DNA of 64,000 bases from NCBI RefSeq assembly GCF_000342045.1, contig NZ_AONQ01000010.1, forward strand, positions 23,540 to 87,539, written 5' to 3'. Numbering within the stretch: position 1 is the stretch's first letter; each line of letters begins with the position of its first letter. Source of the stretch: Paramagnetospirillum caucaseum. Its GTDB lineage: Bacteria; Pseudomonadota; Alphaproteobacteria; Rhodospirillales; Magnetospirillaceae. The notes under the pieces are model-generated. The model saw nothing but the letters and a program-made list of their open reading frames with translations. It did not search any database and was not told the origin of the DNA. Below are positions 1 through 64,000 of this stretch, one piece after another. Made by a program: the position numbers and the translations under genes.

Positions 1-3000
1 GCTTCGCATGGTCCGGCAACTGCAGTTCGAACACATCCGTCCGGCACGCATGAACAAGATGGACATGCCGCTGCACCCGATGCGGCTTTGTGTAGCCACC
101 GGGGCAGAAGCCATCACGGGTCATCTCGGTGCCCCGTCCGCGTGCAAGTGGGCGGTGGCGGCGAATTGCCTCGGGAAGAGGCGTCTCGGTGCGACCGTCG
201 CCCGTCGGCATCGGCTCGGCTTTCCCGCATTCGAGACAGACTGCATAACCGCCCCCGGCCGCCCCGCTCGCCATGACCACCACCTGTCCCTCGGCATCGG
301 CACGAAGCCTTCCCGCAGTTGGATCGGGGAGCGCAATCCATGGCGCGCCCGCTGCGGACAGGAGGGGAGCATCATAGGGTAGGTGTGCAAGGCACTCGTA
401 ACCCGTATGCGGCTGGCGCCGGCCAAGAAAGCCGACCGGTCGCAGGACCTTGCGCGGCCCCCCTAGCGGGGCACCGCAGTGGGGGCAGGAATGGGGGGCA
501 AGACTGTCAAGACCGAACGCCGCGCAGGTTGGGCACATCCAGAACTCGCGGAAGTCCTCAAGCTTGGAGGCGTCAGCATCTGCTCCCCACGCCGGACGAA
601 TGCCTTCGGACAGATGGACGAGTCCGTCCACCACCACTTCGGCTCCCGGCGCATATTCACGAATGGCGATATCCAGGGAGCGGGAGGCGCCTCCGCGCCG
701 ATCACCAAAGATGATCGCCCCTGCCTCGGCGTCGTCACGACGCCCCTTGAGGTGGTCGAAACTCACCACATCGGTCGGAAAGCCATAGGCGGGTGTAAAG
801 CCTCGACGGGCCAATTCGGACAGCAGGAATTCGCCACGGAGCCGTTTCGCTCGCAGGGCGAAGGCGTCGCGCACGTCCTTGTCGTCTGCCGCCTCCTGCC
901 TGTCAAGCAACGCGCGATGCTCGGTCCTCCATCGCGTCACTAAGCGTTCCAACGCAACCGCCGCCACCGCGCACAGCACCGCTACCGTCTCGCCCTCCAG
1001 CGCCGTGCCGGCAAGCAGGCCCTGCAGCAAGGTGATGCGTTGGTCACTTGCCCCCCAACTGCCCCGCAGATCATCGATGAACAAGTCGGCAGGAGCATCG
1101 GGCAATACCTCTTGCGCCATCGTGTCGCCGGCGCCCAGGAAGCCCCCCACGCTCGCTTTTACGTCAAGTCCACCGCGTTCGGCCAGCCAGGAGGCGAGAA
1201 GGGCCGCGTTCACATGGCGCTCCACCTGCCTGCGGCTGTCGAGCCAGACCTTTGGTGCGGCAATCGGCCGGGCGAGGAACGTCGCGGGGTCGGTAAAGGT
1301 CTGCCAATCGATCGGCAGATCGCGGCAGAAGGTCACGCCGAAGGCCCAGGGTTCGCCGCGCCGTCCGGCCCGGCCCACCCGTTGGCGGTAGTTCGAGACC
1401 GAGGGTGGCACGTTCGCATTGACCACCAACCGCACCTGAGGGATGTCCACCCCCATCTCCATCGTGGTCGAGCAATTGAGCAGATTGATCCGCCCCTCCC
1501 GGAAGCTCTCCTCATAGGTCTTGAGTACGGCGCGGGGAATTTGTGCAGAATGTTCCTGCGCCCTTAAAAACGGCGGATAGACGGCAATACGGTCGTGCGG
1601 ATTGGTCCACAGGCCGCGTCGGCGCAGTTCTGCCACATCTGGACTGGACTCACACCAGTGGGCAACCTCCTGGCGCCGGTTCGAGTCAAGCCCCCCCGCA
1701 TTGGCGTGGGGAAGCCGGGGGAAGGCAATTTCCTCCATGGCGCGGGAGACGTCATAAGGACTGTTGCCTGCGATGGCGTAGCCAAAGGGACGCCTGGTGA
1801 TGGGACAGAGAAAAGCGCGGTCGAGCTGGACGACGGCGGCGCGCGAAAAGTCGAGGCGCCAAACGCCCTTGCCAACGTCGCGTGCCGCCGTCGAGGTGAT
1901 CAACGACCACAGGGCGGACAGGACTTCACCGGCGCGATCCTGGTCGATCCGGCACTCGCTGTCGCCGCCGATCAGGCCGTAAACCAGGCGATGCAAGCGC
2001 GTCGGGAGTGGCCCCGGCTTCGGTCCGGGCCATTGCTTTGCATTCTTGGGGCGATCCTCGGCCAGCGTGCCATGCGGGACCACGCCGTTGAGGTTCCCGA
2101 AGCGGGGGGAAATGAGCGGAACCATCCAATCGGGAACATCGACCGCCAGATTGTTCCGGAACACGAAATCCACCGCAGCCAGCGCCAGCCCCATCCAGCC
2201 TGAATGATCGACCCCGGCTTCGCCCAGCGGGCGCGGGACAGCCATTGCGGCGGCTCTTTGCTCAAGCGCCGGAAAGGAAAGACGAAGCAGTCCCAAGGTC
2301 TCCGGATTATTCTGGATGCGTGGGCGTCGGAACAGTTCCCGATACAGGAATATTTCGGCCAGCAATGCAGGGTTGTCGCCAATTTCAACCCCAACCAATC
2401 GCCGCGGTCGCCAGACATCGCCCGCGAAGTTCTTCAATTCGTCCTGCCCGGAGAATCGACGCACAAGTTCTGTCCAAGGCACCGGGCGCGTCGGGCCGCT
2501 CCTAAGCCGCGTGAGTTCCGCCTCGACTTCCTCGATCTTATCCTCGAAATCGTCGGCAAATTTCCTGTAGCGCTCAAGATCCCGTTTAAGTTCGGCGATT
2601 TTTTGTGGGATTTCACGGGTGTCACCCTGGTCCTGCACGGCGTGCCACAGGAATGCGCGCGTCAGGGTGCGCTCGGCCTCTTGCTGGAGCTTGGCGGCGA
2701 GCCTGGCCACCCCCTGCCGGCTGTCCGAGAAGCTGATAGCCCGCCGTCCGCCCGCCGGAAGGCCGGGTTGGTCCAGCGGCGGCGCCAGATCCTCCAGCAG
2801 AAGCGGCAAGCCGTTGCCCATGAAGAACGCCGGGCCGAACCACAAAGGCGCAACCCGCGAGTCGCCAGCGCCGCCGCAGCAACCGCGCATGGTCACGTCA
2901 TGAATCAGCCGGATGCGAACCGACTCGGCGCCCAGAGGCGGGACGTTGTCGAAAATGCGGCCGGTTTCGACGACAACCCACGCTTCGTCCGCTGCCCCGT

Positions 3001-4588
3001 TGGCGGGTGCCAGCCAGACTTGTCCCACGTCCTCCGGCGCCGCCCCCTCCTCATTGGGTTCGGCATCCACGGCGAAATCATCGCTCTCTTCCCTTACCAG
3101 CGCCTCAAGCCGTGGCTGGGGGCCGCCACGCACGGTGGCGACGAGATGAGGCGTGCCGCATTCGGTACAGGAGACCACCTCAAACACGGGGGCACCGCAG
3201 GCGCAACGGCTGCGCGGCAACAGGGAGATGCCGCCATAGCCCCAGCCCGAGTCCTCGGCCGATAGTTCCGGATCACGGGCCGCGCAGTCCGGATTGATGC
3301 AAGCCCACAGGCCGCCCTGAGCGCGGTGGAACAGATGCGCCCGCCATGGCAGCAGGCGATGGCCGTCCCGTTCGGCCATGGCGCCAGCGTCGAGCACCGA
3401 TTGCGCCGCATTACGTAATGCCGGATCGCCAAAGATAATCCGTGCGACATCGCCCAGCCCGATGGCACCCGCGCTCATTTCGCGCCGCAACGTTTGCACG
3501 CGGGGGTGCGGGGCGAGCCGGTCCCACAGGGCATCCGCGCCGAGGCCGGCGAGAGCCGTGGCGTTGATGGGGGTATCCGCGCCCGGCTGCGGCATGTCCG
3601 GCTCGACCGCCCGTCCCTCGATCACCCGCGCCGCGTCTTCCGGCTGCCCGGCAAGGGCAGCAAGGAAAGCCCGCAGCTTGCCTTGCGCATCCACCTCGCC
3701 GCCGATCGTCGCCGACGTCGCCATCAGCGTTACCTGTTGGGACGTGACCCCAAAGGCGGCCCGCACGCGACGCAACAGCAGCGCCATCTCGGCCGCTTGC
3801 GAGCCGACGTAGGAATGCGCCTCGTCGAGCACGATCCACCGAAGCGCACCCGCCGATGCTTCAAGGATCGCACGGTCTTGTGCGCGCAACAGCAGGTATT
3901 CCAACATGGCGACATTGGTTACCAGGATTTCGGGGGGACATACGCGGATCGACCGGCGGTCACCCACTTCCGCTGGCGACAGGGCACGACCGTTCTGCCG
4001 GCGGGTCTCGGGCGTTTCTCCGTTGTAAAGGGCGAACCGCACCCTGCCACCTAGCCCCTCGGCCCAGGCGGAAAGCCGCTCCCGCTGGCTTTCAATCAAG
4101 GCATTCAAGGGATAGAGCAGGATCGCCTGCACGCCGCCGCCGCGCCGAGGGTGACGCAGAAGGTCATCCAGCACGGGGATCAGGAAGCATTCCGTCTTGC
4201 CCGAACCGGTGCCCGACGTCACGAGCACCGATTGGTCGTGTTCAAGGCTCGCCCGCCAGGCTTCGATCTGGTGGGCATACGGCTTTAGCGTCCGTGGCAT
4301 GGCATGCTCGCCCGCGCAGTCAAGCGCGGTGACGAGATCGGGATGTAGAAGCGTCCCTGAAAGGTCGCCAAGAGATTGATCGGCGGTCGCCCAAACCCGC
4401 GCCGTCTCGAAGACGGGATCGGCCAGCATCGATTCCGCCGTGCCCGGCTGCGCGGCCAGACGCCGCAGCAGGACCGCATTAAGCGCCGTGTTCGCCACGC
4501 GGGCGTGCGCGACCACGGCGGCGGCCGAACGACACACCAGCTTGTCGATGGTCTCAACAAGTTCGGAAGAGCCGTGTCGATCCGTCAC
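1..4588 (-). CDS. druE: DruE-like superfamily 2 helicase with DUF1998 start (partial, 3' end off the window)
   Basis: Large DEAD/DEAH-type helicase, with about 1529 residues visible and no stop before the left edge. Motifs seen by translating the minus strand: Walker A GTGSGKTE near residue 125, DEAH near 255, SAT near 290, two Cys pairs (CINPDC and CACG/CTEC) near 420-460 suggesting a zinc ribbon, a FSDSRQ motif typical of this helicase group, and motif VI QRVGRAGRRG near 1070. RTDVFEL near residue 1508 looks like the beginning of DUF1998. The GTG start overlaps the stop of the upstream gene (GTGA), so the two are translationally coupled. The order of a roughly 1050-aa protein without recognisable domains followed by a DUF1998 helicase matches Druantia type III (DruH-DruE). 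Family assignment is from architecture and memory of the family, without a search. A related DISARM- or Dpd-type helicase is the alternative. Confidence 0.7.
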   Translation of the reverse strand, partial: MTDRHGSSELVETIDKLVCRSAAAVVAHARVANTALNAVLLRRLAAQPGTAESMLADPVFETARVWATADQSLGDLSGTLLHPDLVTALDCAGEHAMPRTLKPYAHQIEAWRASLEHDQSVLVTSGTGSGKTECFLIPVLDDLLRHPRRGGGVQAILLYPLNALIESQRERLSAWAEGLGGRVRFALYNGETPETRRQNGRALSPAEVGDRRSIRVCPPEILVTNVAMLEYLLLRAQDRAILEASAGALRWIVLDEAHSYVGSQAAEMALLLRRVRAAFGVTSQQVTLMATSATIGGEVDAQGKLRAFLAALAGQPEDAARVIEGRAVEPDMPQPGADTPINATALAGLGADALWDRLAPHPRVQTLRREMSAGAIGLGDVARIIFGDPALRNAAQSVLDAGAMAERDGHRLLPWRAHLFHRAQGGLWACINPDCAARDPELSAEDSGWGYGGISLLPRSRCACGAPVFEVVSCTECGTPHLVATVRGGPQPRLEALVREESDDFAVDAEPNEEGAAPEDVGQVWLAPANGAADEAWVVVETGRIFDNVPPLGAESVRIRLIHDVTMRGCCGGAGDSRVAPLWFGPAFFMGNGLPLLLEDLAPPLDQPGLPAGGRRAISFSDSRQGVARLAAKLQQEAERTLTRAFLWHAVQDQGDTREIPQKIAELKRDLERYRKFADDFEDKIEEVEAELTRLRSGPTRPVPWTELVRRFSGQDELKNFAGDVWRPRRLVGVEIGDNPALLAEIFLYRELFRRPRIQNNPETLGLLRLSFPALEQRAAAMAVPRPLGEAGVDHSGWMGLALAAVDFVFRNNLAVDVPDWMVPLISPRFGNLNGVVPHGTLAEDRPKNAKQWPGPKPGPLPTRLHRLVYGLIGGDSECRIDQDRAGEVLSALWSLITSTAARDVGKGVWRLDFSRAAVVQLDRAFLCPITRRPFGYAIAGNSPYDVSRAMEEIAFPRLPHANAGGLDSNRRQEVAHWCESSPDVAELRRRGLWTNPHDRIAVYPPFLRAQEHSAQIPRAVLKTYEESFREGRINLLNCSTTMEMGVDIPQVRLVVNANVPPSVSNYRQRVGRAGRRGEPWAFGVTFCRDLPIDWQTFTDPATFLARPIAAPKVWLDSRRQVERHVNAALLASWLAERGGLDVKASVGGFLGAGDTMAQEVLPDAPADLFIDDLRGSWGASDQRITLLQGLLAGTALEGETVAVLCAVAAVALERLVTRWRTEHRALLDRQEAADDKDVRDAFALRAKRLRGEFLLSELARRGFTPAYGFPTDVVSFDHLKGRRDDAEAGAIIFGDRRGGASRSLDIAIREYAPGAEVVVDGLVHLSEGIRPAWGADADASKLEDFREFWMCPTCAAFGLDSLAPHSCPHCGAPLGGPRKVLRPVGFLGRRQPHTGYECLAHLPYDAPLLSAAGAPWIALPDPTAGRLRADAEGQVVVMASGAAGGGYAVCLECGKAEPMPTGDGRTETPLPEAIRRHRPLARGRGTEMTRDGFCPGGYTKPHRVQRHVHLVHACRTDVFELQLPDHAK

Positions 4589-7500
4589 CGTAATTCCCCC
4601 TCCAACACAAGTTCTATCGCAACTGGCAGCGCCTCGTCGAACCAGACGGGATCGGCGAGGCGCAGGGTCAGAATACGCAGAGATTCCGCCAGATCGGGGT
4701 GTGCGCGCAAGCGCAACGCGGCCTCCGCCACCACAACCGGACCGTCGAGCAGGGGCCGCACATAGGGGTTAAGGTTCTCACCGATCCTCACCCGCCGCGA
4801 GACCACATGGCTGGTGCCGTCGGGCAGGCGGGAAAACCGTCTTGCGGTCTCCTGGGCAAGCGAATCGATCCGCTCGCGCGGCTTGGCGGCACGCAATGGG
4901 ATCGGCGCACCATCGGCCGGCGGCAGGGCGAAGGGCTGCATTCCCGCGGCCAAGAACGCATGGGCCAGATGGCCTCGAAGCTCCGGTCGCAACGCAAGAA
5001 TCTGCCCAGCCCGCCGCGCAACCGTCTGTTGTGAAAGCGCTTCCCCCTCCAAGGGGTCAAAGGCGGCCTCATGAAACCGCGAGCGCTGACGGTTGAGATC
5101 GACCGACAGGCCCGTCACCCAGTCGGAACAAGTGAGCAGCGGCCACCAGATCGGCGCTGCGTCTTCAAGGGCGAGCGCTTCAGCCAATTCCTCGGACTTG
5201 ACGCGAAACAGGATAACCACTGCGGCTGCGGGAACCTGCCCGAGCGCCTGGACCTGATCGAGCGCGCCGGCATCACCGCCTTCACGCGCGGCCCTGATCA
5301 GCGCCCACTGGCTCCGCCATTCGGGGGCGCAGGGCATGCCCAGCAGTCTTTTCCATTTGTCGGTATAGCCACCAATGCGTTCCTGGCGCGTCGATCTGCG
5401 CATGGGGACGGCGGACCAGGGAAATGGGCGCATCACCCCCCCCTGGTCCGACCGCCCTTGAACGAACCAGAGCACGGGGGCCCCGCCCAGCCAGTCGCGC
5501 AGGTCGATTTCGCCCTCGGCATGGCGCTGATGGACCACCAGAGGCTCGGACAGAGTGATGGCGTGCAGGTGGGTCCGCCCTGGCCCGAGGCGGCAGCGAT
5601 CGCCCTCAATTGCGGCGATCCAGTCATAGCGGCCAATCTCAAGTCGCCGTCCCGGATCGCCTCCGGCGATCACGTTCAGATTGACTCGGGCGTCCGGTCC
5701 CGCCAGGGCAAGGATCGAGCGAAGCAGTGGTTCGTAGGCGGCGAGCCGCACCTCTCCCTGTACCTGCACTGCGACTGCCGCACCCCCATTGGCGATTCGC
5801 ATCTGGAGAGCCCCTCCGCTCGAAGGAAGAAAGCCTCGCCAGCCGGCGAGACTCCCCAGGGCGATAGGCCGGTCCCGCTCGAGGCGCTTTCCTTGCGGGT
5901 CCACAAGCATGCCGGACCGCGACGGCCAGGGCGCGGCAAGCGATAGGGCGGCGCCCGTGCACGCATCGGACAGCCGCAGATACAGCAAACCGGGCGCCTG
6001 TCCCGGCACCGCCAAGTCCAGGGCGACTCGCCCTGTCGAATCCGTAACCGCGCGTGCAGCGCCCCCCTGGGCGGTGAGGGCGACGTGCGAGCCGGGCTCC
6101 AGCCCGCCCCCTTCAAGCCGCACTTCGCCGGATCGCGTCTCGAGCAGGTCGAAGGCGAGCGTGTCCGGCAAGGCGACGAGGCGCATCCGGGCGACAACGT
6201 CGCCGTCATGCAGCCATTCGGCAAGCCGACCGTGCAGAAGGTGTGGAAGAGGCCGGATCAGAACCTCCTTGCCGAGCCGGCGCAAGACGCCGTCCCCCAG
6301 GCTTCCCCAGAACTCCGGTGTTCCGCGGATCACGGTGACACCATTGATCGCCGTCCAGCCGACCAGTCCTTGTCCGAGGGCGAGCAAATGCGCCGCGGCT
6401 TCCTCGGTGTCTTCGCCGGTGGCGATCCGCAGTCGCAAACCGCCAATCTCAACCTCGCCCCGACCGCAAAGCGGCCATAGCCATCCCCCGGGCGCGGGCT
6501 CGGGCCGCCCGATGGTGACGCCTTGGGGAATGTCCGGCGGGGAGTCCGACGGGCTGAGGAGCCAAACCACGTCCGCCCGCGTCCGCCCGCGGCCAGACAG
6601 CGGCACCAGGTGAGCGGCGAACTCGGTGTTCGGGTCAGGGCTACGCCACAGACTGGGAGCCTCTTCCACTGCGGGCATCCCGGCGTCGACGACGGCTTCT
6701 CCGACTAATCTCCCGTCCGCATGGGCGGAGAGCACCAGCGGTTGTTCCGGTTCGAGCGGCAACGGAACATTTCCGTGTGCGCCCAGCCGAAGAACCCGCC
6801 ACCCCCCCACATCCGGAATTCCGAGCAGACTGGTCGTGGCGGCGCCGGTTGACAGTCGTGGGATAAGACGCAGCCTCAGGTCCGGGGAGACCCCATCCAG
6901 AAGTCGTTCTGGCAGAAGTCCTCCATCCGCCAGAACGGCAACGCCCGCCCACCCATTCCCGTCGGCGCGCCTGTGCAATTCTCGCCAGGCGAGTAGGCCG
7001 CCGGCAGGGGAAACTGCGCCGCGCTCGGCCGCAAGTGCGGGGCGAACGAGCGCAACAAGCGCGGCGGGGGAAAGGCGGAACGGCAACGCGCTTTTCCAGC
7101 CCGGGTCGTGGACATCGAGCCATCGCTCCGCGGCTTCAGCGGGAAGATCCTCCGGCAATCTCCGACGGATTCCGACCAGCGCCAGGGCCAGATCGGATAA
7201 AAGACGCGCCGTTTCCTCGGTGCGAAAAACCTGGGGCAGTGAGGCGACATGGCGGCACCCGGCCACGTAGGCCACTTGCGGGCCTAGCTCTCTCTCGGCC
7301 TCGATGTCGCGCGTTATGGCGACGATGGCCCCCTGATAGCGCCCCGCTTCGGCAACGAGGGCATCGGGCAGCCCACCTTCCGCCATGAGGCTGTAGAGGT
7401 ACAGGTGGTGTCGCGCCTCGGAAAGCCGCACCTTTCGGCGCCACCACGGGATGCCAAGGTCAACCAACTTCACGGCGACCGCCTGGTTTTCCGTCAGCCG

Positions 7501-7743
7501 AAGCCCCTCGAACACGAATGCCCAGGTGAGTTGACCGCCCGGATGAAGGCTGCGGATATGTTCCGCCGCCCAGAGCACGAAACCCGACGCAGTGGAGCGG
7601 TGCACCTGACCCGACGCAATACGCAGGCGCAGGTCGCGCGATAATCTTACTCTTTCATCCTCTGTGCAGCCGTAGATATGCAGCGGACGACCATCCGGCG
7701 CTTCCAGTCCAGATCGTCCGAGGATCTCCTGAACGACTTGCAT
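4585..7743 (-). CDS. druH: DruH-like protein of a Druantia type III-like defence operon
   Basis: A 1052-aa protein with no enzymatic motif I can recognise. It is rich in Leu, Arg and Gly with many short beta-like stretches, and has no signal peptide or clear membrane segment. Its length, the N-terminal region (residues 30-170) and its position directly upstream of a DUF1998-type helicase resemble the STY4851/ECs_5259-like family that forms DruH in Druantia type III. In that system DruH and DruE together protect against phages by an unknown mechanism. The ATG at 7743 is preceded by AAGGAA at a suitable distance. The stop overlaps the GTG start of the helicase. The helicase neighbour is the stronger half of the evidence; the identity of this protein is inferred. 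Confidence 0.55.
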   Translation of the reverse strand: MQVVQEILGRSGLEAPDGRPLHIYGCTEDERVRLSRDLRLRIASGQVHRSTASGFVLWAAEHIRSLHPGGQLTWAFVFEGLRLTENQAVAVKLVDLGIPWWRRKVRLSEARHHLYLYSLMAEGGLPDALVAEAGRYQGAIVAITRDIEAERELGPQVAYVAGCRHVASLPQVFRTEETARLLSDLALALVGIRRRLPEDLPAEAAERWLDVHDPGWKSALPFRLSPAALVALVRPALAAERGAVSPAGGLLAWRELHRRADGNGWAGVAVLADGGLLPERLLDGVSPDLRLRLIPRLSTGAATTSLLGIPDVGGWRVLRLGAHGNVPLPLEPEQPLVLSAHADGRLVGEAVVDAGMPAVEEAPSLWRSPDPNTEFAAHLVPLSGRGRTRADVVWLLSPSDSPPDIPQGVTIGRPEPAPGGWLWPLCGRGEVEIGGLRLRIATGEDTEEAAAHLLALGQGLVGWTAINGVTVIRGTPEFWGSLGDGVLRRLGKEVLIRPLPHLLHGRLAEWLHDGDVVARMRLVALPDTLAFDLLETRSGEVRLEGGGLEPGSHVALTAQGGAARAVTDSTGRVALDLAVPGQAPGLLYLRLSDACTGAALSLAAPWPSRSGMLVDPQGKRLERDRPIALGSLAGWRGFLPSSGGALQMRIANGGAAVAVQVQGEVRLAAYEPLLRSILALAGPDARVNLNVIAGGDPGRRLEIGRYDWIAAIEGDRCRLGPGRTHLHAITLSEPLVVHQRHAEGEIDLRDWLGGAPVLWFVQGRSDQGGVMRPFPWSAVPMRRSTRQERIGGYTDKWKRLLGMPCAPEWRSQWALIRAAREGGDAGALDQVQALGQVPAAAVVILFRVKSEELAEALALEDAAPIWWPLLTCSDWVTGLSVDLNRQRSRFHEAAFDPLEGEALSQQTVARRAGQILALRPELRGHLAHAFLAAGMQPFALPPADGAPIPLRAAKPRERIDSLAQETARRFSRLPDGTSHVVSRRVRIGENLNPYVRPLLDGPVVVAEAALRLRAHPDLAESLRILTLRLADPVWFDEALPVAIELVLEGELR

Positions 7744-8107
7744 TCAATTCCTTGCCTGGGAATGACTGTACGTGACACACACTCTTTCGAAGATCCTTAC
7801 CCAACGTATGATTACTTCGGATGGCGAAATTTGTCCAGATAGCTCCAGCTGGATGGATACATTGAATCGGTTACATTCAGCCGGAAGTTATGGCCCGCTC
7901 GGTATGGAGCCGGTGCAGGCGAAGTCGTCGTTGACGGTCGCCGGTCAATCCGTGACCTCCGGTCAGCCTATCGATGGATGGCCGAGCAAATGATAGAGCC
8001 GCCGCCATGTCTCGGCGCATTTCCGCTCTGGGCATGGGCCCAGTGGTCCGGGGCCTTATCGAGTCTAGGATTGCGGCGCAATTTTACATAGGGTTAAAAT
8101 TGGCCCT
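7744..8107. other. intergenic region between the defence operon and the XRE regulator
   Basis: About 360 bases between divergent genes. I see no convincing coding sequence: a short open frame at 7772-7993 has no family resemblance or good ribosome site. The stretch is less GC-rich than its surroundings and must carry the promoter of the minus-strand defence operon and that of the plus-strand regulator. The palindrome at its right end is listed separately. Confidence 0.5.
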
Positions 8108-8110
8108 ATG
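8087..8110. promoter_or_regulatory. operator-like inverted repeat over the XRE gene start
   Basis: CATAGGG (8087-8093) and CCCTATG (8104-8110) are exact inverted arms around a 10-base AT-rich spacer. The right arm contains the ATG of the XRE gene, and AT-rich promoter-like sequence lies within and upstream of it. This geometry suits autorepression by the encoded helix-turn-helix protein. Function is inferred. Confidence 0.5.
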
Positions 8111-8386
8111 ACACGCGACCGCGATCCGGACAATTTGAAGGCGATCGGGGCCCGCCTGCGGGCGGCCCGACTTGCGCTCGGGCTGACGCAGAAGGACCTC
8201 TACGAGCCGTTGGGCGTCAAGGCAGCGACCTGGAATCACTGGGAGAGCGGCAAGCGTCTGCCCGATCCTCTTGTGATGGTTAAGTTGAAAGAAATGCACG
8301 GTATTACAATAGATTGGATCTATGCGGGAGATGCGTCCTCCCTCCCCTTCTCGCTGGCAAAGGCGGTGCTACAAGCCGCGTCGTGA
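8108..8386 (+). CDS. XRE/Cro-family transcriptional regulator
   Basis: A 92-aa protein with a classic helix-turn-helix domain at about residues 12-70. LRAARLALGLTQKDLYEPLG forms the first helices, and VKAATWNHWESGKRLPDP is the recognition region and following turn. The short C-terminal part is hydrophobic and may serve dimerisation. Its start codon lies in a palindrome, suggesting autoregulation. It sits between the Druantia-like operon (divergent) and the serine recombinase cassette (same strand, 118 bases downstream), so it could control either. The sequence does not say which. Confidence 0.85.
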   Translation: MTRDRDPDNLKAIGARLRAARLALGLTQKDLYEPLGVKAATWNHWESGKRLPDPLVMVKLKEMHGITIDWIYAGDASSLPFSLAKAVLQAAS

Positions 8387-8447
8387 TACTAAAACCGCGC
8401 CGCCCCCGATGACGACTCATGGAGCAGCTTGGCCCCTCTTGAAATTA

Positions 8448-8458
8448 TACGCAGCGTA
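8448..8458. promoter_or_regulatory. short palindrome upstream of the recombinase gene
   Basis: TACGC-A-GCGTA is a perfect 5-bp-arm palindrome in an AT-rich stretch (8441-8463) within the 117-base gap before the recombinase gene. It could be an operator or a recombinase-related site. It is short, so chance is possible. Confidence 0.25.
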
Positions 8459-8503
8459 AAAACATGGTAGGGCTCAAGAGCACCCCGAACCCCTGCCGGA
8501 CAA

Positions 8504-10069
8504 ATGCCGCACCCGCCTTCAGAGCACCCCACCGCCCCACATTCGCGCCCGATCCGCGCGGCCCAGTACGTGCGGATGTCGACCGAGCACCAGCAATACT
8601 CGACGGAGAACCAGGAAGAGGCTATCCGCCAGTATGCGACTCGGCGCGGCATCGAAATCGTTCGTACCTACGCCGACGAGGGTAAGAGTGGGCTGAGTCT
8701 GGACGGGCGCGATGCTCTGAAACAGCTACTGGAGCACGTTCAGGGCGGGGCCGTCGATTTCTCCCTCATCCTGGTCTACGACGTCAGCCGCTGGGGCCGG
8801 TTCCAGGACGCCGACGAGGCCGCCCACAACGAGTTCGTCTGCAGGCGTGCCGGAATCGATGTTCAGTATTGCGCCGAGCCCTTCGAAAACGACGGCAGCT
8901 TCGGTTCCGACATCCAGAAAATGCTCAAGCGCAAGATGGCCGGCGAATATAGCCGCGAGCTCTCCGTCAAGGTCTTTGCCGGCCAATGCCGCTTGATCGA
9001 GCACGGATATCGGCAGGGAGGCCCGTCCGGCTATGGGCTTCGCCGGGAGCTCATTGACCACACAGGCGCAGCCAAAGGCGAACTGGTACGCGGCGAGCAC
9101 AAGAGCATCCACACCGACCGCGTGGTTCTGATTCCTGGACCGCCCGAGGAGGTGACCACCGTCCAATGGATGTACCGGGCCTTCGTGGAAGAAGGGATGT
9201 CAGAACGGGAGATCGCCTTACTCCTCAACAACCGCGGCATTTCCACGGACCTCGGCCACCCGTGGACACGGGGCACCGTCCATCAAGTGCTGATCAACGA
9301 GAAGTACATCGGCAACAATGTCTGGAACCGGATGTCCTTCAAGCTGAAAAAGCGAAGGGTCAGAAACCGTCCGGACTTGTGGGTTCGCGCAGATGGTGCA
9401 TTCGAACCGATCATTGACCGACATTTGTTTGATGCCGCACAGGCGATCATCTGCCAACGTTCACTTCGATTCTCCGACGAGGAGATGCTAGAAGGATTGA
9501 AGCAGTTGGTCTTCGAGCGCGGATACCTCTCGGGCTTGATCATCGACGAAACCGAGCATCTCCCGTCAAGTTCGGCTTATCGCACTCGCTTCGGCAGTCT
9601 GCTGCGTGCCTACCAGTTGGTCGGCTACTCGCCCGATCGCGATTACCGATACATCGAGATCAACCGCGTCCTACGGCGAATGCACCCGGATATTCTGGCC
9701 GAGGTAATTTCAAGGATCGAGCACCTCGGCGGCAGCGTGCGGTGTGACCCGGCAACCGACATCCTCACGGTGAACGAGGAGTTCACTGCTTCCATTGTGA
9801 TCGTACGCTGCCTGACGATGCCCGCCGGCTCACTGCGCTGGAAAATGCGCTTCGATGCCGGCCTGCGCCCGGACATCACCCTGGCCGTCCGCATGGATGC
9901 CGGGAACGAGCACCCGCTCGACTACTACCTTCTGCCCCGGGTCGACGTGGCGGCCGGAGCCGTCCGGCTGAAGGAAGAGAACAGCATCTATTGGGACGCC
10001 TATCGCTTCGATTCCATCGACCACTTCTTCTGGCTGGCCTCCCGCGCAAACATCAGGAGCGTCGCATGA
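8504..10069 (+). CDS. large serine recombinase
   Basis: A 521-aa serine recombinase. The resolvase domain spans about residues 15-165 with the nucleophile in YVRMSTEHQ, an arginine in VSRWGR and the usual E-helix region with KRKMAGEYSRELS. A recombinase domain follows at about 180-300 (GYGLRRE, ALLLNNRGI, HQVLINEKYIGN). The C-terminal part lacks the CxxC zinc ribbon seen in many phage integrases and is divergent. It probably catalyses site-specific DNA exchange. The stop overlaps the ATG of the first ParB-like gene (ATGA), so recombinase and partition-type proteins are made together. It is unlike the second serine recombinase at 52.1 kb and belongs to a separate mobile unit. Confidence 0.9.
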   Translation: MPHPPSEHPTAPHSRPIRAAQYVRMSTEHQQYSTENQEEAIRQYATRRGIEIVRTYADEGKSGLSLDGRDALKQLLEHVQGGAVDFSLILVYDVSRWGRFQDADEAAHNEFVCRRAGIDVQYCAEPFENDGSFGSDIQKMLKRKMAGEYSRELSVKVFAGQCRLIEHGYRQGGPSGYGLRRELIDHTGAAKGELVRGEHKSIHTDRVVLIPGPPEEVTTVQWMYRAFVEEGMSEREIALLLNNRGISTDLGHPWTRGTVHQVLINEKYIGNNVWNRMSFKLKKRRVRNRPDLWVRADGAFEPIIDRHLFDAAQAIICQRSLRFSDEEMLEGLKQLVFERGYLSGLIIDETEHLPSSSAYRTRFGSLLRAYQLVGYSPDRDYRYIEINRVLRRMHPDILAEVISRIEHLGGSVRCDPATDILTVNEEFTASIVIVRCLTMPAGSLRWKMRFDAGLRPDITLAVRMDAGNEHPLDYYLLPRVDVAAGAVRLKEENSIYWDAYRFDSIDHFFWLASRANIRSVA

Positions 10070-10947
10070 ACGAGGACGCAAACCAGCAGATCCATATGAT
10101 CCCTGTCGACGCCATTACGGTGTTGAACCCGCGTGTCCGCAACAAGCGGATATTTCAGGAACTGGTGACCAGCATCGCCAACCTCGGGCTCAAGAAGCCG
10201 ATCACCGTCAGCCTGCGAGGCGATGGTTCCGGCTATGACCTGGTGTGCGGCCAGGGCAGGCTGGAGGCGTTCCTCGCGCTGGGGCAGAAAAAGATCCCGG
10301 CCGTGGTTGTTCAGGCTACCAAAGATGATTGTTTCGTCATGTCGCTGGTGGAAAACTTGGCCCGCCGGCACCACACGCCCCTCGAACTGCTGGGGGAGAT
10401 CGGCTCGCTGAAGGAGCGTGGCTATTCGATCAGCGAGATCGCCGCCAAGACCGGATTCAGCAATGAGTACATCTACGCGCTTTGCTTTCTCCTGGACCAT
10501 GGGGAGAAGCGACTGCTGGCTGCCATCGAGCGTGGCGTGATGCCCTACAGCATTGCCATGGAGATTGCCCGCGCGAAGGATGCCGACGTCCAGCAGGCGC
10601 TGGCCGAAGCTTACGAGAACAGGTCACTTCCGGGCAACCAGTTGGTGGCGATCCGGCGGATCATCGAGCAGCGCAACCTCAGCGGCAAACGTATGCAGTC
10701 GACCGGCGGCAACCGATCGAAGAAGCAGGTCACGGCCGACGCGCTGGTCCGCGCCTATCGCAAAGAAACGGATCGCCAGAAATTACTGGTGAAGAAGGCA
10801 ACATTGACTCAGAGCCGTCTGATCTTCGTGGTGAACGCTCTGCGCCGCCTGCTGGATGACGAACACTTCGTGACCCTGCTGCGGGCTGAATCGCTGCACA
10901 CCATTCCGCGCCCCTTGGCGGAGCGCCTGGGTGGAAGCGGAGGCTGA
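10066..10947 (+). CDS. ParB-like nuclease/partition-domain protein
   Basis: A 293-aa protein. An N-terminal ParB/Srx-like domain lies at about residues 10-100: IPVDAITVLNPRVRNK, then GLKKPITVS and VCGQGRLEAFLALG. The CTP-binding box is GQGR instead of the usual GERR. A KorB/RepB-type helix-turn-helix follows (SISEIAAKTGFSNEYIYAL). The C-terminal third is basic. The ATG at 10066 overlaps the recombinase stop; an upstream in-frame start inside the recombinase gene is not needed. The protein probably binds DNA near the recombinase sites. It is not preceded by a ParA gene, so a simple plasmid partition role is unlikely. Confidence 0.85.
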   Translation: MNEDANQQIHMIPVDAITVLNPRVRNKRIFQELVTSIANLGLKKPITVSLRGDGSGYDLVCGQGRLEAFLALGQKKIPAVVVQATKDDCFVMSLVENLARRHHTPLELLGEIGSLKERGYSISEIAAKTGFSNEYIYALCFLLDHGEKRLLAAIERGVMPYSIAMEIARAKDADVQQALAEAYENRSLPGNQLVAIRRIIEQRNLSGKRMQSTGGNRSKKQVTADALVRAYRKETDRQKLLVKKATLTQSRLIFVVNALRRLLDDEHFVTLLRAESLHTIPRPLAERLGGSGG

Positions 10948-10948
10948 C

Positions 10949-11848
10949 GTGCCGGAGCCGGTGAAGGCCGCCTTCGAATCTTCCCTTGTCACCGTGCCGG
11001 CAGAATCCATACTGCCGTTGCATCAGGTCACCGACGCCCAGAAACAATCCGCCAAGTACAAGCTGATCGCGACCTCCATCGCAGAGGTGGGCATCATCGA
11101 GCCATTGGTGGTCGCCCGCCCCAAGAACGGTGACAGCCGCTATCTGTTGTTGGATGGCCACCTTCGCCTCGCGGTACTGGTGGACATGGGGGAGCGCAAG
11201 ATCCGCTGCCTCATCTCCGACGACGACGAATCCTACACCTACAACAAGCGCATCAACCGGCTGGCGACCATCCAGGAGCACTACATGATCATGCGCGCCC
11301 TTGAGCGTGGCGTTCCTGAGGAAAAGATCGCCAAGGCACTGGACGTCGATATCAAGCAGATCAAGCGGCGGCGCAGCCTGTTGGAGGGCATCTGCCCCGA
11401 GGTCATCGACCTTCTGAAGGACAAGTCGGTCAATCCCAGGACCCTTGAGACCCTCAAAAAGATGAAGCCGGGCCGCCAGATCGAGGCTGCCGAGCTGATG
11501 GCAGCGGCGGGGAATTTCGCATCGAGTTATGCCCAGGCCCTGCTTGCGGCCACGCGCCAGCATGATCTTGTCCACCCGGAGAAGCCAAAGGAGGTGGGAG
11601 GAATCACTCCCGAGCAAATGGCCCGCATGGAGCGCGAGATGGAGTCGCTGCAGCGCGATTTCAAAGCCGTGGAGGCCTCGTATGGCGATGACGTGCTGCA
11701 ATTGGTAATCGCCATAGGCTACCTCACGAAATTGGTGGGCACCCCCGAGGTCACGCGATATCTCGCCGCCTACCATCCCGAATTTCTCGATGAATTCCGG
11801 GCGATCATCGCCGCCGCGTCGCTTGACCAAGGAGGAGCGACGACCTGA
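10949..11848 (+). CDS. RepB/ParB-type partition protein, second of the pair
   Basis: A 299-aa protein read from the GTG at 10949, chosen because GGAGG lies 5 bases upstream and the previous stop is one base before it; an in-frame GTG at 10931 is the alternative. It has a ParB N-terminal domain (about residues 10-90, with SIAEVGIIEPLVV and LLLDGHLRLAVL), a helix-turn-helix (EEKIAKALDVDIKQIKRR) and a C-terminal region like the RepB plasmid-partition family. It differs from its neighbour in the box DGHLR versus GQGR, so the two are distinct family members rather than a recent duplication. With the recombinase it forms a three-gene coupled operon that ends 160 bases before a convergent phage terminator. 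Confidence 0.85.
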   Translation: MPEPVKAAFESSLVTVPAESILPLHQVTDAQKQSAKYKLIATSIAEVGIIEPLVVARPKNGDSRYLLLDGHLRLAVLVDMGERKIRCLISDDDESYTYNKRINRLATIQEHYMIMRALERGVPEEKIAKALDVDIKQIKRRRSLLEGICPEVIDLLKDKSVNPRTLETLKKMKPGRQIEAAELMAAAGNFASSYAQALLAATRQHDLVHPEKPKEVGGITPEQMARMEREMESLQRDFKAVEASYGDDVLQLVIAIGYLTKLVGTPEVTRYLAAYHPEFLDEFRAIIAAASLDQGGATT

Positions 11849-12009
11849 AAGGTGAAGGAACCGCCCGACCCGGGGACCCGGACCCGAAAGCGCGGGGACC
11901 GCAGGAGATGCCGTCGCGAGGGGCGGATCGAGCGCGGGGGTGGGAATGGCGGCGAACCCGTGCGGAGCCCACCGGTGGCCTGCCTTGTTGCAGGCCAAAA
12001 ACACGAAAA

Positions 12010-12044
12010 GCGGCCGACCGGGAGAAAGCCTCCCGGTCGGCCGC
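12010..12044 (-). terminator. intrinsic terminator of the prophage late operon
   Basis: A perfect 15-bp stem (12010-12024 with 12030-12044) closes a 5-base loop. Read on the minus strand it is followed by CTTTTCGTGTTTTTGG, a T-rich tail. It sits just after the holin stop (12065) and marks the end of the 22-kb structural operon. It also lies 160 bases after the convergent ParB gene. Confidence 0.85.
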
Positions 12045-12064
12045 AGTACTTGAAACGATGCGCT

Positions 12065-12667
12065 CTATTTCCCGATGATCGGTGGCGCCTGCGCCAGCAG
12101 GGTGCGGGTCTGTTCGGAATCCGCCGAGCCGCCGAACTCGAAGTCGAAGGCGGTGGCGAACTTACCTGCCAGCAAGGTGACGACGGAAATGATGCAGCCG
12201 CCGACGGCGGTGTTGCCATCGACCTGGCCGAACACCATGAAGGCGATTCCGCCGATGATGCCCATACCGGCGGTGACCAGCAGGACGTTGGCGCGGGTGT
12301 TGCTGCGGCCGGCCTTGATGAACTCACTGTCCCTGGCACGGGCGTTCTGACGGTCGGCCAGGGTCGCGGTCAGGGTGGTGAGCGCGCCGGCCATCTGCTG
12401 CATCCGCTCCTCGTGGGCGAAGGTCTGGGCCTGGGAGCGAAGCTGGAAGACGAGGTTGGGATCGGCTAGCACTTCGCGGGCCTGGGCGGGATCGTCGGTG
12501 CCGGTGATGGCGCGGACGGTGTCGGCCAACTTGCCCACCGCCTTCTCGGCATCGTCACCGAACAGGCCGGCGATGTCGGGGGCGACGTCCAGGGCCACCT
12601 TGGCGAGACCGGCGACCGGGTTGGCGGCGATGGCGGCGGCCTCGCCGAGGAGATCAAGCAAGTTCAT
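12065..12667 (-). CDS. holin of the 3-TM gene-transfer-release type
   Basis: A 200-aa protein read from the ATG at 12667, preceded by CTGGAGG. Two hydrophobic stretches are clear in the C-terminal half (ANVLLVTAGMGIIGGIAFMV and a following VGGCIISVVTLLAGKFATAF), with a hydrophobic N-terminal segment (AAAIAANPVAGLAKVAL). This fits the GTA_holin_3TM family, which permeabilises the inner membrane to release the endolysin. It overlaps the endolysin gene by 14 bases and is the last gene before the terminator. Confidence 0.8.
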   Translation of the reverse strand: MNLLDLLGEAAAIAANPVAGLAKVALDVAPDIAGLFGDDAEKAVGKLADTVRAITGTDDPAQAREVLADPNLVFQLRSQAQTFAHEERMQQMAGALTTLTATLADRQNARARDSEFIKAGRSNTRANVLLVTAGMGIIGGIAFMVFGQVDGNTAVGGCIISVVTLLAGKFATAFDFEFGGSADSEQTRTLLAQAPPIIGK

Positions 12668-13283
12668 GGGAGACCTCCAGGGCGGCGCAGGCGTGGGCGT
12701 AGTGGGCCTTGCGGTCGTCGAGTCCAGTGAGGCCGCCGTTGATGCGTCGGGTGATGGTTTCGATGTCGCGGGCATCGGCTGGTCGGTTGAGGCCGTTCCT
12801 GTGCCAGAACCAAACGGCCGAGCGGGCGGCGGGAGCGGGCTGTTCCAGCAAGTCCGGCTGGGCGATCAGGTCGAGGCCGAGGGCGGTGCCGCAAGCGGCA
12901 TAGTTCGCCTTGCCGGTGACCTGGATGAGGCCACGGCCGCGATAGCGCCAGCCGTCGCCGGAGGCCTCATCGCCATTGCCCATGCGGTTGGCATAGACTC
13001 TGGAACCGATGCGTTGCGGCTGGCGGGCATAGGTAGCGGCCTGGCCCGCGTCGAAGTGGCGAGGAAAGACCCGCAGCAGCGCTTCGGCGGAGTAGTTGAG
13101 GTTTTCGGCCAGGGCGCGGAACTGTCCGCTTTCATGGGCGATCTGGGCCAGGAAGGCCGCCTGCCGCAGCGGCGTGTCGATGACCCATTCGGCGCAAGCC
13201 TCGGCCAGCGGGGTGGCGAAACGGGCAATATCGGTGGGCCGCGCCGCCGGCAGGGCGGCACGCAGGATGTCTGCGGTCAGCAT
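12654..13283 (-). CDS. endolysin, glycoside hydrolase family 19 (chitinase-like lysozyme)
   Basis: A 209-aa protein with the GH19 fold. AQIAHESGQF near residues 45-55 carries the catalytic glutamate, followed by EALLRVFPRHF, YANRMGNGDE and WRYRGRGLIQVTGKANY, the family core. It would cleave peptidoglycan at the end of the lytic cycle. It has no signal peptide, so it needs the holin next door. The ATG at 13283 is chosen because longer frames enter the tail-tip gene and lose the fold; it follows that gene's stop by 7 bases. Confidence 0.9.
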   Translation of the reverse strand: MLTADILRAALPAARPTDIARFATPLAEACAEWVIDTPLRQAAFLAQIAHESGQFRALAENLNYSAEALLRVFPRHFDAGQAATYARQPQRIGSRVYANRMGNGDEASGDGWRYRGRGLIQVTGKANYAACGTALGLDLIAQPDLLEQPAPAARSAVWFWHRNGLNRPADARDIETITRRINGGLTGLDDRKAHYAHACAALEVSHELA

Positions 13284-13290
13284 GGGAACC

Positions 13291-15594
13291 TCAGTTGACG
13301 TGGACGCGGGAATCCTCGGCGACGGCGACAATCTCGACCTGCTCGGCGCGGGGGCGGATGGCCAGTACACGGGCGGATTGCGCCCAGGCTTGGCCGGGGC
13401 CGAAGCTGAAATACGTCCTCTCCTCCGAACCGCCGACATAGGGGGTGACGGTCAGGGGATCGAGGACGCGAACCAGGGTGGCATCACCGGGCACCGCCTG
13501 GACTCGGAACGGCCCGGCAAGACTGCCGTCGCGGCGACGTAGCGCCAGGTAATGGGTGGCGCCCTCTGTCCATTCCACCGGCTCGGACAGGGCCAGCACG
13601 TCGCCCTGGTGCCCGATCACCTCGCCGCCTTGCCCCCAGCGGGGCATGTCGTGGGTTATGGCGACCAGATCGCCGTAGGTGGGGATCATGCCCTCCAACT
13701 CGGTGCGGAAGGTGACAAGGCGGCGGCGGTAGCGGTTGTTTGCGGCGATGTAGAGACCTTCCCGCTGGGCGTGGTCCTTGGCGGTGCAGCCGAACAAATT
13801 GACCTTGGCTGGGTTGTCGCCCTGGCTGTCGGGCAGCTTCGCCGTGGTCTCGTCGGGCTTCCAGGTACGCGACGAGAAATACTCCACCGTCACCGCGTCG
13901 GCGGTGTCGTCGCCGGGCATGACGTATTTGATCTTGAACGAGCCCTTGACGATGTTGCGCGGCCCGAACATGGCCACCGGCATGGTCTGGGGCGCGTCGC
14001 GGATGATGCGGACGATGCCGCCCTGCTGGATGGGCACGGCGCGGCCGCAACGGGCGATGCGGGTCAGGGCCTCCCACACCGTCATGCTGGTGTCGAACAC
14101 CGCGTCGAAGCTGTCGCCACGGGCGGCCCAAACGGCATCCAGAGTGGCCAGCGTCTTGAGGTCGATGCGGGCATCAGCCAGCTTCGCCCCATAGTCCGCT
14201 TTGCAGGCATCGGCGAAGGCCCAGGCGATGGAACGAGTCGGTTGCGGTGCCGACCAACCGCCCGCCGCCGACCACACCGGCAGCTTGCGAGTGGCGATGA
14301 CGTTGATCATGCGGCTGGACCGCTGCGACAGATTGTCGGTAGCCCGCATCTTGACCGCCAACAGGGTGATGGCGCCGAAATCGGGCTGGCCGGTCAAATA
14401 GGCGCGCAGGGCTCCCCAGCGAATCTCGTGACCGGCCCGCTCGGCGGTGTCCTTGGTGTCGAGGCGCTTGAGGCGGACCTCGTAGCGCCCGGGCGACACC
14501 GCATAGCGGAAGGACAGGCGGATGGCGGTGTTGTTGGCGGCGGAGTGGGATTCGGTTGCCAGCACCGACCAGCCGGCAACGGCCGCGCCGTCGGCATCGA
14601 TGGCGCGCGCCTCGACCTGCCACTGGACGGTGCGGCTATCGAGGCTGCCGCCGTCATTGGCATAGTAGAGGCCACGCGGCATCACCACGTCGATGCCCAG
14701 CGCCCCGGCCGTGGTGTCGACCGGATTGGCGGTGAACGGGCCGATGAAGCCATCGTCGCCGGAGGCCACCAGATTGGGCGCCACCAGCTCCTGGCCGGCG
14801 ATCTCGGCGGCGGTGACCACGTCCGGCTCGAACAGCGTCACCGGGGAACCGGGCGGGACGATCTCTGTCTGAACCTCCTCGAAGGACGAGATCGGGGTGT
14901 CCTCGATGCGGATCTGCTCGACCGCATACTCGCCCTGGCCGATGACGTGGAGCTGATACAGGTACTGCTCGCCGCCGACGTAATCCTGGTAGGGCTCCGA
15001 GGCGAGGTCGGGATAGATCAGGTGGCGACCATAGATCACCGGGATCGGCTGCCCCAATCGGCCCTGATTACCCTGGGCCTGGATCGAATAGGTCGGGCTG
15101 GGGGCCGGGGCGCTGCCGCTGCCGCCCCAGTTGAGCGACGGCATCGACGGCTTGGGGGCCGGAATCACGGTGTTGATCAGCACCGAGCCGACCATGGCGA
15201 TGCCGGCGGTGGCCATCGCCGCGGCGGTGCCGGTGGCGGTGTAACCCATGGCCACCGCCGCCATGGGGCCAAGATAGATGGCGGCCACCATCACCGCGAT
15301 GGTCAGCACGATCCGCATGGGGTTCTTGCCGCCCCCGCCACCTCCGCCCCCGCCGCCCTGGGGCCAGCGAATGACGGTGACGACCTCGCCGTCGCCGATG
15401 GCCCGGACGGCATAGATGCCGACCGGCACCGCCATGCCGCCGATCAGGATTTCCGGTCCATCGGGCCAGCAATCCTCGGCAATGCCGCAGTCCAGCAGCA
15501 GGGCGCCCACCGTGATCCCGGCTTCCACCGCATGCACCGAGCGGCTGGTCACCGGCTCGAACGGATTGGTGACGATGACGATGGAGGCGGTCAT
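13291..15594 (-). CDS. J: tail tip/host specificity protein (lambda J-like)
   Basis: A 767-aa protein from the ATG at 15594, which overlaps the stop of the NlpC/P60 gene (ATGA). The N-terminal 90 residues are a small domain. A Gly run at about 82-91 and two hydrophobic segments (about 97-140) then precede the conserved tip-J core (QGRLGQPIPVIYGRHLI near 185, GVYAVEQIRI-like region near 220). The C-terminal half has fibronectin-like beta segments and the phage-tail_3 region. It would sit at the tail end and contact the host surface. Lambda J is longer (1132 aa), so the receptor-binding end is short here, which fits a separate fibre cassette at 17.2-20.8 kb. Confidence 0.85.
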   Translation of the reverse strand: MTASIVIVTNPFEPVTSRSVHAVEAGITVGALLLDCGIAEDCWPDGPEILIGGMAVPVGIYAVRAIGDGEVVTVIRWPQGGGGGGGGGGKNPMRIVLTIAVMVAAIYLGPMAAVAMGYTATGTAAAMATAGIAMVGSVLINTVIPAPKPSMPSLNWGGSGSAPAPSPTYSIQAQGNQGRLGQPIPVIYGRHLIYPDLASEPYQDYVGGEQYLYQLHVIGQGEYAVEQIRIEDTPISSFEEVQTEIVPPGSPVTLFEPDVVTAAEIAGQELVAPNLVASGDDGFIGPFTANPVDTTAGALGIDVVMPRGLYYANDGGSLDSRTVQWQVEARAIDADGAAVAGWSVLATESHSAANNTAIRLSFRYAVSPGRYEVRLKRLDTKDTAERAGHEIRWGALRAYLTGQPDFGAITLLAVKMRATDNLSQRSSRMINVIATRKLPVWSAAGGWSAPQPTRSIAWAFADACKADYGAKLADARIDLKTLATLDAVWAARGDSFDAVFDTSMTVWEALTRIARCGRAVPIQQGGIVRIIRDAPQTMPVAMFGPRNIVKGSFKIKYVMPGDDTADAVTVEYFSSRTWKPDETTAKLPDSQGDNPAKVNLFGCTAKDHAQREGLYIAANNRYRRRLVTFRTELEGMIPTYGDLVAITHDMPRWGQGGEVIGHQGDVLALSEPVEWTEGATHYLALRRRDGSLAGPFRVQAVPGDATLVRVLDPLTVTPYVGGSEERTYFSFGPGQAWAQSARVLAIRPRAEQVEIVAVAEDSRVHVN

Positions 15595-15986
15595 GGCGCA
15601 AACCGATAGAAGCCCTCGATGGCCCAGCCGTTGAGGCGAAGGGCGTCGGAGCGCTGGAACACCACGCCGGATTCCTGGCTGCAATGGAGGACGCCGCCAC
15701 CATCCACGTCGAGCCAGACGCCCACATGAATGGGATGGCGGGACCGACGCAGCAGCACGCAATCGCCTTCCGTAGGCGGGTCAACCTTGGCCCAGCGCCG
15801 ACGCTCGGGGTGGTCGCGGAAGGTCCGGCCCATGACCAGCATGTCTTCGGGATTGCCGATCTCGGGCAGGATGGGGCCGAAATGGCGGGCCTGCACCATG
15901 CGGACGAATTCCCAGCAATTGAACGAGTCCGGCCCGCTGCCGTGGACGGACCACGGCAGGCCGATATAGGCGACAGCCCAATGCAT
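15591..15986 (-). CDS. K: NlpC/P60 (C40) tail peptidase, lambda K-like
   Basis: A 131-aa protein with an NlpC/P60 signature: the catalytic Cys in DSFNCWEFVRMV near residue 24 and His in HPIHVGVWLD near residue 85. Such tail-tip peptidases cut peptidoglycan cross-links during DNA entry. The position between an L-like gene and J matches lambda K. Lambda K also has an N-terminal Mov34/JAB domain, which is absent here. The frame overlaps the J-like gene by 4 bases. Confidence 0.85.
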   Translation of the reverse strand: MHWAVAYIGLPWSVHGSGPDSFNCWEFVRMVQARHFGPILPEIGNPEDMLVMGRTFRDHPERRRWAKVDPPTEGDCVLLRRSRHPIHVGVWLDVDGGGVLHCSQESGVVFQRSDALRLNGWAIEGFYRFAP

Positions 15987-16008
15987 GATGCCCTCGAAGG
16001 AATGGGGT

Positions 16009-16049
16009 CCAGGGACCGAGTCCCTGGCGGGTGCAGGGCAGCGCCCTGC
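16009..16049. repeat. tandem hairpin palindromes (REP-like) between tail genes
   Basis: Two adjacent perfect hairpins fill most of the 68-base gap between the K-like and DUF1833 genes. CCAGGGAC-CGA-GTCCCTGG (16009-16027) is followed by GCAGGGC-AGC-GCCCTGC (16033-16049). This layout resembles dispersed intergenic palindromic elements of Rhodospirillaceae. It could tune or partly terminate transcription before the tail-tip genes. It is one of the few non-coding gaps in the operon. Confidence 0.6.
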
Positions 16050-16054
16050 GAAGA

Positions 16055-16579
16055 TCAGCGTGCCAGTCCGGGAAAGCGCTGGGCGGTATAAGTGATGGAG
16101 GGGAACGATTTGTTGCCGGCATCCAGCATGCGGGCGCGCCCCGTGACCCTCATCGTGTCGGCCTCGACATCGGTCAGGATCATGGTGATGGGCGGGTCCA
16201 TATGGGGGCCGTCGAGATCGGTGGAGAGATAGGGCCGCCAGGTGATCTCGATCACCTGCTGGCTGATGGCGGCTCTCTCAAGGGCATCGGTGATGTCGCT
16301 GCCGACATTGTCGAGGGTGACGGTGATTTCCGGCACCGGAGCGGTATCCACCGGCGGCGGCGAGAACTCGAAGGCCAACGCGGCAAAGGTCACCAGCTTG
16401 CCGCCATCGCGGGGAGCGCTTACCTCCAGCCGGGCGGTGAGATCGGCATGGTCGCGGACCACCCGGATCGGCTCGTCGAAGGTTGGATGCCAGATCTCCA
16501 GCGTATCCAGGATCACCGTGCCGCTGGGGGCGGAGGCGAACGCCTCCTTCAGCGCCTGGCTGAGAGCCGGATCAGGCAT
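16055..16579 (-). CDS. DUF1833 minor tail protein (lambda L position)
   Basis: A 174-aa protein read from the ATG at 16579 and rich in beta-strand segments (VILDTLEIWHPTFDEPIRVV near 20-40, ITWRPYLSTD near 110). It matches the DUF1833 pattern of siphophage tails. Its place immediately before the NlpC/P60 and J-like genes corresponds to lambda gpL, a tail-hub component. The start overlaps the stop of the upstream membrane-protein gene by 8 bases. Confidence 0.75.
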   Translation of the reverse strand: MPDPALSQALKEAFASAPSGTVILDTLEIWHPTFDEPIRVVRDHADLTARLEVSAPRDGGKLVTFAALAFEFSPPPVDTAPVPEITVTLDNVGSDITDALERAAISQQVIEITWRPYLSTDLDGPHMDPPITMILTDVEADTMRVTGRARMLDAGNKSFPSITYTAQRFPGLAR

Positions 16580-16907
16580 CCCGCCGGTCCTCGCCATAGG
16601 GGCACAGGGTGCGGGCTTCCAGCAGCAGGCGGATCTGGTGGACGATCTCGGACAGGCCTTCGACCGCCGAGCGCAGGGCCTCGGTCTGGCGGGCCTGCTC
16701 CTCCACCACATGGGCGAAGGCTTCGACGGGCACGCCAGAGGAGTCCGACGCCCCCTGCTTCCTCGACCATGCCCAGGCGATGATGGCGATGATGATTACC
16801 GTGGCGGCGATGGCGGCGACCTGGACCATGGGAGCGGCTTGCCCCCAGGCGCCGACATACTGGGTGGCGATACCCGCCCAGATTTCCGGGGATTGTTCCG
16901 CAGCCAT
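16572..16907 (-). CDS. small phage membrane protein
   Basis: A 111-aa protein with one strong transmembrane helix at about residues 27-48 (VQVAAIAATVIIIAIIAWAW), a basic stop-transfer RKQ and a C-terminal amphipathic segment (about 60-98) that could be coiled coil. I do not recognise a family. It lies among tail genes. A spanin-like or holin-like accessory role is possible but unsupported. Confidence 0.6.
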   Translation of the reverse strand: MAAEQSPEIWAGIATQYVGAWGQAAPMVQVAAIAATVIIIAIIAWAWSRKQGASDSSGVPVEAFAHVVEEQARQTEALRSAVEGLSEIVHQIRLLLEARTLCPYGEDRRDA

Positions 16908-16913
16908 GGCCGC

Positions 16914-17183
16914 CTACTCCAGCACGATGCCGACCTTGGCCGCCTCGGCGGTCAGGTCGGCGCTGCCGCGCCAGCGGAAGAAATAGGGCGCGGTCTCGAC
17001 CACCTGACGAAGTTCGTCAGACTCGGTGACCGGGCCGAAGCCGATTTCCTCAGGCTGATCGGGGATTTCCGCATCGTCGGGGATGGCGAAGTAATGCTTG
17101 CCGCCGCACTGGCCGAGGGATTCGTACTGGGCGGCCGGCAGCCAATGCAGGCCATTGGCGGGGGTGTAGGCGTAAACCTTCAT
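16914..17183 (-). CDS. conserved phage hypothetical protein in the fibre cassette
   Basis: An 89-aa protein. The ATG at 17183 is preferred over 17189 because CGGAGGAG lies about 7 bases before it. The sequence (KVYAYTPANGLHWLPAAQYE, EEIGFGPVTESDELRQVV) is soluble, acidic and of unknown family. It directly follows the RCC1 tail protein gene (16-base gap), which suggests a fibre chaperone or a small tail component. The role is inferred from position only. Confidence 0.6.
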   Translation of the reverse strand: MKVYAYTPANGLHWLPAAQYESLGQCGGKHYFAIPDDAEIPDQPEEIGFGPVTESDELRQVVETAPYFFRWRGSADLTAEAAKVGIVLE

Positions 17184-17198
17184 GATCATCTCCTCCGA

Positions 17199-19415
17199 TC
17201 AGAATTTCAGCGGCTGCGGGCAGGTGGTGCTGGTGTTCATCCAGTCGCCGAGCGCGTAGTTGCTGGACGGCCCCCAGGCAAAGACGGTGCCGTCCATGGC
17301 CAGGGCGTAGGCGTCCTGCTCGGAATTGCCGGTGCCGTCGTGATAGCCCGAGCAGCCGATACGGCGGATGCGGCCATGGTATTTCGGCGGGAACCCGACC
17401 ATGCGGAACACGGTAGTCGGGTTGGAGGCGTTGGGGGTGCCGATGAACGAACCGCCCCATCCGGCGGTCATGGGATAGCCGCTGCGCCGCGCGATGCGGT
17501 CGGCGGCCGAGGCGTGCCGCAGCAGCAGAACGCTGTTGTAGTGGTACTGGGTGGCCTGACTGATGCCGGTGGTCGGCGACACCACCTGGGAAACATGCTC
17601 GACGCCGGGCACCAGGACGGGAGCCTGTCGGCTGTTGGTGTCGCCCAGGCCGAGCTGGCCGTTGACGTTGCTGCCCCAGGCCCAGAACTGGCCGTTCTTG
17701 GTGAGCGCGAAGCCACCCGCGCCGTAGCGGGCGCCATAGGCCCAAATGTCGATCACCTTGGTCGGGTCGGTCAGCCCGAGATTGCCGACCAGCACCGGGG
17801 TGCTGCGGTTGGTGGCGGAATTGTCGCCAAGCTGCCCGCTCTCATTGAAGCCCATGGCGTAGAGCTTGCCGTCGGCCTTGATGTAGAAAGCGAAATTGTG
17901 GGAGCCGTAGCCGGTATTGGCGCACTTCACTACCGGCCCCGCGTCGATCAGCACGGGAGCCGGCTTGTTGGCGGTGGTGTTGTCGCCCAGATTGCCATAG
18001 CCGTTGTAGCCGCAGCCGAACAGCTTGTTGTCGGTGGTGACGAAGTGGGCGAAGCCGTAGGAACCGCCCGCCGCCACGATGCACTGAACATTGCGTTCGA
18101 AGGCGGCAATCTTGGTGGGGATGGTGCGGTTGCCGGTGTCGCCGTGCCCGAGCTGGCCATAGCCGTTGTAGCCCCATGAATAGACGTCGCCGTCCTCCAT
18201 CAGGGCGTAGAACGCGGCGCTGCTGTCCGGCCCGGTCATGCAGGTCGACACCACGTAGCGGACGGGACCGGCATCGCCGGGAAAGACGATGCGCTGGAAG
18301 AAGGATTTGCTCGAGGTGGTGCCGTCGCCCTGCTGGCCATGCCCACCGTAGCCGGTGGCGTACAACTCCCCGTTCTCCAGCAGGATCATGGTGGTGCCGT
18401 AATTGCCGTAGACCTGCTTGACCCCGGCATCGGTCAGGTTCTCGGTGACCAGATGTCCTTCGTTGGTGGTGCGGTACAGCGCGGGCTGGAAATGGGGCCA
18501 ATGCGAGCCGTTGGGATCACCGTTGCGGCCCGAGTTGGAATTGCCCCACACGGAGAGACCGCCGTCCTGGAACACCGCCGCCAGGCCGCGATAGATCGAC
18601 GTCATGCCGGACTGGCTGTCGGCGTCCCAGATACCCAAATTGGCATGATCGGGAAAGACCACCGCGTCGGTGATCAGGTTGGCCAGGCGCGGCGTGGCGA
18701 CCAGCGACACCGCATTGCCCCCCGCGACAAGATTGTCGTCGACGTCGCGGGCGATGAAATCGTTGGCGAGATACTTGGCCCGCGAGTTGGTGCGCCCGGG
18801 CGGCAACAGCCATTTGGGATCGGTGCCGTCCGAGCCGAGGAACTTGGACGCGGCGCCCAGCGGCAGACGGGCATTGCCGGAACCATTGCGGACATAGAGA
18901 TCGCCGCGCACCGCCAGGGGCGATGCGGCGGCGGCAATTGCGGCGGTAACATCGAAGACGTGATCGACCATGCCGCCGTCGCAGAACAGCCAGCCCTTAC
19001 TGCCGGGCGCGACGGAAATCGCAGCCACCGTCTGGATCGCGGTCTTGATCCGTACCGGGAGCGGCAGTTCGTTGTCGATGATGACGGCCCAGCCCCGCGA
19101 CGGGGCGATCACCACGACCTCAGCAGCGGTGAAGTCCCCCTGGTCCGGGCGCAGCACGACGACATCGCGCGCCACCTGATCCTCGGTCAGCGTCAGGATG
19201 GCGGTGCCGGGGGCCGCGACAGTGACGATCTCGGCGGGCTTTCCGGCTTCGTCCAGCAAGCCGAGCAAGGCATCGGCGCCGACCATGGATTCGACCGCCT
19301 TGGCCAGATAGACGAGGTCGCGGGCGGACGCCCCGTCCTCGCCGGCTGCTGCGGCCAGGGTTTGGCCTCGGCCCTTGATCGTCTCGATCAGGCCGCGAAG
19401 GGATGCGATGGACAC
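17199..19415 (-). CDS. RCC1-repeat tail fibre/receptor-binding protein
   Basis: A 738-aa protein. Residues 1-290 are a fibre-like N-terminal part with a short helix, beta segments and GDLYVRNGSGNARLPLGA typical of phage fibre linkers. About residues 300-740 hold RCC1-type repeats, each around 50 aa, recognisable by WGNSNSGRNGD, WGYNGYGQLGHGDTGNRTIP, CGYNGYGNLGDNTTANKPAP, MGFNESGQLGDNSATNRSTP and WGSNVNGQLGLGDTNSRQAP. They should fold into a beta-propeller. In a phage tail this is a plausible receptor-binding head. It sits between the tape-measure side and the tip genes, with a coiled-coil protein and small proteins around it. RCC1 domains are unusual in phage fibres. Confidence 0.75.
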   Translation of the reverse strand: MSIASLRGLIETIKGRGQTLAAAAGEDGASARDLVYLAKAVESMVGADALLGLLDEAGKPAEIVTVAAPGTAILTLTEDQVARDVVVLRPDQGDFTAAEVVVIAPSRGWAVIIDNELPLPVRIKTAIQTVAAISVAPGSKGWLFCDGGMVDHVFDVTAAIAAAASPLAVRGDLYVRNGSGNARLPLGAASKFLGSDGTDPKWLLPPGRTNSRAKYLANDFIARDVDDNLVAGGNAVSLVATPRLANLITDAVVFPDHANLGIWDADSQSGMTSIYRGLAAVFQDGGLSVWGNSNSGRNGDPNGSHWPHFQPALYRTTNEGHLVTENLTDAGVKQVYGNYGTTMILLENGELYATGYGGHGQQGDGTTSSKSFFQRIVFPGDAGPVRYVVSTCMTGPDSSAAFYALMEDGDVYSWGYNGYGQLGHGDTGNRTIPTKIAAFERNVQCIVAAGGSYGFAHFVTTDNKLFGCGYNGYGNLGDNTTANKPAPVLIDAGPVVKCANTGYGSHNFAFYIKADGKLYAMGFNESGQLGDNSATNRSTPVLVGNLGLTDPTKVIDIWAYGARYGAGGFALTKNGQFWAWGSNVNGQLGLGDTNSRQAPVLVPGVEHVSQVVSPTTGISQATQYHYNSVLLLRHASAADRIARRSGYPMTAGWGGSFIGTPNASNPTTVFRMVGFPPKYHGRIRRIGCSGYHDGTGNSEQDAYALAMDGTVFAWGPSSNYALGDWMNTSTTCPQPLKF

Positions 19416-19439
19416 GGTATTTCTCCTCTGTGATGGGGG

Positions 19440-19757
19440 TTACAGGAGATCGATTCCCAACAGCGCCATGTCCTCCAGCAGTTCACCGGCATCGGCGGGC
19501 TTGCGCTTGGTCACGGGTGCGGGAAGCAGGGCGTCGAGCGGCGAGAACGGCTCCCAGGCGGCGCCGTCCCAGCGGAACAGGCACTCGGGGTTTTGCACCT
19601 TGACCCACAGATTGAGGGCGCGGGCGTCCAGGGGGATGGCGTCGCGGCCGGCGACATCGGGCACAACGAGCATGGCGTCGAGCGCCTGACGCTGGGCGTC
19701 GAGATCGGCCAGCGGATCGGCGAAGAAGGCGTCGATGCGGTCCTGCAATGTGGGCAT
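19440..19757 (-). CDS. conserved phage hypothetical, fibre-associated
   Basis: A 105-aa protein that begins MPTLQDRIDAFFADPLADLD and contains LNLWVKVQNPECLFRWDGAAW, which resembles a small carbohydrate- or fibre-associated fold. No family is recognised with certainty. It lies 24 bases upstream of the RCC1 protein gene and 5 bases after the coiled-coil protein, so the three are expressed together. Confidence 0.6.
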   Translation of the reverse strand: MPTLQDRIDAFFADPLADLDAQRQALDAMLVVPDVAGRDAIPLDARALNLWVKVQNPECLFRWDGAAWEPFSPLDALLPAPVTKRKPADAGELLEDMALLGIDLL

Positions 19758-19762
19758 TGGCG

Positions 19763-20800
19763 TCAGCCTTCGAGGATCGTGGTGAAACGGAGCAGGTCGT
19801 CGCGGGCGTCCAGCAGGCGGCGGCGCTCGGCATCGAGGGCGGCGCGGGCCACCTGCTCGATGGGGATTGCGAAGCGGGCGACATGGGCGGCAGCGGCATT
19901 GATCTGGCCGGTGGTGGTGACGGCCAGCGCCTGGACCTCGGATTCGAACCCGGCGGCGCTGGCAGCGATGTGATCCTCTGCGGATGAACTGGCGGCGGAG
20001 ATCTCGGCCAACGCCTGGTCGATGCCCGTCTGGATCTCGTCCGCCAGGGTGCGGAATGTGTCATCGGCCTGGGCCACCACTGCCGCGGCCTCCGTCACGC
20101 TGGCGCTGGCGGCGTCGGCGGCCAGAGTGGCTGCCACCATCTGCGCCGCGGCAATGCCCACCTGTCGGGCCGCCTCGTCGGCGCTGGCCTTGGCGGCGGC
20201 TTCTGAGCGCCCCGCGTCATCGGCGAAGGCGGAGAACAGCATCAAGGCGTCGCGGGTGCCGGCCAGTTGACGGGCATCGGCAGCCAGGGCGCGGCGGGCG
20301 ACCGCTTCGATGGGCAGGGCAAAGCGCGCCGCATGGGCACGGGCTTCGGCGGCGGCACCTTCCGCCTCGGCTGCGGCACCGTCGGCGGCGGCAATCCGGG
20401 TCTGCACCTGGGCATCGGCCTGGGCGACCATCTCGCCGATGCCGGCCTCGGCGGAGGTGGCCACCGAGCGGATGTCGGCGGCGGCCTGGTCGGCCGCCGC
20501 AATGGCCCGGCCGACGGCAGCATCGGCCTCACCGGCCTTCTCTTCGGCGACAGTGGCAAATCCCGCCGCAGCCTCCTTGGCCTCACGGGCGGCGGCGACC
20601 GCACTCACCAGATCGCCGGCCTCCTGGTGCAGAATCTCCTCGGCATCGGCCACGGCGCGGGCCACGGTCTTGACGGGACCGCCCTCGGTCGGGACCAGAC
20701 TCGCGTCTCCGGTCGCCGGGCCGTGAACCACGCTGTGCAGCAGGGCGCTGTCCGCCGTCACTTTCTCGACGGCGGTGGCAAGGTCGGTTTGCAGGGTCAT
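19763..20800 (-). CDS. alanine-rich coiled-coil tail fibre shaft protein
   Basis: A 345-aa protein read from the ATG at 20800 (8 bases after the previous stop). Longer frames to 21070 run into the upstream gene and lose the composition. It is extremely Ala- and Glu-rich with heptad-like repeats (DAEEILHQEAGDL, AAREAKEAAAGFATVAEEKA, AADAASASVTEAAAVVAQAD), predicting long coiled coils. A short segment, FALPIEAVARRALAADARQL near 180, recurs with variation as FAIPIEQVARAALDAERRRL near 315, so the shaft contains an internal duplication. It probably forms a trimeric fibre shaft or linker to the RCC1 protein. Low complexity makes homology calls unsafe. Confidence 0.65.
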   Translation of the reverse strand: MTLQTDLATAVEKVTADSALLHSVVHGPATGDASLVPTEGGPVKTVARAVADAEEILHQEAGDLVSAVAAAREAKEAAAGFATVAEEKAGEADAAVGRAIAAADQAAADIRSVATSAEAGIGEMVAQADAQVQTRIAAADGAAAEAEGAAAEARAHAARFALPIEAVARRALAADARQLAGTRDALMLFSAFADDAGRSEAAAKASADEAARQVGIAAAQMVAATLAADAASASVTEAAAVVAQADDTFRTLADEIQTGIDQALAEISAASSSAEDHIAASAAGFESEVQALAVTTTGQINAAAAHVARFAIPIEQVARAALDAERRRLLDARDDLLRFTTILEG

Positions 20801-20807
20801 GGAGCGA

Positions 20808-21305
20808 TTACCAGCGATTGGTGACCGGCAGGCCGGCATGCAGGGCGGAATGCAACATGTCGATGGTGGCGAACAGCGCCGGCACGTCCTCTGCCAGCAG
20901 GATCTCCAGCGCCCCCTCGTCGAGCATGGGGCGCTCGCGGATTTCCAACACCGAGGTGACGATCCAAATCCCGCCCCGACTGGGCACCGCCTTGTAGGGA
21001 GCGTTGCTCTGGCCGAGGAAACGGGCCTCGTGCCCGGTGACGCCGACACCGCCCAGCAGGTCGATCGCAAACCATTCCGCGCCGTCGGCCAGTTTCAGGC
21101 GGAACCATGCCTCGAAGGTGGCGAAGTCGGTTTGCGATAGCCGCCAGCGCACCGGGATGCGGGTGGGCGTGCCGGTGAAGCGGCGCCGCTGCCGCGCCGG
21201 TCCCGCCTCCATGTCGGTGCGGGAGGTGGCGTCCTGCGGCTCGATGGCATAGCCGTCGAAGGTCGGCAGGGGCAGCCGGACGGGCCAGGAGATGGTGGTG
21301 GTCAT
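20808..21305 (-). CDS. minor tail protein, possibly lambda M/distal-tail-like
   Basis: A 165-aa protein with a beta-rich pattern. The motif FATFEAWFRLKLADGAEWFA near residues 60-80 recalls the central strand-helix part of gpM/DUF2460-type distal tail proteins. Its place straight after the tape measure corresponds to lambda M. The start at 21305 overlaps the tape-measure stop by 4 bases. The assignment rests on position and pattern and is tentative. Confidence 0.5.
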   Translation of the reverse strand: MTTTISWPVRLPLPTFDGYAIEPQDATSRTDMEAGPARQRRRFTGTPTRIPVRWRLSQTDFATFEAWFRLKLADGAEWFAIDLLGGVGVTGHEARFLGQSNAPYKAVPSRGGIWIVTSVLEIRERPMLDEGALEILLAEDVPALFATIDMLHSALHAGLPVTNRW

Positions 21306-23863
21306 CGATAGCTTCCCGCCGCCGGGTTCAGCCCATAGCGATGCTCCAGCACCGGGGCCATGCCTTCGCCGCGGCCGATGCGGCGACTCATGCGCCCCTC
21401 GATCTCCTCGACGATGATGTCGAGATGGATGCGGCCATCCGCCCCCTGGGATTGCTCGGCGCGGGCCTGGGTGCCGGACGCGTTGTTGTTGACCGTCACC
21501 ACCACGCCGACCGACGCCGGCTGCGACAAGGCGGCATTCAGGATGCGATCGGCATTGTCCATCTGCCGGGGCGTGAAGACGCCCTCACCGACGCGGGCGA
21601 CGATGGGGCGCTCTCCGGCCACCAGACCACCGCCGTGGAACTTCGGCGCATTGGCGAAAGCCGAGGGGTTGAACGAACGGATCTCCAGCCGGTCGAGACC
21701 AACCAAGCCACCGGTATGGGCGATGGCGAAGGCGCCGGTGTCTGGCACAGGGACAGAGCCGCCGCTACCGGCCCCAGCCGATCCGGTACCGGAGAAGAAG
21801 CTTCCGATGCCGGCGATCAGGCCGCCGAATAGTCCACCGCTGGCGCCGCCGAGCAAGGGCGCCACCACCGCCATCCGCCAGGCGGCGCGCAAGGCTTCCT
21901 CGGCCAAGGTGTTGAACAGGTCGCCCGCCGCCAGCTTGCCGGTGGTGGCCCATTTGACGAAGGCATCCTCGCTGGACTTCAGCATGCCGGTGACAACACG
22001 CTCGGCACCGCGGGCGGCGTCGGACGAATCCTCGACATAGGCCGCCAGGGCGCGCTTGGCACCGTCCGACCATTCCCTGGACGCCGCCAGCTTGCGCTTC
22101 TCGGCCGCCTCGATGGCGCGGGCATGGGTGTCGGCATCGAGCGCGCCCTGGGCCAGCAGGTCGTTCAGCTCGCGCAATGTATCGGCGTATTCCTGCTCGG
22201 CGGTGCGGTGCTGGCGGGCCAGTTCCTTGCCCCGCGTGCGGGCGTCTGCCTCCTCCTTCAGCGCCCGCTGAAGCTCGTCGAGCGCCTGTTTCTGGTCGAA
22301 CAGTTCCCCGGCCAGTCGGGCCGCCTCGGCGCGGTCGTTGGCCGACGACTCCTTGGGCAGTCGCGACACCGACTGGTCGATGGCGGCCTGCCGGGGCTGC
22401 CACGGGGCGGAAAGCTCGCGCTGGAGATCGTCGAGCACCTTGCGGGTCTGCTCGGCAGCACGGAGGCGGGCCTCGGCCAGCGGCTTCTCGATAGCCTCGA
22501 CCTTCCGTGCCGCCACCTGCCGCAACAGGGCGATTTCGCGGTCGACATCGCCCGCATCGACCCCCGGCAGCGATGCCTTCTTTCTGGCCGTTTCGATGTC
22601 ACGGGCCAGTTGGGTCTCGATGGCTGCGATCTTGCCGGCGGCATCGGTGGCCGCCTTGACCTTCTCCTCCTCCAGCGCCTTCAGCCGCACCGACATGGCC
22701 TCGGCATTGCGGTCGCGCTCGGTCGCCTGGCGGCCGGACTCGCCTTGGCCACGCTCGGCTTCGAAGGCCGCCACCTCAGTGCGGCCCTTCTCGACCAGGG
22801 CGTCGATGTCGCGGCGGAGTAGGTCGGCCTGCCGGCGCAGATCTGCCATGCGGCGGCCGGTGACGCCGATGCTCTGGTATTCGGCGATCCGGCCCTCGAC
22901 CTCGACCAGTTGCAGGCTCTTGGCCGCCACCTGGGCGGCGATGTCGGGGCCTTTCAGCAGGTCGCGGATGCCATCGACCATGCCGGTGAGGTCGTGCAGC
23001 ACGCCCTGCGCGCCGCGCCCGACCGTGCTGGTGCGCGCGATCTCCTCCAGCAGGTTGCCCCAGGCGGCGGCGAGATGGTGGGCGGCGCCGGTCAGACCGG
23101 CCGCTTCCGCCGCCCCGGCGCCGCCGACCTGTTGCTCCAGGGCGTCGAGCACGATCCTTTGGGCACCGGCGACATCGCCGGTCTCCACCAGCGAGCGGAT
23201 CACCTCCTTCTGGGTGGCGGAGAACGACACGCCGACCCGCTTCAGCGCCGAGATGCCCTCGATGGGATCCTCCAGCGCCTTGCCCAGTTGGGTGGCCGAA
23301 GACGACAGATCCTGGCGGAACACCGCCGACAGGTCCTGGGCCAGGCGGATCGCACGGGTGAACGTCTCGCCCGACACCGAGCGGAAGGTCGCCATGACGG
23401 CGGACGCATCCATCACGCCCTCGGCGGTGGCCAGCGTGCCAGTTTCCATCTCGTCGGCCAGCGCGGCCAATTGGCCGGCGGTCAACCCCGAGGCGGCGCC
23501 GGTCGCCTTCAGCACCGCCTCCAGCCGGCGCAGCGACTGGTCGGCGGATTCCATCTCGCGCACGCCCTGGACCAGGGCGGCGCCGACGGCTCCCACCGCT
23601 GCCGCGGCGATCAGACCGGTGCGCCCGGTGGCCATCAACGCATCGCCGAACAGGCCCATCCGCCCGGCCATGCCCTCGACCACGCCGCGCACTCCCTGGC
23701 CGACCTCGTTGATCGCCAGCAGCGCCTTCGACGCCGGCTGTGCCGCCCGCTCGATCCGCTCCAGCGCCCGGCGGCCGTCCTCGCCCAATTGCATCAGGGC
23801 GCGGCGGAACACCTCGCCGTCTTCAAGGGCAAGGCGGATGGAGACGGTGCGGGCGGCAGTCAT
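21302..23863 (-). CDS. H: tail tape measure protein
   Basis: An 853-aa protein with long helical and coiled-coil regions. It has a hydrophobic segment near residues 80-110 (TGRTGLIAAAAVGAVGAALV), the conserved GLTAGQLAALADEME and FTRAIRLAQDLSAVFRQDL blocks of prophage tape measures near 120-195, and a Gly-rich hydrophobic stretch near 680-730. It sets tail length and would be ejected into the host with the DNA. It follows the G/GT frameshift gene, as in lambda. At 853 residues and roughly 1.5 angstroms per residue it predicts a tail of about 120-130 nm. Confidence 0.9.
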   Translation of the reverse strand: MTAARTVSIRLALEDGEVFRRALMQLGEDGRRALERIERAAQPASKALLAINEVGQGVRGVVEGMAGRMGLFGDALMATGRTGLIAAAAVGAVGAALVQGVREMESADQSLRRLEAVLKATGAASGLTAGQLAALADEMETGTLATAEGVMDASAVMATFRSVSGETFTRAIRLAQDLSAVFRQDLSSSATQLGKALEDPIEGISALKRVGVSFSATQKEVIRSLVETGDVAGAQRIVLDALEQQVGGAGAAEAAGLTGAAHHLAAAWGNLLEEIARTSTVGRGAQGVLHDLTGMVDGIRDLLKGPDIAAQVAAKSLQLVEVEGRIAEYQSIGVTGRRMADLRRQADLLRRDIDALVEKGRTEVAAFEAERGQGESGRQATERDRNAEAMSVRLKALEEEKVKAATDAAGKIAAIETQLARDIETARKKASLPGVDAGDVDREIALLRQVAARKVEAIEKPLAEARLRAAEQTRKVLDDLQRELSAPWQPRQAAIDQSVSRLPKESSANDRAEAARLAGELFDQKQALDELQRALKEEADARTRGKELARQHRTAEQEYADTLRELNDLLAQGALDADTHARAIEAAEKRKLAASREWSDGAKRALAAYVEDSSDAARGAERVVTGMLKSSEDAFVKWATTGKLAAGDLFNTLAEEALRAAWRMAVVAPLLGGASGGLFGGLIAGIGSFFSGTGSAGAGSGGSVPVPDTGAFAIAHTGGLVGLDRLEIRSFNPSAFANAPKFHGGGLVAGERPIVARVGEGVFTPRQMDNADRILNAALSQPASVGVVVTVNNNASGTQARAEQSQGADGRIHLDIIVEEIEGRMSRRIGRGEGMAPVLEHRYGLNPAAGSYR

Positions 23864-23957
23864 TCGTTGTCCCTCAATCGCCGGGCGCGCGCCTCCGCGC
23901 GGCTCCTCCGCTACGCTCCGGGGCGCTCAATGCGCCCGCGCTCGGACTTCGCCTCGC

Positions 23958-24673
23958 TCATTCACGATGTCTTTCGGCCAGGGCCTCGCGCATTCCCGCT
24001 TCCGCGAACGGCAGCAGCAACGCCAGCGCCCGTTCGTCGAAGCCCAGGGCACGGCCGTGGGCGAGCAGGCCGGCGATGTCGAAGCGGGCCGGATCGGCGC
24101 GCATCAGCATCTCCCATGCCTGCCAGCCTTCGAGGGTGGCGGGTTCATTCAGGTCGGTGGGGCAGCTTCCGTCACCGGCGCAGGGGGCGCCGTCGTCGCG
24201 GCACTGGCGGCAATATCCAGGCCCGCCGCCGAAGTGCCATCGGCTGCGGGCCTGGAGACGTTTCCCTCGGCGAGGACCGCCTCATGGGGCGCGGTGTAGA
24301 GGCCGACGAAGGCCTCGGCCACGCCCTGGATCAGCATCAGGTCAGCGACAGTGGTGTCGGACACCGCAGCCGGAGCGCCGTCGGCATCCAGCACGCCTTC
24401 CCAGTCCAGGATGGCTGTGCGGGCCAGACTTTGAGCGAACAGCAATTGCGAGAACCCCGCCACCGCATCGTCGTCGCGCAGATCGGGCAGGCCGGAGACA
24501 TCGCCGCCGACCGCTTTGAGGTCGGCGAACTCGCGGGCGACCGCGCGGGCCTTGCGCCAGCCCTTGATGCGGGCTGCCTCATAGGTGGCGGTGGTCAGCG
24601 GGCGGACATGGAGCCGCACGCCGAAGGGCAGATCAAGCCAATACGGCTCCTTGGGCAGGCACAGACGGATCAT
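23958..24673 (-). CDS. GT: GT-like tail assembly chaperone made by -1 frameshift
   Basis: Reading codons 1-138 of the chaperone gene, slipping -1 at GGGAAAC (24266-24260) and continuing in the second frame to the TGA at 23958 gives a 238-aa product. The second frame has no good start of its own and reads sensibly for 100 codons: RLQARSRWHFGGGPGY, then four cysteines (C-R-Q-C ... C ... C), then EGWQAWEMLMRADPARFDIA and a helical end. It lies between the tail tube and tape-measure genes, where lambda makes gpGT. In lambda the T part binds the tail tube subunit and the G part coats the tape measure. The fusion is inferred from the sequence; expression is unproven. Confidence 0.75.
24149..24673 (-). 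CDS. G: tail assembly chaperone (lambda G-like)
   Basis: A 174-aa protein read from the ATG at 24673, just after the tail tube stop. It begins MIRLCLPKEPYWLDLPFGVR and continues with helical segments (ATYEAARIKGWRKARAVARE; DTTVADLMLIQGVAEAFVGL), then an Ala/Pro-rich tail past the slip site. The C-terminal 36 residues after the slip site look low in complexity, whereas the alternative frame looks folded. It should bind the tape measure during tail assembly and be absent from the finished virion. Confidence 0.75.
   Translation of the reverse strand: MIRLCLPKEPYWLDLPFGVRLHVRPLTTATYEAARIKGWRKARAVAREFADLKAVGGDVSGLPDLRDDDAVAGFSQLLFAQSLARTAILDWEGVLDADGAPAAVSDTTVADLMLIQGVAEAFVGLYTAPHEAVLAEGNVSRPAADGTSAAGLDIAASAATTAPPAPVTEAAPPT
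24260..24266 (-). promoter_or_regulatory. -1 ribosomal frameshift slippery heptamer GGGAAAC
   Basis: On the minus strand the heptamer sits in the zero frame as G GGA AAC, the X XXY YYZ pattern, at codons 137-138 of the chaperone gene. It is almost the lambda site (GGGAAAG). A possible short stem, GGCGGC with GCCGCC (24230-24225 with 24211-24206), lies about 29 bases downstream, which is farther than usual for a stimulator. Confidence 0.75.
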
Positions 24674-24684
24674 GGGGCGGGCCT

Positions 24685-25644
24685 TCAATACGAGGGGACA
24701 TCGTTGATCAGGGTGACGCGCAGCAGATACCCCGCCACCGGATCGCGGGCAGCGCGCCAGTCGTAAGCCGCCTGGATGCCGCCGGGGCCTTTGATCTCCT
24801 GCTTCTTCTTGGGGCAAAACACGCGGGGCAGATGGAACCGCAGGGCATAATCAGTGCCGGGGATGGTGAAGCCGTACTGCATCTCCACCGGGTTTTCGGC
24901 GGCGATGGCTGCGGTCAGGGTGGTGTCGGTGCCAAAGCGCACCTCGACCGAGCCCTCGGCGGTGGCCTCGGTCTCATCGACGCCGTCGATCAGACCGTCG
25001 GAGCGGATGGTCTCGACCGGCTCCAGGTTGTTGGAGAACGACAGTCGCCCGCCGACCACGTTGGCCAGCGGCTCGCCACCGACCAGGATGCTGCCGCTGC
25101 CCTGGCTGAAGCGGCGCAGCGCGAAGCCGGCCGGCGCGGCATCAATGGTGGCGGCAGCTTCGGTCTCGCCTTGGGCGATCACCGCGATGGTGGCGTTGGC
25201 GGGTCCGGAGCGGGCCATATCGAAGGCGAGGCTGCCCAGCTTGGCCCCGGTGTGGCGGAAGAATTTGGGCGTCACCAGGGTCGGGTGGCCGATTTCCAGG
25301 GCCAGGCTCGGCAGTGAGCCGCCCGAGGCGAAGGCATGGGTGAAGCCGGTGCCGGCATCGCCGCTGGTGGCGGGGGCGCCGAACAATCCCTTCAGCCAGA
25401 AGCCGAGACTGCGCAGATCGAGCGGCACACCGAATTCGCCCTCGTCCTTGACCGCCTCGTAATAGGGATCCTGGGCGTCGCGCCCCTGGCCCAGCAGCGG
25501 GTCGTAACCCAGCGGCCGCTCGGCGCCCAGGCTGGTTTCCTTGAAGGACAGCCTGGTGTAGCCGTCGGCCGGCATGGTGCCATAGGCCGCCTCGAAGGCG
25601 GCCAGCAGGATGCAGTCGGCGCCGTAGGCGCGCGTCTTCGACAT
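24685..25644 (-). CDS. V: major tail tube protein
   Basis: A 319-aa protein from the ATG at 25644, with the phage tail tube pattern: MSKTRAYGADCILLAAFEAA, YTRLSFKETSLGAERPLGYD, SLGFWLKGLFGAPATSG, and C-terminal beta strands with VEMQYGFTIPGTDYALRFHL. It forms the hexameric rings of the non-contractile tail. It is followed after 11 bases by the G/GT chaperone gene. The longer frame to 25830 overlaps the previous gene and is rejected. Confidence 0.85.
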   Translation of the reverse strand: MSKTRAYGADCILLAAFEAAYGTMPADGYTRLSFKETSLGAERPLGYDPLLGQGRDAQDPYYEAVKDEGEFGVPLDLRSLGFWLKGLFGAPATSGDAGTGFTHAFASGGSLPSLALEIGHPTLVTPKFFRHTGAKLGSLAFDMARSGPANATIAVIAQGETEAAATIDAAPAGFALRRFSQGSGSILVGGEPLANVVGGRLSFSNNLEPVETIRSDGLIDGVDETEATAEGSVEVRFGTDTTLTAAIAAENPVEMQYGFTIPGTDYALRFHLPRVFCPKKKQEIKGPGGIQAAYDWRAARDPVAGYLLRVTLINDVPSY

Positions 25645-25666
25645 GGGACCGGTTCCTTTGTCTGGA

Positions 25667-26101
25667 TCAGCCGAGCGGCGAGCCGGCGGTGTATTCGAGG
25701 ACGACGAGGACCTTGGCCCCCTTGAGGCCGGCGGCGCCGTCGATCGCCTCGGTGATGAATTCCGGCGGCTCGGCCATCGCCAGATCCACCGTGCCCCCCA
25801 GCGTGGGATCGGCCGCCAGCCGGTCGCCAATGGCGGCGAGGATGGCGTCGAGAATCCCGTCGCGGTCTTCCGGGGTGGCGCCCTGCACCACCACCTCGAT
25901 CTCGGCGCGGCGGCTGTGGATGTAGGCGGGCGGCGACAGCAGCATCTCCGGCTCGCCCCCGCTGCCGTCGAACAAGGTGATCAGCCCGCCCGCCGGGATC
26001 TTGGCCGCCAGCGGCTCGTTGCGGCGAACGGTCGCGCCGGGGATCCCGGCCAGCAGCGCCGCCAGTGCCTTCAGGGCGGTCTCGCGGGGAGAATCAGCCA
26101 T
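25667..26101 (-). CDS. tail terminator-like protein (lambda U position)
   Basis: A 144-aa protein. The pattern ALKALAALLAGIPGATVRRN then RAEIEVVVQGATPEDRDGIL and a closing strand KVLVVLEYTAGSP is that of minor tail/terminator proteins with an alternating helix-strand fold. It lies between a DUF6441 protein and the tube protein, where lambda has Z, U and V. It would cap the tail tube and join it to the head. The start overlaps the upstream stop by 8 bases. Confidence 0.65.
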   Translation of the reverse strand: MADSPRETALKALAALLAGIPGATVRRNEPLAAKIPAGGLITLFDGSGGEPEMLLSPPAYIHSRRAEIEVVVQGATPEDRDGILDAILAAIGDRLAADPTLGGTVDLAMAEPPEFITEAIDGAAGLKGAKVLVVLEYTAGSPLG

Positions 26102-26726
26102 CGTTCTTCCCCAGCGCCGAGACCAGTGTGGTGTAGAGCCGCCGCTCGGCCGCCCCCTTGGCCCGGTTGATGTCGAGGCGCTTGCGCAAGGTCACCTGCG
26201 GATAGAGCAGGAACATGATGGCGGTGGCGGCATTGCGCCCGGTCCTGGACCTGGCGAAGCCGCCGCGTTTGCCCTGCCGCGCCCGCATGTCGTCGGCCAC
26301 CAGCAGCGACGGGCCGCCCCTGCGGTAGACGAAGCGGAGCGGAATGCCGAGCCGCTCCTCGACCAGCCGGGGCGTCGGGCGCTTCTTGCCGATGCGGGCC
26401 GGGCAGCCGGGGCCGGGCACCGCCAGCCAGAAGCCGTCGGCCGAGCGGATGGTGGCGCCCTCGTCGAAGGCGCGGATGATATGGGGCGCCTTGCTCCACA
26501 CCAGCCCGGCCGGGCGCAGGGAAACGCCGGACGCGGGATAGGTCTGCGACCGCCAGGTGTTGGCCAGCCGCTGGCCGAGGCCGGCGCCGGTGACTTGGGC
26601 GCGCAGGTCCAGCTTCAGCCCGTTGGTGGCGTCGCGCATGGCGGAACTGGCGACCCGTTCTGTCGCCTTCACCTCATCGGCCATGACACGGGTGAGGTCG
26701 CCCCGGATGGCGGCAAGCACCCTCAT
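26094..26726 (-). CDS. DUF6441-type tail completion protein (lambda Z position)
   Basis: A 210-aa protein read from the ATG at 26726 (ATGA overlap with the upstream stop). It is basic and begins MRVLAAIRGDLTRVMADEVK, with LANTWRSQTYPASG near 70 and FDEGATIRSADGFWLAVPGP near 100. This resembles DUF6441 proteins found between head-joining and tail-tube genes of alphaproteobacterial prophages. A role in completing the tail top is inferred from gene order. Confidence 0.65.
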   Translation of the reverse strand: MRVLAAIRGDLTRVMADEVKATERVASSAMRDATNGLKLDLRAQVTGAGLGQRLANTWRSQTYPASGVSLRPAGLVWSKAPHIIRAFDEGATIRSADGFWLAVPGPGCPARIGKKRPTPRLVEERLGIPLRFVYRRGGPSLLVADDMRARQGKRGGFARSRTGRNAATAIMFLLYPQVTLRKRLDINRAKGAAERRLYTTLVSALGKNDG

Positions 26727-27019
26727 GCCGGCCTCACGGTGATGGTCCACACCAGCCGTTCGACATCCAGGCGGGGTTCGCCCTGGACGACGAAGCTGTC
26801 GCCGTCATGGACGATCACATCCCCCGCCTGGGGTGCCGGAATCTCCCGCCGCTGGACCTCGAACACCGCCGTCCCCGTGTGGACGGTGATGTCCGAGAAT
26901 TCGATATCGCGGTCGGGCCGCCGTACCAGGGCACGGATGGACCGGCCCTGGTACGTCACCGTGACCGCCATGTTCGGATCGGCGAACAGGTCGTCGATGG
27001 CGTCAGTGAAGGCGCTCAT
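26723..27019 (-). CDS. head-tail joining protein (lambda FII-like)
   Basis: A 98-aa protein with the small beta-barrel pattern of FII-type connectors: VTVTYQGRSIRALVRRPDRD, then GDVIVHDGDSFVVQGEPRLD and a final strand RLVWTITVRP. It starts at 27019, where ATG overlaps the capsid stop (TGATG), and ends overlapping the next gene. It would form the head-proximal ring that docks the tail. Confidence 0.7.
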   Translation of the reverse strand: MSAFTDAIDDLFADPNMAVTVTYQGRSIRALVRRPDRDIEFSDITVHTGTAVFEVQRREIPAPQAGDVIVHDGDSFVVQGEPRLDVERLVWTITVRPA

Positions 27020-28041
27020 CAGTTGCCCGAGAACAGGCGAACCGCCAGACGCGGGCGCTTGTTGACCGGCAGGATGGACGCCTCGGTCTTGACGTCGATG
27101 GCGCTGCCGTCCTGGCGGGCAAGCTGGCGGGCGTACATGGGCACGCCCAGGGTGTTGACCGTCTCGATCAGGTTGGCCGGGGCGCCATAGGTGACGAAGG
27201 TGTCCATGGTGCCGAGCGGGAAGGCGATGCCCTCGCCCGGCGGGATCAGAGTTTCGGTCTGGCCGGTGGAGAGGGTGACGGTGGCGCTGTATTCCTCGAA
27301 CACCATGCCGGCGAAGGGGAAGCGGCGCCGCACGTCTTCCCGCAGCGGCTGGGCGCCGGTGGAGGAGAAGTACTGGTAGGCCTGCTCGACCTTGGCATGG
27401 CCGATCAGCTTGTCGAAGAATTCCGGGCTGACCAGGGCCAGCACGCTGGTCATGGTCTCTCCCTTCAGTTCCGTCTCCACCTTGCGCAGCACCTCGCGGA
27501 TCTTGGCCTGGACGTTGGTGGTGGCGGTGCCGAGGGCGAAATCCATCTGCTGGCGGGACAGGTCGAACTCGGCGAAGTAGTCGTACAGCGTGCTGCCGGC
27601 GCCGTCGCGGACGATGCCCTTCAGCGCGTTGACCTCCATGAATTCCCGCGTCTGGGCGTGCTTGCTCCGCATGCGGGTCAGCTTGCGCTCCATGACGGTG
27701 GCCAGGGGATCGGCTGCGTCGGCGACTCCGAAACCACGCACGCCCTGGACGTCCTGGGGGGTGATGGAATCGTCGTGGGGAATCCACGGCACCGTGAAGG
27801 ACCGCATGCTCCGGGCATCGCGGTTGGCGACGGTAGCCGGGCCGCCCAGCGGCACGGTGGGCAGTAGGTTGAGGACGCCCTCGGCCTGCTCGATGATGAC
27901 GCTGCGCTGGGTCACGCCCTCGAAGCGGAACAGCCCCATCTGGCCGAGCCGGGTGTAGAGGTTGGGCAGGATATTGATGGCCTGGGTCATCTCGGCAAGC
28001 GAATAGCCGCCCGCGTCGAAGGGGTTGATGATGGCGTTCAT
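27019..28041 (-). CDS. E: major capsid protein (lambda E family)
   Basis: A 340-aa protein, close to lambda gpE (341 aa). Family features are the N-terminal PNLYTRLGQMGLFRFEGVTQ, IIEQAEGVLNLLPT, the central FMEVNALKGIV and the C-terminal APANLIETVNTLGVPMYARQ. It forms the HK97-fold shell. It lies 14 bases downstream of the decoration-protein gene, as in lambda (D then E). Confidence 0.92.
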   Translation of the reverse strand: MNAIINPFDAGGYSLAEMTQAINILPNLYTRLGQMGLFRFEGVTQRSVIIEQAEGVLNLLPTVPLGGPATVANRDARSMRSFTVPWIPHDDSITPQDVQGVRGFGVADAADPLATVMERKLTRMRSKHAQTREFMEVNALKGIVRDGAGSTLYDYFAEFDLSRQQMDFALGTATTNVQAKIREVLRKVETELKGETMTSVLALVSPEFFDKLIGHAKVEQAYQYFSSTGAQPLREDVRRRFPFAGMVFEEYSATVTLSTGQTETLIPPGEGIAFPLGTMDTFVTYGAPANLIETVNTLGVPMYARQLARQDGSAIDVKTEASILPVNKRPRLAVRLFSGN

Positions 28042-28055
28042 GGGAAAGGCTCCGA

Positions 28056-28445
28056 TCAGACGGTGGTGCGGGCGACCAGACCCACGGTGGCAAGCTGGGT
28101 GATCTTGGCGGTGCGCTCGGGCGCGCTATCGACCGAGGGGTCGAATACCAGGGCGCCTTCGGCCAGGATGACCGGGCCACGGGCGGCGATCAGGCCGGTG
28201 GCCACGCCATCGGTGGCGTCCACGGCTTGCAGCAGCACGGCGAGGGCCACCTCCGCGCCTTCGTCTCCAACCACCTCGGCGGCGGGGGACAGGCGGTATT
28301 CACCGCTAGCGGTGATGCGGCCCAGCACGGAGCCGAGGGGATAGGACGTGCCTGCCTTCAAGGTGGCGGTCTCGCGGCAATAGCTGGGATGGCACTCGAA
28401 TTTCAGCAGGTCGCCCAGGGTGGGCGATGCGGTCAGAACGGCCAT
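28056..28445 (-). CDS. D: head decoration protein (lambda D family)
   Basis: A 129-aa protein, with lambda gpD at 110 aa. TLGDLLKFECHPSYCRETATL and LKAGTSYPLGSVLGRIT are the characteristic N-terminal part, followed by the compact beta domain (EVALAVLLQAVDATDGV). Trimers would stabilise the expanded capsid. It lies between the protease and the major capsid genes. Confidence 0.88.
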   Translation of the reverse strand: MAVLTASPTLGDLLKFECHPSYCRETATLKAGTSYPLGSVLGRITASGEYRLSPAAEVVGDEGAEVALAVLLQAVDATDGVATGLIAARGPVILAEGALVFDPSVDSAPERTAKITQLATVGLVARTTV

Positions 28446-28457
28446 GGTGGTCTGTCC

Positions 28458-28793
28458 TTATTTCCTGGCGGCGGCTTCGCGGGCACGCCGGACGATGGGG
28501 CTCTCGGCTTCGGTCTTGGGAGCCGCAGCCGCCGGAGCGGCGGCCACCACGTCGGTGGCGTCGGACCGCTCGGCCAACTGATCCAGCACGGTGCGGCGCA
28601 GCGCCTCGGGACGAATGCCCTTGGCCATGGCCTCGGCGGGATCGATGGCCACGCCGAGGCGGGCGGCCTGGGCGGCGATGGCGCTGATCTCGGAATATTC
28701 GGCCCGCAGGCGCTGCTCCAAATCGGCGTTGACCTGGGCGGGCGGCTGAGGCACCGCAGCAATCACGGGGATTTCCCCCTGGGGTTCGGACAT
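28458..28793 (-). CDS. nu3: scaffold protein from an internal start (lambda Nu3-like)
   Basis: Inside the protease gene an in-frame ATG at 28793 (MSEPQGEIPVIAAVPQPPAQ) is preceded by AAGGAAG with a 5-base spacer. Translation from it gives a 111-aa helical, acidic protein equal to the C-terminal domain of the protease. This is the arrangement lambda uses for Nu3 inside C. A strong ribosome site at the domain boundary is the evidence; production is inferred. Confidence 0.7.
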   Translation of the reverse strand: MSEPQGEIPVIAAVPQPPAQVNADLEQRLRAEYSEISAIAAQAARLGVAIDPAEAMAKGIRPEALRRTVLDQLAERSDATDVVAAAPAAAAPKTEAESPIVRRAREAAARK

Positions 28794-29666
28794 CGGGACT
28801 TCCTTTCGGGCGGCGATGGGGCGAGAAATGGTGGGGCGGGCCAGCGCGGCCCCGAGATCAGCCAGGGCGATACGCAGGGTGCCGACCTTGTCGGCCAGAC
28901 CGGCGGCCACCGCCTGGTCGCCGCGATAGACCGCAGCCTCGGTGGCCCGCACAGCGTCGGGAGACAGCCGCCGCCGCTCGGCCACCAGGGCGGTGAATTT
29001 TCCGTACAAGGCGTCCACGTCGGCCTGGAGGGCGACGCGGGCCGAATCGGACAGCGGCTGATGCGGGTTGCCATCGACCTTCGCCGCCCCGGCATGGACG
29101 AAGGTCCAGGCCAACCCCGCCTGAGCGTCGGCCCCGGACTCGTCGCGGTGAACCGCCACCACGCCGATGGAGCCGATTTCGCCGGTCTGGGTAACGTAAA
29201 GGCGGTCGGCGGTGCAGGCGATGGCATAGGCCGCCGACAGCGCCGCCTCGTCGGCCACCGCCCAGATAGGCTTGCCACATTGGGCGCGGATGGCCTGAAT
29301 GTGGTCGACCAGATCGAACAGGCCACCTACCTCGCCACCGGAGGAATCCACGTCCAGCAGAATGGCGCGGATGCCGGGATCGGTGGCTGCCGCCCCGATG
29401 GATTCGGCGATGTCCGAATAGGCGGTGAGGCCGCTGGCGGCACCCAGATAGCCCGAGCGGGCCACCAGGGTGCCGATCACCGGCACGATGGCGATGCCGT
29501 CGGGGGTGACCGCCATATCGGCACCCGGTGCAGCATCACCGTCGAACGAAACGGCCTGCCCGGCGAGCCTGGGGCCGAGCGCGCCGAGGATGACGTCCAA
29601 CTTGCTGCGGGCGACCAGCAGCGGCGTCCCGTAGAGTCGGGCCGCGAGATGGGGCAGATCGTGCAT
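28458..29666 (-). CDS. C: capsid maturation protease, S49/SppA type, with C-terminal scaffold domain (lambda C)
   Basis: A 402-aa protein. The S49 peptidase region spans about residues 55-250: VIPVIGTLV, ILLDVDSSGGEVGGLFDLVD, the nucleophile Ser in DEAALSAAYAIACTADRLY, then GEIGSIGVVAVH. After a linker the C-terminal 110 residues are acidic and helical (LEQRLRAEYSEISAIAAQAA), a scaffold-like domain also read from its own start. It trims portal and scaffold proteins during head assembly. The start at 29666 is preceded by AAGGAC. Confidence 0.9.
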   Translation of the reverse strand: MHDLPHLAARLYGTPLLVARSKLDVILGALGPRLAGQAVSFDGDAAPGADMAVTPDGIAIVPVIGTLVARSGYLGAASGLTAYSDIAESIGAAATDPGIRAILLDVDSSGGEVGGLFDLVDHIQAIRAQCGKPIWAVADEAALSAAYAIACTADRLYVTQTGEIGSIGVVAVHRDESGADAQAGLAWTFVHAGAAKVDGNPHQPLSDSARVALQADVDALYGKFTALVAERRRLSPDAVRATEAAVYRGDQAVAAGLADKVGTLRIALADLGAALARPTISRPIAARKEVPMSEPQGEIPVIAAVPQPPAQVNADLEQRLRAEYSEISAIAAQAARLGVAIDPAEAMAKGIRPEALRRTVLDQLAERSDATDVVAAAPAAAAPKTEAESPIVRRAREAAARK

Positions 29667-29674
29667 GTCGGTCC

Positions 29675-31111
29675 TTACGGGGTCGGTGAGGGCAGCAAGA
29701 GCGGTGACGGATCGGAACCGAAGGTCAGCCCCAGCCGTCGCTCCCGGTCCCGGTCGGCGGCGATCTCGGCATCGACCTGTTCGGCGTCATAGCCACGCTC
29801 GGCCAGGGCCTGCGTCCGGCTTTTCAGGCCGGCGCCGATCTGCTCGATCTCGGCCTTGGTGTCCTTCAGTGGATCGACCCAGTCCCATTTCGGCGGCAGC
29901 CAGGAGCAGGCGATGAAGGTGGCCCGCTGGCGTTCATAGCCGGGGATGTCGAGCGCCCCGGACAGGACGGCCACGTCCAGCCAGCGCTGCCACACTACCC
30001 GGCACATCTGGTGGACCATCACCGAGTGCTGCCATGCCTCGACCCGGCGGCGGAACTCCAGCAGCGCCATGCGCGAGTTGGAGTAGTTGGCCTTCAGCAT
30101 GTCGTTGGACAGGTAGGCGTAGGGCACCCCGGTGGCGGCGGATATCTGCAGCAGGGTGCGGTATTCGAACGGCTCATACGATCCGCCCACATCGGCGGGG
30201 GCGGAGGTCTGGATCTGCTCGCCCGGCTCCAGCGGCACCACCTGGCCCGGTTGGACCTCGACAATACGGTCGCCGGAACCGTCATCGGCGGGCACCACAT
30301 CGATCACGTCGGCCGGAGCGGGCGAGGTCACGAACATCGCGTACATCGCGGCGATCTTCTTGCGCTCCAGTTCGGCGTCGTCGTACTGGTCGAGCAGAAA
30401 CAGCTTCACCACCGCCGGGGCCAGCCGCGACACCCCGCGCAACTGGCCTGATTCCACCGGGTCGATGACGTGGATGATCTCGGCGGCCGGCACCCGCACC
30501 GTCTCGCCGGCCAGACCGGGATCGGTGAGATCACCGGGATGGCGGCGCAGGAAGTGATAGGCGACGCGGCGGCCAATGCGGTCGAACTCGATCCCCTGGC
30601 GGATGACGTTGCCGCCGGGAAGGATCTCGGTTCGGGTCAGCGGCAGCATTTCCGAGGGCAGCATCTGAAGCTGCAACGGCACCGACAGCCCGTCTTCGGG
30701 GCGACGGGGGCGCAGGCGGAAGAACACCTCCCCGGCGATGAACACTTCCCTGGCGGCGCGACGCTGCTGGCCGTAGAAATCGGTCAGGGCCTCGGCATCG
30801 GATTCGTCGGTCCAGGCCAGCCACAACTGCTGCACCCGGGTCTTCAGATCCTTGTCGGCGATCAGCGAGGACGGCTTGATGCCGGTGCCCACAGCGTTGC
30901 CGGTCCAGCTTTCGGCGGCGTTGAGGGCGTAGCCGTTGTTGCGGACCAGATAGCGGGCGCGGGCGGTGATGTCCGAGCCGGCGGCGGCGATCAGGGTGTT
31001 GACGTGGGCGCGGCTGGGCTGGAAGCCCTTGAGGCGGCGGCTGCCCTGGGCGGCCTCGAAGCCGCCGATCATGGCGCCGATCCTCCTGCGCAATGCCGAC
31101 AGCATGGTCAC
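29675..31111 (-). CDS. B: portal protein, lambda family
   Basis: A 478-aa protein with the lambda-portal pattern: RARYLVRNNGYALNAAESW and VGTGIKPSS near residues 50-80, VFIAGEVFFRLRPRR near 120, EIIHVIDPVESGQLRGVS near 215, then GVPYAYLSNDMLKANYSNSR near 345. The dodecamer forms the DNA gate at one capsid vertex and is the tail attachment point. Its ATG overlaps the stop of the W-like gene by 4 bases. Confidence 0.92.
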   Translation of the reverse strand: MTMLSALRRRIGAMIGGFEAAQGSRRLKGFQPSRAHVNTLIAAAGSDITARARYLVRNNGYALNAAESWTGNAVGTGIKPSSLIADKDLKTRVQQLWLAWTDESDAEALTDFYGQQRRAAREVFIAGEVFFRLRPRRPEDGLSVPLQLQMLPSEMLPLTRTEILPGGNVIRQGIEFDRIGRRVAYHFLRRHPGDLTDPGLAGETVRVPAAEIIHVIDPVESGQLRGVSRLAPAVVKLFLLDQYDDAELERKKIAAMYAMFVTSPAPADVIDVVPADDGSGDRIVEVQPGQVVPLEPGEQIQTSAPADVGGSYEPFEYRTLLQISAATGVPYAYLSNDMLKANYSNSRMALLEFRRRVEAWQHSVMVHQMCRVVWQRWLDVAVLSGALDIPGYERQRATFIACSWLPPKWDWVDPLKDTKAEIEQIGAGLKSRTQALAERGYDAEQVDAEIAADRDRERRLGLTFGSDPSPLLLPSPTP

Positions 31112-31317
31112 AGCCCCTTGGTGGCGACGGCGAGGATGCGCCGCCGGGGCTTTCTGCCCTCCAACACGGCGATGCGGCGGTCGAGATCGGCCAGGACATG
31201 GTTGGCCTGGGTCAGGTCGTACTGGACGGTGCGGTCGCCGACGGTGACGCGGGCCACCAGCGAGTTGCGCCGCGCCAGCACGCGCTCGCGCTCGGCCTTC
31301 ATTTCGTCGAGAGTCAT
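31108..31317 (-). CDS. W: head-tail connector, gpW family
   Basis: A 69-aa protein, almost the same length as lambda gpW (68 aa). It has the helix MTLDEMKAERERVLARRNSL, a beta hairpin VTVGDRTVQYDLTQANHV and a second helix LADLDRRIAVLEGRKP, which is the gpW order. It binds below the portal and retains packaged DNA. It lies between terminase and portal genes, as in lambda. Confidence 0.85.
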   Translation of the reverse strand: MTLDEMKAERERVLARRNSLVARVTVGDRTVQYDLTQANHVLADLDRRIAVLEGRKPRRRILAVATKGL

Positions 31318-31318
31318 G

Positions 31319-33283
31319 TCACTGCATCCCGCTGAACTTGATGATCCGCCGGGGACGGCGGGCGATCCGGCGCACCTGCCCGGCTTGGGGTTCACTGGTG
31401 CTGGCGACAACGGCCAGTTGCTCTTCCAGATCCCGCCACTTGGCCTCCGGCCAGCGGTCGGCACCGGCGATCCAGGCGGCGGCGCGGGCATAGACCCGGC
31501 AATCCAGCGCCTCGTTGCGTTCCCGCAGCTTCTGCCATTCCAGCTTGGAGAAGCCGCGCCGGTTCTTGACCGTCACCAGCTGCTCGGCGACGAACTGCTT
31601 GCACCACTCCGAATCCGCCCACGATGGCAGATGCACCGTTCCGGCGGGGAAACGGAGTCCTTCGGCCAATTCCTCGTCGGTGGGGCGCTCGAGGCGCAGA
31701 AACCGGTAGGTTTCCGTCTTGAAGGTGGACACCGCCACGATCCACAGCCGGGCACCGCGGCGGACCTTCTTGCCGCCCTCGGTGGCATCGACCAGGGTGG
31801 GGCCGGAGACCGGGCTGGAGCGATTGAAGCCCTCCACGCCCTTGATGGGCGAGACCTGGCCGACGCCCATCCTGCGGCCCCAGGTGTAGACCGCCGAGGA
31901 TTCGTAGCCGGAGTCGATGGCGAGACGGGCGATCTTCAGGGCCGCGCCGCTGGTATGGGTCCAGGTTTGCCCCAGCACCCGCTCCAGCGCCGCCCAGGTT
32001 TCGGCGTGTTCCGGCCCGCCGTCGATGACGACATGGTCGACCAGCCAGCTTTCCAGTCCGCGTCCCCAGGCCCAGACGTCGATCTCGACACGGTCCTTCT
32101 GGACGTCGGCCCCGGCGGTGAGGAACAACCCGCCCGCCGGCACGGTGCCGTTGGCCCAAGATTCCCTGCGGTCGTAGAGGCGCTGCCAATCGGGCGCCTC
32201 GCCGGATTCGACCCAGGTCTCGCCCAGCACGGTGTTGCGGAACACCCGCAGCGCGTCGTCGGAACCCTGCGTCGCTTCCCACAGGCGGGCGATGCTCTCC
32301 CAGGATTGCCAGCCCGGCGGCGAGTAGAGGGCCGAGATGTGGAAGCCGACGGTGCCGGGGTCCTCGGCCACCGCCGTGGCCCGCCAAATTCCTGCCGCCA
32401 GCATGGTGGCCTTGGCCGATTCGGTGATCGGCTGGTCGCAGGATTCGCACAGGTAATGGACGGAGGCCGGCTGACCCTTGTCCCATTTCAGCCGCTCGAA
32501 TTTCAGCCACTGCATTTCGCCGCAATGGGGGCACGGCACGAAGAAACGGCGCTGGTCGCTGGCCTCGAATTCCCGCTCGATCCGCGACAGCCCGCGAATG
32601 GTGGGCGTCGAGACCAGGAACGCCTTGGCCCGGTGGGCGAAGGTGGCCATGCGGGCACAGGCCAGCGCCACCGGGTCGCCCTCCTCGTCGGCCGAGGCCG
32701 GGTAGGCATCGACCTCGTCGAGGAACAGGTAGCGCGCCGGCATGGAGCGCAAACCAACGGCGCTGTTGGCCCCGGTCATCACCAGGGTGCCGCCGGGAAA
32801 GTCCTTCGACAGCATCGTGTTGCCGGCGTCGCGCGAGCGGGCCGGCTTGACCCGTTCCCGCAGGATGGGGCTTTCGTCAATCAGGGTGTCGATGCGCTGG
32901 CGCGAGTTGCGCTTGGCCATCTCGACGGTGGGCTGCACCGCCAGCACCGGGCCGGGGGCATGGTGGATGATGAAGCCGAGGAAGTTGTTGCCGGCCTCGG
33001 TCGCGCCCACCTGGGCGCCCTTCATGAATACCACCCGCCGGCAGGGATGGGACGGCGACAGGCAATCCATGATCTCGCGTAAGTAAGGCGTGCGGGCGGT
33101 GCGGTAGCGGCCCGGCTCGGCCGACGCCCGCGAGGACAGCACCCGGTGCCGATCGGCCCATTCCGACACCGTCAGCAGCGGGTCGGGCCGCAATCCATCC
33201 CGCCAAGCCTGGAGCAGGATGTCCGCGCCCCGGAAGCCCAGGGTATCATCGGAAATTCGGCTCGATGGCGGCGAGTTCCCCAA
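31319..33283 (-). CDS. A: terminase large subunit, lambda GpA family
   Basis: A 654-aa protein, with lambda gpA at 641 aa. It has an N-terminal packaging ATPase (FMKGAQVGATEAGNN as Walker A-like near 87, LFLDEVDAYP as Walker B near 188, VSTPT coupling motif near 226) and a zinc-ribbon-like CPHCGEMQW plus CESCDQ near 250-285. The C-terminal nuclease half begins with LTAGADVQKDRVEIDVWAWG near 390 and includes LAIDSGYESSAVYTW. It cuts and pumps DNA into the prohead. Confidence 0.93.
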   Translation of the reverse strand: MGNSPPSSRISDDTLGFRGADILLQAWRDGLRPDPLLTVSEWADRHRVLSSRASAEPGRYRTARTPYLREIMDCLSPSHPCRRVVFMKGAQVGATEAGNNFLGFIIHHAPGPVLAVQPTVEMAKRNSRQRIDTLIDESPILRERVKPARSRDAGNTMLSKDFPGGTLVMTGANSAVGLRSMPARYLFLDEVDAYPASADEEGDPVALACARMATFAHRAKAFLVSTPTIRGLSRIEREFEASDQRRFFVPCPHCGEMQWLKFERLKWDKGQPASVHYLCESCDQPITESAKATMLAAGIWRATAVAEDPGTVGFHISALYSPPGWQSWESIARLWEATQGSDDALRVFRNTVLGETWVESGEAPDWQRLYDRRESWANGTVPAGGLFLTAGADVQKDRVEIDVWAWGRGLESWLVDHVVIDGGPEHAETWAALERVLGQTWTHTSGAALKIARLAIDSGYESSAVYTWGRRMGVGQVSPIKGVEGFNRSSPVSGPTLVDATEGGKKVRRGARLWIVAVSTFKTETYRFLRLERPTDEELAEGLRFPAGTVHLPSWADSEWCKQFVAEQLVTVKNRRGFSKLEWQKLRERNEALDCRVYARAAAWIAGADRWPEAKWRDLEEQLAVVASTSEPQAGQVRRIARRPRRIIKFSGMQ

Positions 33284-33788
33284 GGTGATCCCTCACATAG
33301 GTTTCCAGCAGGGTCTGCATGGTGTGGGCGTCGATCCCGGCCTCCAGCGCCATCTGCGCCGCGACGCGGGCCGGCCAGGTGATCCAGGAATCGCGCTCCT
33401 GGCGGGCCAGCTTGAAGACCAGGGCCGAGGCCCGCGCCCGGTCGACCACCTCTTCCTTGAGGCGATCCACCTGCAGCCGCGCCTTCTGCGCCTTGGCCAC
33501 CTCGTGCATGGTCCGCGCCTGGGCGAAGGTGGCGCCGGAGGATGGCGGTGGCGATGCTGTCGGCTTCGCAACAGGGGCGGCCGGCGGCGGAGCGGCTATT
33601 GCCGCCGATACCGGAGCCGCCGGCATTTTCCGGGCCGGATCGGTCCGGGCATCCCAGGCTGCGTCGGCCTTGGCCGGGTCAATGGTGCCGTCGGGCTCCT
33701 GCGGAATGCGCCCCGTCTGCACCGCCTTGCGCACGGCGGTATGGCTGACGCCGCGCCTGCGGGCGTATTCCCGGACGGATAATCCCAT
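33246..33788 (-). CDS. nu1: terminase small subunit, Nu1-like
   Basis: A 180-aa protein read from the ATG at 33788. The N-terminal winged-helix part, LSVREYARRRGVSHTAVRKA, is that of gpNu1-type DNA-recognition subunits. A Pro/Ala linker (about 55-90) and a helical domain that should contact the large subunit follow. It overlaps the large-subunit gene by 38 bases. It is the first gene of the late minus-strand operon, so its upstream gap (33789-33889) probably holds the late promoter. Confidence 0.75.
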   Translation of the reverse strand: MGLSVREYARRRGVSHTAVRKAVQTGRIPQEPDGTIDPAKADAAWDARTDPARKMPAAPVSAAIAAPPPAAPVAKPTASPPPSSGATFAQARTMHEVAKAQKARLQVDRLKEEVVDRARASALVFKLARQERDSWITWPARVAAQMALEAGIDAHTMQTLLETYVRDHLGELAAIEPNFR

Positions 33789-33889
33789 GGCTGGATGTCG
33801 CTCGATAAAGCAATGAAAGAAGACACTTATCCGGTTGATGTGTCCCGCCCGCAGAGTGATTGATGGTCCCACGAACAACGGAGGACACC

Positions 33890-34111
33890 ATGAGCAAGCG
33901 CGGCGACAACACCCAGGCCCTGGACACTTTTCTGGTCAGGAAGGCCGAGATCGACACCATGCTCGCCCGGCTTCAGGCTTTGAGTGACGAGCATTTCAAC
34001 TGGTCACCGGACGAGATCAACTGGGGCCATGTTGGAACGATGGCCCACTACGCCGAGATGCTGAAGCGGATCACCGACAGCGCCTTCAAGGAGGGCGAAC
34101 ACGCCGAGTAG
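33890..34111 (+). CDS. small conserved phage protein
   Basis: A 73-aa protein. The ATG at 33890 is chosen over 33860 because CGGAGGA lies about 8 bases upstream. It is a helical soluble protein (KAEIDTMLARLQALSDEHFN, HVGTMAHYAEMLKRITDSAF) of a kind common in alphaproteobacterial prophages, with no known function. It is divergent from the terminase operon and is the first of several small plus-strand genes. Confidence 0.7.
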   Translation: MSKRGDNTQALDTFLVRKAEIDTMLARLQALSDEHFNWSPDEINWGHVGTMAHYAEMLKRITDSAFKEGEHAE

Positions 34112-34131
34112 CCGATCAGGCTCCGCACCGC

Positions 34132-34149
34132 CCCCCGCCTTCGCGGGGG
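34132..34149. terminator. GC hairpin after the first small plus-strand gene
   Basis: CCCCCGC-CTTC-GCGGGGG is a perfect 7-bp stem with a tetraloop, 21 bases after the stop at 34111. No T tract follows, so it may act as an mRNA 3' stabiliser or a weak terminator. Confidence 0.45.
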
Positions 34150-34193
34150 CAGGCTCCGACCGGCGTCACGCTGGCGGGGCTTGGGGTGGTACA

Positions 34194-34214
34194 GGCGCGG
34201 GACGGTCCCGCGCC
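34194..34214. promoter_or_regulatory. stem-loop in the leader of the DUF3489 gene
   Basis: GGCGCGGGA-CGG-TCCCGCGCC is a perfect 9-bp stem with a 3-base loop. It ends 19 bases before the ATG at 34234 and 2-3 bases before the TTGGAGAA ribosome site. It could control translation or be an operator; the sequence cannot decide. Confidence 0.4.
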
Positions 34215-34233
34215 ACCATTGGAGAACCACCCC

Positions 34234-34818
34234 ATGATCCAGTTGTCTGACACCCAGGCCGTCATCCTGTCCGCCGCCTGCGCCCGCGAGGACGGCAATC
34301 TGCTGCCCGTCACCGCGTCCCTGAAGGGCGGCGCGGTCAACATGGTCCTGAACAGCCTGATCAAGAAGGAACTGGCCGAGGAAATCCCCGCCGAACCGGG
34401 CGCCCCGGTCTGGCGCGAGGACGAGGACGGGACCCCGCTGACGCTCCGCGCCACCGCCGCTGCCTACGCGGCCCTGGGCATCGAGTCCGCCACCGCGCCC
34501 ACGGGCGCCGACACGGCGCCAGAAGAAGAACCGGCAATGGACGTGGCCGAGCAACCCGAAACCCCGCCCATGGGCGCCCACGGCGCGCATGAAGCCAAAC
34601 CCGCCCGCAAGACCCGCGAGGGCACAAAGCAGGAGGCACTGATCGCCCTGCTGAAGCGTCCCGAGGGCGCCAGCATCGAGGAAATCAGCACCGAATTCGG
34701 ATGGGCGCACCATACGGTGCGGGGCGCCATCGCCGGGGCCTTGAAGAAGAAGCTGGGTCTCGCCGTCACCAGCGAGAAGGTCGAAGGGCGCGGCCGTACC
34801 TACAAAATCGCCGAATAG
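34234..34818 (+). CDS. DUF3489 winged-helix-like protein
   Basis: A 194-aa protein. The N-terminal part, MIQLSDTQAVILSAACARED, and a C-terminal helix-turn-helix-like block at about residues 135-190 (TKQEALIALLKRPEGASIEE, HHTVRGAIAGALKKKLG) match DUF3489. A charged, Ala/Pro-rich linker joins them. It probably binds DNA, perhaps as a phage regulator; this is inferred. The GGAGAA site before 34234 decides the start. Confidence 0.8.
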   Translation: MIQLSDTQAVILSAACAREDGNLLPVTASLKGGAVNMVLNSLIKKELAEEIPAEPGAPVWREDEDGTPLTLRATAAAYAALGIESATAPTGADTAPEEEPAMDVAEQPETPPMGAHGAHEAKPARKTREGTKQEALIALLKRPEGASIEEISTEFGWAHHTVRGAIAGALKKKLGLAVTSEKVEGRGRTYKIAE

Positions 34819-34827
34819 GAGCCGCCC

Positions 34828-35025
34828 ATGCCCCGCTACTGCGTGATCATCACCCGCGACGTCACCGAAAGCACCGTCGTCGAGGTCGAGGCCGAAACGC
34901 CCGAGCAGGCCGAGATGGCGGCCTTCGAGAAACTGCATGAAAGCACCGACACCGAGTGGGAACTCGACGAAGGTTCCTGGAACAAGGGCGATTCCTACGT
35001 CACCGGCTTGGATGAACTGCCTTGA
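34828..35025 (+). CDS. small acidic conserved protein
   Basis: A 65-aa protein (YCVIITRDVTESTVVEVEAE, TEWELDEGSWNKGDSY). It starts 9 bases after the previous stop with AGGAG in front. It is strongly acidic with alternating beta strands and one helix. Short acidic phage proteins of this kind are sometimes DNA mimics or inhibitors, but nothing here proves that. Confidence 0.65.
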   Translation: MPRYCVIITRDVTESTVVEVEAETPEQAEMAAFEKLHESTDTEWELDEGSWNKGDSYVTGLDELP

Positions 35026-35192
35026 TGGCGCTCGATTTCGGTCAGAACCATCAGGGCTTGATCGAGAGCCGGCATATCACCGGCCCTCGTCGCACGTTCG
35101 ACATGGTTTCGAGCGATGTCCAGCGCGGCAGCCCCATGGGCTTTGATCAGTTCATCGGCTGTGCGCGTCACCATGAGAGGATCGATGGCCAT
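34995..35192 (-). CDS. small conserved hypothetical (DUF6961-like)
   Basis: A 65-aa protein, MVTRTADELIKAHGAAALDI followed by a helical part with MPALDQALMVLTEIERHQ. It resembles short alphaproteobacterial proteins of the type I..HG..A. The frame is convergent with the acidic protein and overlaps its 3' end by 31 bases. No clear ribosome site is seen, so the start is uncertain. Confidence 0.5.
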   Translation of the reverse strand: MAIDPLMVTRTADELIKAHGAAALDIARNHVERATRAGDMPALDQALMVLTEIERHQGSSSKPVT

Positions 35193-35246
35193 GTAGTCCG
35201 TCTATTTTTCATGGGTGGCGAAGAGTAAGGACTTGAGGCTCTCTTG

Positions 35247-35456
35247 TCATCCGAGGCGTTCGAAGGCGCGCCGCAGCACATAGCTGCGCACCAAGGAGAC
35301 CACCAAGAACATCAACCCGATCAACAAATCGTCCGAAATGGCGATACGGATACCGAACAGCGGGAACACCGCCACCTGCGTCGCCACCGCCAGAATGTAG
35401 CCGATGACCACGTTGGTGATGGCCTCGGTCAACGACATGCGGCGGCTTTGGCGCAT
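35247..35456 (-). CDS. DUF7220 small membrane protein
   Basis: A 69-aa protein starting MRQSRRMSLTEAITNVVIGY at 35456, with two hydrophobic helices (VVIGYILAVATQVAVFPLFG and DLLIGLMFLVVSLVRSYVLR). This is the DUF7220 pattern found in phages and related elements. An inner-membrane position is expected; function is unknown. The upstream ATTAACTAATC stretch is AT-rich and may hold its promoter. Confidence 0.7.
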   Translation of the reverse strand: MRQSRRMSLTEAITNVVIGYILAVATQVAVFPLFGIRIAISDDLLIGLMFLVVSLVRSYVLRRAFERLG

Positions 35457-35548
35457 CAGTCTAATCCATTGAAAATGATTAACTAATCGACTTGATAAGC
35501 CTGCGCGGGAGAGCATTACTGGGTCCACCACAACGGAGGAACCAGACG

Positions 35549-35713
35549 ATGCAAACCCGTGACGAAGCCCTGGCGAAGATCGCCGCCACCATCCTGGACC
35601 TGGAAACCCTGGCGACCCGGAACAGCGACCGCCTCGACTTCCACGAGCTTTCGGTCTGGGGCATCAAAGCCGCACTGGAAGCCGCCTACGCCGCCGGCCA
35701 GGAGGAAAAGTGA
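35549..35713 (+). CDS. DUF6900 small protein
   Basis: A 54-aa protein starting MQTRDEALAKIAATILDLET, with TRNSDRLDFHELSVWGIKAA, the DUF6900 signature. CGGAGGA lies 8 bases before the ATG. Such proteins are frequent in plasmids and phages next to DNA-metabolism genes; function is unknown. It overlaps the leader of the next gene. Confidence 0.75.
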   Translation: MQTRDEALAKIAATILDLETLATRNSDRLDFHELSVWGIKAALEAAYAAGQEEK

Positions 35714-35715
35714 TC

Positions 35716-35925
35716 ATGGCCCTGACCGTCCGCCCCACCGCCGCCCTGAAGGCCCATCCGCTCTGGTCGCAGACCGACTTCGAATACTTCCGGGGCAAGG
35801 GCTATTCCAACCAACAGATCCTCGAATTCTGGGAGCGCGACCTGCGCCTCGGCTGCCAGCCGCTGAACTGGAAGCCCACCGACGCCAAGTACCAGCATTC
35901 CCTGCGCCGGATCACCCGGCGCTGA
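35716..35925 (+). CDS. small conserved phage protein
   Basis: A 69-aa protein (MALTVRPTAALKAHPLWSQT, FRGKGYSNQQILEFWERDLR). The ATG at 35716 follows AGGAGG at a good distance, and the stop of the DUF6900 gene lies 2 bases before. It contains a helix-turn-helix-like KGYSNQQILEFWERD. Its 3' end overlaps the 3' end of the convergent methyltransferase gene by 14 bases. Confidence 0.7.
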   Translation: MALTVRPTAALKAHPLWSQTDFEYFRGKGYSNQQILEFWERDLRLGCQPLNWKPTDAKYQHSLRRITRR

Positions 35926-37174
35926 CCACCTTCCCGGCGGCGATCTCCTCGAAACTCCGGCCATCGCCGTCCAGCACGGCCTTCTGCCCGGACAGCTTCT
36001 GCCAGCGGCCGACGATCACGTCGGCATAGGCCGGGTTCAGTTCCATGGCGAAGCAAGTCCGCCCCGTGGTCTCGGCGGCGACCACCGTGGTGCCGCTGCC
36101 GGCGAAGGGCTCGTAGACCCCGTCGCCCTCGGCGCTGTTGTTGAGGATGGGGCGGCGCATGCATTCCACCGGCTTCTGGGTGCCGTGAACCGTGGCCTCG
36201 TCCTCGTCACCACCGTTGCCGATGGCCCACACCGTGGCCTGATCCCGCGCTCCCTGCCAATGGCCGGTGCCGGTCTTGCGCACGGCGTAGAGGCACGGCT
36301 CATGCTGCCAGTGGTAATCGCCGCGCCCCAGGACGAAGCGCGGCTTCGACCAGATGATCTGGGCGCGAACCTTGAAGTCGTTGGCTTCCAGGCTGTCGGC
36401 GACGGTCTTGGCGTAGATCGCCGCGTGCCAGACATAGGCCACCTCGCCGGGGAACAGCGCCCAGGCTTCGCTCCAGTCGGCGCGGTCATCGTTGGCGACC
36501 TTGCCGGTGCGGGAGGTGGACGACACACCGGCCTGATTGCGCCAGGACGGGTCGTATTCCACCCCATACGGTGGATCGGTCACCATCAGATGCGGCGTGG
36601 CTCCGGCCAGCAGGCGCTCGACATCGGTGGCGTTGGTACTGTCGCCACACAGCAGGCGGTGCTTGCCCAAGATCCACAGATCGCCGGGCCGGGTCACCGG
36701 ATCGGCGGGCGGTTCGGGGATTTCGTTCTCGTCTCCTGCCTCGCCGGCACCGTCGCCGTCACCTTCCGCGTCGGCCATCAGCCGGTCCAGGTCTTCGTCG
36801 GAGAAGCCGATCAGGTCGAGGCTGAATCCCTCCTCCTGGAGGCGGGCCAGTTCGGCGGCCAGCAATTCGTCGTCCCATCCCGCGTTCAGCGCCAACTGAT
36901 TGTCGGCGAGACGGTAGGCGCGGGCCTGGGCATCGGTCAGGTGATCGAGCCGGATCACCGGCACCTCGGTCAGCCCGAGATGCCGGGCGGCCAGCAGGCG
37001 GCCGTGGCCGGCGATCAGCACGCCGCGCTCGTCCACCAGGACCGGCACGTTGAAACCGAATTCAGCGATGCTGCCGGCGAGTTGGGCTACTTGCCCCTCG
37101 GAATGCGTCCTGGCATTAGCAGCGTAGGGCAGCAGCCGGTCGAGCGGCCATTTCTCGATCGCTTCAACCAGCAT
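35912..37174 (-). CDS. ParB-domain DNA methyltransferase, DPPY type
   Basis: A 420-aa fusion. Residues 1-100 are a ParB/Srx domain (EAIEKWPLDRLLPYAANART, ERGVLIAGHGRLLAARHLG). An acidic linker follows near 140-165. Then comes a beta-class N6-adenine or N4-cytosine methyltransferase with the catalytic motif TDPPYGVEYD near 205 and the SAM-binding EPFAGSGTTVVAAE near 370. It should methylate phage or host DNA at a short site and may protect it from restriction. It overlaps its upstream paralogue by 11 bases. Confidence 0.9.
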   Translation of the reverse strand: MLVEAIEKWPLDRLLPYAANARTHSEGQVAQLAGSIAEFGFNVPVLVDERGVLIAGHGRLLAARHLGLTEVPVIRLDHLTDAQARAYRLADNQLALNAGWDDELLAAELARLQEEGFSLDLIGFSDEDLDRLMADAEGDGDGAGEAGDENEIPEPPADPVTRPGDLWILGKHRLLCGDSTNATDVERLLAGATPHLMVTDPPYGVEYDPSWRNQAGVSSTSRTGKVANDDRADWSEAWALFPGEVAYVWHAAIYAKTVADSLEANDFKVRAQIIWSKPRFVLGRGDYHWQHEPCLYAVRKTGTGHWQGARDQATVWAIGNGGDEDEATVHGTQKPVECMRRPILNNSAEGDGVYEPFAGSGTTVVAAETTGRTCFAMELNPAYADVIVGRWQKLSGQKAVLDGDGRSFEEIAAGKVVSAG

Positions 37175-38549
37175 GGTCAACTCCGCGCTCGGCCGCCACC
37201 GCCGCGAACGGGCGGCCATCGGCCAGCGTCACCGGGATTTCGGGAAACAGCGCCTGCCAGCGCAGGATCGCCACATCGACATAGGCGGGTGCCAATTCCA
37301 TGGCGCGGACCTTCCGCCCGCACCGCTGGCCGGCGATAATCGTGGAACCCGATCCGCTGAACGGCTCGAACACCACATCGCCCTCGTTCGAATAGGCCCG
37401 CATGACGAAATCCGGCAGCGCCACCGGGAACACCGCCGGATGACTGCCGTCGCCTTCGATGGCGCCCTTGTGGCGGGTCACCCGCAGCACGCTGTCAGGA
37501 ATGCGGGTGTCCTGGATGGCATTGCCGTGGCCGGCCTTCCTCGACACCGTGCCGTCGGCGGCGCGCAGGCCACCACCGCCCAGCGTCTCGCCGGCATGGG
37601 CGCAGGGCACGATCTTGTTGGGCTTGCGCGACACCTTGTTGAAGTGGAACACCAGTTCGAAGGCGGGCGCGAGCCGCCCGCCCCAATCGCCCGGCAGGCC
37701 CGGCCCCTGATCCCAGACATAGAGACCGAACCGCCGCCAGCCGGCCTCGCGCATCGCGTCGAGCCAGCCGCGCCAGTAGGGCACCCATTCCCCATCGCGG
37801 TGGATCAGGCCGAGATTGACCAGCACCTGGGCATCGGCCGTTACCGGCAGGGCGGCGAACACCCCGGCCATCAGCCGATCCCAATCGCCGATCCCGCCCG
37901 AGGCGTAGTCCCGCTGCTGGCCGTAGGGCGGCGAGGTGAACACCAGCGCAGCCGTTTCCCCCGCCATCAGCATGGTGATTGCCGCCGCATCGGTGGAGTC
38001 GCCGCACAGCAGGCGGTGATTGCCGAAATGCCAGAGGTCGCCGGGACGCGACACCGGGTCGCGGGGCGGCTCGGGGGCTGCGTCATCGTCGTCGGTACCG
38101 GCCGATTCCTCATCGCCTTCCGGTTCGTCGTCGAGGGGCGCCATCAGGTCGGCCAGTTCCTCGTCGGAAAAGCCGGTCAGCCCCAGGTCGAAACCATCGC
38201 CGTTGAGGGCGTGAAGCTCGGCCGCCAGCAGTTCCTCGTCCCAGCCGGCGTTGAGCGCCAGCTTGTTGTCGGCCAGCACATAGGCGCGGCGCTGGGCCTC
38301 GGTCAGGTGGTCGAGCACCAGCACCGGCACGGCGTCCAGCCCCAGCCGCTGCGCCGCCGCAAATCGACCGTGGCCGGCGATGACGTTGCCCTGGCCGTCG
38401 GCGAGGATGGGATTGGTGAAGCCGAACTCGACGATGCTGGCGGCGATCTGGGCGACCTGGCTGTCCGAATGGGTCCGCGCGTTGCGGTCATAAGGGCGTA
38501 GCCGGTCGAGCGGCCAATGCTCGACCGTATCGGGAAGCGGATGGGGCAT
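37164..38549 (-). CDS. ParB-domain DNA methyltransferase, SPPY type
   Basis: A 461-aa fusion with the same plan as the downstream gene. The ParB domain is at residues 1-105 (EHWPLDRLRPYDRNARTHSD, QGNVIAGHGRFAAAQRLG), then an acidic linker (EPEGDEESAGTDDDDAAPEP) and a methyltransferase with TSPPYGQQRDYA near 210 and FEPFSGSGSTIIAGQRCGRK near 405. SPPY instead of DPPY is typical of N4-cytosine enzymes, so the two paralogues may modify different bases. It lies just downstream of the TGGAAAC repeat cluster. Confidence 0.9.
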   Translation of the reverse strand: MPHPLPDTVEHWPLDRLRPYDRNARTHSDSQVAQIAASIVEFGFTNPILADGQGNVIAGHGRFAAAQRLGLDAVPVLVLDHLTEAQRRAYVLADNKLALNAGWDEELLAAELHALNGDGFDLGLTGFSDEELADLMAPLDDEPEGDEESAGTDDDDAAPEPPRDPVSRPGDLWHFGNHRLLCGDSTDAAAITMLMAGETAALVFTSPPYGQQRDYASGGIGDWDRLMAGVFAALPVTADAQVLVNLGLIHRDGEWVPYWRGWLDAMREAGWRRFGLYVWDQGPGLPGDWGGRLAPAFELVFHFNKVSRKPNKIVPCAHAGETLGGGGLRAADGTVSRKAGHGNAIQDTRIPDSVLRVTRHKGAIEGDGSHPAVFPVALPDFVMRAYSNEGDVVFEPFSGSGSTIIAGQRCGRKVRAMELAPAYVDVAILRWQALFPEIPVTLADGRPFAAVAAERGVDHAG

Positions 38550-38554
38550 GGTGG

Positions 38555-38698
38555 TGGAAACCTGGAAACGGGGTGGAAACCCGGGCGGGTTTCCAGGGGC
38601 CGGTTTCCACCCAGGTTTCCACTTGGCGAAGACGCGAAAGGCGCGGAACGCCTGGGCGCCGCGCCTCTCATGTGGAAACTGGAAACCGAAGTGGAAAC
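38555..38698. repeat. nine-copy TGGAAAC repeat cluster upstream of the methyltransferases
   Basis: Exact TGGAAAC (plus) at 38555, 38563, 38574, 38673, 38680 and 38692, and its complement GTTTCCA at 38589, 38603 and 38615, all within 144 bases. The block starts 6 bases from the start codon of the SPPY methyltransferase. The remaining gap to 38860 shows no gene I can support. It may be an iteron-like origin, an operator array or a target for the ParB domains. Confidence 0.7.
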
Positions 38699-38860
38699 CT
38701 AGATTGTTCGGCTGTCGCTACCGATATCCGGCGCTGATGCCCCCCGCATAGCGAAATGTGCCGGGGAGGAACCAATTCTCCACGGTACGGTGTTCTATTC
38801 TTTCGCCCGCTCCGGGCGGCGGATCATTTGATTATCGTCTCCGCCGCCCAGTTCCCCAGG

Positions 38861-39325
38861 CTATGGGCAGACCCTACCATTTCTGGCCATGTTTGTTGCA
38901 TTCCTCGATGTTGCACGGGTGTTGCACGACTTCTCCTGTCTTTTCAATGAGTTCAGCTTTGTCGACATGGTGACGAGGGCAGAGGTCCAATGCCGCCATG
39001 CCGTCGTGCGGTCAACCCCGAACTCGTGGGTGATAGCCTTCCATGGTCGTCCACAGGCCCGCCGCCAGACGAGGCGGCTGTCGTTGAGATCGAGCCAGCG
39101 CAGCCAGACGAGGGTTTCGTCCATCTGGTCGATGGCCTTGGTGGTGGGCGGGCCGAGACGAACGGCGGCCTCCTCCCAGCCATATGCGTCCCAGTATTCC
39201 CGCACCATCGGCGGCCAGGTGCTGGCATAACCCTGCACCTTCACCGGTGGCAGGCGGCGGAGGGTGTCGGCGGCTTCCTCGAGGTAGACCGCCACCATCT
39301 TTGGGGTCCAGTAGAGGTCATCCAT
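38861..39325 (-). CDS. DUF6362 protein
   Basis: A 154-aa protein from the ATG at 39325: MDDLYWTPKMVAVYLEEAAD, YASTWPPMVREYWDAYGWEE, TKAIDQMDETLVWLRWLDLN, then RPWKAITHEFGVDRTTAWRH, a helix-turn-helix-like region. It matches DUF6362, found in replication clusters of alphaproteobacterial prophages. DNA binding is likely from the last segment; the function is unknown. Its start overlaps the previous gene by 8 bases. Confidence 0.8.
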   Translation of the reverse strand: MDDLYWTPKMVAVYLEEAADTLRRLPPVKVQGYASTWPPMVREYWDAYGWEEAAVRLGPPTTKAIDQMDETLVWLRWLDLNDSRLVWRRACGRPWKAITHEFGVDRTTAWRHWTSALVTMSTKLNSLKRQEKSCNTRATSRNATNMARNGRVCP

Positions 39326-39515
39326 GGGAAGGCTCCTGCGCCGGACGGTTGCCGTAGAGCTTCTTACCAAGCTGGCGGACCAGTTCACGTTCGGGCCAGG
39401 TGAGGCGCTGGTCATCCTCGGCGATGACCAGAACACCGCGTTCCTGCCAGCCATCGCGCTTGACCTGCTCGGGGTCGCGACGGTTGCCGCCGAAGCCGGG
39501 GGGATGCCACTTCAT
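39318..39515 (-). CDS. small basic phage protein
   Basis: A 65-aa protein, MKWHPPGFGGNRRDPEQVKR, with RLTWPERELVRQLGKKLYGN. It is basic, with a C-terminal amphipathic helix. Overlaps of 4 and 8 bases with its neighbours show it belongs to the operon. No family is recognised. Confidence 0.65.
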   Translation of the reverse strand: MKWHPPGFGGNRRDPEQVKRDGWQERGVLVIAEDDQRLTWPERELVRQLGKKLYGNRPAQEPSHG

Positions 39516-40066
39516 CGCATGCCTCCGTCGGTGTCGATGGCCCAGGACAGGATGGCCAAGGCGTCGGCCTCGTTGTCGTCCTCGGGATTGAAGCCGCGCG
39601 CCCGCATGGCGGCAATCACCGCGTCCTTGCCGGCATTGCCCTTGCCGGTGGCGTGGCGCTTTATGGTGCCGACAGGCACGCCCTGGTACGGCAGGTGTTT
39701 CAAGTCGCACCAGGCGGTGAGATGGGCGAGGAAGCCGCCATAGATGTGGGCTGCGTCGGTGCCGGCATGGCGGCGGACTTCCTCGAAGTGGATCGTCGCG
39801 ATGCCCTTCGAACCGCCCAGGAGGTGGTCGAGCCAGGAGCGGAAGCGCAGGTAGCGCATGCCTCCGCCTTCGTATCGGCCCGGACGGAACGCCATTGTGC
39901 CGGAGACGATGACTCCGTCGCCCAGCCGCATGGCCCAACCGGTTGTGGTGCCGAGATCGAGGGCGAGGATGCTCGCGCCGCGTTCGGAGCGGCCAATGTT
40001 TAGCGGCGGCAACGCCGTCGGTGGACTTGCAATGGCGCCCTGAGGGGGCAGAGTCGAGACAGCCAT
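39512..40066 (-). CDS. RuvC-like Holliday junction resolvase
   Basis: A 184-aa protein from the ATG at 40066 (CGGAGA in front). The RNase H-like fold is seen as LALDLGTTTGWAMR near 35 (first Asp), TIHFEEVRRHAGTDAAHIYG near 95 (Glu) and EDDNEADALAILSWA near 165 (last acidic pair). This is the phage RuvC-type arrangement. It would resolve branched replication or recombination DNA before packaging. The longer frame to 40180 runs into an intergenic stretch and is not supported. Confidence 0.85.
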   Translation of the reverse strand: MAVSTLPPQGAIASPPTALPPLNIGRSERGASILALDLGTTTGWAMRLGDGVIVSGTMAFRPGRYEGGGMRYLRFRSWLDHLLGGSKGIATIHFEEVRRHAGTDAAHIYGGFLAHLTAWCDLKHLPYQGVPVGTIKRHATGKGNAGKDAVIAAMRARGFNPEDDNEADALAILSWAIDTDGGMR

Positions 40067-40163
40067 GATGGTCTCCGTGAAGGGGAATGTCGTGGTCAGG
40101 GCGACGGCGGTTCGTGTTCTTGGCGGGACAGGCCACCGTCGCCCGCCTGGGATTGAGTGCCGT

Positions 40164-40472
40164 TCAGCCGGGCGGGCCACGGGGCATGCCCAGCCAGATC
40201 CGCACGGCCTGCGCCCGGTCCTCGTCCAGCAAGGGGTCGAGGCCGAACTCGTCGAAGATCGCGTCGAAGCTGGGTGTCGGCGGGCGGACGGGCTGCGGGG
40301 CGACCGGCATTCCGAGCAGGCGGACGATCTCGGCCTTGCACTCCCGCAACCGGGCGCGCAAGGACTCGGACAACGGCTGGGGTGCGGCGAGACGCAGGTT
40401 GCCGTCTTCGAGACGGACCATCCCGCCGTGATCTGAGACCTCCTGGAGGAGTTGACGGGCGGCGGTGGTCAT
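40164..40472 (-). CDS. TubC-docking-domain-like small protein
   Basis: A 102-aa protein. The first 50 residues (TTAARQLLQEVSDHGGMVRL, LSESLRARLRECKAEIVRLL) match the TubC N-terminal docking fold, a small helix-hairpin-helix domain used for protein-protein contacts. The rest is Pro-rich with an acidic end. It starts in an ATGA overlap with the primase stop, so it may dock onto the replication machinery. That role is inferred. Confidence 0.7.
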   Translation of the reverse strand: MTTAARQLLQEVSDHGGMVRLEDGNLRLAAPQPLSESLRARLRECKAEIVRLLGMPVAPQPVRPPTPSFDAIFDEFGLDPLLDEDRAQAVRIWLGMPRGPPG

Positions 40473-43400
40473 ATGACCTCCTCCCACCAGCGTTCCGGCG
40501 CGGGGGGAACGTTGCTCCCCGTTCCAGGGGCACGTTCCCCACCACGTTCCCCGGTAAAATCACAATGATTTCCGTCAGGTAGTGGACATGGGGAACATGG
40601 GGAACGTTTTTCGGCATCCCCACTCATGTGCGTGTGTGCGCATGCACCCGTATGTATGTGAGGTATGGAAAAACGTTCCCCACGTTCCCCACGTTCCCCG
40701 GAGCCTTGATTTTCCTCACGAATTTCCGGGGAACGTTGGGGGGAACGTTGGCTTTCGCCGTCACAACGTTCCCCACCGTCGTTGATTTCGGGGTGGTCGC
40801 AACCTTCCCCACGTTCCCCGGTCTCGAAATCTCCCCCTGGATGACGTTCCCCACCTTCCCCGAAATCCGGGCCTGGAAAATGTTCCCCCTGGTCGGGCGC
40901 CGCCTGTTCGATGGCGAGATGCCACCGCTGGGCTTGGTGCGACACGCGTCCGGCGCGCACCCGCAGCTTCATGCTGCCGACGACGAAGATGCGATCCCGC
41001 ATCCGTCCGAGGGCCTTGCCCAGGCGGGTGCGCTGCGAGCGGTCCCCGCCGTCGCCCAGTGGCAGCGGCGGCTCGCTGGTGAGCGCCACCTGATGCAGGT
41101 CGGCAGTGGCCACATCCGCCGTGCCGTGGCGATCCCACCAGGCGCCGATGAAGGCCCGCCAGGTGGCGCCTTCGGCATCGGCGGTCTCGTAGGTTTCGTC
41201 GAGGTTGGTGAGGAATCCAGGAACGCCGGCCACATCCAGGAGACCGCCCATGATCGCCGCCCAATTGTCGAAGCTGCCGAGGCTGCGCTCACCCTGGCGA
41301 GGGCGGCCGGCCGCGATCCATGCCTGGCCGAGCGTCAAACACGCCGCGATGAGGTGGGAGCGATAGGCCTTGGTCCAGCCGCGCAGATCGGCATGGCGGA
41401 AATCACCGGCCTTGCGTCGCCAGGGTTGATCAACATGGGCATCGAGGCGGATGCGGACGATGCGCCGCGCCATCTCGTGGGAGAATTGCGGGTTGTTGCC
41501 GGTGGCGACCCAGACGCAGCGGATGGGGAAGCGGGTCATCTCCGAGACGCCCAGTACCCGGTCCTCCCAGGCGGGCATGGTCAGTGCCGCCGACAGGGCG
41601 CCCGAATCGAGCTTCAGGTTGAGGTTGTCGATCACCACCATGGCCGGCATCGACCGCAGCTTGGCGGTGAGGCGCTTGCGCCATTCGTCGTCGTCGCGGC
41701 CCTCGGCCATGAAGGACGGCGTGGCGCCCAGCGCGACTTCGGCGATCACCTCGACCATCAAGCTGGCGCCGGTGCCGGGCGTCGGCTTCTCGATCATGTG
41801 CAGCGGCGTCGGCCCGTCGATCAACTCCCGCATGAACGGCAGCAGCAACAGGGCGAGCGCATGGGCCCGTTCGGCCTCGCAGGTGAACGGGAAATCCCCC
41901 AGCAGGTCGTCGAGCAGCAGGGTGCGGGCGGCGGCAACATCGGCGGCGGTCGGTTGGGACGGCACCACCGGCGGGACGAAATCTTCAGGCGGCTCGAACA
42001 GCAGCCGAGTGGAGGGATGATAGCCGGGCACCGTCACCAATGTGCCGTCGCGGCCGAAGACCGGTGCGGTGACCACGCCCGCCAGCACCGGCAGGGCGGG
42101 ATTGGGCGTGGCCAGCAAATTCTTGACCACGGCGATGGGCGGATGGGCGGGTGCCAACTGATTGCGGGCATCCAGTTTGCGCCAGTCGGCCACCAGGGCG
42201 AGGACGTGGCGCAGACGGTTCTCGGTCAGGGCGATGGGCTGGGGCTGGCCTTGGTCATCGCATTCGACCCAGCCGGGATGGCCGCCGACCCGGAAAAGCC
42301 ACGGCGGGTTGTTGGCGTCTTCGACGATATCCCAGCAACGGTTGGTGGCGTCGGCCAGATCGCCGTTATCGGCGCGCATGCGCGGCAGCATACCGGTGGG
42401 GGCGACGAAGCCGAGTGGCAGACGAGGATCCCGGCGACGGAGTTGAGCCGGGTTGTTGGTAGCCAATAGATCGGGCAACGGTGTCCATTCCACCGCCGCT
42501 TCGACTGTGGCGCGGACGGCATCGGCTCCATTGCGCACCAGCAAGTCGTTGAAATCGTCCCCCTCCGTCGTGGGCAGGGCAATCCACACCCGACGGCCCT
42601 CGCGATGAAAGCGGGCGGCGGCGGTTTCGGCGGCGCGCAGGCCGGTGCCGGACGCATCGTGGTCGGCCAGGATCACCACGCGTTTTGCCTCGGGCGGCAG
42701 CGCCACGGCCTCCAGATTGCCCGCCGACAGTGTTGCCCAGGCTGGCAGGGCGGGACAGGCGCGCATCACCGCCAGCGTGGTCTCGATGCCTTCCGCCAGA
42801 CCGAGCAGACCGTCGGCGGACTCGGCCAGCCGCACGGCGCCGGCGGCCACCTTGCCCAGCATCTTGCGGTTCTTGGGGATCGACGCTTTGGCCGTGCCGT
42901 CGGCGGCCAGCCATGTGCGGTGCAGGCCGACGGGTGTGCCGGCGCCATCGCGGATCATGGCGACCATCGCTGGCCAGCCGCTCTTGGTGTCCCAATGGGT
43001 GAGATCGGGATGGAACAGCAGATCGGGGCAGATGGCGGGTCCGAGCCCGCGCGCGGCGAGATAGGTGTCCACCAGCGAGCCCTGCGCCGGGACGGCGCGG
43101 GACAGGATGAATTCGATCTCGCGGGCATCGTCGCGGGGTTTGGCCTGGGCCGGTCGCTGCGCGGCAACGGGCGGCGGGTTGCCGGCGATGTCGGCGGCGA
43201 ACTCGTAGAGCTCGCGCCCGGACAGGCCGCTGGCGTGCTCGATGGTGCTGAGCACGCCGCCGCCCTGGTTGCCGTCAAAGTCGTACCACTCACCGGCCCG
43301 CTCGCCCTTCAGGGTGATTACGCAACTGCCCTGCTTGCGCGGCGCATCGCCGCGGATGTTGGCCAGCCGCCAGACATCCTCTTCCCGTCGGCCGGAGGGA

Positions 43401-43507
43401 AACAGCCGGGGCACCCAGGTGCCGGCGTCATCACGCAGGCGGGCCACCACCGCGTCGAGGTCGATGCGGTCGGGGCGGAGCGCCGCGGTGTCGTTGAAAT
43501 CAATCAA
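40469..43507 (-). CDS. phage primase-helicase with Toprim domain and GER-repeat tail
   Basis: About 1012 aa, probably from a TTG at 43507 that overlaps the helicase stop. No ATG fits, so the start is uncertain. The N-terminal part (residues 30-120) resembles a zinc/primase-like region. A Toprim domain near 210-320 shows GLAEGIETTLAVMRACPALP and VVILADHDASGTGLRAAETA. A C-terminal ATPase-like part (about 560-760) contains MIEKPTPGTGASLMVEVIAE and VVIDNLNLKLDSGALSAALT. The last 120 residues are Gly-Glu-Arg rich (GERGERGERF) because the DNA there carries the ACGTTCCCC array. It probably primes and unwinds phage DNA. Confidence 0.75.
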   Translation of the reverse strand: MIDFNDTAALRPDRIDLDAVVARLRDDAGTWVPRLFPSGRREEDVWRLANIRGDAPRKQGSCVITLKGERAGEWYDFDGNQGGGVLSTIEHASGLSGRELYEFAADIAGNPPPVAAQRPAQAKPRDDAREIEFILSRAVPAQGSLVDTYLAARGLGPAICPDLLFHPDLTHWDTKSGWPAMVAMIRDGAGTPVGLHRTWLAADGTAKASIPKNRKMLGKVAAGAVRLAESADGLLGLAEGIETTLAVMRACPALPAWATLSAGNLEAVALPPEAKRVVILADHDASGTGLRAAETAAARFHREGRRVWIALPTTEGDDFNDLLVRNGADAVRATVEAAVEWTPLPDLLATNNPAQLRRRDPRLPLGFVAPTGMLPRMRADNGDLADATNRCWDIVEDANNPPWLFRVGGHPGWVECDDQGQPQPIALTENRLRHVLALVADWRKLDARNQLAPAHPPIAVVKNLLATPNPALPVLAGVVTAPVFGRDGTLVTVPGYHPSTRLLFEPPEDFVPPVVPSQPTAADVAAARTLLLDDLLGDFPFTCEAERAHALALLLLPFMRELIDGPTPLHMIEKPTPGTGASLMVEVIAEVALGATPSFMAEGRDDDEWRKRLTAKLRSMPAMVVIDNLNLKLDSGALSAALTMPAWEDRVLGVSEMTRFPIRCVWVATGNNPQFSHEMARRIVRIRLDAHVDQPWRRKAGDFRHADLRGWTKAYRSHLIAACLTLGQAWIAAGRPRQGERSLGSFDNWAAIMGGLLDVAGVPGFLTNLDETYETADAEGATWRAFIGAWWDRHGTADVATADLHQVALTSEPPLPLGDGGDRSQRTRLGKALGRMRDRIFVVGSMKLRVRAGRVSHQAQRWHLAIEQAAPDQGEHFPGPDFGEGGERHPGGDFETGERGEGCDHPEINDGGERCDGESQRSPQRSPEIREENQGSGERGERGERFSIPHIHTGACAHTHMSGDAEKRSPCSPCPLPDGNHCDFTGERGGERAPGTGSNVPPAPERWWEEVI
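40504..40852. repeat. array of 12 exact ACGTTCCCC repeats in the primase 3' end
   Basis: ACGTTCCCC occurs on the plus strand at 40532, 40544, 40673, 40682, 40691, 40766, 40811 and 40844, and as GGGGAACGT at 40504, 40599, 40728 and 40740. Several near copies also occur. Spacing is irregular, with three copies in tandem at 9-base steps (40673-40699). The array lies in coding sequence and gives the protein its GER repeats. It resembles iterons of a replication origin. Confidence 0.75.
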
Positions 43508-44813
43508 GGAGCACCAGCCCTTTCTCCGCCCGAGTAATGGCGGTGTAGAGCCAGCGGGCGCGGTCTTCGGCGGTGCGGCCCAGGCCGTCGTCGAACACCA
43601 CGATGTTTTCCCATTGGCTGCCTTGGGATTTGTGGCAGGTGATGGCCCAGCCCCAGACCGCCTCGATGGTCTTCTTCTTGGCCCAATGGTCGCGGCGGTC
43701 GCGTTCCGGGTCGGGGGCGACGTGCTCGTCGAAATGCCCCTTGTAGATGCGGAAGCGCTCGGCCTTGTCACCGCCAGCCCCGATCCGCTCACCATCCTCG
43801 GTGACCACGGTGGCGGTGAACGAGATCTCGTCCTCGTCCTGGATGTCGGCGAGATCGACGAACATGCCGTTGACCAGACCGAGGTCGTTGCGGTTCTTGA
43901 GGCAGATGATCTTCTCGCCATCGCCGGTGGGATAGGTGCCGGGGAAGCCAGCCGCCCGCTTCATGGCGAGGTTCAATTGCAGCCGGGTCGAATTGCGGCC
44001 GCAGATAACTTGGCCGCCGCGCAGCATCTGCTCCGGCCCGACCTGATTGCGGCGCATCTTCCAGACGAAATCGTCGTGTTCGCCATAGGGGATGGGCAGA
44101 CCCTGGCGGGCCAGGGTGGCCAGCCGGATGATGGCGCTTTCGCCGGCCTGGCGGTGGATCTCGGTCAGCATCACGTCCGGCGTCTGTTGGGTGAACGCGC
44201 CTTCGCCCTTCACCGGCGGCAATTGGCCGGGATCGCCCAGCACCAGGATCGGCTTGCCGAAGGCCAGCAGGTCGGAGGCCATTTCCTCGCCGACCATGGA
44301 GACCTCGTCCAGCACCAGCAGCTTGGCCTCCTTCAAGATCGACTGCTCATTCAGCACGAAGCGGGGCTTGTGGATTTCGGTCAGGCGCAGTTCCAGGCTG
44401 CGCAGCCGGGTTTCTTCCATCTGCCGGCTTGCCGACGGCAGCGAAGGCAACTGCGCCCTGATATCGGCGATGTCGTTCTTGATCCTCTCGATCTCGGCCG
44501 GCGTCGCCTCGGAGACGCGATAGATCAACGAATGGATGGTGGAGGCTGGCGTGCCCTTGCGGGTCATCACCAGTGCCGCCTTGCCGGTGAAGGCGGCATA
44601 AAGCACGCCACCGGTGGCGGAGACCGAGCCGTCGATGTCGCGTTCCATGGTGTCGAGACCGAGTTCTGCGATCGCGTGGCGGACGATGGTGGTCTTTCCG
44701 GCGCCGGCATAGCCGAACACCCTGAAGACCTGTTGTATGGCGGTGCCGTTGGCGAACCAGTCTTTGACGTCCTCGATCGCCTGGGCCTGAAGGGCGGAGG
44801 GGGTGAAGCTCAT
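43500..44813 (-). CDS. RecD-like ATP-dependent DNA helicase
   Basis: A 437-aa superfamily 1B helicase. Motifs: VFGYAGAGKTTIVRHAI (Walker A, near 35), LLVLDEVSMVGEE (Walker B, near 165), LVLGDPGQLPPV (near 190), MLTEIHRQ (near 220) and the final ITCHKSQGSQWENIVV plus LYTAITRAEKGL (near 395-430). It unwinds DNA in replication or recombination. ATGA start overlap with the nuclease gene and a stop overlapping the primase frame show tight coupling. Confidence 0.9.
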   Translation of the reverse strand: MSFTPSALQAQAIEDVKDWFANGTAIQQVFRVFGYAGAGKTTIVRHAIAELGLDTMERDIDGSVSATGGVLYAAFTGKAALVMTRKGTPASTIHSLIYRVSEATPAEIERIKNDIADIRAQLPSLPSASRQMEETRLRSLELRLTEIHKPRFVLNEQSILKEAKLLVLDEVSMVGEEMASDLLAFGKPILVLGDPGQLPPVKGEGAFTQQTPDVMLTEIHRQAGESAIIRLATLARQGLPIPYGEHDDFVWKMRRNQVGPEQMLRGGQVICGRNSTRLQLNLAMKRAAGFPGTYPTGDGEKIICLKNRNDLGLVNGMFVDLADIQDEDEISFTATVVTEDGERIGAGGDKAERFRIYKGHFDEHVAPDPERDRRDHWAKKKTIEAVWGWAITCHKSQGSQWENIVVFDDGLGRTAEDRARWLYTAITRAEKGLVLLD

Positions 44814-45574
44814 GATGTCTGCTCCCAGCAGCGTTGGGCGTAGTCGCAGAAGCGGCACAGCCAGTGATCGGAATTGGCGGCGATGCGGGGCGGGAGTTCG
44901 TGCGCATCCACGGCACGCAGGATGGCGACGGCGCGGTCGGACAGAGCCTGGGCGTCGGTGGGATCGAACCGGACGGGCTCGTGGAACAGTTCCTGGGTGT
45001 TCTTGTTGAGAGCCGAGAACAGCGTCACCGGAACATCCAGATAGGCCATGTAGATCTGGACCTGCGCCCAATAGAGCGGCTTGGACTCCTTCAGTCCCTT
45101 CTTGACCAGATCCTCCCAGGAGCGGGCGTTGAGCGCCTTGTGCTCCCACAGCGCCGGCCAGGGCAGGCTGACATCCGGCCCAGCTACGATGACGCCGTCG
45201 ATGTGGCCGCGAATGCGGCCCCCGGCCACGGAGAAGCCGAACTGGCCGCCGTCGCGGCGCTCGGTCCGCAGATCGAAGCCGGCGGCGCGCAGCCAACGGA
45301 TGGACAGGGTCTCGAACACATGGCCGGCGTCGAAGATTCGGAGAACCTGGCCGTCGAAGCCGCGCCCTTCGTCGACCGGCACCGCCATCATTTCGAAGGC
45401 CAGGCGGCGGGAACAGGGTTCACCAATACGGCTGGCGCCCAGATAGGTGCGGGGTGGCTGGGCTTGGCGTTCGGCTTCCAGGGCCATGTCGAGCAGCCGG
45501 TTGATCTCGGCGGCCGTGGCCTGGACGGGCGTGCCGCTGTAGATGGAGCCGGAGCCGTGATTGAGGTCGATCAT
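44810..45574 (-). CDS. Cas4/RecB-like PD-(D/E)XK nuclease with an Fe-S cluster motif
   Basis: A 254-aa protein from the ATG at 45574. The nuclease core is GHIDGVIVAGPDVSLPWPAL then LWEHKALNARSWED, that is D...EHK. A Cys before it (GEPCSRRLAFEMM) and three near the end (WLCRFCDYAQRCWEQ) form the Cas4/AddB-type 4Fe-4S set. It would process DNA ends for recombination-type replication, working with the RecD-like helicase it overlaps. It is not tied to any CRISPR locus here. Confidence 0.85.
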   Translation of the reverse strand: MIDLNHGSGSIYSGTPVQATAAEINRLLDMALEAERQAQPPRTYLGASRIGEPCSRRLAFEMMAVPVDEGRGFDGQVLRIFDAGHVFETLSIRWLRAAGFDLRTERRDGGQFGFSVAGGRIRGHIDGVIVAGPDVSLPWPALWEHKALNARSWEDLVKKGLKESKPLYWAQVQIYMAYLDVPVTLFSALNKNTQELFHEPVRFDPTDAQALSDRAVAILRAVDAHELPPRIAANSDHWLCRFCDYAQRCWEQTS

Positions 45575-45581
45575 GATTGCC

Positions 45582-45953
45582 TCAAAACGGAATCGGGTCG
45601 TCGAAGGCGGTGCCGGTGCGCTCCTTGACCCCGGCCTGGCGCTGCATGGACTCGACATAGCCGGTGACGGCGGCCTCGATGAGCCGGTCGATATCCTCGG
45701 CGGTTCGGTGGAAGAAGGGCTCCATCAGCCCCAACGCGGTCAGCGCCTCCGCAAACAGCGGTCGGGCATCCTTGATGGCCTGGGTTTCTCGGGCGGTCTT
45801 GTCGATCATGCCGTTGGTCCTTTTCGCGATCTCGGCGCCGACTTCCAGGCAGCGCATCGAGCAGAAGCGGTAGAGCGGGTACTGGTCGTGGCGGAGCCGG
45901 TGGACGTAGCCGAAACCACGCCCCTCCCGGCCGCACACCGCGCAGAGGCTCAC
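45582..45953 (-). CDS. DUF6511 zinc-finger-like protein
   Basis: A 123-aa protein from the GTG at 45953, which overlaps the upstream stop (GTGA). The N-terminal part has CAVCGREGRGFGYVH then RFCSMRCLEVG, two Cys pairs fit for zinc. A helical part with IDKTARETQAIKDARPLFAE follows. It matches DUF6511 proteins in prophage replication operons. Its role is unknown. Confidence 0.75.
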   Translation of the reverse strand: MSLCAVCGREGRGFGYVHRLRHDQYPLYRFCSMRCLEVGAEIAKRTNGMIDKTARETQAIKDARPLFAEALTALGLMEPFFHRTAEDIDRLIEAAVTGYVESMQRQAGVKERTGTAFDDPIPF

Positions 45954-46177
45954 CCCAGCAAGAGCAGGGTCAGGTCCGGGTGATCGTCCGGCTCCGCCTT
46001 GATCCGTTCCGAGGCCAGGACCACGAAGCGGCTGATGGCGTTGGTTGCCATGGCCTCCAGGTCGGGCAGGGTCAGGCACCTTATGTGCTGGTGCAGCCTT
46101 CCTCTTCCTTCGAGCCATTCGCCAATCGCCTTCGCCGCTTCGCGCGTCACATGGGCCTGCCACTCATCGTCGGTCAT
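45950..46177 (-). CDS. small conserved helical protein of the replication operon
   Basis: A 75-aa protein starting MTDDEWQAHVTREAAKAIGE, with IRCLTLPDLEAMATNAISRF. It is all-helical and acidic. The start overlaps the upstream stop (ATG at 46177 with the stop at 46177-46179), and the GTGA overlap at its end shows co-translation. No family is recognised with certainty. Confidence 0.65.
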   Translation of the reverse strand: MTDDEWQAHVTREAAKAIGEWLEGRGRLHQHIRCLTLPDLEAMATNAISRFVVLASERIKAEPDDHPDLTLLLLG

Positions 46178-46911
46178 CAGCCGTTCAGCCAAGCCGGGCC
46201 GGAGGTTTGAGCAGCTGCGGGCGCGCTGGCCGGTGCCGCCGATTGGCGCCATGCCGGGGCTGCGGTGGTGGCGGGAGCGGCAGCCACTGCCGGGGCCGGG
46301 GCATTCGCCGACTGCTGCCAGGCCGGCTGGCCGGCCGCCGGCGTCTGGGCGGGCTTGCTGTCCTTTTTGCGGGGACTGGGGCTGGGCTGCACATCCTTGC
46401 CCTCCATCACCAGCGGCCACTCCTTCTCATTGGGCAGCACCGGCCGCTCCAGGCGGTTCTTGTCGGCGTAGCGATCGCTGGCCTCGACCATGATCTTGGC
46501 GATGAAGGTGATGCCCCCGAGGTCGGCCAGCCCGCGCAACTGCCGCTTGGCTTTGGCGGAATCGCTCATGTCGGTGGGGTCAAGGCCGAGAGCGCTGTCG
46601 ATCATGCCGCGGAACATGCGCTTGGAGATGTTCCAGCCGACCGAGGCACCCTTCTCGTCGATCTTGCCGCCCGACACCGTGAAGAGGTGCCAGAACTTGC
46701 GCCGCGCGTGGGGGCCGTCCACCACGGTGAATTCGCAGTCGAGCGACAGCACGTCGCTCTCGGCCGAGCCGGAGGGCTTCAACAGCCCTTTGTCGGTCTC
46801 GAACGGGCCATCGACACCACCGGGGCGGATGGTCATGGTCACCTTGGCGAAGGTACCGTCGGGGATGATCTCGCCGCTGCGCAGCGGCTCGGCATCATTC
46901 AGGTCGTACAT
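46177..46911 (-). CDS. putative ssDNA-binding-like replication protein
   Basis: A 244-aa protein. The N-terminal two-thirds form a beta-rich OB-like pattern (GTFAKVTMTIRPGGVDGPFE, VLSLDCEFTVVDGPHARRKF). The C-terminal 75 residues are a Pro/Ala/Gln linker ending in GPAWLNG. A structured core with a disordered tail beside a RecA-like ATPase suggests an ssDNA-binding or recombination accessory role. That is inferred; no family name is certain. Confidence 0.5.
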   Translation of the reverse strand: MYDLNDAEPLRSGEIIPDGTFAKVTMTIRPGGVDGPFETDKGLLKPSGSAESDVLSLDCEFTVVDGPHARRKFWHLFTVSGGKIDEKGASVGWNISKRMFRGMIDSALGLDPTDMSDSAKAKRQLRGLADLGGITFIAKIMVEASDRYADKNRLERPVLPNEKEWPLVMEGKDVQPSPSPRKKDSKPAQTPAAGQPAWQQSANAPAPAVAAAPATTAAPAWRQSAAPASAPAAAQTSGPAWLNG

Positions 46912-46925
46912 GGTGGTCTCTCCAG

Positions 46926-47750
46926 TCAGATGCGGTTGATCTTGGCGAGCAGGGCGCCGAGGTCGGGGGCCTCGGTCACATCGAGTCGACCCGAGCGGTC
47001 CTTGGCGGGCAGGCCGTGAGCATTGCCGGCGCGGCAGACAAAGCGGCGTTCCGCACCGGTGTCGGGGGCATGGCGCCAGCCGTCGCCATCGCGGTCGAAC
47101 AACGACAGCGTCAGCACCTGATCGACGATGCCCGGCAGTTCGCGCGCCGCCTTGCCGCCTTCCATCTGCGGCTGCCAGGTGACGCGGTTGAAATCATCGG
47201 TCACCTTTTCAAGGATCCCGACGAAGATCACGGTGCGGCCCGGCGCATGTTGCAGATGCTTCAGCAGCGCGATCACCTCGCGGGCGAGCAGGCCGTAGGC
47301 CCCCCTGGTATCTGGTTTTCCGGTCTTATCGCTGATCGCCTCGGGGCGGGTCTTGGCCCAGGCCATGGCTTGGCGCGTCAGATCGGTAATGCTGTCGACG
47401 AAGATGATCCGCTTGGTCGCGATGCTGCGCGCGAGGTCGGGATAGCTGGCCAGCAGGTGCTGATGGTGTCCTTCGGAAAAGAAGCCATCCGCCGGCACCG
47501 ACGGGTCGATGCCGCCGATCAGGCAGGCGATATCCAGCGCGTCGGGAAAGGTGCGGATGGCGATGCTGTCGCCCGGCCATGCCTGCACCGATTTCAGTCC
47601 GGCCTCCAAATCGAGACACAGGGTTTCCTCGGGCGGCAAGGTCAGCAGCTGACTGGTCTTGCCGCTGCCGCTGGGGCCGAACAGGGCGATCGTGGTCTTG
47701 CCCTGGGCCTCGGTGATGCGCTGATCAGCGCTGACGATGCGCAAAGCCAT
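46926..47750 (-). CDS. RecA-like AAA_24 ATPase (phage recombination)
   Basis: A 274-aa protein. FGPSGSGKTSQLLTLPPEE (Walker A near 25) and RIIFVDSITDLTRQAMAW (Walker B near 115) with VIFVGILEKVTDDFNRVTWQ mark the AAA_24 group related to phage Sak4-type recombinases. It would promote single-strand annealing or act as a recombination mediator, matching the adjacent ssDNA-binding-like protein. The ATG at 47750 in a TGATG overlap is preferred to the GTG at 47753. Confidence 0.85.
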   Translation of the reverse strand: MALRIVSADQRITEAQGKTTIALFGPSGSGKTSQLLTLPPEETLCLDLEAGLKSVQAWPGDSIAIRTFPDALDIACLIGGIDPSVPADGFFSEGHHQHLLASYPDLARSIATKRIIFVDSITDLTRQAMAWAKTRPEAISDKTGKPDTRGAYGLLAREVIALLKHLQHAPGRTVIFVGILEKVTDDFNRVTWQPQMEGGKAARELPGIVDQVLTLSLFDRDGDGWRHAPDTGAERRFVCRAGNAHGLPAKDRSGRLDVTEAPDLGALLAKINRI

Positions 47751-48025
47751 CACGCACCTTCCTTGCCGGTCATGACAGCATCGACGATCCGGTCGGCGCC
47801 GACCGCACCAGCTTGGCGAGCCAGGGAATACAACTTGCGCAGGGCGTGGTAACGATCACCGACCGCGTTGTATTCGGCCTCGACGCCCAGCATGGCGAAG
47901 GCGATGTCGTCCAGGGTGGCGTCCTCGACCGCCAGGTCGGTGTCGGAGACGCGCACGATCGCGGGCAGCGCTTCAAGGGCGTAATGGCGCTTGCGCAGGG
48001 ATTCGAGCTTGGGAATAACGGCCAT
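47750..48025 (-). CDS. small conserved protein upstream of the RecA-like ATPase
   Basis: A 91-aa helical protein (AVIPKLESLRKRHYALEALP, YNAVGDRYHALRKLYSLARQ) with AAGAGGTG before the ATG. It is coupled to the ATPase gene by stop-start overlap. No known family is evident. Confidence 0.65.
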   Translation of the reverse strand: MAVIPKLESLRKRHYALEALPAIVRVSDTDLAVEDATLDDIAFAMLGVEAEYNAVGDRYHALRKLYSLARQAGAVGADRIVDAVMTGKEGA

Positions 48026-48072
48026 GTTGGCACCTCTTCTATGGAGGGAATCAGGAAGGGTCGGATTGGCGG

Positions 48073-48408
48073 TCAGGCGGCCTCCGCGCCCGGCAGCGCC
48101 GACAGGGAAGCCGTGTGGCCCCTGGGGCGCGGGCGGGCGATGAGCAGGTAGCTGTAATCCTCGGTGCCGTTCCGACGCTGGACCGGGTGGGCCAGGCCGT
48201 GCTCGGCAGCCCAGATGGCCCGCCGAGCGACCCGGAGCAGGTCAATGCGCTGGCGGTTTGGCAGCCGTTCGGTCAGCGGCGAGGAATCGAGCGCCAGGAA
48301 ACCACGGTGGTATTCCAGCACGTCTCCCGGTGCAGCCTGTCCGAGCCAGCCGCAGAGATCGGTCTCGGTGATGCCCATGGTCGGCAGAGGGGTGATTGCG
48401 TCGGTCAT
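48073..48408 (-). CDS. conserved phage protein of unknown function
   Basis: A 111-aa protein (ETDLCGWLGQAAPGDVLEYH, NRQRIDLLRVARRAIWAAEH, EDYSYLLIARPRP). This short protein with a helical middle and a closing beta segment is common in the early region of Rhodospirillaceae prophages. AGGAGC precedes the ATG. Function is unknown. Confidence 0.65.
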   Translation of the reverse strand: MTDAITPLPTMGITETDLCGWLGQAAPGDVLEYHRGFLALDSSPLTERLPNRQRIDLLRVARRAIWAAEHGLAHPVQRRNGTEDYSYLLIARPRPRGHTASLSALPGAEAA

Positions 48409-48442
48409 GTAAAGCTCCTACCCAGCAGGCTGAAAAACCGTC

Positions 48443-49009
48443 TCACGCCGCCTGGAGGCCAGTGGCCATGAGGCACAGCAGGATCTCCTTGAGCCGGCGG
48501 TACAGGCTGCTGCGTGCGCCCTGGCCGGCGGCGGCAAGGCGGTCGATGGTGGCGTGGGAAAGGGCGACGCAGAGGGCATCGTCGCCGGGGGCAAGGCAGC
48601 CGAGACCGCGTTCAATGTCGAGGCGCCGCTCGACGGCGGTGAAGGCGTCCGTCGGCTGGCCCAGCACTGCCGCCAGTCCCTCGTCCTCGGCGATGAGGTC
48701 GCCGCGGCTGGCGCCGTCCATGCCGGCCATGGGCTCGTCGAGGGAGATTCCGTAGAGCAGCCGCTCCCGCTTGGCCTTGGCGGCAATGCGCGTGGCCCGG
48801 TGCGTCATGATGGTGCCGACGAAGGCGCCCAACGAACCACGCGCGGGATCGAACGACCCCAGGCGGGCAATCACGTCGAGCAGCAGATCCTGGCGAAGGT
48901 CGTCGAGATCGTCATGGGGCAGCCGAAGCTGGCGCCGCAAGCGGCGTGCAGCCACATCGGCCTCGCGTTGCAGGACTTGGAGATCGGAGGGGGAGAGCGA
49001 AGGGGACAT
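48443..49009 (-). CDS. phage-encoded sigma-70-family (ECF-like) factor
   Basis: A 188-aa protein. Region 2 is clear: DDLDDLRQDLLLDVIARLGS, FDPARGSLGAFVGTIMTHRA. A weaker region 4-like HTH follows near the end (LSHATIDRLAAAGQGARSSL, YRRLKEILLCLMATG). It lies at the head of the early operon and may redirect host RNA polymerase to phage promoters. No good Shine-Dalgarno precedes 49009, so the start is uncertain. Confidence 0.75.
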   Translation of the reverse strand: MSPSLSPSDLQVLQREADVAARRLRRQLRLPHDDLDDLRQDLLLDVIARLGSFDPARGSLGAFVGTIMTHRATRIAAKAKRERLLYGISLDEPMAGMDGASRGDLIAEDEGLAAVLGQPTDAFTAVERRLDIERGLGCLAPGDDALCVALSHATIDRLAAAGQGARSSLYRRLKEILLCLMATGLQAA

Positions 49010-49241
49010 CGGAGGAAGCCTTGGTCATCAGTTGCGATGACCACAGGCTGCCCGATGGGACGAGCCGCTTGGTGGGGATGGGGTGGGAAAACGGTGGGCG
49101 AGTGTGGGTGCTTGGTGGCTACTGGCGCAGGTCGATTTCGTCAGGGGCCAATGCCAACCAATAGGCTGGCGGGCTTCGCCTGTTCCGGATCAGGTCACGG
49201 ATAGCATCGGCATCTGGTTGGCCGGCAGCCAATCCGTCCCG

Positions 49242-50072
49242 CTACTCGCGAATGATGTCGCGGGCCTGCCTTCCAGTCCGGTCTTCAATGTCGCGGTTTG
49301 ATACGACGCCATTTCCGGTAGCGGCGCTCTGCGCCAGCATCACGAGAAGACGGTGAGGCTGACCTGAAAGCAGAATGCTCCTGCCGTCGAGTGTTGTCGT
49401 CCCAGACGATTCCCTGATGATCAGCCGCGGTGTGTGCCCGATGGGCGGGACCAGCCTGAATACGTCAATGGCGAACGGATTTTGGTCACTCACGCCGACG
49501 ACGTCCAAGGCGGCGGCGACATAGGGGCCGGCATCCTCAAGGCATCGGCGCGCCTCTCCAGGTATACCCTTGGGTACCAGCAGGGCGATTGGCGAACCTC
49601 GGGCAGCCCTTGTCAGCGCTCCCATCAGTCCCGGCTGGATGGATGCGGCGACAGACAGAGCGGCAAACACGGCCTGACCGCCAACCGTGGTGCCCAACTT
49701 CCAGAGTCCGGGAAGGATGCTTTCCGGATCCTTGTTCAAACCGCTGTTGCTGCTGATCAACCGCATGAGCATGGCGGGATCGATGCGGAAACTTCGGATG
49801 TCCTCAGCAGAAAGCTCTACGTCGGCTCGATGGTCGTTTGGGCAAGCCGCGATCAGTTGGCCTTTGATGCGCTGGATCGGCCGGGCATCGAGTCCGCAAT
49901 CGCAATCGCTGCAAACGCTCCATGTGTCGGCAGCGCGATCCTCGGCCAACACCCCTTGCGCCAGCAGCCGATCGAAATCCCGACCGAAATGGGGAGCCGC
50001 CACCCGGCCCCATAGGACCGGGTGCTCGGCTTCACTCAGCCGCAGCAGCAGCCTCGACAGCGTCTCGATCAT
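49242..50072 (-). pseudogene. accessory protein with winged-helix domain cut by an in-frame amber stop
   Basis: The open frame gives 276 aa. It has a helical start, a zinc-like cluster CSDCDCG...C near 50-75, a middle domain, and a C-terminal helix-turn-helix beginning HRLLVMLAQSAATGNGVVSN and RTGRQARDIIRE. A TAG (49244-49242) then stops the frame, yet the same frame runs on for 40 sensible codons to the TAG at 49121-49119: RDGLAAGQPDADAIRDLIRN, then RRSPPAYWLALAPDEIDLRQ, the expected rest of a winged helix. It is either a nonsense allele or a read-through gene. The start overlaps the 414-aa gene by 41 bases. Confidence 0.7.
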
Positions 50073-51276
50073 GACAGAATCCGTTGCGGCGGAGCAGGTC
50101 CATGATACGGCCCTCGAACATCAGCCGCTTGAAGGCGGCCGTATCCGGCGGCTTGATCTTGATCGTCACCCTGGTCGGCTGAGGGCGGCCAGATGCGAAA
50201 TGCACTCGCAGGATCATGTGGCCGAGGCGGAAGTTCTCGGGGCCGAAGACAAGACCTCGCGTCATTTCCGCCAGCCTCGCCAGGGCGTTGCCGCGGGTGT
50301 CGCGCGCGATCAGCGACCACACCACCTTGATATCGTCGGTGCGGGGATCGGTCGCGATCCTGTCCGCCTGAACCTCGACGATCTGAACGCGCACGATGCC
50401 GGTATCGAAGGCGTGGTCCACCGTGAATCCCAGTCCGGTCCGTTCGACCGCAGCCAGGGTATAAAGGTTGCGGCTGTTGGATCCGGCAAAAAAGTCGGGC
50501 AGCCCCAGCATGGTGGCAGCGAAGATGGCTGCGAGTTCGGCACGGCGGGCCTTGAGGATGCCACCAATCTTCAGCCGTCCTGTTGCAGGCGCATAGGCCA
50601 GGACTGCGTGGCCGGCCGCCTGAAAGCTGATGACCCGTTCCTCGCCACCGTCGATCACCGGTGTAATGGTGACGGGTGCCCCATAGGTGACGACAATGTT
50701 GACCTCGTCGTCGTCCTCGTACCAGCCGATGCGGCAATAGTCGCTCTGGAGTTCGCGGGCGAACATCTCTCCAGCAGCCCGCTTGAACATTTCTTTGGTT
50801 CGATCCTCAAGTCGGGGCTCGATGCCTTCCTCCGCGCCGGCGAATTCGGTTAGCGTCGCCTGGGCCTCGAGTGCCAGCAGGTCGGAGGCCGCATCGAATG
50901 CATCACGGTGATCAAGGAACATCAGCAGCGCGACATGCTTCGGATCGAGCCGGATCGGTTGCCCGGTTGTGTCAACAGGTTGGTCGATGGCCGCGCCATA
51001 GCGGACAGCCTGCTCCAGCAGCATGCGCATGCCGGTCTCATTGCCGAGTTCAGCGATTCGGTGCAGGTCGGCCACCAACCCCTGGGAGAACCCGTTCTCC
51101 GGCCCGGCAAAGAAGTCGAGCAGCGCCTGGCGGGCGTCGGCAACGTCACCATCGAAGATTGCGAGATCGAAGTTGATCTGATTGACGGGCTGGCGCTCAA
51201 ACAGGCTGCGCAGCAGGCCGAGATCGACGGTTTTGGTGAAGCGCGGATTGACGAATTTTTTCAGATCCTTGGCCAT
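50032..51276 (-). CDS. uncharacterised accessory protein, partner of the winged-helix gene
   Basis: A 414-aa protein with GAGGAG before the ATG at 51276. It begins MAKDLKKFVNPRFTKTVDLG, has helical repeats (about 20-160), then beta-rich parts with YEDDDEVNIVVTYGAPVTIT and VEVQADRIATDPRTDDIKVV, and a basic segment near the end. I recognise no family, enzyme motif or membrane segment. The pair lies between the early operon and the integrase cassette, where prophages often carry defence or morphogenesis-independent cargo. A role as cargo is inferred. Confidence 0.6.
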   Translation of the reverse strand: MAKDLKKFVNPRFTKTVDLGLLRSLFERQPVNQINFDLAIFDGDVADARQALLDFFAGPENGFSQGLVADLHRIAELGNETGMRMLLEQAVRYGAAIDQPVDTTGQPIRLDPKHVALLMFLDHRDAFDAASDLLALEAQATLTEFAGAEEGIEPRLEDRTKEMFKRAAGEMFARELQSDYCRIGWYEDDDEVNIVVTYGAPVTITPVIDGGEERVISFQAAGHAVLAYAPATGRLKIGGILKARRAELAAIFAATMLGLPDFFAGSNSRNLYTLAAVERTGLGFTVDHAFDTGIVRVQIVEVQADRIATDPRTDDIKVVWSLIARDTRGNALARLAEMTRGLVFGPENFRLGHMILRVHFASGRPQPTRVTIKIKPPDTAAFKRLMFEGRIMDLLRRNGFCHDRDAVEAAAAAE

Positions 51277-51421
51277 TCGACGCTCCTCTACGCCCGACCG
51301 ATGTTCCTAATAAGTTCTTAAGCGAAAACGGGCTGGGGAGTCGAGTCAAAAGCGATGATTGGGACGAAACAGGGCTGCACTGGGTAGTTGACCTTTAACG
51401 CCAATGGATCAGCGGAACAGC
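51277..51421. promoter_or_regulatory. divergent intergenic region with AT-rich promoter-like sequence
   Basis: A 145-base gap between the minus-strand 414-aa gene and the plus-strand integrase cassette. CCTAATAAGTTCTTAAG near 51306-51322 is the least GC-rich point nearby and a plausible promoter core. No gene is seen here. Confidence 0.4.
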
Positions 51422-51631
51422 ATGTCCGGCCCCAATGCACTATCTCCCGACCACATGACCGCCGCCGAGCGCCTCGACGAAATCGCCGAGATTCTGGCGA
51501 CCGGGGCCATGCGCCTGATGGCGCGGAAGTCCACTCGTTTATCTGCTGACGCCGGAGACTGTTCCGTCGACTTCACTGGCCACCAGAGCGTCCATGGGTC
51601 TGACCGCAAGTGCAGGAGACCCCGTAAATGA
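51422..51631 (+). CDS. small conserved first gene of the integrase cassette
   Basis: A 69-aa protein starting MSGPNALSPDHMTAAERLDE. The motif AERLDEIAEILATGAMRLMA and the following SRLSADAGDCSVDF recur in short proteins placed before DUF2924 and serine recombinase genes in Alphaproteobacteria. Function is unknown. Its stop overlaps the ATG of the DUF2924 gene. Confidence 0.75.
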   Translation: MSGPNALSPDHMTAAERLDEIAEILATGAMRLMARKSTRLSADAGDCSVDFTGHQSVHGSDRKCRRPRK

Positions 51632-52074
51632 CAACCGCAATTCTTACCCAGGTGGCCGAATTGCCCACCCTGCCGACGCCCAAGTTGAAGGCGATGTGGC
51701 GGGAGCTGAACGGCACAGAGCCGCCGCCCTACAACCGCATCTTCCTGGTCAAGCGACTGGCCTACCGGATTCAGGAACTGGCCTTCGGCGGATTATCGGT
51801 GCAGGCCGAACGCCGCCTTGACGATCTGGTCGATGAGCTGGATGGCAAGAAGAAGCCGAAACCCAAGGACATGACCGCCCCCATCGTCGGCACCAAGCTG
51901 ATCCGGGAATGGCAAGGCGTGCTGCAGGAGGTGACCGCCCTGGCCGACGGCTTCGAATGGCAGGGCCGCCGCTACCAGAGCCTGTCGGCGGTGGCCCGCG
52001 CCATCACCGGCACCCGCTGGAATGGGCCGCTCTTCTTCGGTCTGCGCAAGCACGGCAAGCTGGAGACCCGCTGA
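51628..52074 (+). CDS. DUF2924 protein
   Basis: A 148-aa protein with the DUF2924 pattern. LPTPKLKAMWRELNGTEPPP and FLVKRLAYRIQELAFGGLSV lie in the N-terminal part, then GTKLIREWQGVLQEVTALAD and FEWQGRRYQSLSAVARAITG, an SH3-like end that resembles RAMA-type domains. It is nearly always beside a serine recombinase in these bacteria and may be an accessory factor. It overlaps the integrase start by one base (TGATG). Confidence 0.85.
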   Translation: MTTAILTQVAELPTLPTPKLKAMWRELNGTEPPPYNRIFLVKRLAYRIQELAFGGLSVQAERRLDDLVDELDGKKKPKPKDMTAPIVGTKLIREWQGVLQEVTALADGFEWQGRRYQSLSAVARAITGTRWNGPLFFGLRKHGKLETR

Positions 52075-53414
52075 TGAACCCGCCCAAACCCATGCGCAAG
52101 GTCCGCTGCGCCATCTACACCCGCAAGTCCTCGGAAGAGGGGCTGGAGATGGAATTCAACAGCCTCGACGCCCAGCGCGAATCCTGCGAGGCCTATATCA
52201 CCAGCCAGAAGGCCGAAGGCTGGGTGCCGGTGCCCGACCGCTACGATGATGGCGGCTTCTCCGGCGGCACTCTCGAGCGTCCCGCCTTGAAGCGTCTGCT
52301 GGCCGACATCGAGTCCGGGCTGGTCGATGTGGTGGTGGTCTATAAGATCGACCGCCTGTCGCGATCGCTGATGGATTTCTCCAAGCTGGTCGAGGTGTTC
52401 GACCGCAACGCCGTCACCTTCGTCTCGGTGACCCAGTCGTTCAACACCACCACGTCCATGGGCCGGTTGACGCTCAACATCCTGCTCAGCTTCGCCCAGT
52501 TCGAGCGGGAAGTGATCGGCGAGCGCATCCGCGACAAGTTTGCCGCGTCGCGCCGCAAGGGCATGTGGATGGGCGGCGTCCCGCCTCTCGGTTATGACGT
52601 GGTTGCCCGCAAGCTGGTGGTCAACCAGCCCGAGGCCGATCTGGTCCGCCACATCTTCGACCGCTTCCTCAAGGTCGGCTCCGCCACCCTGCTGGTCAAG
52701 GAATTGAACGCCGCCGGTTACCATACCAAGTCCTGGACCACCCAAGACGGCAAGCACCGCGACGGCGCGCCCATCACCAAGAACTTCCTCTACAAGCTGC
52801 TCGACAACCGGGTCTATCTCGGCGAGGCAGTCCACAAGGGCGAAGTCCATGCTGGCGAGCATCCCGCCATCATCGACCGCGCCACCTGGGACAAGGTGAT
52901 GGCGGTGAAGACCGACAACGCACCCCGTAAGCGGGCCAACGCGGTGCGGTCCTCGACCCCGGCGCCGCTGAAGGGGCTGATCCACTGCGCCCACTGTGGC
53001 CGGGCCATGACGCCGAGCCATACCCGCAAGAAGGGGCGGCTGTACCGGTACTATACCTGCATGAAGGCCATCCATTCCGGCCATGAGTCCTGCCCGGTGC
53101 GCAGCATTGCCGCCGGTGAGATCGAGGCGGCCGTCATCGGACAGGTCCGGGCCCTGCTGCGCGCCCCCGAGATCCGGGCGCGTGCCGAACGGATGGCACC
53201 AACCATGTCGCCGGGCGATCTGCACGCCGCCCTCGATCGCTTCGAGGCACTCTGGGACGAGCTGTTCCCGGCCGAGCAGGCCCGTATCCTCCAGCTTCTG
53301 GTCGAGAGAGTGGCCATCGCCCCAGACGGCGCCGAGGTACGCCTGCGCGCCGAGGGGCTGGCCAGCGTCATCACCGACATTACCGCCCAGGCCGGCGACA
53401 GGAGCGCGGCATGA
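52074..53414 (+). CDS. int: prophage serine integrase (large serine recombinase)
   Basis: A 446-aa protein from the ATG at 52074. The resolvase domain has the nucleophile in AIYTRKSSEEGLEMEFNSLD, VVVVYKIDRLSRSLMDFSKL and FAQFEREVIGERIRDKFAAS. A recombinase domain (about 165-280) and a zinc ribbon follow (LIHCAHCGRAMTPSHTRKKG, then YYTC...C). It should catalyse attP-attB integration of the prophage. It lies at the right end of the phage block and is coupled to DUF2924 upstream and a small HTH protein downstream. Confidence 0.9.
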   Translation: MNPPKPMRKVRCAIYTRKSSEEGLEMEFNSLDAQRESCEAYITSQKAEGWVPVPDRYDDGGFSGGTLERPALKRLLADIESGLVDVVVVYKIDRLSRSLMDFSKLVEVFDRNAVTFVSVTQSFNTTTSMGRLTLNILLSFAQFEREVIGERIRDKFAASRRKGMWMGGVPPLGYDVVARKLVVNQPEADLVRHIFDRFLKVGSATLLVKELNAAGYHTKSWTTQDGKHRDGAPITKNFLYKLLDNRVYLGEAVHKGEVHAGEHPAIIDRATWDKVMAVKTDNAPRKRANAVRSSTPAPLKGLIHCAHCGRAMTPSHTRKKGRLYRYYTCMKAIHSGHESCPVRSIAAGEIEAAVIGQVRALLRAPEIRARAERMAPTMSPGDLHAALDRFEALWDELFPAEQARILQLLVERVAIAPDGAEVRLRAEGLASVITDITAQAGDRSAA

Positions 53415-53815
53415 CCGCCGACATCCGGATCGACACCCTGACCATCCGCGTGCCGCTGACCCTGCGGCGGTATGGCGGGCGCAAGCTGGTGATCGTGCCC
53501 GAGGGAGGGGGCGTTCCAGTCCGGACCAAACCCACCCCCGACGATACCCTGCTGAAGGCGCTGGCCCGCGCCCATCGCTGGAAGCGCATGCTGGAATCCG
53601 GGCAGGTGGCATCCCTGAACGAGTTGTCTGAAGCCGAGAAGATCAGCCCATCCTACATGACCCGAATCTACCGCCTGACCTTGCTGGCCCCCGACATCGT
53701 CGAAACCATCCTCGACGGCCGCCAGCCGCGCACCCTTCAACTGGCCGATCTGATGGACGACATGCCGGTGGAATGGCACCGGCAGCGGGAGATGTTTGGG
53801 ATGGCGACGCGGTGA
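53411..53815 (+). CDS. small HTH protein, candidate recombination directionality factor
   Basis: A 134-aa protein that starts 4 bases inside the integrase end (ATGA). RIDTLTIRVPLTLRRYGGRK and KALARAHRWKRMLESGQVAS lead into a KorB-like helix-turn-helix (SLNELSEAEKISPSYMTRIY), then TLQLADLMDDMPVEWHRQRE. Such proteins follow serine recombinases in many Alphaproteobacteria. Excisionase-like control is plausible but unproven. A truncated second copy of its 3' end lies at 54469-54573. Confidence 0.75.
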   Translation: MTADIRIDTLTIRVPLTLRRYGGRKLVIVPEGGGVPVRTKPTPDDTLLKALARAHRWKRMLESGQVASLNELSEAEKISPSYMTRIYRLTLLAPDIVETILDGRQPRTLQLADLMDDMPVEWHRQREMFGMATR

Positions 53816-53909
53816 CCGGGCGCGCGAATTCCGGCGGGACCATGCATATTGACAAAAGAACGAAATAGAAACACTCTGCGGCAGTCGCCCTTGCCGCAGG
53901 AATACCGCC

Positions 53910-54155
53910 ATGGCCCTCGAAACCTTGTTCATCTGCCAGCCGTACATCCTCGGCAAAAGGGGTGGACTGAAACCTCAGCCGCCCATTTCCTACAAGACCG
54001 AACCACAGGCCCTGCAACGCGCCAGCCGCATGATGGAGGGTGGCAGCGTTGCCGGCGTGGATGTCGTCCGTCAGACCGCTGACCCTGAAATGGGCGATTA
54101 CGACGAGCCTGAGTTTCTGCAGCGTCTGGGGTCCGTGCCGAAGGCCGAAAACTGA
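53910..54155 (+). CDS. small conserved hypothetical protein
   Basis: An 81-aa protein (MALETLFICQPYILGKRGGL, EPQALQRASRMMEGGSVAGV, EPEFLQRLGSVP). Its pattern recurs as a short protein near recombinase cassettes of Alphaproteobacteria; function is unknown. The preceding 94 bases contain an AT-rich promoter-like stretch (ATATTGACAAAAGAACGAAATAG). Confidence 0.6.
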   Translation: MALETLFICQPYILGKRGGLKPQPPISYKTEPQALQRASRMMEGGSVAGVDVVRQTADPEMGDYDEPEFLQRLGSVPKAEN

Positions 54156-54280
54156 ATTGTGATTGGCCATCCTGCCTTTGCCGGCTGGGTGGTCATTGTA
54201 TGCAATTGTTCACGGACGAGCGGGCGGATGCGGTGTAGACATCAGCCGTCGTCAAGAATAGCAGACCTTGGGAGGGGCAA

Positions 54281-54448
54281 ATGCGGGCGCAAGACTTCGG
54301 GCTTGATCGGTGGATATGGGAGCCGTCGCTGGACGATCTCCTCGACGATCCAACCATGCATGCCTTCCTGCTGCGGGATCGCCTTTCCGTCGATCATGTG
54401 CGGACCCTCGTCAGGGAAGTCAGGCAGCGTCTCGCCCGCGCGGCGTGA
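54281..54448 (+). CDS. 55-aa small protein
   Basis: An ATG at 54281 preceded by GGGAGGGG. The frame MRAQDFGLDRWIWEPSLDDL then DDPTMHAFLLRDRLSVDHVR ends at 54448 and codes for a compact helical acidic protein. Similar short proteins with LDDPxMxxLLxRDxVS occur in related genomes near recombinases. Function is unknown. Confidence 0.6.
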   Translation: MRAQDFGLDRWIWEPSLDDLLDDPTMHAFLLRDRLSVDHVRTLVREVRQRLARAA

Positions 54449-54468
54449 AGGCGGCCGGGGTGTAAGCC

Positions 54469-54573
54469 ATGCTCGGCGACCGGCAGATGCGGGCCGTGCA
54501 ACTGGCCGACCTGATGGACGACATGCCGGTGGAATGGAACCAGCAGCGGGAGATGTTCGGGGTGGCACGTTGA
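54469..54573 (+). pseudogene. truncated copy of the directionality-factor gene 3' end
   Basis: The frame LGDRQMRAVQLADLMDDMPV, EWNQQREMFGVAR then a stop matches the last 35 codons of the gene at 53411-53815. The shared run CTGATGGACGACATGCCGGT continues identically to GGAATGG (27 bases in all). The upstream four-fifths of the gene is missing. It is a remnant of a second integrase cassette. Confidence 0.8.
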
Positions 54574-54782
54574 GCTTCTTCCTGGCGTCGGTCTCGAAGT
54601 GCCGGACATGATCCACAGCCGGCATGGCAGACTTTGCCGCTGACTGGCGGCTGCCGGGGGCACAGCGGTCGCCTGTCGCGCCGGGGCCGACGGGCCCTTC
54701 CTGACCCAATGCTGTCGTTCACTGGCCTAGGGCGTGTCGTCAGCCAAGGGCGGCATCGCCAGTGTGTGACGTGATGGCATGA

Positions 54783-57632
54783 TCAACAGATTCCCTTGCT
54801 CCGCCGTGCAAAATCCTCGAACCCAACCAAAGGAAGCGGGTGACTGAAAAAATAGCCCTGATAGGCATGACATCCAGAGTTTGCTAAGAAGTCCCGCTGC
54901 CCGACCGTTTCAACACCTTCAGCGATGACATTTAATCCGAGGCTGTCCGCAAGGGCAACGATGGTCTTGGCTATCGCCGCATCGTTCGGATCGGTAAGGA
55001 TGTCGCGGACAAAGGACTGGTCGATCTTCAACTGGCTCAATGGCAGAAGCTTCAAGTAAGAAAGCGATGAATAGCCGGTACCAAAATCATCGAGGGAGAA
55101 GCTGAACCCGAGATCCTTCAGCCTCCCCATTTTGGCGATGATCTCATCGACGTTCTCCACCAGCATGCTCTCGGTCAGCTCAAGCTTAAGTTTTCGCGGA
55201 TCGGCACCTGTACCGCGTACCACAGCCAGAACCTGCTCAACGAAATCAACTTGGTGGAATTGTTTGGCACTGACATTCACGGCCAAGGTCAGATGGGCCA
55301 TCTCCGAACGCCCCGCCCAAGCGGCGATTTGCGCACAACCGAATTCCAAAACGCGGCGGCCAAGGCTGAGGATTAGCCCCGTTTCCTCGGCCAATGGAAT
55401 AAAGTCCCCGGGTGACACCAATCCTCGCTGGGGATGATGCCACCGAGCAAGAGCTTCGGCTCCCGTCAAAAGCCCCTGACCATCTACCTGAGGTTGAAAG
55501 TAGAGGAGGATCTGATCTTCCTTTATTCCCTCTCGTAAATCCGCTTCAAGAGTGGCACGGGCCTTGATCCTCGCCTGTAACTCGGGGGCAAAAAAGCGTA
55601 AGGTATTTCGCCCTGCTGCCTTGGATTGATACATGGCGATGTCCGCCTGCTTCATCAGTTCATCGATGTTGTCACGTTGGCTCCCAAACAGAGTGATTCC
55701 AATACTCGCTGTGCTAAAAAACAGGCTTCCGGCGATCTGGTAGGGAGCGCCAAGTGTCACGAGGATTTTTTCTCCTACGGCCTTTGCTTGACTGGCAGCC
55801 TCTTCGGAATCCTCGCTCAGGTCTGCCAACAAAACGACAAACTCGTCACCGCCGATTCGCGCAACGGTGTCGGAGCATCTGAAGTTGGCGTATAGGCGCT
55901 TGGCGACTTCCTGCAGTAACAGATCGCCGTTGGAGTGACCATGGGCATCATTTACCCTCTTGAAATCATCTAGATCAACAAATAGCAGGGCACCATCCCG
56001 TTTGGTGCGGGAGCTGGCGGCTAACGCCTGCTTCAATCGATCACTCAAGAGACGGCGATTGGGAAGATGGGTCAGCGGATCAAAGTAGGCCAATTCATTG
56101 ACTTGTTCCTCGATCGCCTTGCGTTTGGAGATATCTCGAAAAATACCAATATAGTGGGTTACCTCACCTGAGGCCTCTTTCACCTGGGTCAGTGTCAACG
56201 ATTCTGGGTAGATTACTCCGTCCTTTCGGCGGTTCCAGATTTCGCCCTTCCACATTCCCTCGCGATTGATGGTTTCCCACATCGTGGAATAGAAGGCCGC
56301 ATCATGACGCCCGGATTTGAGCAGGTTTGTCTTTTGTCCGACAGCCTCCTCGACGGGGTAACCCGTAATCTTTGTGAAGGCTTGATTGACCCGGAGGATC
56401 ACACACTGTGCATCGCTGATGACCATGCCATCCGCAGACTCAAACGAGGCCGCCGCAAGGCGCTGGTTGGTCTCAGCCTGCTTGCGTTCGGAAATGTCGG
56501 AGTAGATCCAAATGCTACCCTCTTGTGGTTGTTTCGGATCAATCGCTCTCCCGGTAAGAACTCCCCAGAAGATTTCCCCGCTGCAACGGCGCAACTGCAA
56601 TTCCTGCTCGAAATTCAGCCCACGCCCAATCACGTCGTAGGCCTTGCGCCCGATGTCTTCGAAAAGCTCATCTGTCGCGTAGAGAATTCTTGTGCTTTGC
56701 CCCAAGGGTTCACCAGGTTCGTAACCGAAAATCTCCTCAAACCGTCGATTACAGGTGATGATGGTGCGATGGCGGATCAGCACGATGCCAACCAGTGCAT
56801 TCTCCAGGATGGCGTCCTTTTCCGCCATGACGGCGGCCATCATGGCCTGATGATGTTTGTGCTCGGAGATGTCACGAATGATGGCGGTGAAAAACTCGTT
56901 CGGACCGAGCGTCCAAGACGAGAGCGACAGCGACAGCGGAAACTCATCGCCATCCTTCCTTCGTCCCACGATCTCGACGGTGGTTCCAATAATTTTGGGG
57001 CAACGGTGGTCCCAATAATTTTTAAAGCCCCGGTTATGGGCTTCAACGTGCCGGTCAGGGATGATCAGGGTCACCGGTTGGCCGATGGCTTCGGCTCTCT
57101 CATGGCCGAACATTCTATGCGCGGCAGGGTTCCAGTTCTGGATGATCCCGTCGGAGTCGCAGGTAATGATGGCATCCTGAGCCGACTCGGTAATGGAGCG
57201 AAAATGAGCTTCGCGTTCCCGCAGAGTGTTCTCGGCCTCTCTCCTCGCCCTAATTTCGGCCACCTCGGCCAAAGCACGGCGGATCGCGGGAACGAGACGC
57301 GTCAGGTTGTCTTTAAGGACAAAATCAATAACACCCTGTTTCAACAGTTCAACCGCCCGCTCTTCCCCAAGGGTGCCGGACACTAGGATGACAGGTAGGT
57401 CGGGGCTTTTGGCGCGAACCTTCGCGAAAACCTCGGAAAATCTCATGCCCGGCAGATTGAAGTCGGACAGCACCGCGTCCCAATGGCCTGTACTCAACGC
57501 CTTCTCAAGCCCATCCAGACGGTCTATTCGTTCACATCGTGTGAGCAGCCCATGCCGCGCAAGATACCGCTCAATTAAGGCGAAATCGGCTGGATTGTCC
57601 TCTATGGACAGCAGGTTCAGCGGCTCATCCAC
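54783..57632 (-). CDS. response regulator with PAS, GGDEF and EAL domains
   Basis: A 949-aa protein. REC domain 1-125 with phospho-Asp57 (VLSDFNLPGM); PAS domains at about 140-260, 275-390 and 395-515; GGDEF domain at about 530-690; EAL domain at about 700-945. The GGDEF motif is intact (RIGGDEF) with the inhibitory RxxD (RCSD) five residues upstream. The phosphodiesterase motifs are intact too (EALARW, DDFGTGYSSL, EGVET). It could both make and degrade cyclic di-GMP. It is the last gene of a three-gene signalling operon. Confidence 0.92.
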   Translation of the reverse strand: MDEPLNLLSIEDNPADFALIERYLARHGLLTRCERIDRLDGLEKALSTGHWDAVLSDFNLPGMRFSEVFAKVRAKSPDLPVILVSGTLGEERAVELLKQGVIDFVLKDNLTRLVPAIRRALAEVAEIRARREAENTLREREAHFRSITESAQDAIITCDSDGIIQNWNPAAHRMFGHERAEAIGQPVTLIIPDRHVEAHNRGFKNYWDHRCPKIIGTTVEIVGRRKDGDEFPLSLSLSSWTLGPNEFFTAIIRDISEHKHHQAMMAAVMAEKDAILENALVGIVLIRHRTIITCNRRFEEIFGYEPGEPLGQSTRILYATDELFEDIGRKAYDVIGRGLNFEQELQLRRCSGEIFWGVLTGRAIDPKQPQEGSIWIYSDISERKQAETNQRLAAASFESADGMVISDAQCVILRVNQAFTKITGYPVEEAVGQKTNLLKSGRHDAAFYSTMWETINREGMWKGEIWNRRKDGVIYPESLTLTQVKEASGEVTHYIGIFRDISKRKAIEEQVNELAYFDPLTHLPNRRLLSDRLKQALAASSRTKRDGALLFVDLDDFKRVNDAHGHSNGDLLLQEVAKRLYANFRCSDTVARIGGDEFVVLLADLSEDSEEAASQAKAVGEKILVTLGAPYQIAGSLFFSTASIGITLFGSQRDNIDELMKQADIAMYQSKAAGRNTLRFFAPELQARIKARATLEADLREGIKEDQILLYFQPQVDGQGLLTGAEALARWHHPQRGLVSPGDFIPLAEETGLILSLGRRVLEFGCAQIAAWAGRSEMAHLTLAVNVSAKQFHQVDFVEQVLAVVRGTGADPRKLKLELTESMLVENVDEIIAKMGRLKDLGFSFSLDDFGTGYSSLSYLKLLPLSQLKIDQSFVRDILTDPNDAAIAKTIVALADSLGLNVIAEGVETVGQRDFLANSGCHAYQGYFFSHPLPLVGFEDFARRSKGIC

Positions 57633-57636
57633 TGCA

Positions 57637-58074
57637 TTATCTCTGCGGCGGTTCGTTGATGGCGATCCAATACACTCCTAGCCGGGATACACTTTCGGCG
57701 AATTCATGAAAATCCACCGGTTTGCGCACAAAGCTGTTTGCCCCATTCTCATAACTGCGTAAACGGTCGCGTTCCTCGTCGGACGAGGTCAGGATGACGA
57801 TGGGCAGCAATTTGGTGCGAGGATCGTTCCGCAACCGCGCCAGCACATCCAGACCACTGATCCGTGGCAGGTTGATGTCCAGCAGAACAGCAACCGGCAG
57901 GTCTGCCGAAGCGCGATGGGTGAACTCACCGGTTGCAAATAAATAGTCGAGTGCCTGCTGGCCGTCACGAACAACGTCTATCCGGTTGGCGACATTGGCT
58001 TTGCGGAGCGCCCGGAGAGCCAACATCTCATCCTGCTCATTGTCCTCAACCATCAGCAGAGTCGAATTCTTCAT
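57637..58074 (-). CDS. Rcp1-type single-domain response regulator
   Basis: A 145-aa receiver with acidic pocket MVEDNEQDE, phospho-Asp66 in VLLDINLPRISG, Thr/Ser in LTSSDEE and Lys in VRKPVDF. The longer loop after strand 2 (YLFATGEFTHRASADLP) is typical of Rcp1-like regulators paired with phytochrome-like kinases. It lies 7 bases from the kinase gene and 4 bases before the GGDEF-EAL gene, so it may pass phosphate between them. Confidence 0.88.
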   Translation of the reverse strand: MKNSTLLMVEDNEQDEMLALRALRKANVANRIDVVRDGQQALDYLFATGEFTHRASADLPVAVLLDINLPRISGLDVLARLRNDPRTKLLPIVILTSSDEERDRLRSYENGANSFVRKPVDFHEFAESVSRLGVYWIAINEPPQR

Positions 58075-58081
58075 AGCTCAT

Positions 58082-59230
58082 TTACCTCATTTTTGACTGC
58101 GGAAGTGAGAACATGAAGGTGGCTCCCGTACCGATGGATGCTTCAGCGGAAATTGTGCCGCCGTGCCGCTGGATGATCCGACCAACTGTCGATAGGCCGA
58201 TGCCGATGCCCGGAAATTCGTCCTGGCGGTGGAGACGCTGGAATGGTGCGAACAGTTTGTCGGCATGGGCCATATCAAACCCAGCACCATTGTCGGAAAC
58301 GCAGATGGTGGTGGCGTCCTCGTCACGTTGCCCGTAGACGCGAATGGTCGGGTCGGCCGCCTTCGCGGAGTACTTCGCTGCATTTTCAAGCAGGTTCTGC
58401 ATCACGAGCTCGATCAACCGGGCATCACCCCAGATCGTCAACCCAGGCTCTATATTCCATGTCGCAGTAGGGTAAGTTCCTGCGGCTTTTATCATATCTC
58501 TCACGGAGGCCGCCAAGGCCGAAACATCTACATTGGTCCTTTGCAATTCCCCGCGCGTAGCGCGGGACAGATGCAGCAAGCCGTCGATCAGGTCGCCCAT
58601 ATGCTTGCCGCCGCGAATAATCTGGGCAAGGTAATGCTGCGCCTCCTTGTCAAGCGTCTCGTGGTGATCCTCGTCCAAGGCAGTACTGAACCCGATCATG
58701 GCCCGCAATGGCGCACGCAAGTCGTGAGAGACGGCATAGGCGAAACTGTCCAATTCGGCGTTGGCGGCGCGGAGTTCCAACTCAGTCTCCCTCAGCGACG
58801 CCTCTGCCGCTCTGCGCTCCACAATCTCCAGACCCAGCGCAGTGTTGGCGGTCGCCAATTGGGCGGCGCTTGGCAAGGAGAGCGCATGAGGGATAAGCGG
58901 CCAGAGGGCAATGGCGGTTAACAATGATACGAGGGCTGTGATCGCCTTGACCATCGCCTGGATACCATAATCCGGCGACCAAAGTGTCCAAAGGTCCGAC
59001 AAGTGACTGGCTGCGCACAGTAGAATAAACAGGGCAAATGCCATCGCCACCCAGCGCAGATAGATGTCTCTACGCTTTACGATATAGACCGCGATTGCCA
59101 CACTTATTGATATGTAGGATGCCGCGATAACTCCATCGGAGACGGCCATTGACCAAAACAATTCTGGGCGCCACGACAAGCAAAAGCCGTGCGGTGTCAG
59201 ACCATTGAGATCTAAAAGATCACCGAGCAT
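58082..59230 (-). CDS. histidine kinase with an ethylene-receptor-like membrane sensor
   Basis: A 382-aa protein from the ATG at 59230 (CAGGAGT in front). Three membrane helices cover residues 30-115. They carry Asp32, SYISISVAIAVYIVKRRD and ILLCAASHLSDLW with Cys72 and His76, the CxxxH spacing that binds copper in plant ETR1. KAITALVSLLTAIALWPLIP follows. A coiled linker leads to the HisKA domain (His169 in AVSHDLRAPLRAM) and the HATPase domain (NLLENAAKYS, DNGAGFD, GIGIGLSTV). It probably phosphorylates the adjacent regulators. Binding of ethylene or copper is inferred. Confidence 0.85.
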   Translation of the reverse strand: MLGDLLDLNGLTPHGFCLSWRPELFWSMAVSDGVIAASYISISVAIAVYIVKRRDIYLRWVAMAFALFILLCAASHLSDLWTLWSPDYGIQAMVKAITALVSLLTAIALWPLIPHALSLPSAAQLATANTALGLEIVERRAAEASLRETELELRAANAELDSFAYAVSHDLRAPLRAMIGFSTALDEDHHETLDKEAQHYLAQIIRGGKHMGDLIDGLLHLSRATRGELQRTNVDVSALAASVRDMIKAAGTYPTATWNIEPGLTIWGDARLIELVMQNLLENAAKYSAKAADPTIRVYGQRDEDATTICVSDNGAGFDMAHADKLFAPFQRLHRQDEFPGIGIGLSTVGRIIQRHGGTISAEASIGTGATFMFSLPQSKMR

Positions 59231-59485
59231 AGGCCACTCCTGTAAGGATGAACTGACCGATGAAATCGATTGAAGCTTTTGCCAGACGCCCATGGTGGTT
59301 CATTGCCCGCACTGTCTTTAGGTATATTAAGCCATAAACACAGCTTCGCCGTCTCCCCCTAAATGAACGGCTCCTCAGGGCACTCAAGGGCCATAGCGGC
59401 CCTTCGCCCGAGAGGCGAAAGTCAGGGCAACAGCGGTCAGTGATAGTGCAGGGTTCGAGCGGCTCAGGCTGATCCACTTCTGCAG

Positions 59486-60550
59486 TTGTGCGTAACGCCG
59501 ATCGCGGCGGCCAAGTCTGGCTTCAGCGAGCGTACCGCGCGGCGGCTCGACCATGACCTCCGCCTTCCATCCCAGAAAAATCCAGAGCGGGCATGGCGGA
59601 CCCGTACCGATCCATTGACCGAGGTTTGGCCACGGGCGTTGGAAATGCTCAAGACCATGCCGGGCATCATGGCCGTCACCATCTTCGAGACCTTGCAGGA
59701 GGAATTCAGCCCAGATGCGGTTCCCGATACGGTGCGCCGGACGCTGGAGCGTCGGGTGGCCGATTGGCAAGCCTTCAATGGCGCGGACAAGGAGGTCTTC
59801 TTCCCCCAGCGTCATGAGCCGGGGCAACAGGCTCAGTCCGACTTCACCGTGGCCGATGCCCTCGGCGTCACCATCGGCGGCGAGCCGTTCCCCCATCGCC
59901 TTTACCATTTCCGTCTGGTCTACAGCGGATGGGAGCACGCCCATGTGATCCTTGGCGGCGAGAGCTTTTCAGCCGTCGCCGAAGGAATGCAGGACGCGTT
60001 GTGGAAGCTGGGCGGCACCACGGTGGAGCACCGCACCGGCTCGCTGTCGGCGGCCTACAAGAACCTCGCCCGCGATGCCCAACTCGACTTCACCAGCCGT
60101 TACAAGGATCTGTGCGACCATTACGGCATGACGGCCACGCGCAACAATCCCGGCGTGGCAAACGAGAACGGCTCGATCGAATCCTCGAACCTTCATATCA
60201 AGCGGCGTCTCGCCCAAGCCCTCCTGCGCCGAGGCAGCCTCGATTTCGAGTCTCTCGATGACTACCGGCGCTTCGTCGATGGCATCTGCGACCGCCATAA
60301 CGCCAGACGTAAAGCCTTGGTGGCCGAAGAGCGGGAGAAACTCAGGCCGTTACCAAAGCGGCGGACGACCGACTTCTCCAAGGTGACGGTGCCCGTCACG
60401 CGCAACAGCACCATCAGCGTTGATCGGGTGCTGTACTCGGTGCCCTCCCGGCTGATTGGGCACAAGCTTGAGGTGCATCTATACGATGACCGCCTTGTTT
60501 GCTTCTATGGAGCCACTTCCGTGGGCACCATGGAGCGTGAAGGCAGCTTT
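59486..60550 (+). pseudogene. istA: IS21 transposase IstA, truncated
   Basis: About 355 residues remain: KSGFSERTARRLDHD (helix-turn-helix), ERAWRTRTDPLTEVWPRALE, the rve catalytic core (QSDFTVADALGVTIG with the first Asp, GNxPGVANENGSIESSNLHI-type region with the last Glu) and FDRVLYSVPSRLIGHKLEVH-like C-terminal beta segment. There is no ATG; TTG at 59486 is the first possible start. The usual last 150 residues are replaced by IS66 sequence at about 60545. Confidence 0.8.
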
Positions 60551-60552
60551 GA

Positions 60553-61005
60553 TCAGGCTGCCTGACTGTTGGCGACGCGCGGTAACGGACGCCAGTTCCA
60601 TGGCAGGAGTTCATCGATCCGGTTGGCGGGATGCCCGGCGATGCGGGCGAGGACGTCGGCCAGCCATGCTTGGGGGTCGACATCGTTCATCTTGGCGGTG
60701 ACGATCAGGCTGTACATGGCGGCGGCGCGCTGGCCACCGCGATCCGAACCGGCGAACAGCCACGACTTGCGGCCCAAAGCGATGCCGCGCAGGGCGCGTT
60801 CGGCGGCATTGTTCGACAGGCAGACGCGGCCGTCGTCGAGGAAGCGGGTGAAGGCGGGCCAGCGCTTGAGCATGTAGTCCATCGCCTTGGCGAGATCATT
60901 GCCGCGCGAGAGCTTGGCGCGCTGTTCGCGCATCCAGACTTCCAGATCGGCGACCAGGGGAGCGCTGAGCTCCTGGCGAATGGCGCGGCGCTGCTCGGCG
61001 GTCTG
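60553..61005 (-). pseudogene. IS66 transposase (TnpC) C-terminal fragment
   Basis: About 150 residues of the IS66 transposase end: [60 protein letters not shown] and [17 protein letters not shown]. The N-terminal three-quarters are absent; upstream of 61005 the frame runs antisense through IstB and is not IS66. It is a dead fragment. Confidence 0.85.
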
Positions 61006-61008
61006 GCC

Positions 61009-61179
61009 AACCAGCCCTTCTCGGCTTGGGGCGACGTATTCCCCGATCCGGCGATGACCGTGGCCTCGATCGACCGTCTTGTCCACCACGCTACCATCAT
61101 CGAAATGAACGGCGAAAGCTACCGGAAGCGAACCGCCGTTGCCCGCGTCAAAGGCAATGACAGCGCCAGCGACAATTAA
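61009..61179 (+). pseudogene. istB: IS21 helper ATPase IstB, C-terminal remnant
   Basis: The plus-strand frame [40 protein letters not shown] then [16 protein letters not shown] and TAA is the conserved end of IstB. Only 56 codons remain, joined on the left to IS66 sequence. The stop lies inside the first terminal repeat copy (61169-61177). Confidence 0.85.
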
Positions 61180-61397
61180 AAACGGCTCATCATCCTCGCC
61201 GGGGTAATTGTCGTTTCGACGGCGTAGCGACAATTACCCTTCCCACCAGATTGTGACCGCAGCGACAATTACCGTAATTGTCGCTGCACTTCCTTATTGC
61301 TGAGCAATGCTTGCTTGTGATAGCGGTATAGGTGCTACTCGACGGTGTCTCATACCGGTCATCCTAATTGTCGCTGACCGGCCACCGTAATTGTCGC
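61169..61397. repeat. seven copies of (G)TAATTGTCGC, IS21-type terminal repeats
   Basis: GCGACAATT at 61169, GCGACAATTAC at 61227 and 61262, and the inverse (G)TAATTGTCGC at 61274, 61365 and 61387, plus one imperfect copy at 61205. They occur in both orientations. IS21 elements carry several repeats near each end for transposase binding, which fits the position after IstB. Confidence 0.7.
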
Positions 61398-62071
61398 GCG
61401 CCACATTATCTCGGCGCCGATCTGGACTGAGCCCGTTGAACCGGCCAATCAGGTGATGCAACAAATCATCAAGAAGCCGGACTCGACTCTGGCGATCTGT
61501 GGTGAGCAAAATTTGTGTGTCCGTAGCTCCTTGTCGCCAGTCAAGGGGCTGTGGCTAGGCCGAGCGAGGGTTTCGACAGCCATCTCGCTCGGCCATCCAG
61601 ATCGACTGTTTTGGGGGGGGAGAATGTACCAGCCTCGTCACTATGGCCTGTCGGCATGTCCCAGACTGCATAGCCACCGTTTTCACAGTCGTCGCAGCCA
61701 TAACCGGGCGTGGGGCGTGTTGCTAATTTGCGCGTGCGCTGCCGGGTGGATTTCCACTTTCTAACAGCCACTCCCTCGACCGCTGGAAACACGACAATGC
61801 CTGAGATGGTCGCGCCGCGAAACGTCTGCCAGCCCGAACATGAGGCTGATGCCGCCCCGGAGGTAGTGCGCGATGCCGATCCCGCTGTTGCCGAAGCAGA
61901 GGCGGCGTGGGCTGCACTTAGCGACCTTCCCAGGTCCTTCGATGACCTGGTAGGCCATGATGTCCATAGGGACCATACAAGCAATCGGCGGAAGGCGGAG
62001 GTCAGAAGTCATGCTACCGATTGTCGCGGCACGCGTTGGCTGTTTGAGCAGACTAGAGCCTGAAGGCCGCT
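61398..62071. other. gap without a supportable gene
   Basis: About 670 bases after the IS21 end. Several short frames exist on both strands, none with a recognisable family, codon pattern or good ribosome site; the minus-strand frame ending at 61761 is the least unlikely. A run of nine or so G residues occurs near 61612-61620. It probably holds the promoter of the next gene and degraded sequence. Confidence 0.4.
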
Positions 62072-63301
62072 ATGACACTGAACCTATCGTTCTTTGGCAA
62101 ATCCTGTCTTGTCATTGCAGAGGCTGGCGGTCTTCGCCAACTCATCGTTACCGCCCTGCATCAGATTGGCCTACCCAACGTGACGAAGGCGGATGACATC
62201 GAAGCCGCCATCTATGAGCTTTCCCAGTCAGCCTACGACGTTGTCATCTGCGCCGAGACCGAGTTTTCCGGTTCGGTGGAGGTGGTCACGCGCATCCGAA
62301 GGGATTGTCGCGGGCCAACTGCGGCGCTGCCGGTGATCTACCTGACCGGAAACATGGATCCAGCCCATTTGTCGCTGATCCTCAATTCCGGGGCTAACAG
62401 CGTCATGACGCTGCCTATCGGTACGCGGAGCCTGTTGAAAAACCTTAATCGTGCCATGACTGACAGCAGGGAGTTCATTTCTCACCATAATTATCGAGGG
62501 CCGTGCCGGCGCGGGAAAAACCGCAACGCTAAATATAGCGGCCCTCGTCGGCGGGCGGCAGATAGCCAACATTCAAATCCACCTTCCGGTTCGTCCGTGC
62601 CAAGAGAGGTGCAGGCTACTCAGGTGATAAGGGATAGTGGGCAGAGACCTCTCCTTCCAAGGGCTGAGGAGAACCCATCCTTGTCTGCACGGGAGGCGAC
62701 CATCCTCAATGGTGTGAACAAGATCGCGGCAAGCATCGAGCGTCTGAGGCAGGACATGCAATTGACTGACGATACCTCGACGCGGAAGCAGTTGCGCGAA
62801 GGGTTGCATGAAGCTGCTCACAGGCTGGTCAATTTGCTTGCGCTGGCCGATTTGAGCAATCCCAAAGACGGTCAGAATGAGAATATCCTGCTGAAGAAAC
62901 TCGATGCCATCAAAGGCACGTTTCTGCAGGTTTTGGCGGACATTGCCCAGCATAGACTTGAAATTGTCAGTTCCGATATTGATCGCATCATAAAGGGAAA
63001 CGAGTTCGCACTTGGATGTTCGGAGACGCTTTCCGAGAGGCTTGCCGCGGTTGAGGAAATTGTCGCGGTCATGGGGGGGCCGCGAAAACTGGGGGATGGA
63101 ATGAAGCAATCTCTCGGAAGGGCTTGGAGGGATGTTCTTCGTATCCAAGAAGCCGAGGGTAATTTAACCCTGGTTGAATTGACGCAAGGAAAAAGGGGCA
63201 GTGCTGCCAAACCCCTGGGCAAGAGCCGGTTTATGGATGATGAGTTGCAGGTTGCCGCCAGTCAGGCAGAAGTTATGCGGTCACTGAAGGAGAATGGTTG
63301 A
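62072..63301 (+). CDS. degenerate receiver-domain protein with a helical C-terminus
   Basis: A 409-aa protein. Residues 10-130 fold like a response-regulator receiver (CLVIAEAGGLRQLIVTALHQ, YDVVICAETEFSGSVEVVTR, LPVIYLTGNMDPAHLSLILN). The acidic pair is replaced by Ala-Glu-Ala, and the usual phospho-Asp position reads Ala in VICAE. A basic low-complexity linker (135-195) leads to a long helical part (200-400). It is probably a phosphorylation-independent signalling or scaffold protein. GAAGG precedes the ATG. Confidence 0.7.
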   Translation: MTLNLSFFGKSCLVIAEAGGLRQLIVTALHQIGLPNVTKADDIEAAIYELSQSAYDVVICAETEFSGSVEVVTRIRRDCRGPTAALPVIYLTGNMDPAHLSLILNSGANSVMTLPIGTRSLLKNLNRAMTDSREFISHHNYRGPCRRGKNRNAKYSGPRRRAADSQHSNPPSGSSVPREVQATQVIRDSGQRPLLPRAEENPSLSAREATILNGVNKIAASIERLRQDMQLTDDTSTRKQLREGLHEAAHRLVNLLALADLSNPKDGQNENILLKKLDAIKGTFLQVLADIAQHRLEIVSSDIDRIIKGNEFALGCSETLSERLAAVEEIVAVMGGPRKLGDGMKQSLGRAWRDVLRIQEAEGNLTLVELTQGKRGSAAKPLGKSRFMDDELQVAASQAEVMRSLKENG

Positions 63302-63485
63302 TACCATCGGCCGGAATACCATGCCCAGTGATGAAAATTTGCCTGAATTTGCCCCGTCGATGGTGGTATTCGTCCGGTGACCGGCTCCCACTGGCGGCTC
63401 CAGATCAAATGTTTGTGAAGCACGGTTGATATCGCCTGACCAAGGGGTGACGAAGGCTTGTTTGCCGATTCGACAAGAGGATAAA

Positions 63486-64000
63486 ATGCCGGTTGATCGT
63501 GCCGCGAGTAGCGAAAATAACCCATCGCCGTTTTCATCACACGTTGATGAACTCGAAGCTGCTAATGATGCCGCTGAATTGCGTTCTGCTCTTGATCGTG
63601 TGGTCGAGACTTGGTTACCCCGTCGCGAACACAAAGATCCTTTGCACGAAATGATCCGCCTGTTCTTTACGCACCACGCAAGCGGAAACAGCGCGACCGC
63701 ACCTGAAAAGCTTCTTATTTTGCGCCAATTCAGCATGGAAACTCTTCGTGCTGTCGCCGAGAAGCACAAAATGCTCCTTGCTCGGTCATCGACCTTAGAG
63801 GGTGTCGTCGAGGCCACAGCCATTAATTTGGCTGAGGCGCCGAGTTATCCGCCTCGCACATCATTCGACGAGATCTTCGCCGACGCGATGTGCTGGCGTC
63901 CTCGATCGATTTTGTCTTTCTTTCATCGCCGCAACCCAGAATGCGCGCGCAATTTGAAACCATCTTTTGCCCTCTCCCCGGACTTTTCCAAGAAGTTTGC
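63486..64000 (+). CDS. hypothetical protein, cut by the right edge
   Basis: An ATG at 63486 with AGAGGA five bases before. At least 171 residues are open to the window end: MPVDRAASSENNPSPFSSHV, ELRSALDRVVETWLPRREHK, APEKLLILRQFSMETLRAVA. It is helical and soluble, with no family recognised. It has lower GC than the phage genes and shares strand and closeness with the degenerate receiver gene, so the two may work together. Confidence 0.6.
   Translation, partial: MPVDRAASSENNPSPFSSHVDELEAANDAAELRSALDRVVETWLPRREHKDPLHEMIRLFFTHHASGNSATAPEKLLILRQFSMETLRAVAEKHKMLLARSSTLEGVVEATAINLAEAPSYPPRTSFDEIFADAMCWRPRSILSFFHRRNPECARNLKPSFALSPDFSKKF

What the first reader, a model, noticed from the sequence alone, without database searches (positions are those of the whole stretch)
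23958..24673. Lambda G/GT-type programmed -1 frameshift in the tail chaperone gene
A textbook slippery heptamer G GGA AAC (24266-24260) sits in the right frame of the chaperone gene. The -1 frame continues for exactly 100 sensible codons and has no start of its own. The gene lies between tail tube and tape measure, as in lambda. The usual ORF call misses the 100-residue T part entirely.
Basis: partly seen in the sequence, partly recalled or inferred. Interest (0 to 1): 0.75.

Follow-up and report, generated by a model that had tools for sequence, protein, structure and literature searches.

The report
Hairpin-boosted frameshift in phage tail chaperone
A prophage gene for a likely tail-building helper protein carries a slippery sequence and an RNA hairpin, both conserved in its relatives, that are predicted to make some ribosomes slip back one base and add a second, 100-residue part; this is a well-known phage device, here in a family whose second part is listed in protein databases only as a fragment of unknown function.

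Summary
G GGA AAC lies at 24266-24260 in phase with the 174-codon ORF 24673-24149, and the -1 frame then runs exactly 100 codons. The ORF matches the tail-chaperone family phrog_313 and lies between tail tube and tape measure genes. The -1 frame matches DUF7697 (PF24752), of unknown function, which covers only its C-terminal half. Of 54 places found through DUF7697, 51 carry GGGAAAC or AAAAAAC where the conserved -1 domain begins; of 80 viral loci 79 have a heptamer there. Substitution periodicity switches to the -1 frame after the site; 90 of 124 loci have no start codon for it. A hairpin just downstream is more stable than coding explains (window z -5.1; 64 of 66 loci negative) and absent in lambda by the same test. 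Two Rhodobacter phage records already annotate the homologous gene as a joined CDS. So: a new member of a known kind. Added value: the DUF7697 assignment, the hairpin, and a conserved four-Cys T domain. No frameshift product has been measured.

The parts
24149..24673 (-). G part: tail assembly chaperone ORF, 0 frame, 174 codons (138 up to and including the slip site, 36 after it) plus stop
   Evidence: phrog_313 'Tail assembly chaperone' E 1.7e-9; all 25 members of G alignment A3 match it
24260..24266 (-). slippery heptamer G GGA AAC in the phase of the G frame
   Evidence: GGGAAAC or AAAAAAC at the same place in 51 of 54 places, the window included
24216..24256 (-). predicted stimulatory hairpin: 11 pairs, one A.G mismatch, 5 pairs, 7-base loop; starts 3 bases after the heptamer (the stem core shared by the family starts 7 bases after it)
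   Evidence: pairs; z -5.07, 0 of 300 codon-preserving shuffles as stable; z -4.55, 0 of 2000
23958..24260 (-). T part: -1 frame, 100 codons plus stop; four-Cys segment (Y-C-x2-C-x6-C-x5-C) then helical DUF7697 segment
   Evidence: PF24752 E 2.6e-8 and phrog_11212 E 4.5e-6; alignment A1; AlphaFold2 model pLDDT 92.5
24688..25461 (-). tail tube protein (stretch searched, not the whole ORF), upstream neighbour
   Evidence: PF18906 Phage_tube_2 E 1.4e-38, phrog_290 minor tail protein E 9e-41
21302..23863 (-). tape measure protein, downstream neighbour
   Evidence: PF09718 Tape_meas_lam_C E 3e-22 and tape measure PHROGs

Best explanation
This is likely a tail assembly chaperone gene in which a minority of ribosomes would slip back one base at G GGA AAC (24266-24260), predicted to be helped by the hairpin at 24256-24216, and would then read 100 codons of the -1 frame to give a 238-residue G-T fusion beside the 174-residue G protein. 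Shown by sequence and comparison: heptamer and phase, its conservation, the coding constraint on the -1 frame that begins at the heptamer, the lack of a start codon for that frame in 90 of 124 loci, and a hairpin more stable than its coding explains. Inferred: that ribosomes do slip, at what rate, that the hairpin stimulates it, and that, as in lambda, G binds the tape measure protein while the T part brings in tail tube subunits. Also inferred: that the four cysteines of the T part bind a metal ion.
For: Phase and heptamer. 54 DUF7697 places in 35 of 199 genomes, found by a profile that does not cover the slip region (the window is one of the 54): 49 heptamers by script, 36 GGGAAAC and 13 AAAAAAC, 48 of the 49 with a G-like ORF read into them in the 0 frame, and two more heptamers by eye (L005, L020). 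80 viral loci: 75 by script, four more on inspection incl. three AAAAAAG; 73 of the 75 with a G-like ORF, the other two cut by the contig end. Phylum sample: 24 of 27 non-own places. The first two T codons are only GGG AAA or AAA AAA in 124 of 124 loci, though Lys elsewhere in T is 80 AAA to 90 AAG. In 28 close relatives differences fall on G-frame position 3 before the site (9144 of 12181) and on T-frame position 3 after it, where both frames are open (1289 of 1872). 90 of 124 loci have no ATG/GTG/TTG in the -1 frame ahead of conserved Trp10. Hairpin: 64 of 66 loci negative, 48 with z below -2, against 3 of 132 control windows. RcKemmy and RcOceanus records annotate a joined chaperone CDS with GGGAAAC and a hairpin at the site.
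Against: No expression data. 34 of 124 loci have some start codon in the -1 frame ahead of Trp10, mostly 20 or more codons upstream of the site, inside G. In one search, L034-L036, all of one genome with Ns or missing bases, lack a readable heptamer, and L047 has the heptamer but only 48 open codons of G before it. In the phylum sample L161 (a likely remnant without G), L184 (broken by a stop, near a contig end) and L169 (below cut-off) do not fit; viral L090 has its G out of phase. The hairpin is not more stable than shuffles in L071 (z 0.0) and L079 (z +0.2), and 18 of 66 loci are above z -2. The number of pairs with changes on both sides does not stand out from shuffles (79 and 32 of 500 reach it). 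No sequence similarity to lambda G or T and no clear fold match for T or G.
Confidence: 0.93

Rival explanations
1. The T part is a separate small gene translated from its own start (ATG 24110) by coupling or reinitiation; the frames merely overlap.
For: ATG codons exist at T residues 53 and 55, and Pfam and PHROGs define the family only from about there. The Nostoc phage record annotates two separate chaperone ORFs.
Against: A strongly conserved stretch (K-R, W-H-F, G-G, Y-C-x2-C) lies before that ATG and begins at the heptamer. In 90 of 124 loci no start codon precedes it. The heptamer and the hairpin would have no role.
Confidence: 0.03
2. The G-T frame break is a decayed gene or a sequencing error.
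For: Single-base frame breaks are common errors (general knowledge); one genome (G152) shows Ns at this very site in two copies.
Against: The same break at the same heptamer in 51 of 54, 79 of 80 and 24 of 27 loci, with coding constraint on both sides.
Confidence: 0.005
3. The fusion arises by transcriptional slippage at the run of identical bases rather than by the ribosome.
For: Many relatives have A6 to A7 runs.
Against: GGGAAAC, found in 36 of the 49 script-scored places with this one included, is not a homopolymer; the phase rule X XXY YYZ and a hairpin a few bases downstream fit ribosomal slippage. That short runs slip little in transcription is recalled, not tested.
Confidence: 0.03

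Closest known systems
Tail assembly chaperone genes 14/15 (RcOceanus) and 15/16 (RcKemmy) of Rhodobacter capsulatus RcC-cluster phages
   Same: Homologous G (tblastn with the window's G) and T (tblastn with the T of relative L010), annotated join, GGGAAAC and a downstream hairpin, same gene order. [quoted passage not shown]
   Different: 30-32% identity in G to the window; I saw the join flag in two of the 11 Rhodobacter records only. The passages seen mention no hairpin, DUF7697 or Cys motif.
Phage lambda G/GT
   Same: Gene order V-G-T-H; GGGAAAG against GGGAAAC in the same phase, -1 frame T extension. Function as reviewed in PMC5009743 (passages seen).
   Different: No detectable sequence similarity in G or T; lambda shows no hairpin by the same test (z +1.25, 908 of 1000 shuffles as stable).
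HK97 tail assembly chaperone (PDB 2ob9)
   Different: Z tied with unrelated chains; no sequence match to any PDB chain at E 1.
PF24752 (DUF7697) / phrog_11212
   Same: Match the T part in all 21 T proteins of A1.
   Different: In the window the match covers T residues 62-101 of 102 only; the families carry no function. Here they are the end of a domain that frameshifting is predicted to make.

Membership tests
Lambda G/GT-type programmed -1 frameshift of tail assembly chaperone genes | Gene between tail tube and tape measure genes | tested here: met
[quoted passage not shown]
Lambda G/GT-type programmed -1 frameshift of tail assembly chaperone genes | Conserved open -1 frame extending past the 0-frame stop | tested here: met
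Lambda G/GT-type programmed -1 frameshift of tail assembly chaperone genes | Both products made at a fixed low ratio; fusion needed for tails | not testable with these tools
   needs reporter, mass spectrometry or genetics
Lambda G and T protein families by descent | Sequence similarity to lambda gpG or gpT | tested here: not met
   no meaningful BLASTP or profile hit; distant descent not excluded
phrog_313 tail assembly chaperone | Significant profile match of the G part | tested here: met
   window E 1.7e-9; 25 of 25 members of A3
PF24752 (DUF7697) | Match above the curated cut-off | tested here: met
   34.1 bits against 27
HK97/lambda tail chaperone fold | Predicted G structure resembles 2ob9 | tested here: inconclusive
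Metal-binding (zinc) domain | Four conserved cysteines spaced as a metal site | tested here: inconclusive
   Y/F-C-x2-C..C..C in 126 of 127 T proteins scored (L082 has a longer spacing); binding itself not tested

The most novel reading that the evidence does not exclude
A distinct tail-chaperone frameshift cassette in which one stretch of bases serves three ends at once: the slip signal, a strong stimulatory hairpin, and the start of a metal-binding four-Cys T domain unrelated to lambda T. Metal binding by the T domain would then gate the recruitment of tail tube subunits, and DUF7697 would be the mis-annotated tail end of this domain across Alphaproteobacteria and at least one other class of its phylum.
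Probability: 0.4. Interest if true: 0.5.

Novelty: new member of a known kind. Interest (0 to 1): 0.35.

Why it matters
The T part is recorded as an unknown fragment or not at all: a profile search found 1343 T-like proteins of 0.55 to 1.75 times the query length, and all 120 listed carry PF24752; the only product name shown for them is 'hypothetical protein'. Reading DUF7697 as the end of a frameshift product would correct these annotations and gives a simple rule (GGGAAAC or AAAAAAC plus hairpin) for joining the gene. The family also supplies a natural series of slip sites with a hairpin, useful for testing how hairpins set the G:GT ratio; lambda, which shows no such hairpin by the same test, cannot serve for that.

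Tried and rejected
A pseudoknot between the hairpin loop (GGCACT) and a downstream AGTGCC looked perfect in the window, but the best loop pairing over 62 loci averages 3.97 bases against 3.90 in codon-preserving shuffles, and in the window 125 of 200 shuffles do as well: rejected.

Limits of the counts: one search looked for [GKXE]KR..W and for xKR..W in the T frame, so codon counts hold for loci with that motif (124; L034, L035 and L090 dropped, five viral and three loci without the motif not in it, of which L128, L113, L119, L134 and L090 were read). One of the two patterns covers the slip region at protein level. In one search a valid heptamer was preferred if a locus had two or three candidate motifs. 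The two hairpin shapes were assigned by which fits better, which favours the paired fraction; the undivided counts are 79.8% and 73.4% against at most 59.3% and 58.9% when slid.

Full report
What was checked. On the minus strand the ORF 24673-24149 has 174 codons, and G GGA AAC at 24266-24260 is in its phase; the -1 frame runs on for exactly 100 codons to TGA 23960-23958. The -1 frame has no ATG/GTG/TTG before its residue 53 (24110). By composition alone an in-phase X XXY YYZ heptamer occurs in 3.8% of 130-base stretches, the length of the overlap, and a GGGAAA[CG]/AAAAAA[CG] in 0.5%.

Context. The G ORF matches phrog_313, tail assembly chaperone (1.7e-9). Upstream on the same strand lie tail tube (PF18906), tail terminator, head-tail attachment, major head, head decoration, protease, portal and terminase genes; downstream lie the tape measure gene and further structural genes. 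This is likely a prophage of lambda-like gene order. The window's genome holds two further copies of the G part (68% and 65% identical), each followed by DUF7697 in the -1 frame.

The -1 frame has a family. Residues 60-99 of the 100 match PF24752 (DUF7697, above the cut-off) and phrog_11212, both without function. Searching 199 related genomes with PF24752, whose matches begin some 50 residues after the slip site, gave 54 places in 35 genomes, the window's own included. I fetched all 54. At the start of the conserved -1 domain 49 have GGGAAAC (36) or AAAAAAC (13) by script; 48 of these have a G-like ORF in the 0 frame, the 49th (L047) only 48 open codons. L005 and L020 show a heptamer on reading. 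The remaining three are all in G152, whose sequence has Ns or lost bases at the site.

A heptamer stands there in 75 by script (57 AAAAAAC, 17 GGGAAAC, 1 AAAAAAA), 73 of them with a G-like ORF in the 0 frame and two (L107, L116) cut by the contig end, and in four more on inspection (three AAAAAAG, one AAAAAAC). L090 has A7 but its G lies in another frame. A sample of 398 genomes of the phylum gave matches in 14, and 27 places outside the window's genome: 23 by script and L165 by eye have the heptamer; L161 looks like a remnant without G, L184 is broken by a stop near a contig end, and L169 is below the cut-off and looks like a P-type ATPase (motif recalled). The places in G208 and G212, of the same phylum but another class, have it too, except L184. 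All 14 named loci of genome contigs have it, several being the same contigs as before; the nearest is Magnetospirillum moscoviense (98% in T), records very near the window possibly being left out.

Why the site is selected as a slip site. Residue 1 of T can be Gly or Lys, yet only GGG and AAA occur, and residue 2 is always AAA, in 124 of 124 loci that have the K-R motif, while Lys elsewhere in T is 80 AAA to 90 AAG. No heptamer half-way between AAAAAAC and GGGAAAC was seen. Among 28 close relatives, summed over all pairs (so not independent events), 9144 of 12181 differences before the site fall on G-frame position 3; after it, at +48 to +104 where both frames are open, 1289 of 1872 fall on T-frame position 3, which is position 2 of the 0 frame. 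In 90 of 124 loci no ATG/GTG/TTG stands in the -1 frame ahead of the conserved Trp10.

The hairpin. In the window 24256-24216 folds as 11 pairs, one mismatch, 5 pairs and a 7-base loop. Against shuffles of the synonymous codons of T the native region is far more stable (-35.3 against -17.8 kcal/mol, z -5.07, 0 of 300; z -4.55, 0 of 2000). Over 66 loci 64 are negative and 48 below -2, median -2.46; windows further down the same genes (60 shuffles each) give 3 of 132 below -2, median -0.09. In 13 loci whose 0 frame ends within 6 codons of the site, so that the stem is coded in one frame only, the median is -2.47. In 62 aligned rows (L018, L021 and L053, which carry an insertion, and L050, a near-duplicate of the window, left out) the stem takes two shapes: straight fits better in 31, bulged in 30, one tie; 94.5% and 78.3% of pairs form within these groups, against at most 55.3% and 49.6% when slid (grouping by fit favours this). 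Undivided, 79.8% and 73.4% of cells pair against at most 59.3% and 58.9% slid. Paired fraction and covariation score exceed all 500 shuffles; the number of pairs with changes on both sides does not stand out (79 and 32 of 500 reach it). A pseudoknot was tested and rejected. Lambda has the same kind of heptamer but no such hairpin.

Known or new. Programmed -1 frameshifting in tail chaperones is textbook (PMC5009743, PMC7618472, PMC10885494, PMC3711429: passages seen). The records of RcKemmy and RcOceanus, whose G and T are homologous to this family, annotate a joined CDS; nine further Rhodobacter records list two chaperone features, whose join flags I did not see. PMC8601537 (passages seen) calls the frameshift usual in these genes. 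No held paper contains the word DUF7697, and the searches for hairpin, zinc or secondary structure with tail-chaperone frameshifting listed no paper that by title or start of abstract is on this family; I saw listings and the passages named, no whole paper.

Noticed in passing
L034 positions 1809-1810 and L035 position 1357 (genome G152): A one-contig genome carries one or two Ns right at the slip site, so that G and T read as one frame in L035: it looks as if an assembly step had 'corrected' a programmed frameshift. Other single Ns lie elsewhere in L005 and L035.
   Followed up: partly
G000:C25:36133-36645 and G000:C24:43576-44088: The window's genome holds three copies of this chaperone module in all, the other two 68% and 65% identical in G, all with the -1 DUF7697 frame.
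   Followed up: partly
L018, L019, L021, L049, L053, L166, L168, L175, L180, L182, L183, L185: A subgroup has a two-residue insertion (QP, QQ, KP or RP) between WHF and GGG, within the hairpin; in those folded the stem re-forms in another register, as if protein insertion and RNA stem had changed together.
   Followed up: partly
L137 and L138: A Nostoc phage and a Synechococcus phage record carry the module at identical coordinates within the stretch; both are 27% identical in G to the window. L138 names the gene at the tail tube position a XerD recombinase, probably wrongly.
   Followed up: no
L161: What looks like a prophage remnant in which a tail-tube-like frame runs up to the end of T with G missing.
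   Followed up: no
window 17202-19415: A large ORF downstream of the tape measure gene matches PHROGs called 'regulator of chromosome condensation' and a tail protein family.
   Followed up: no
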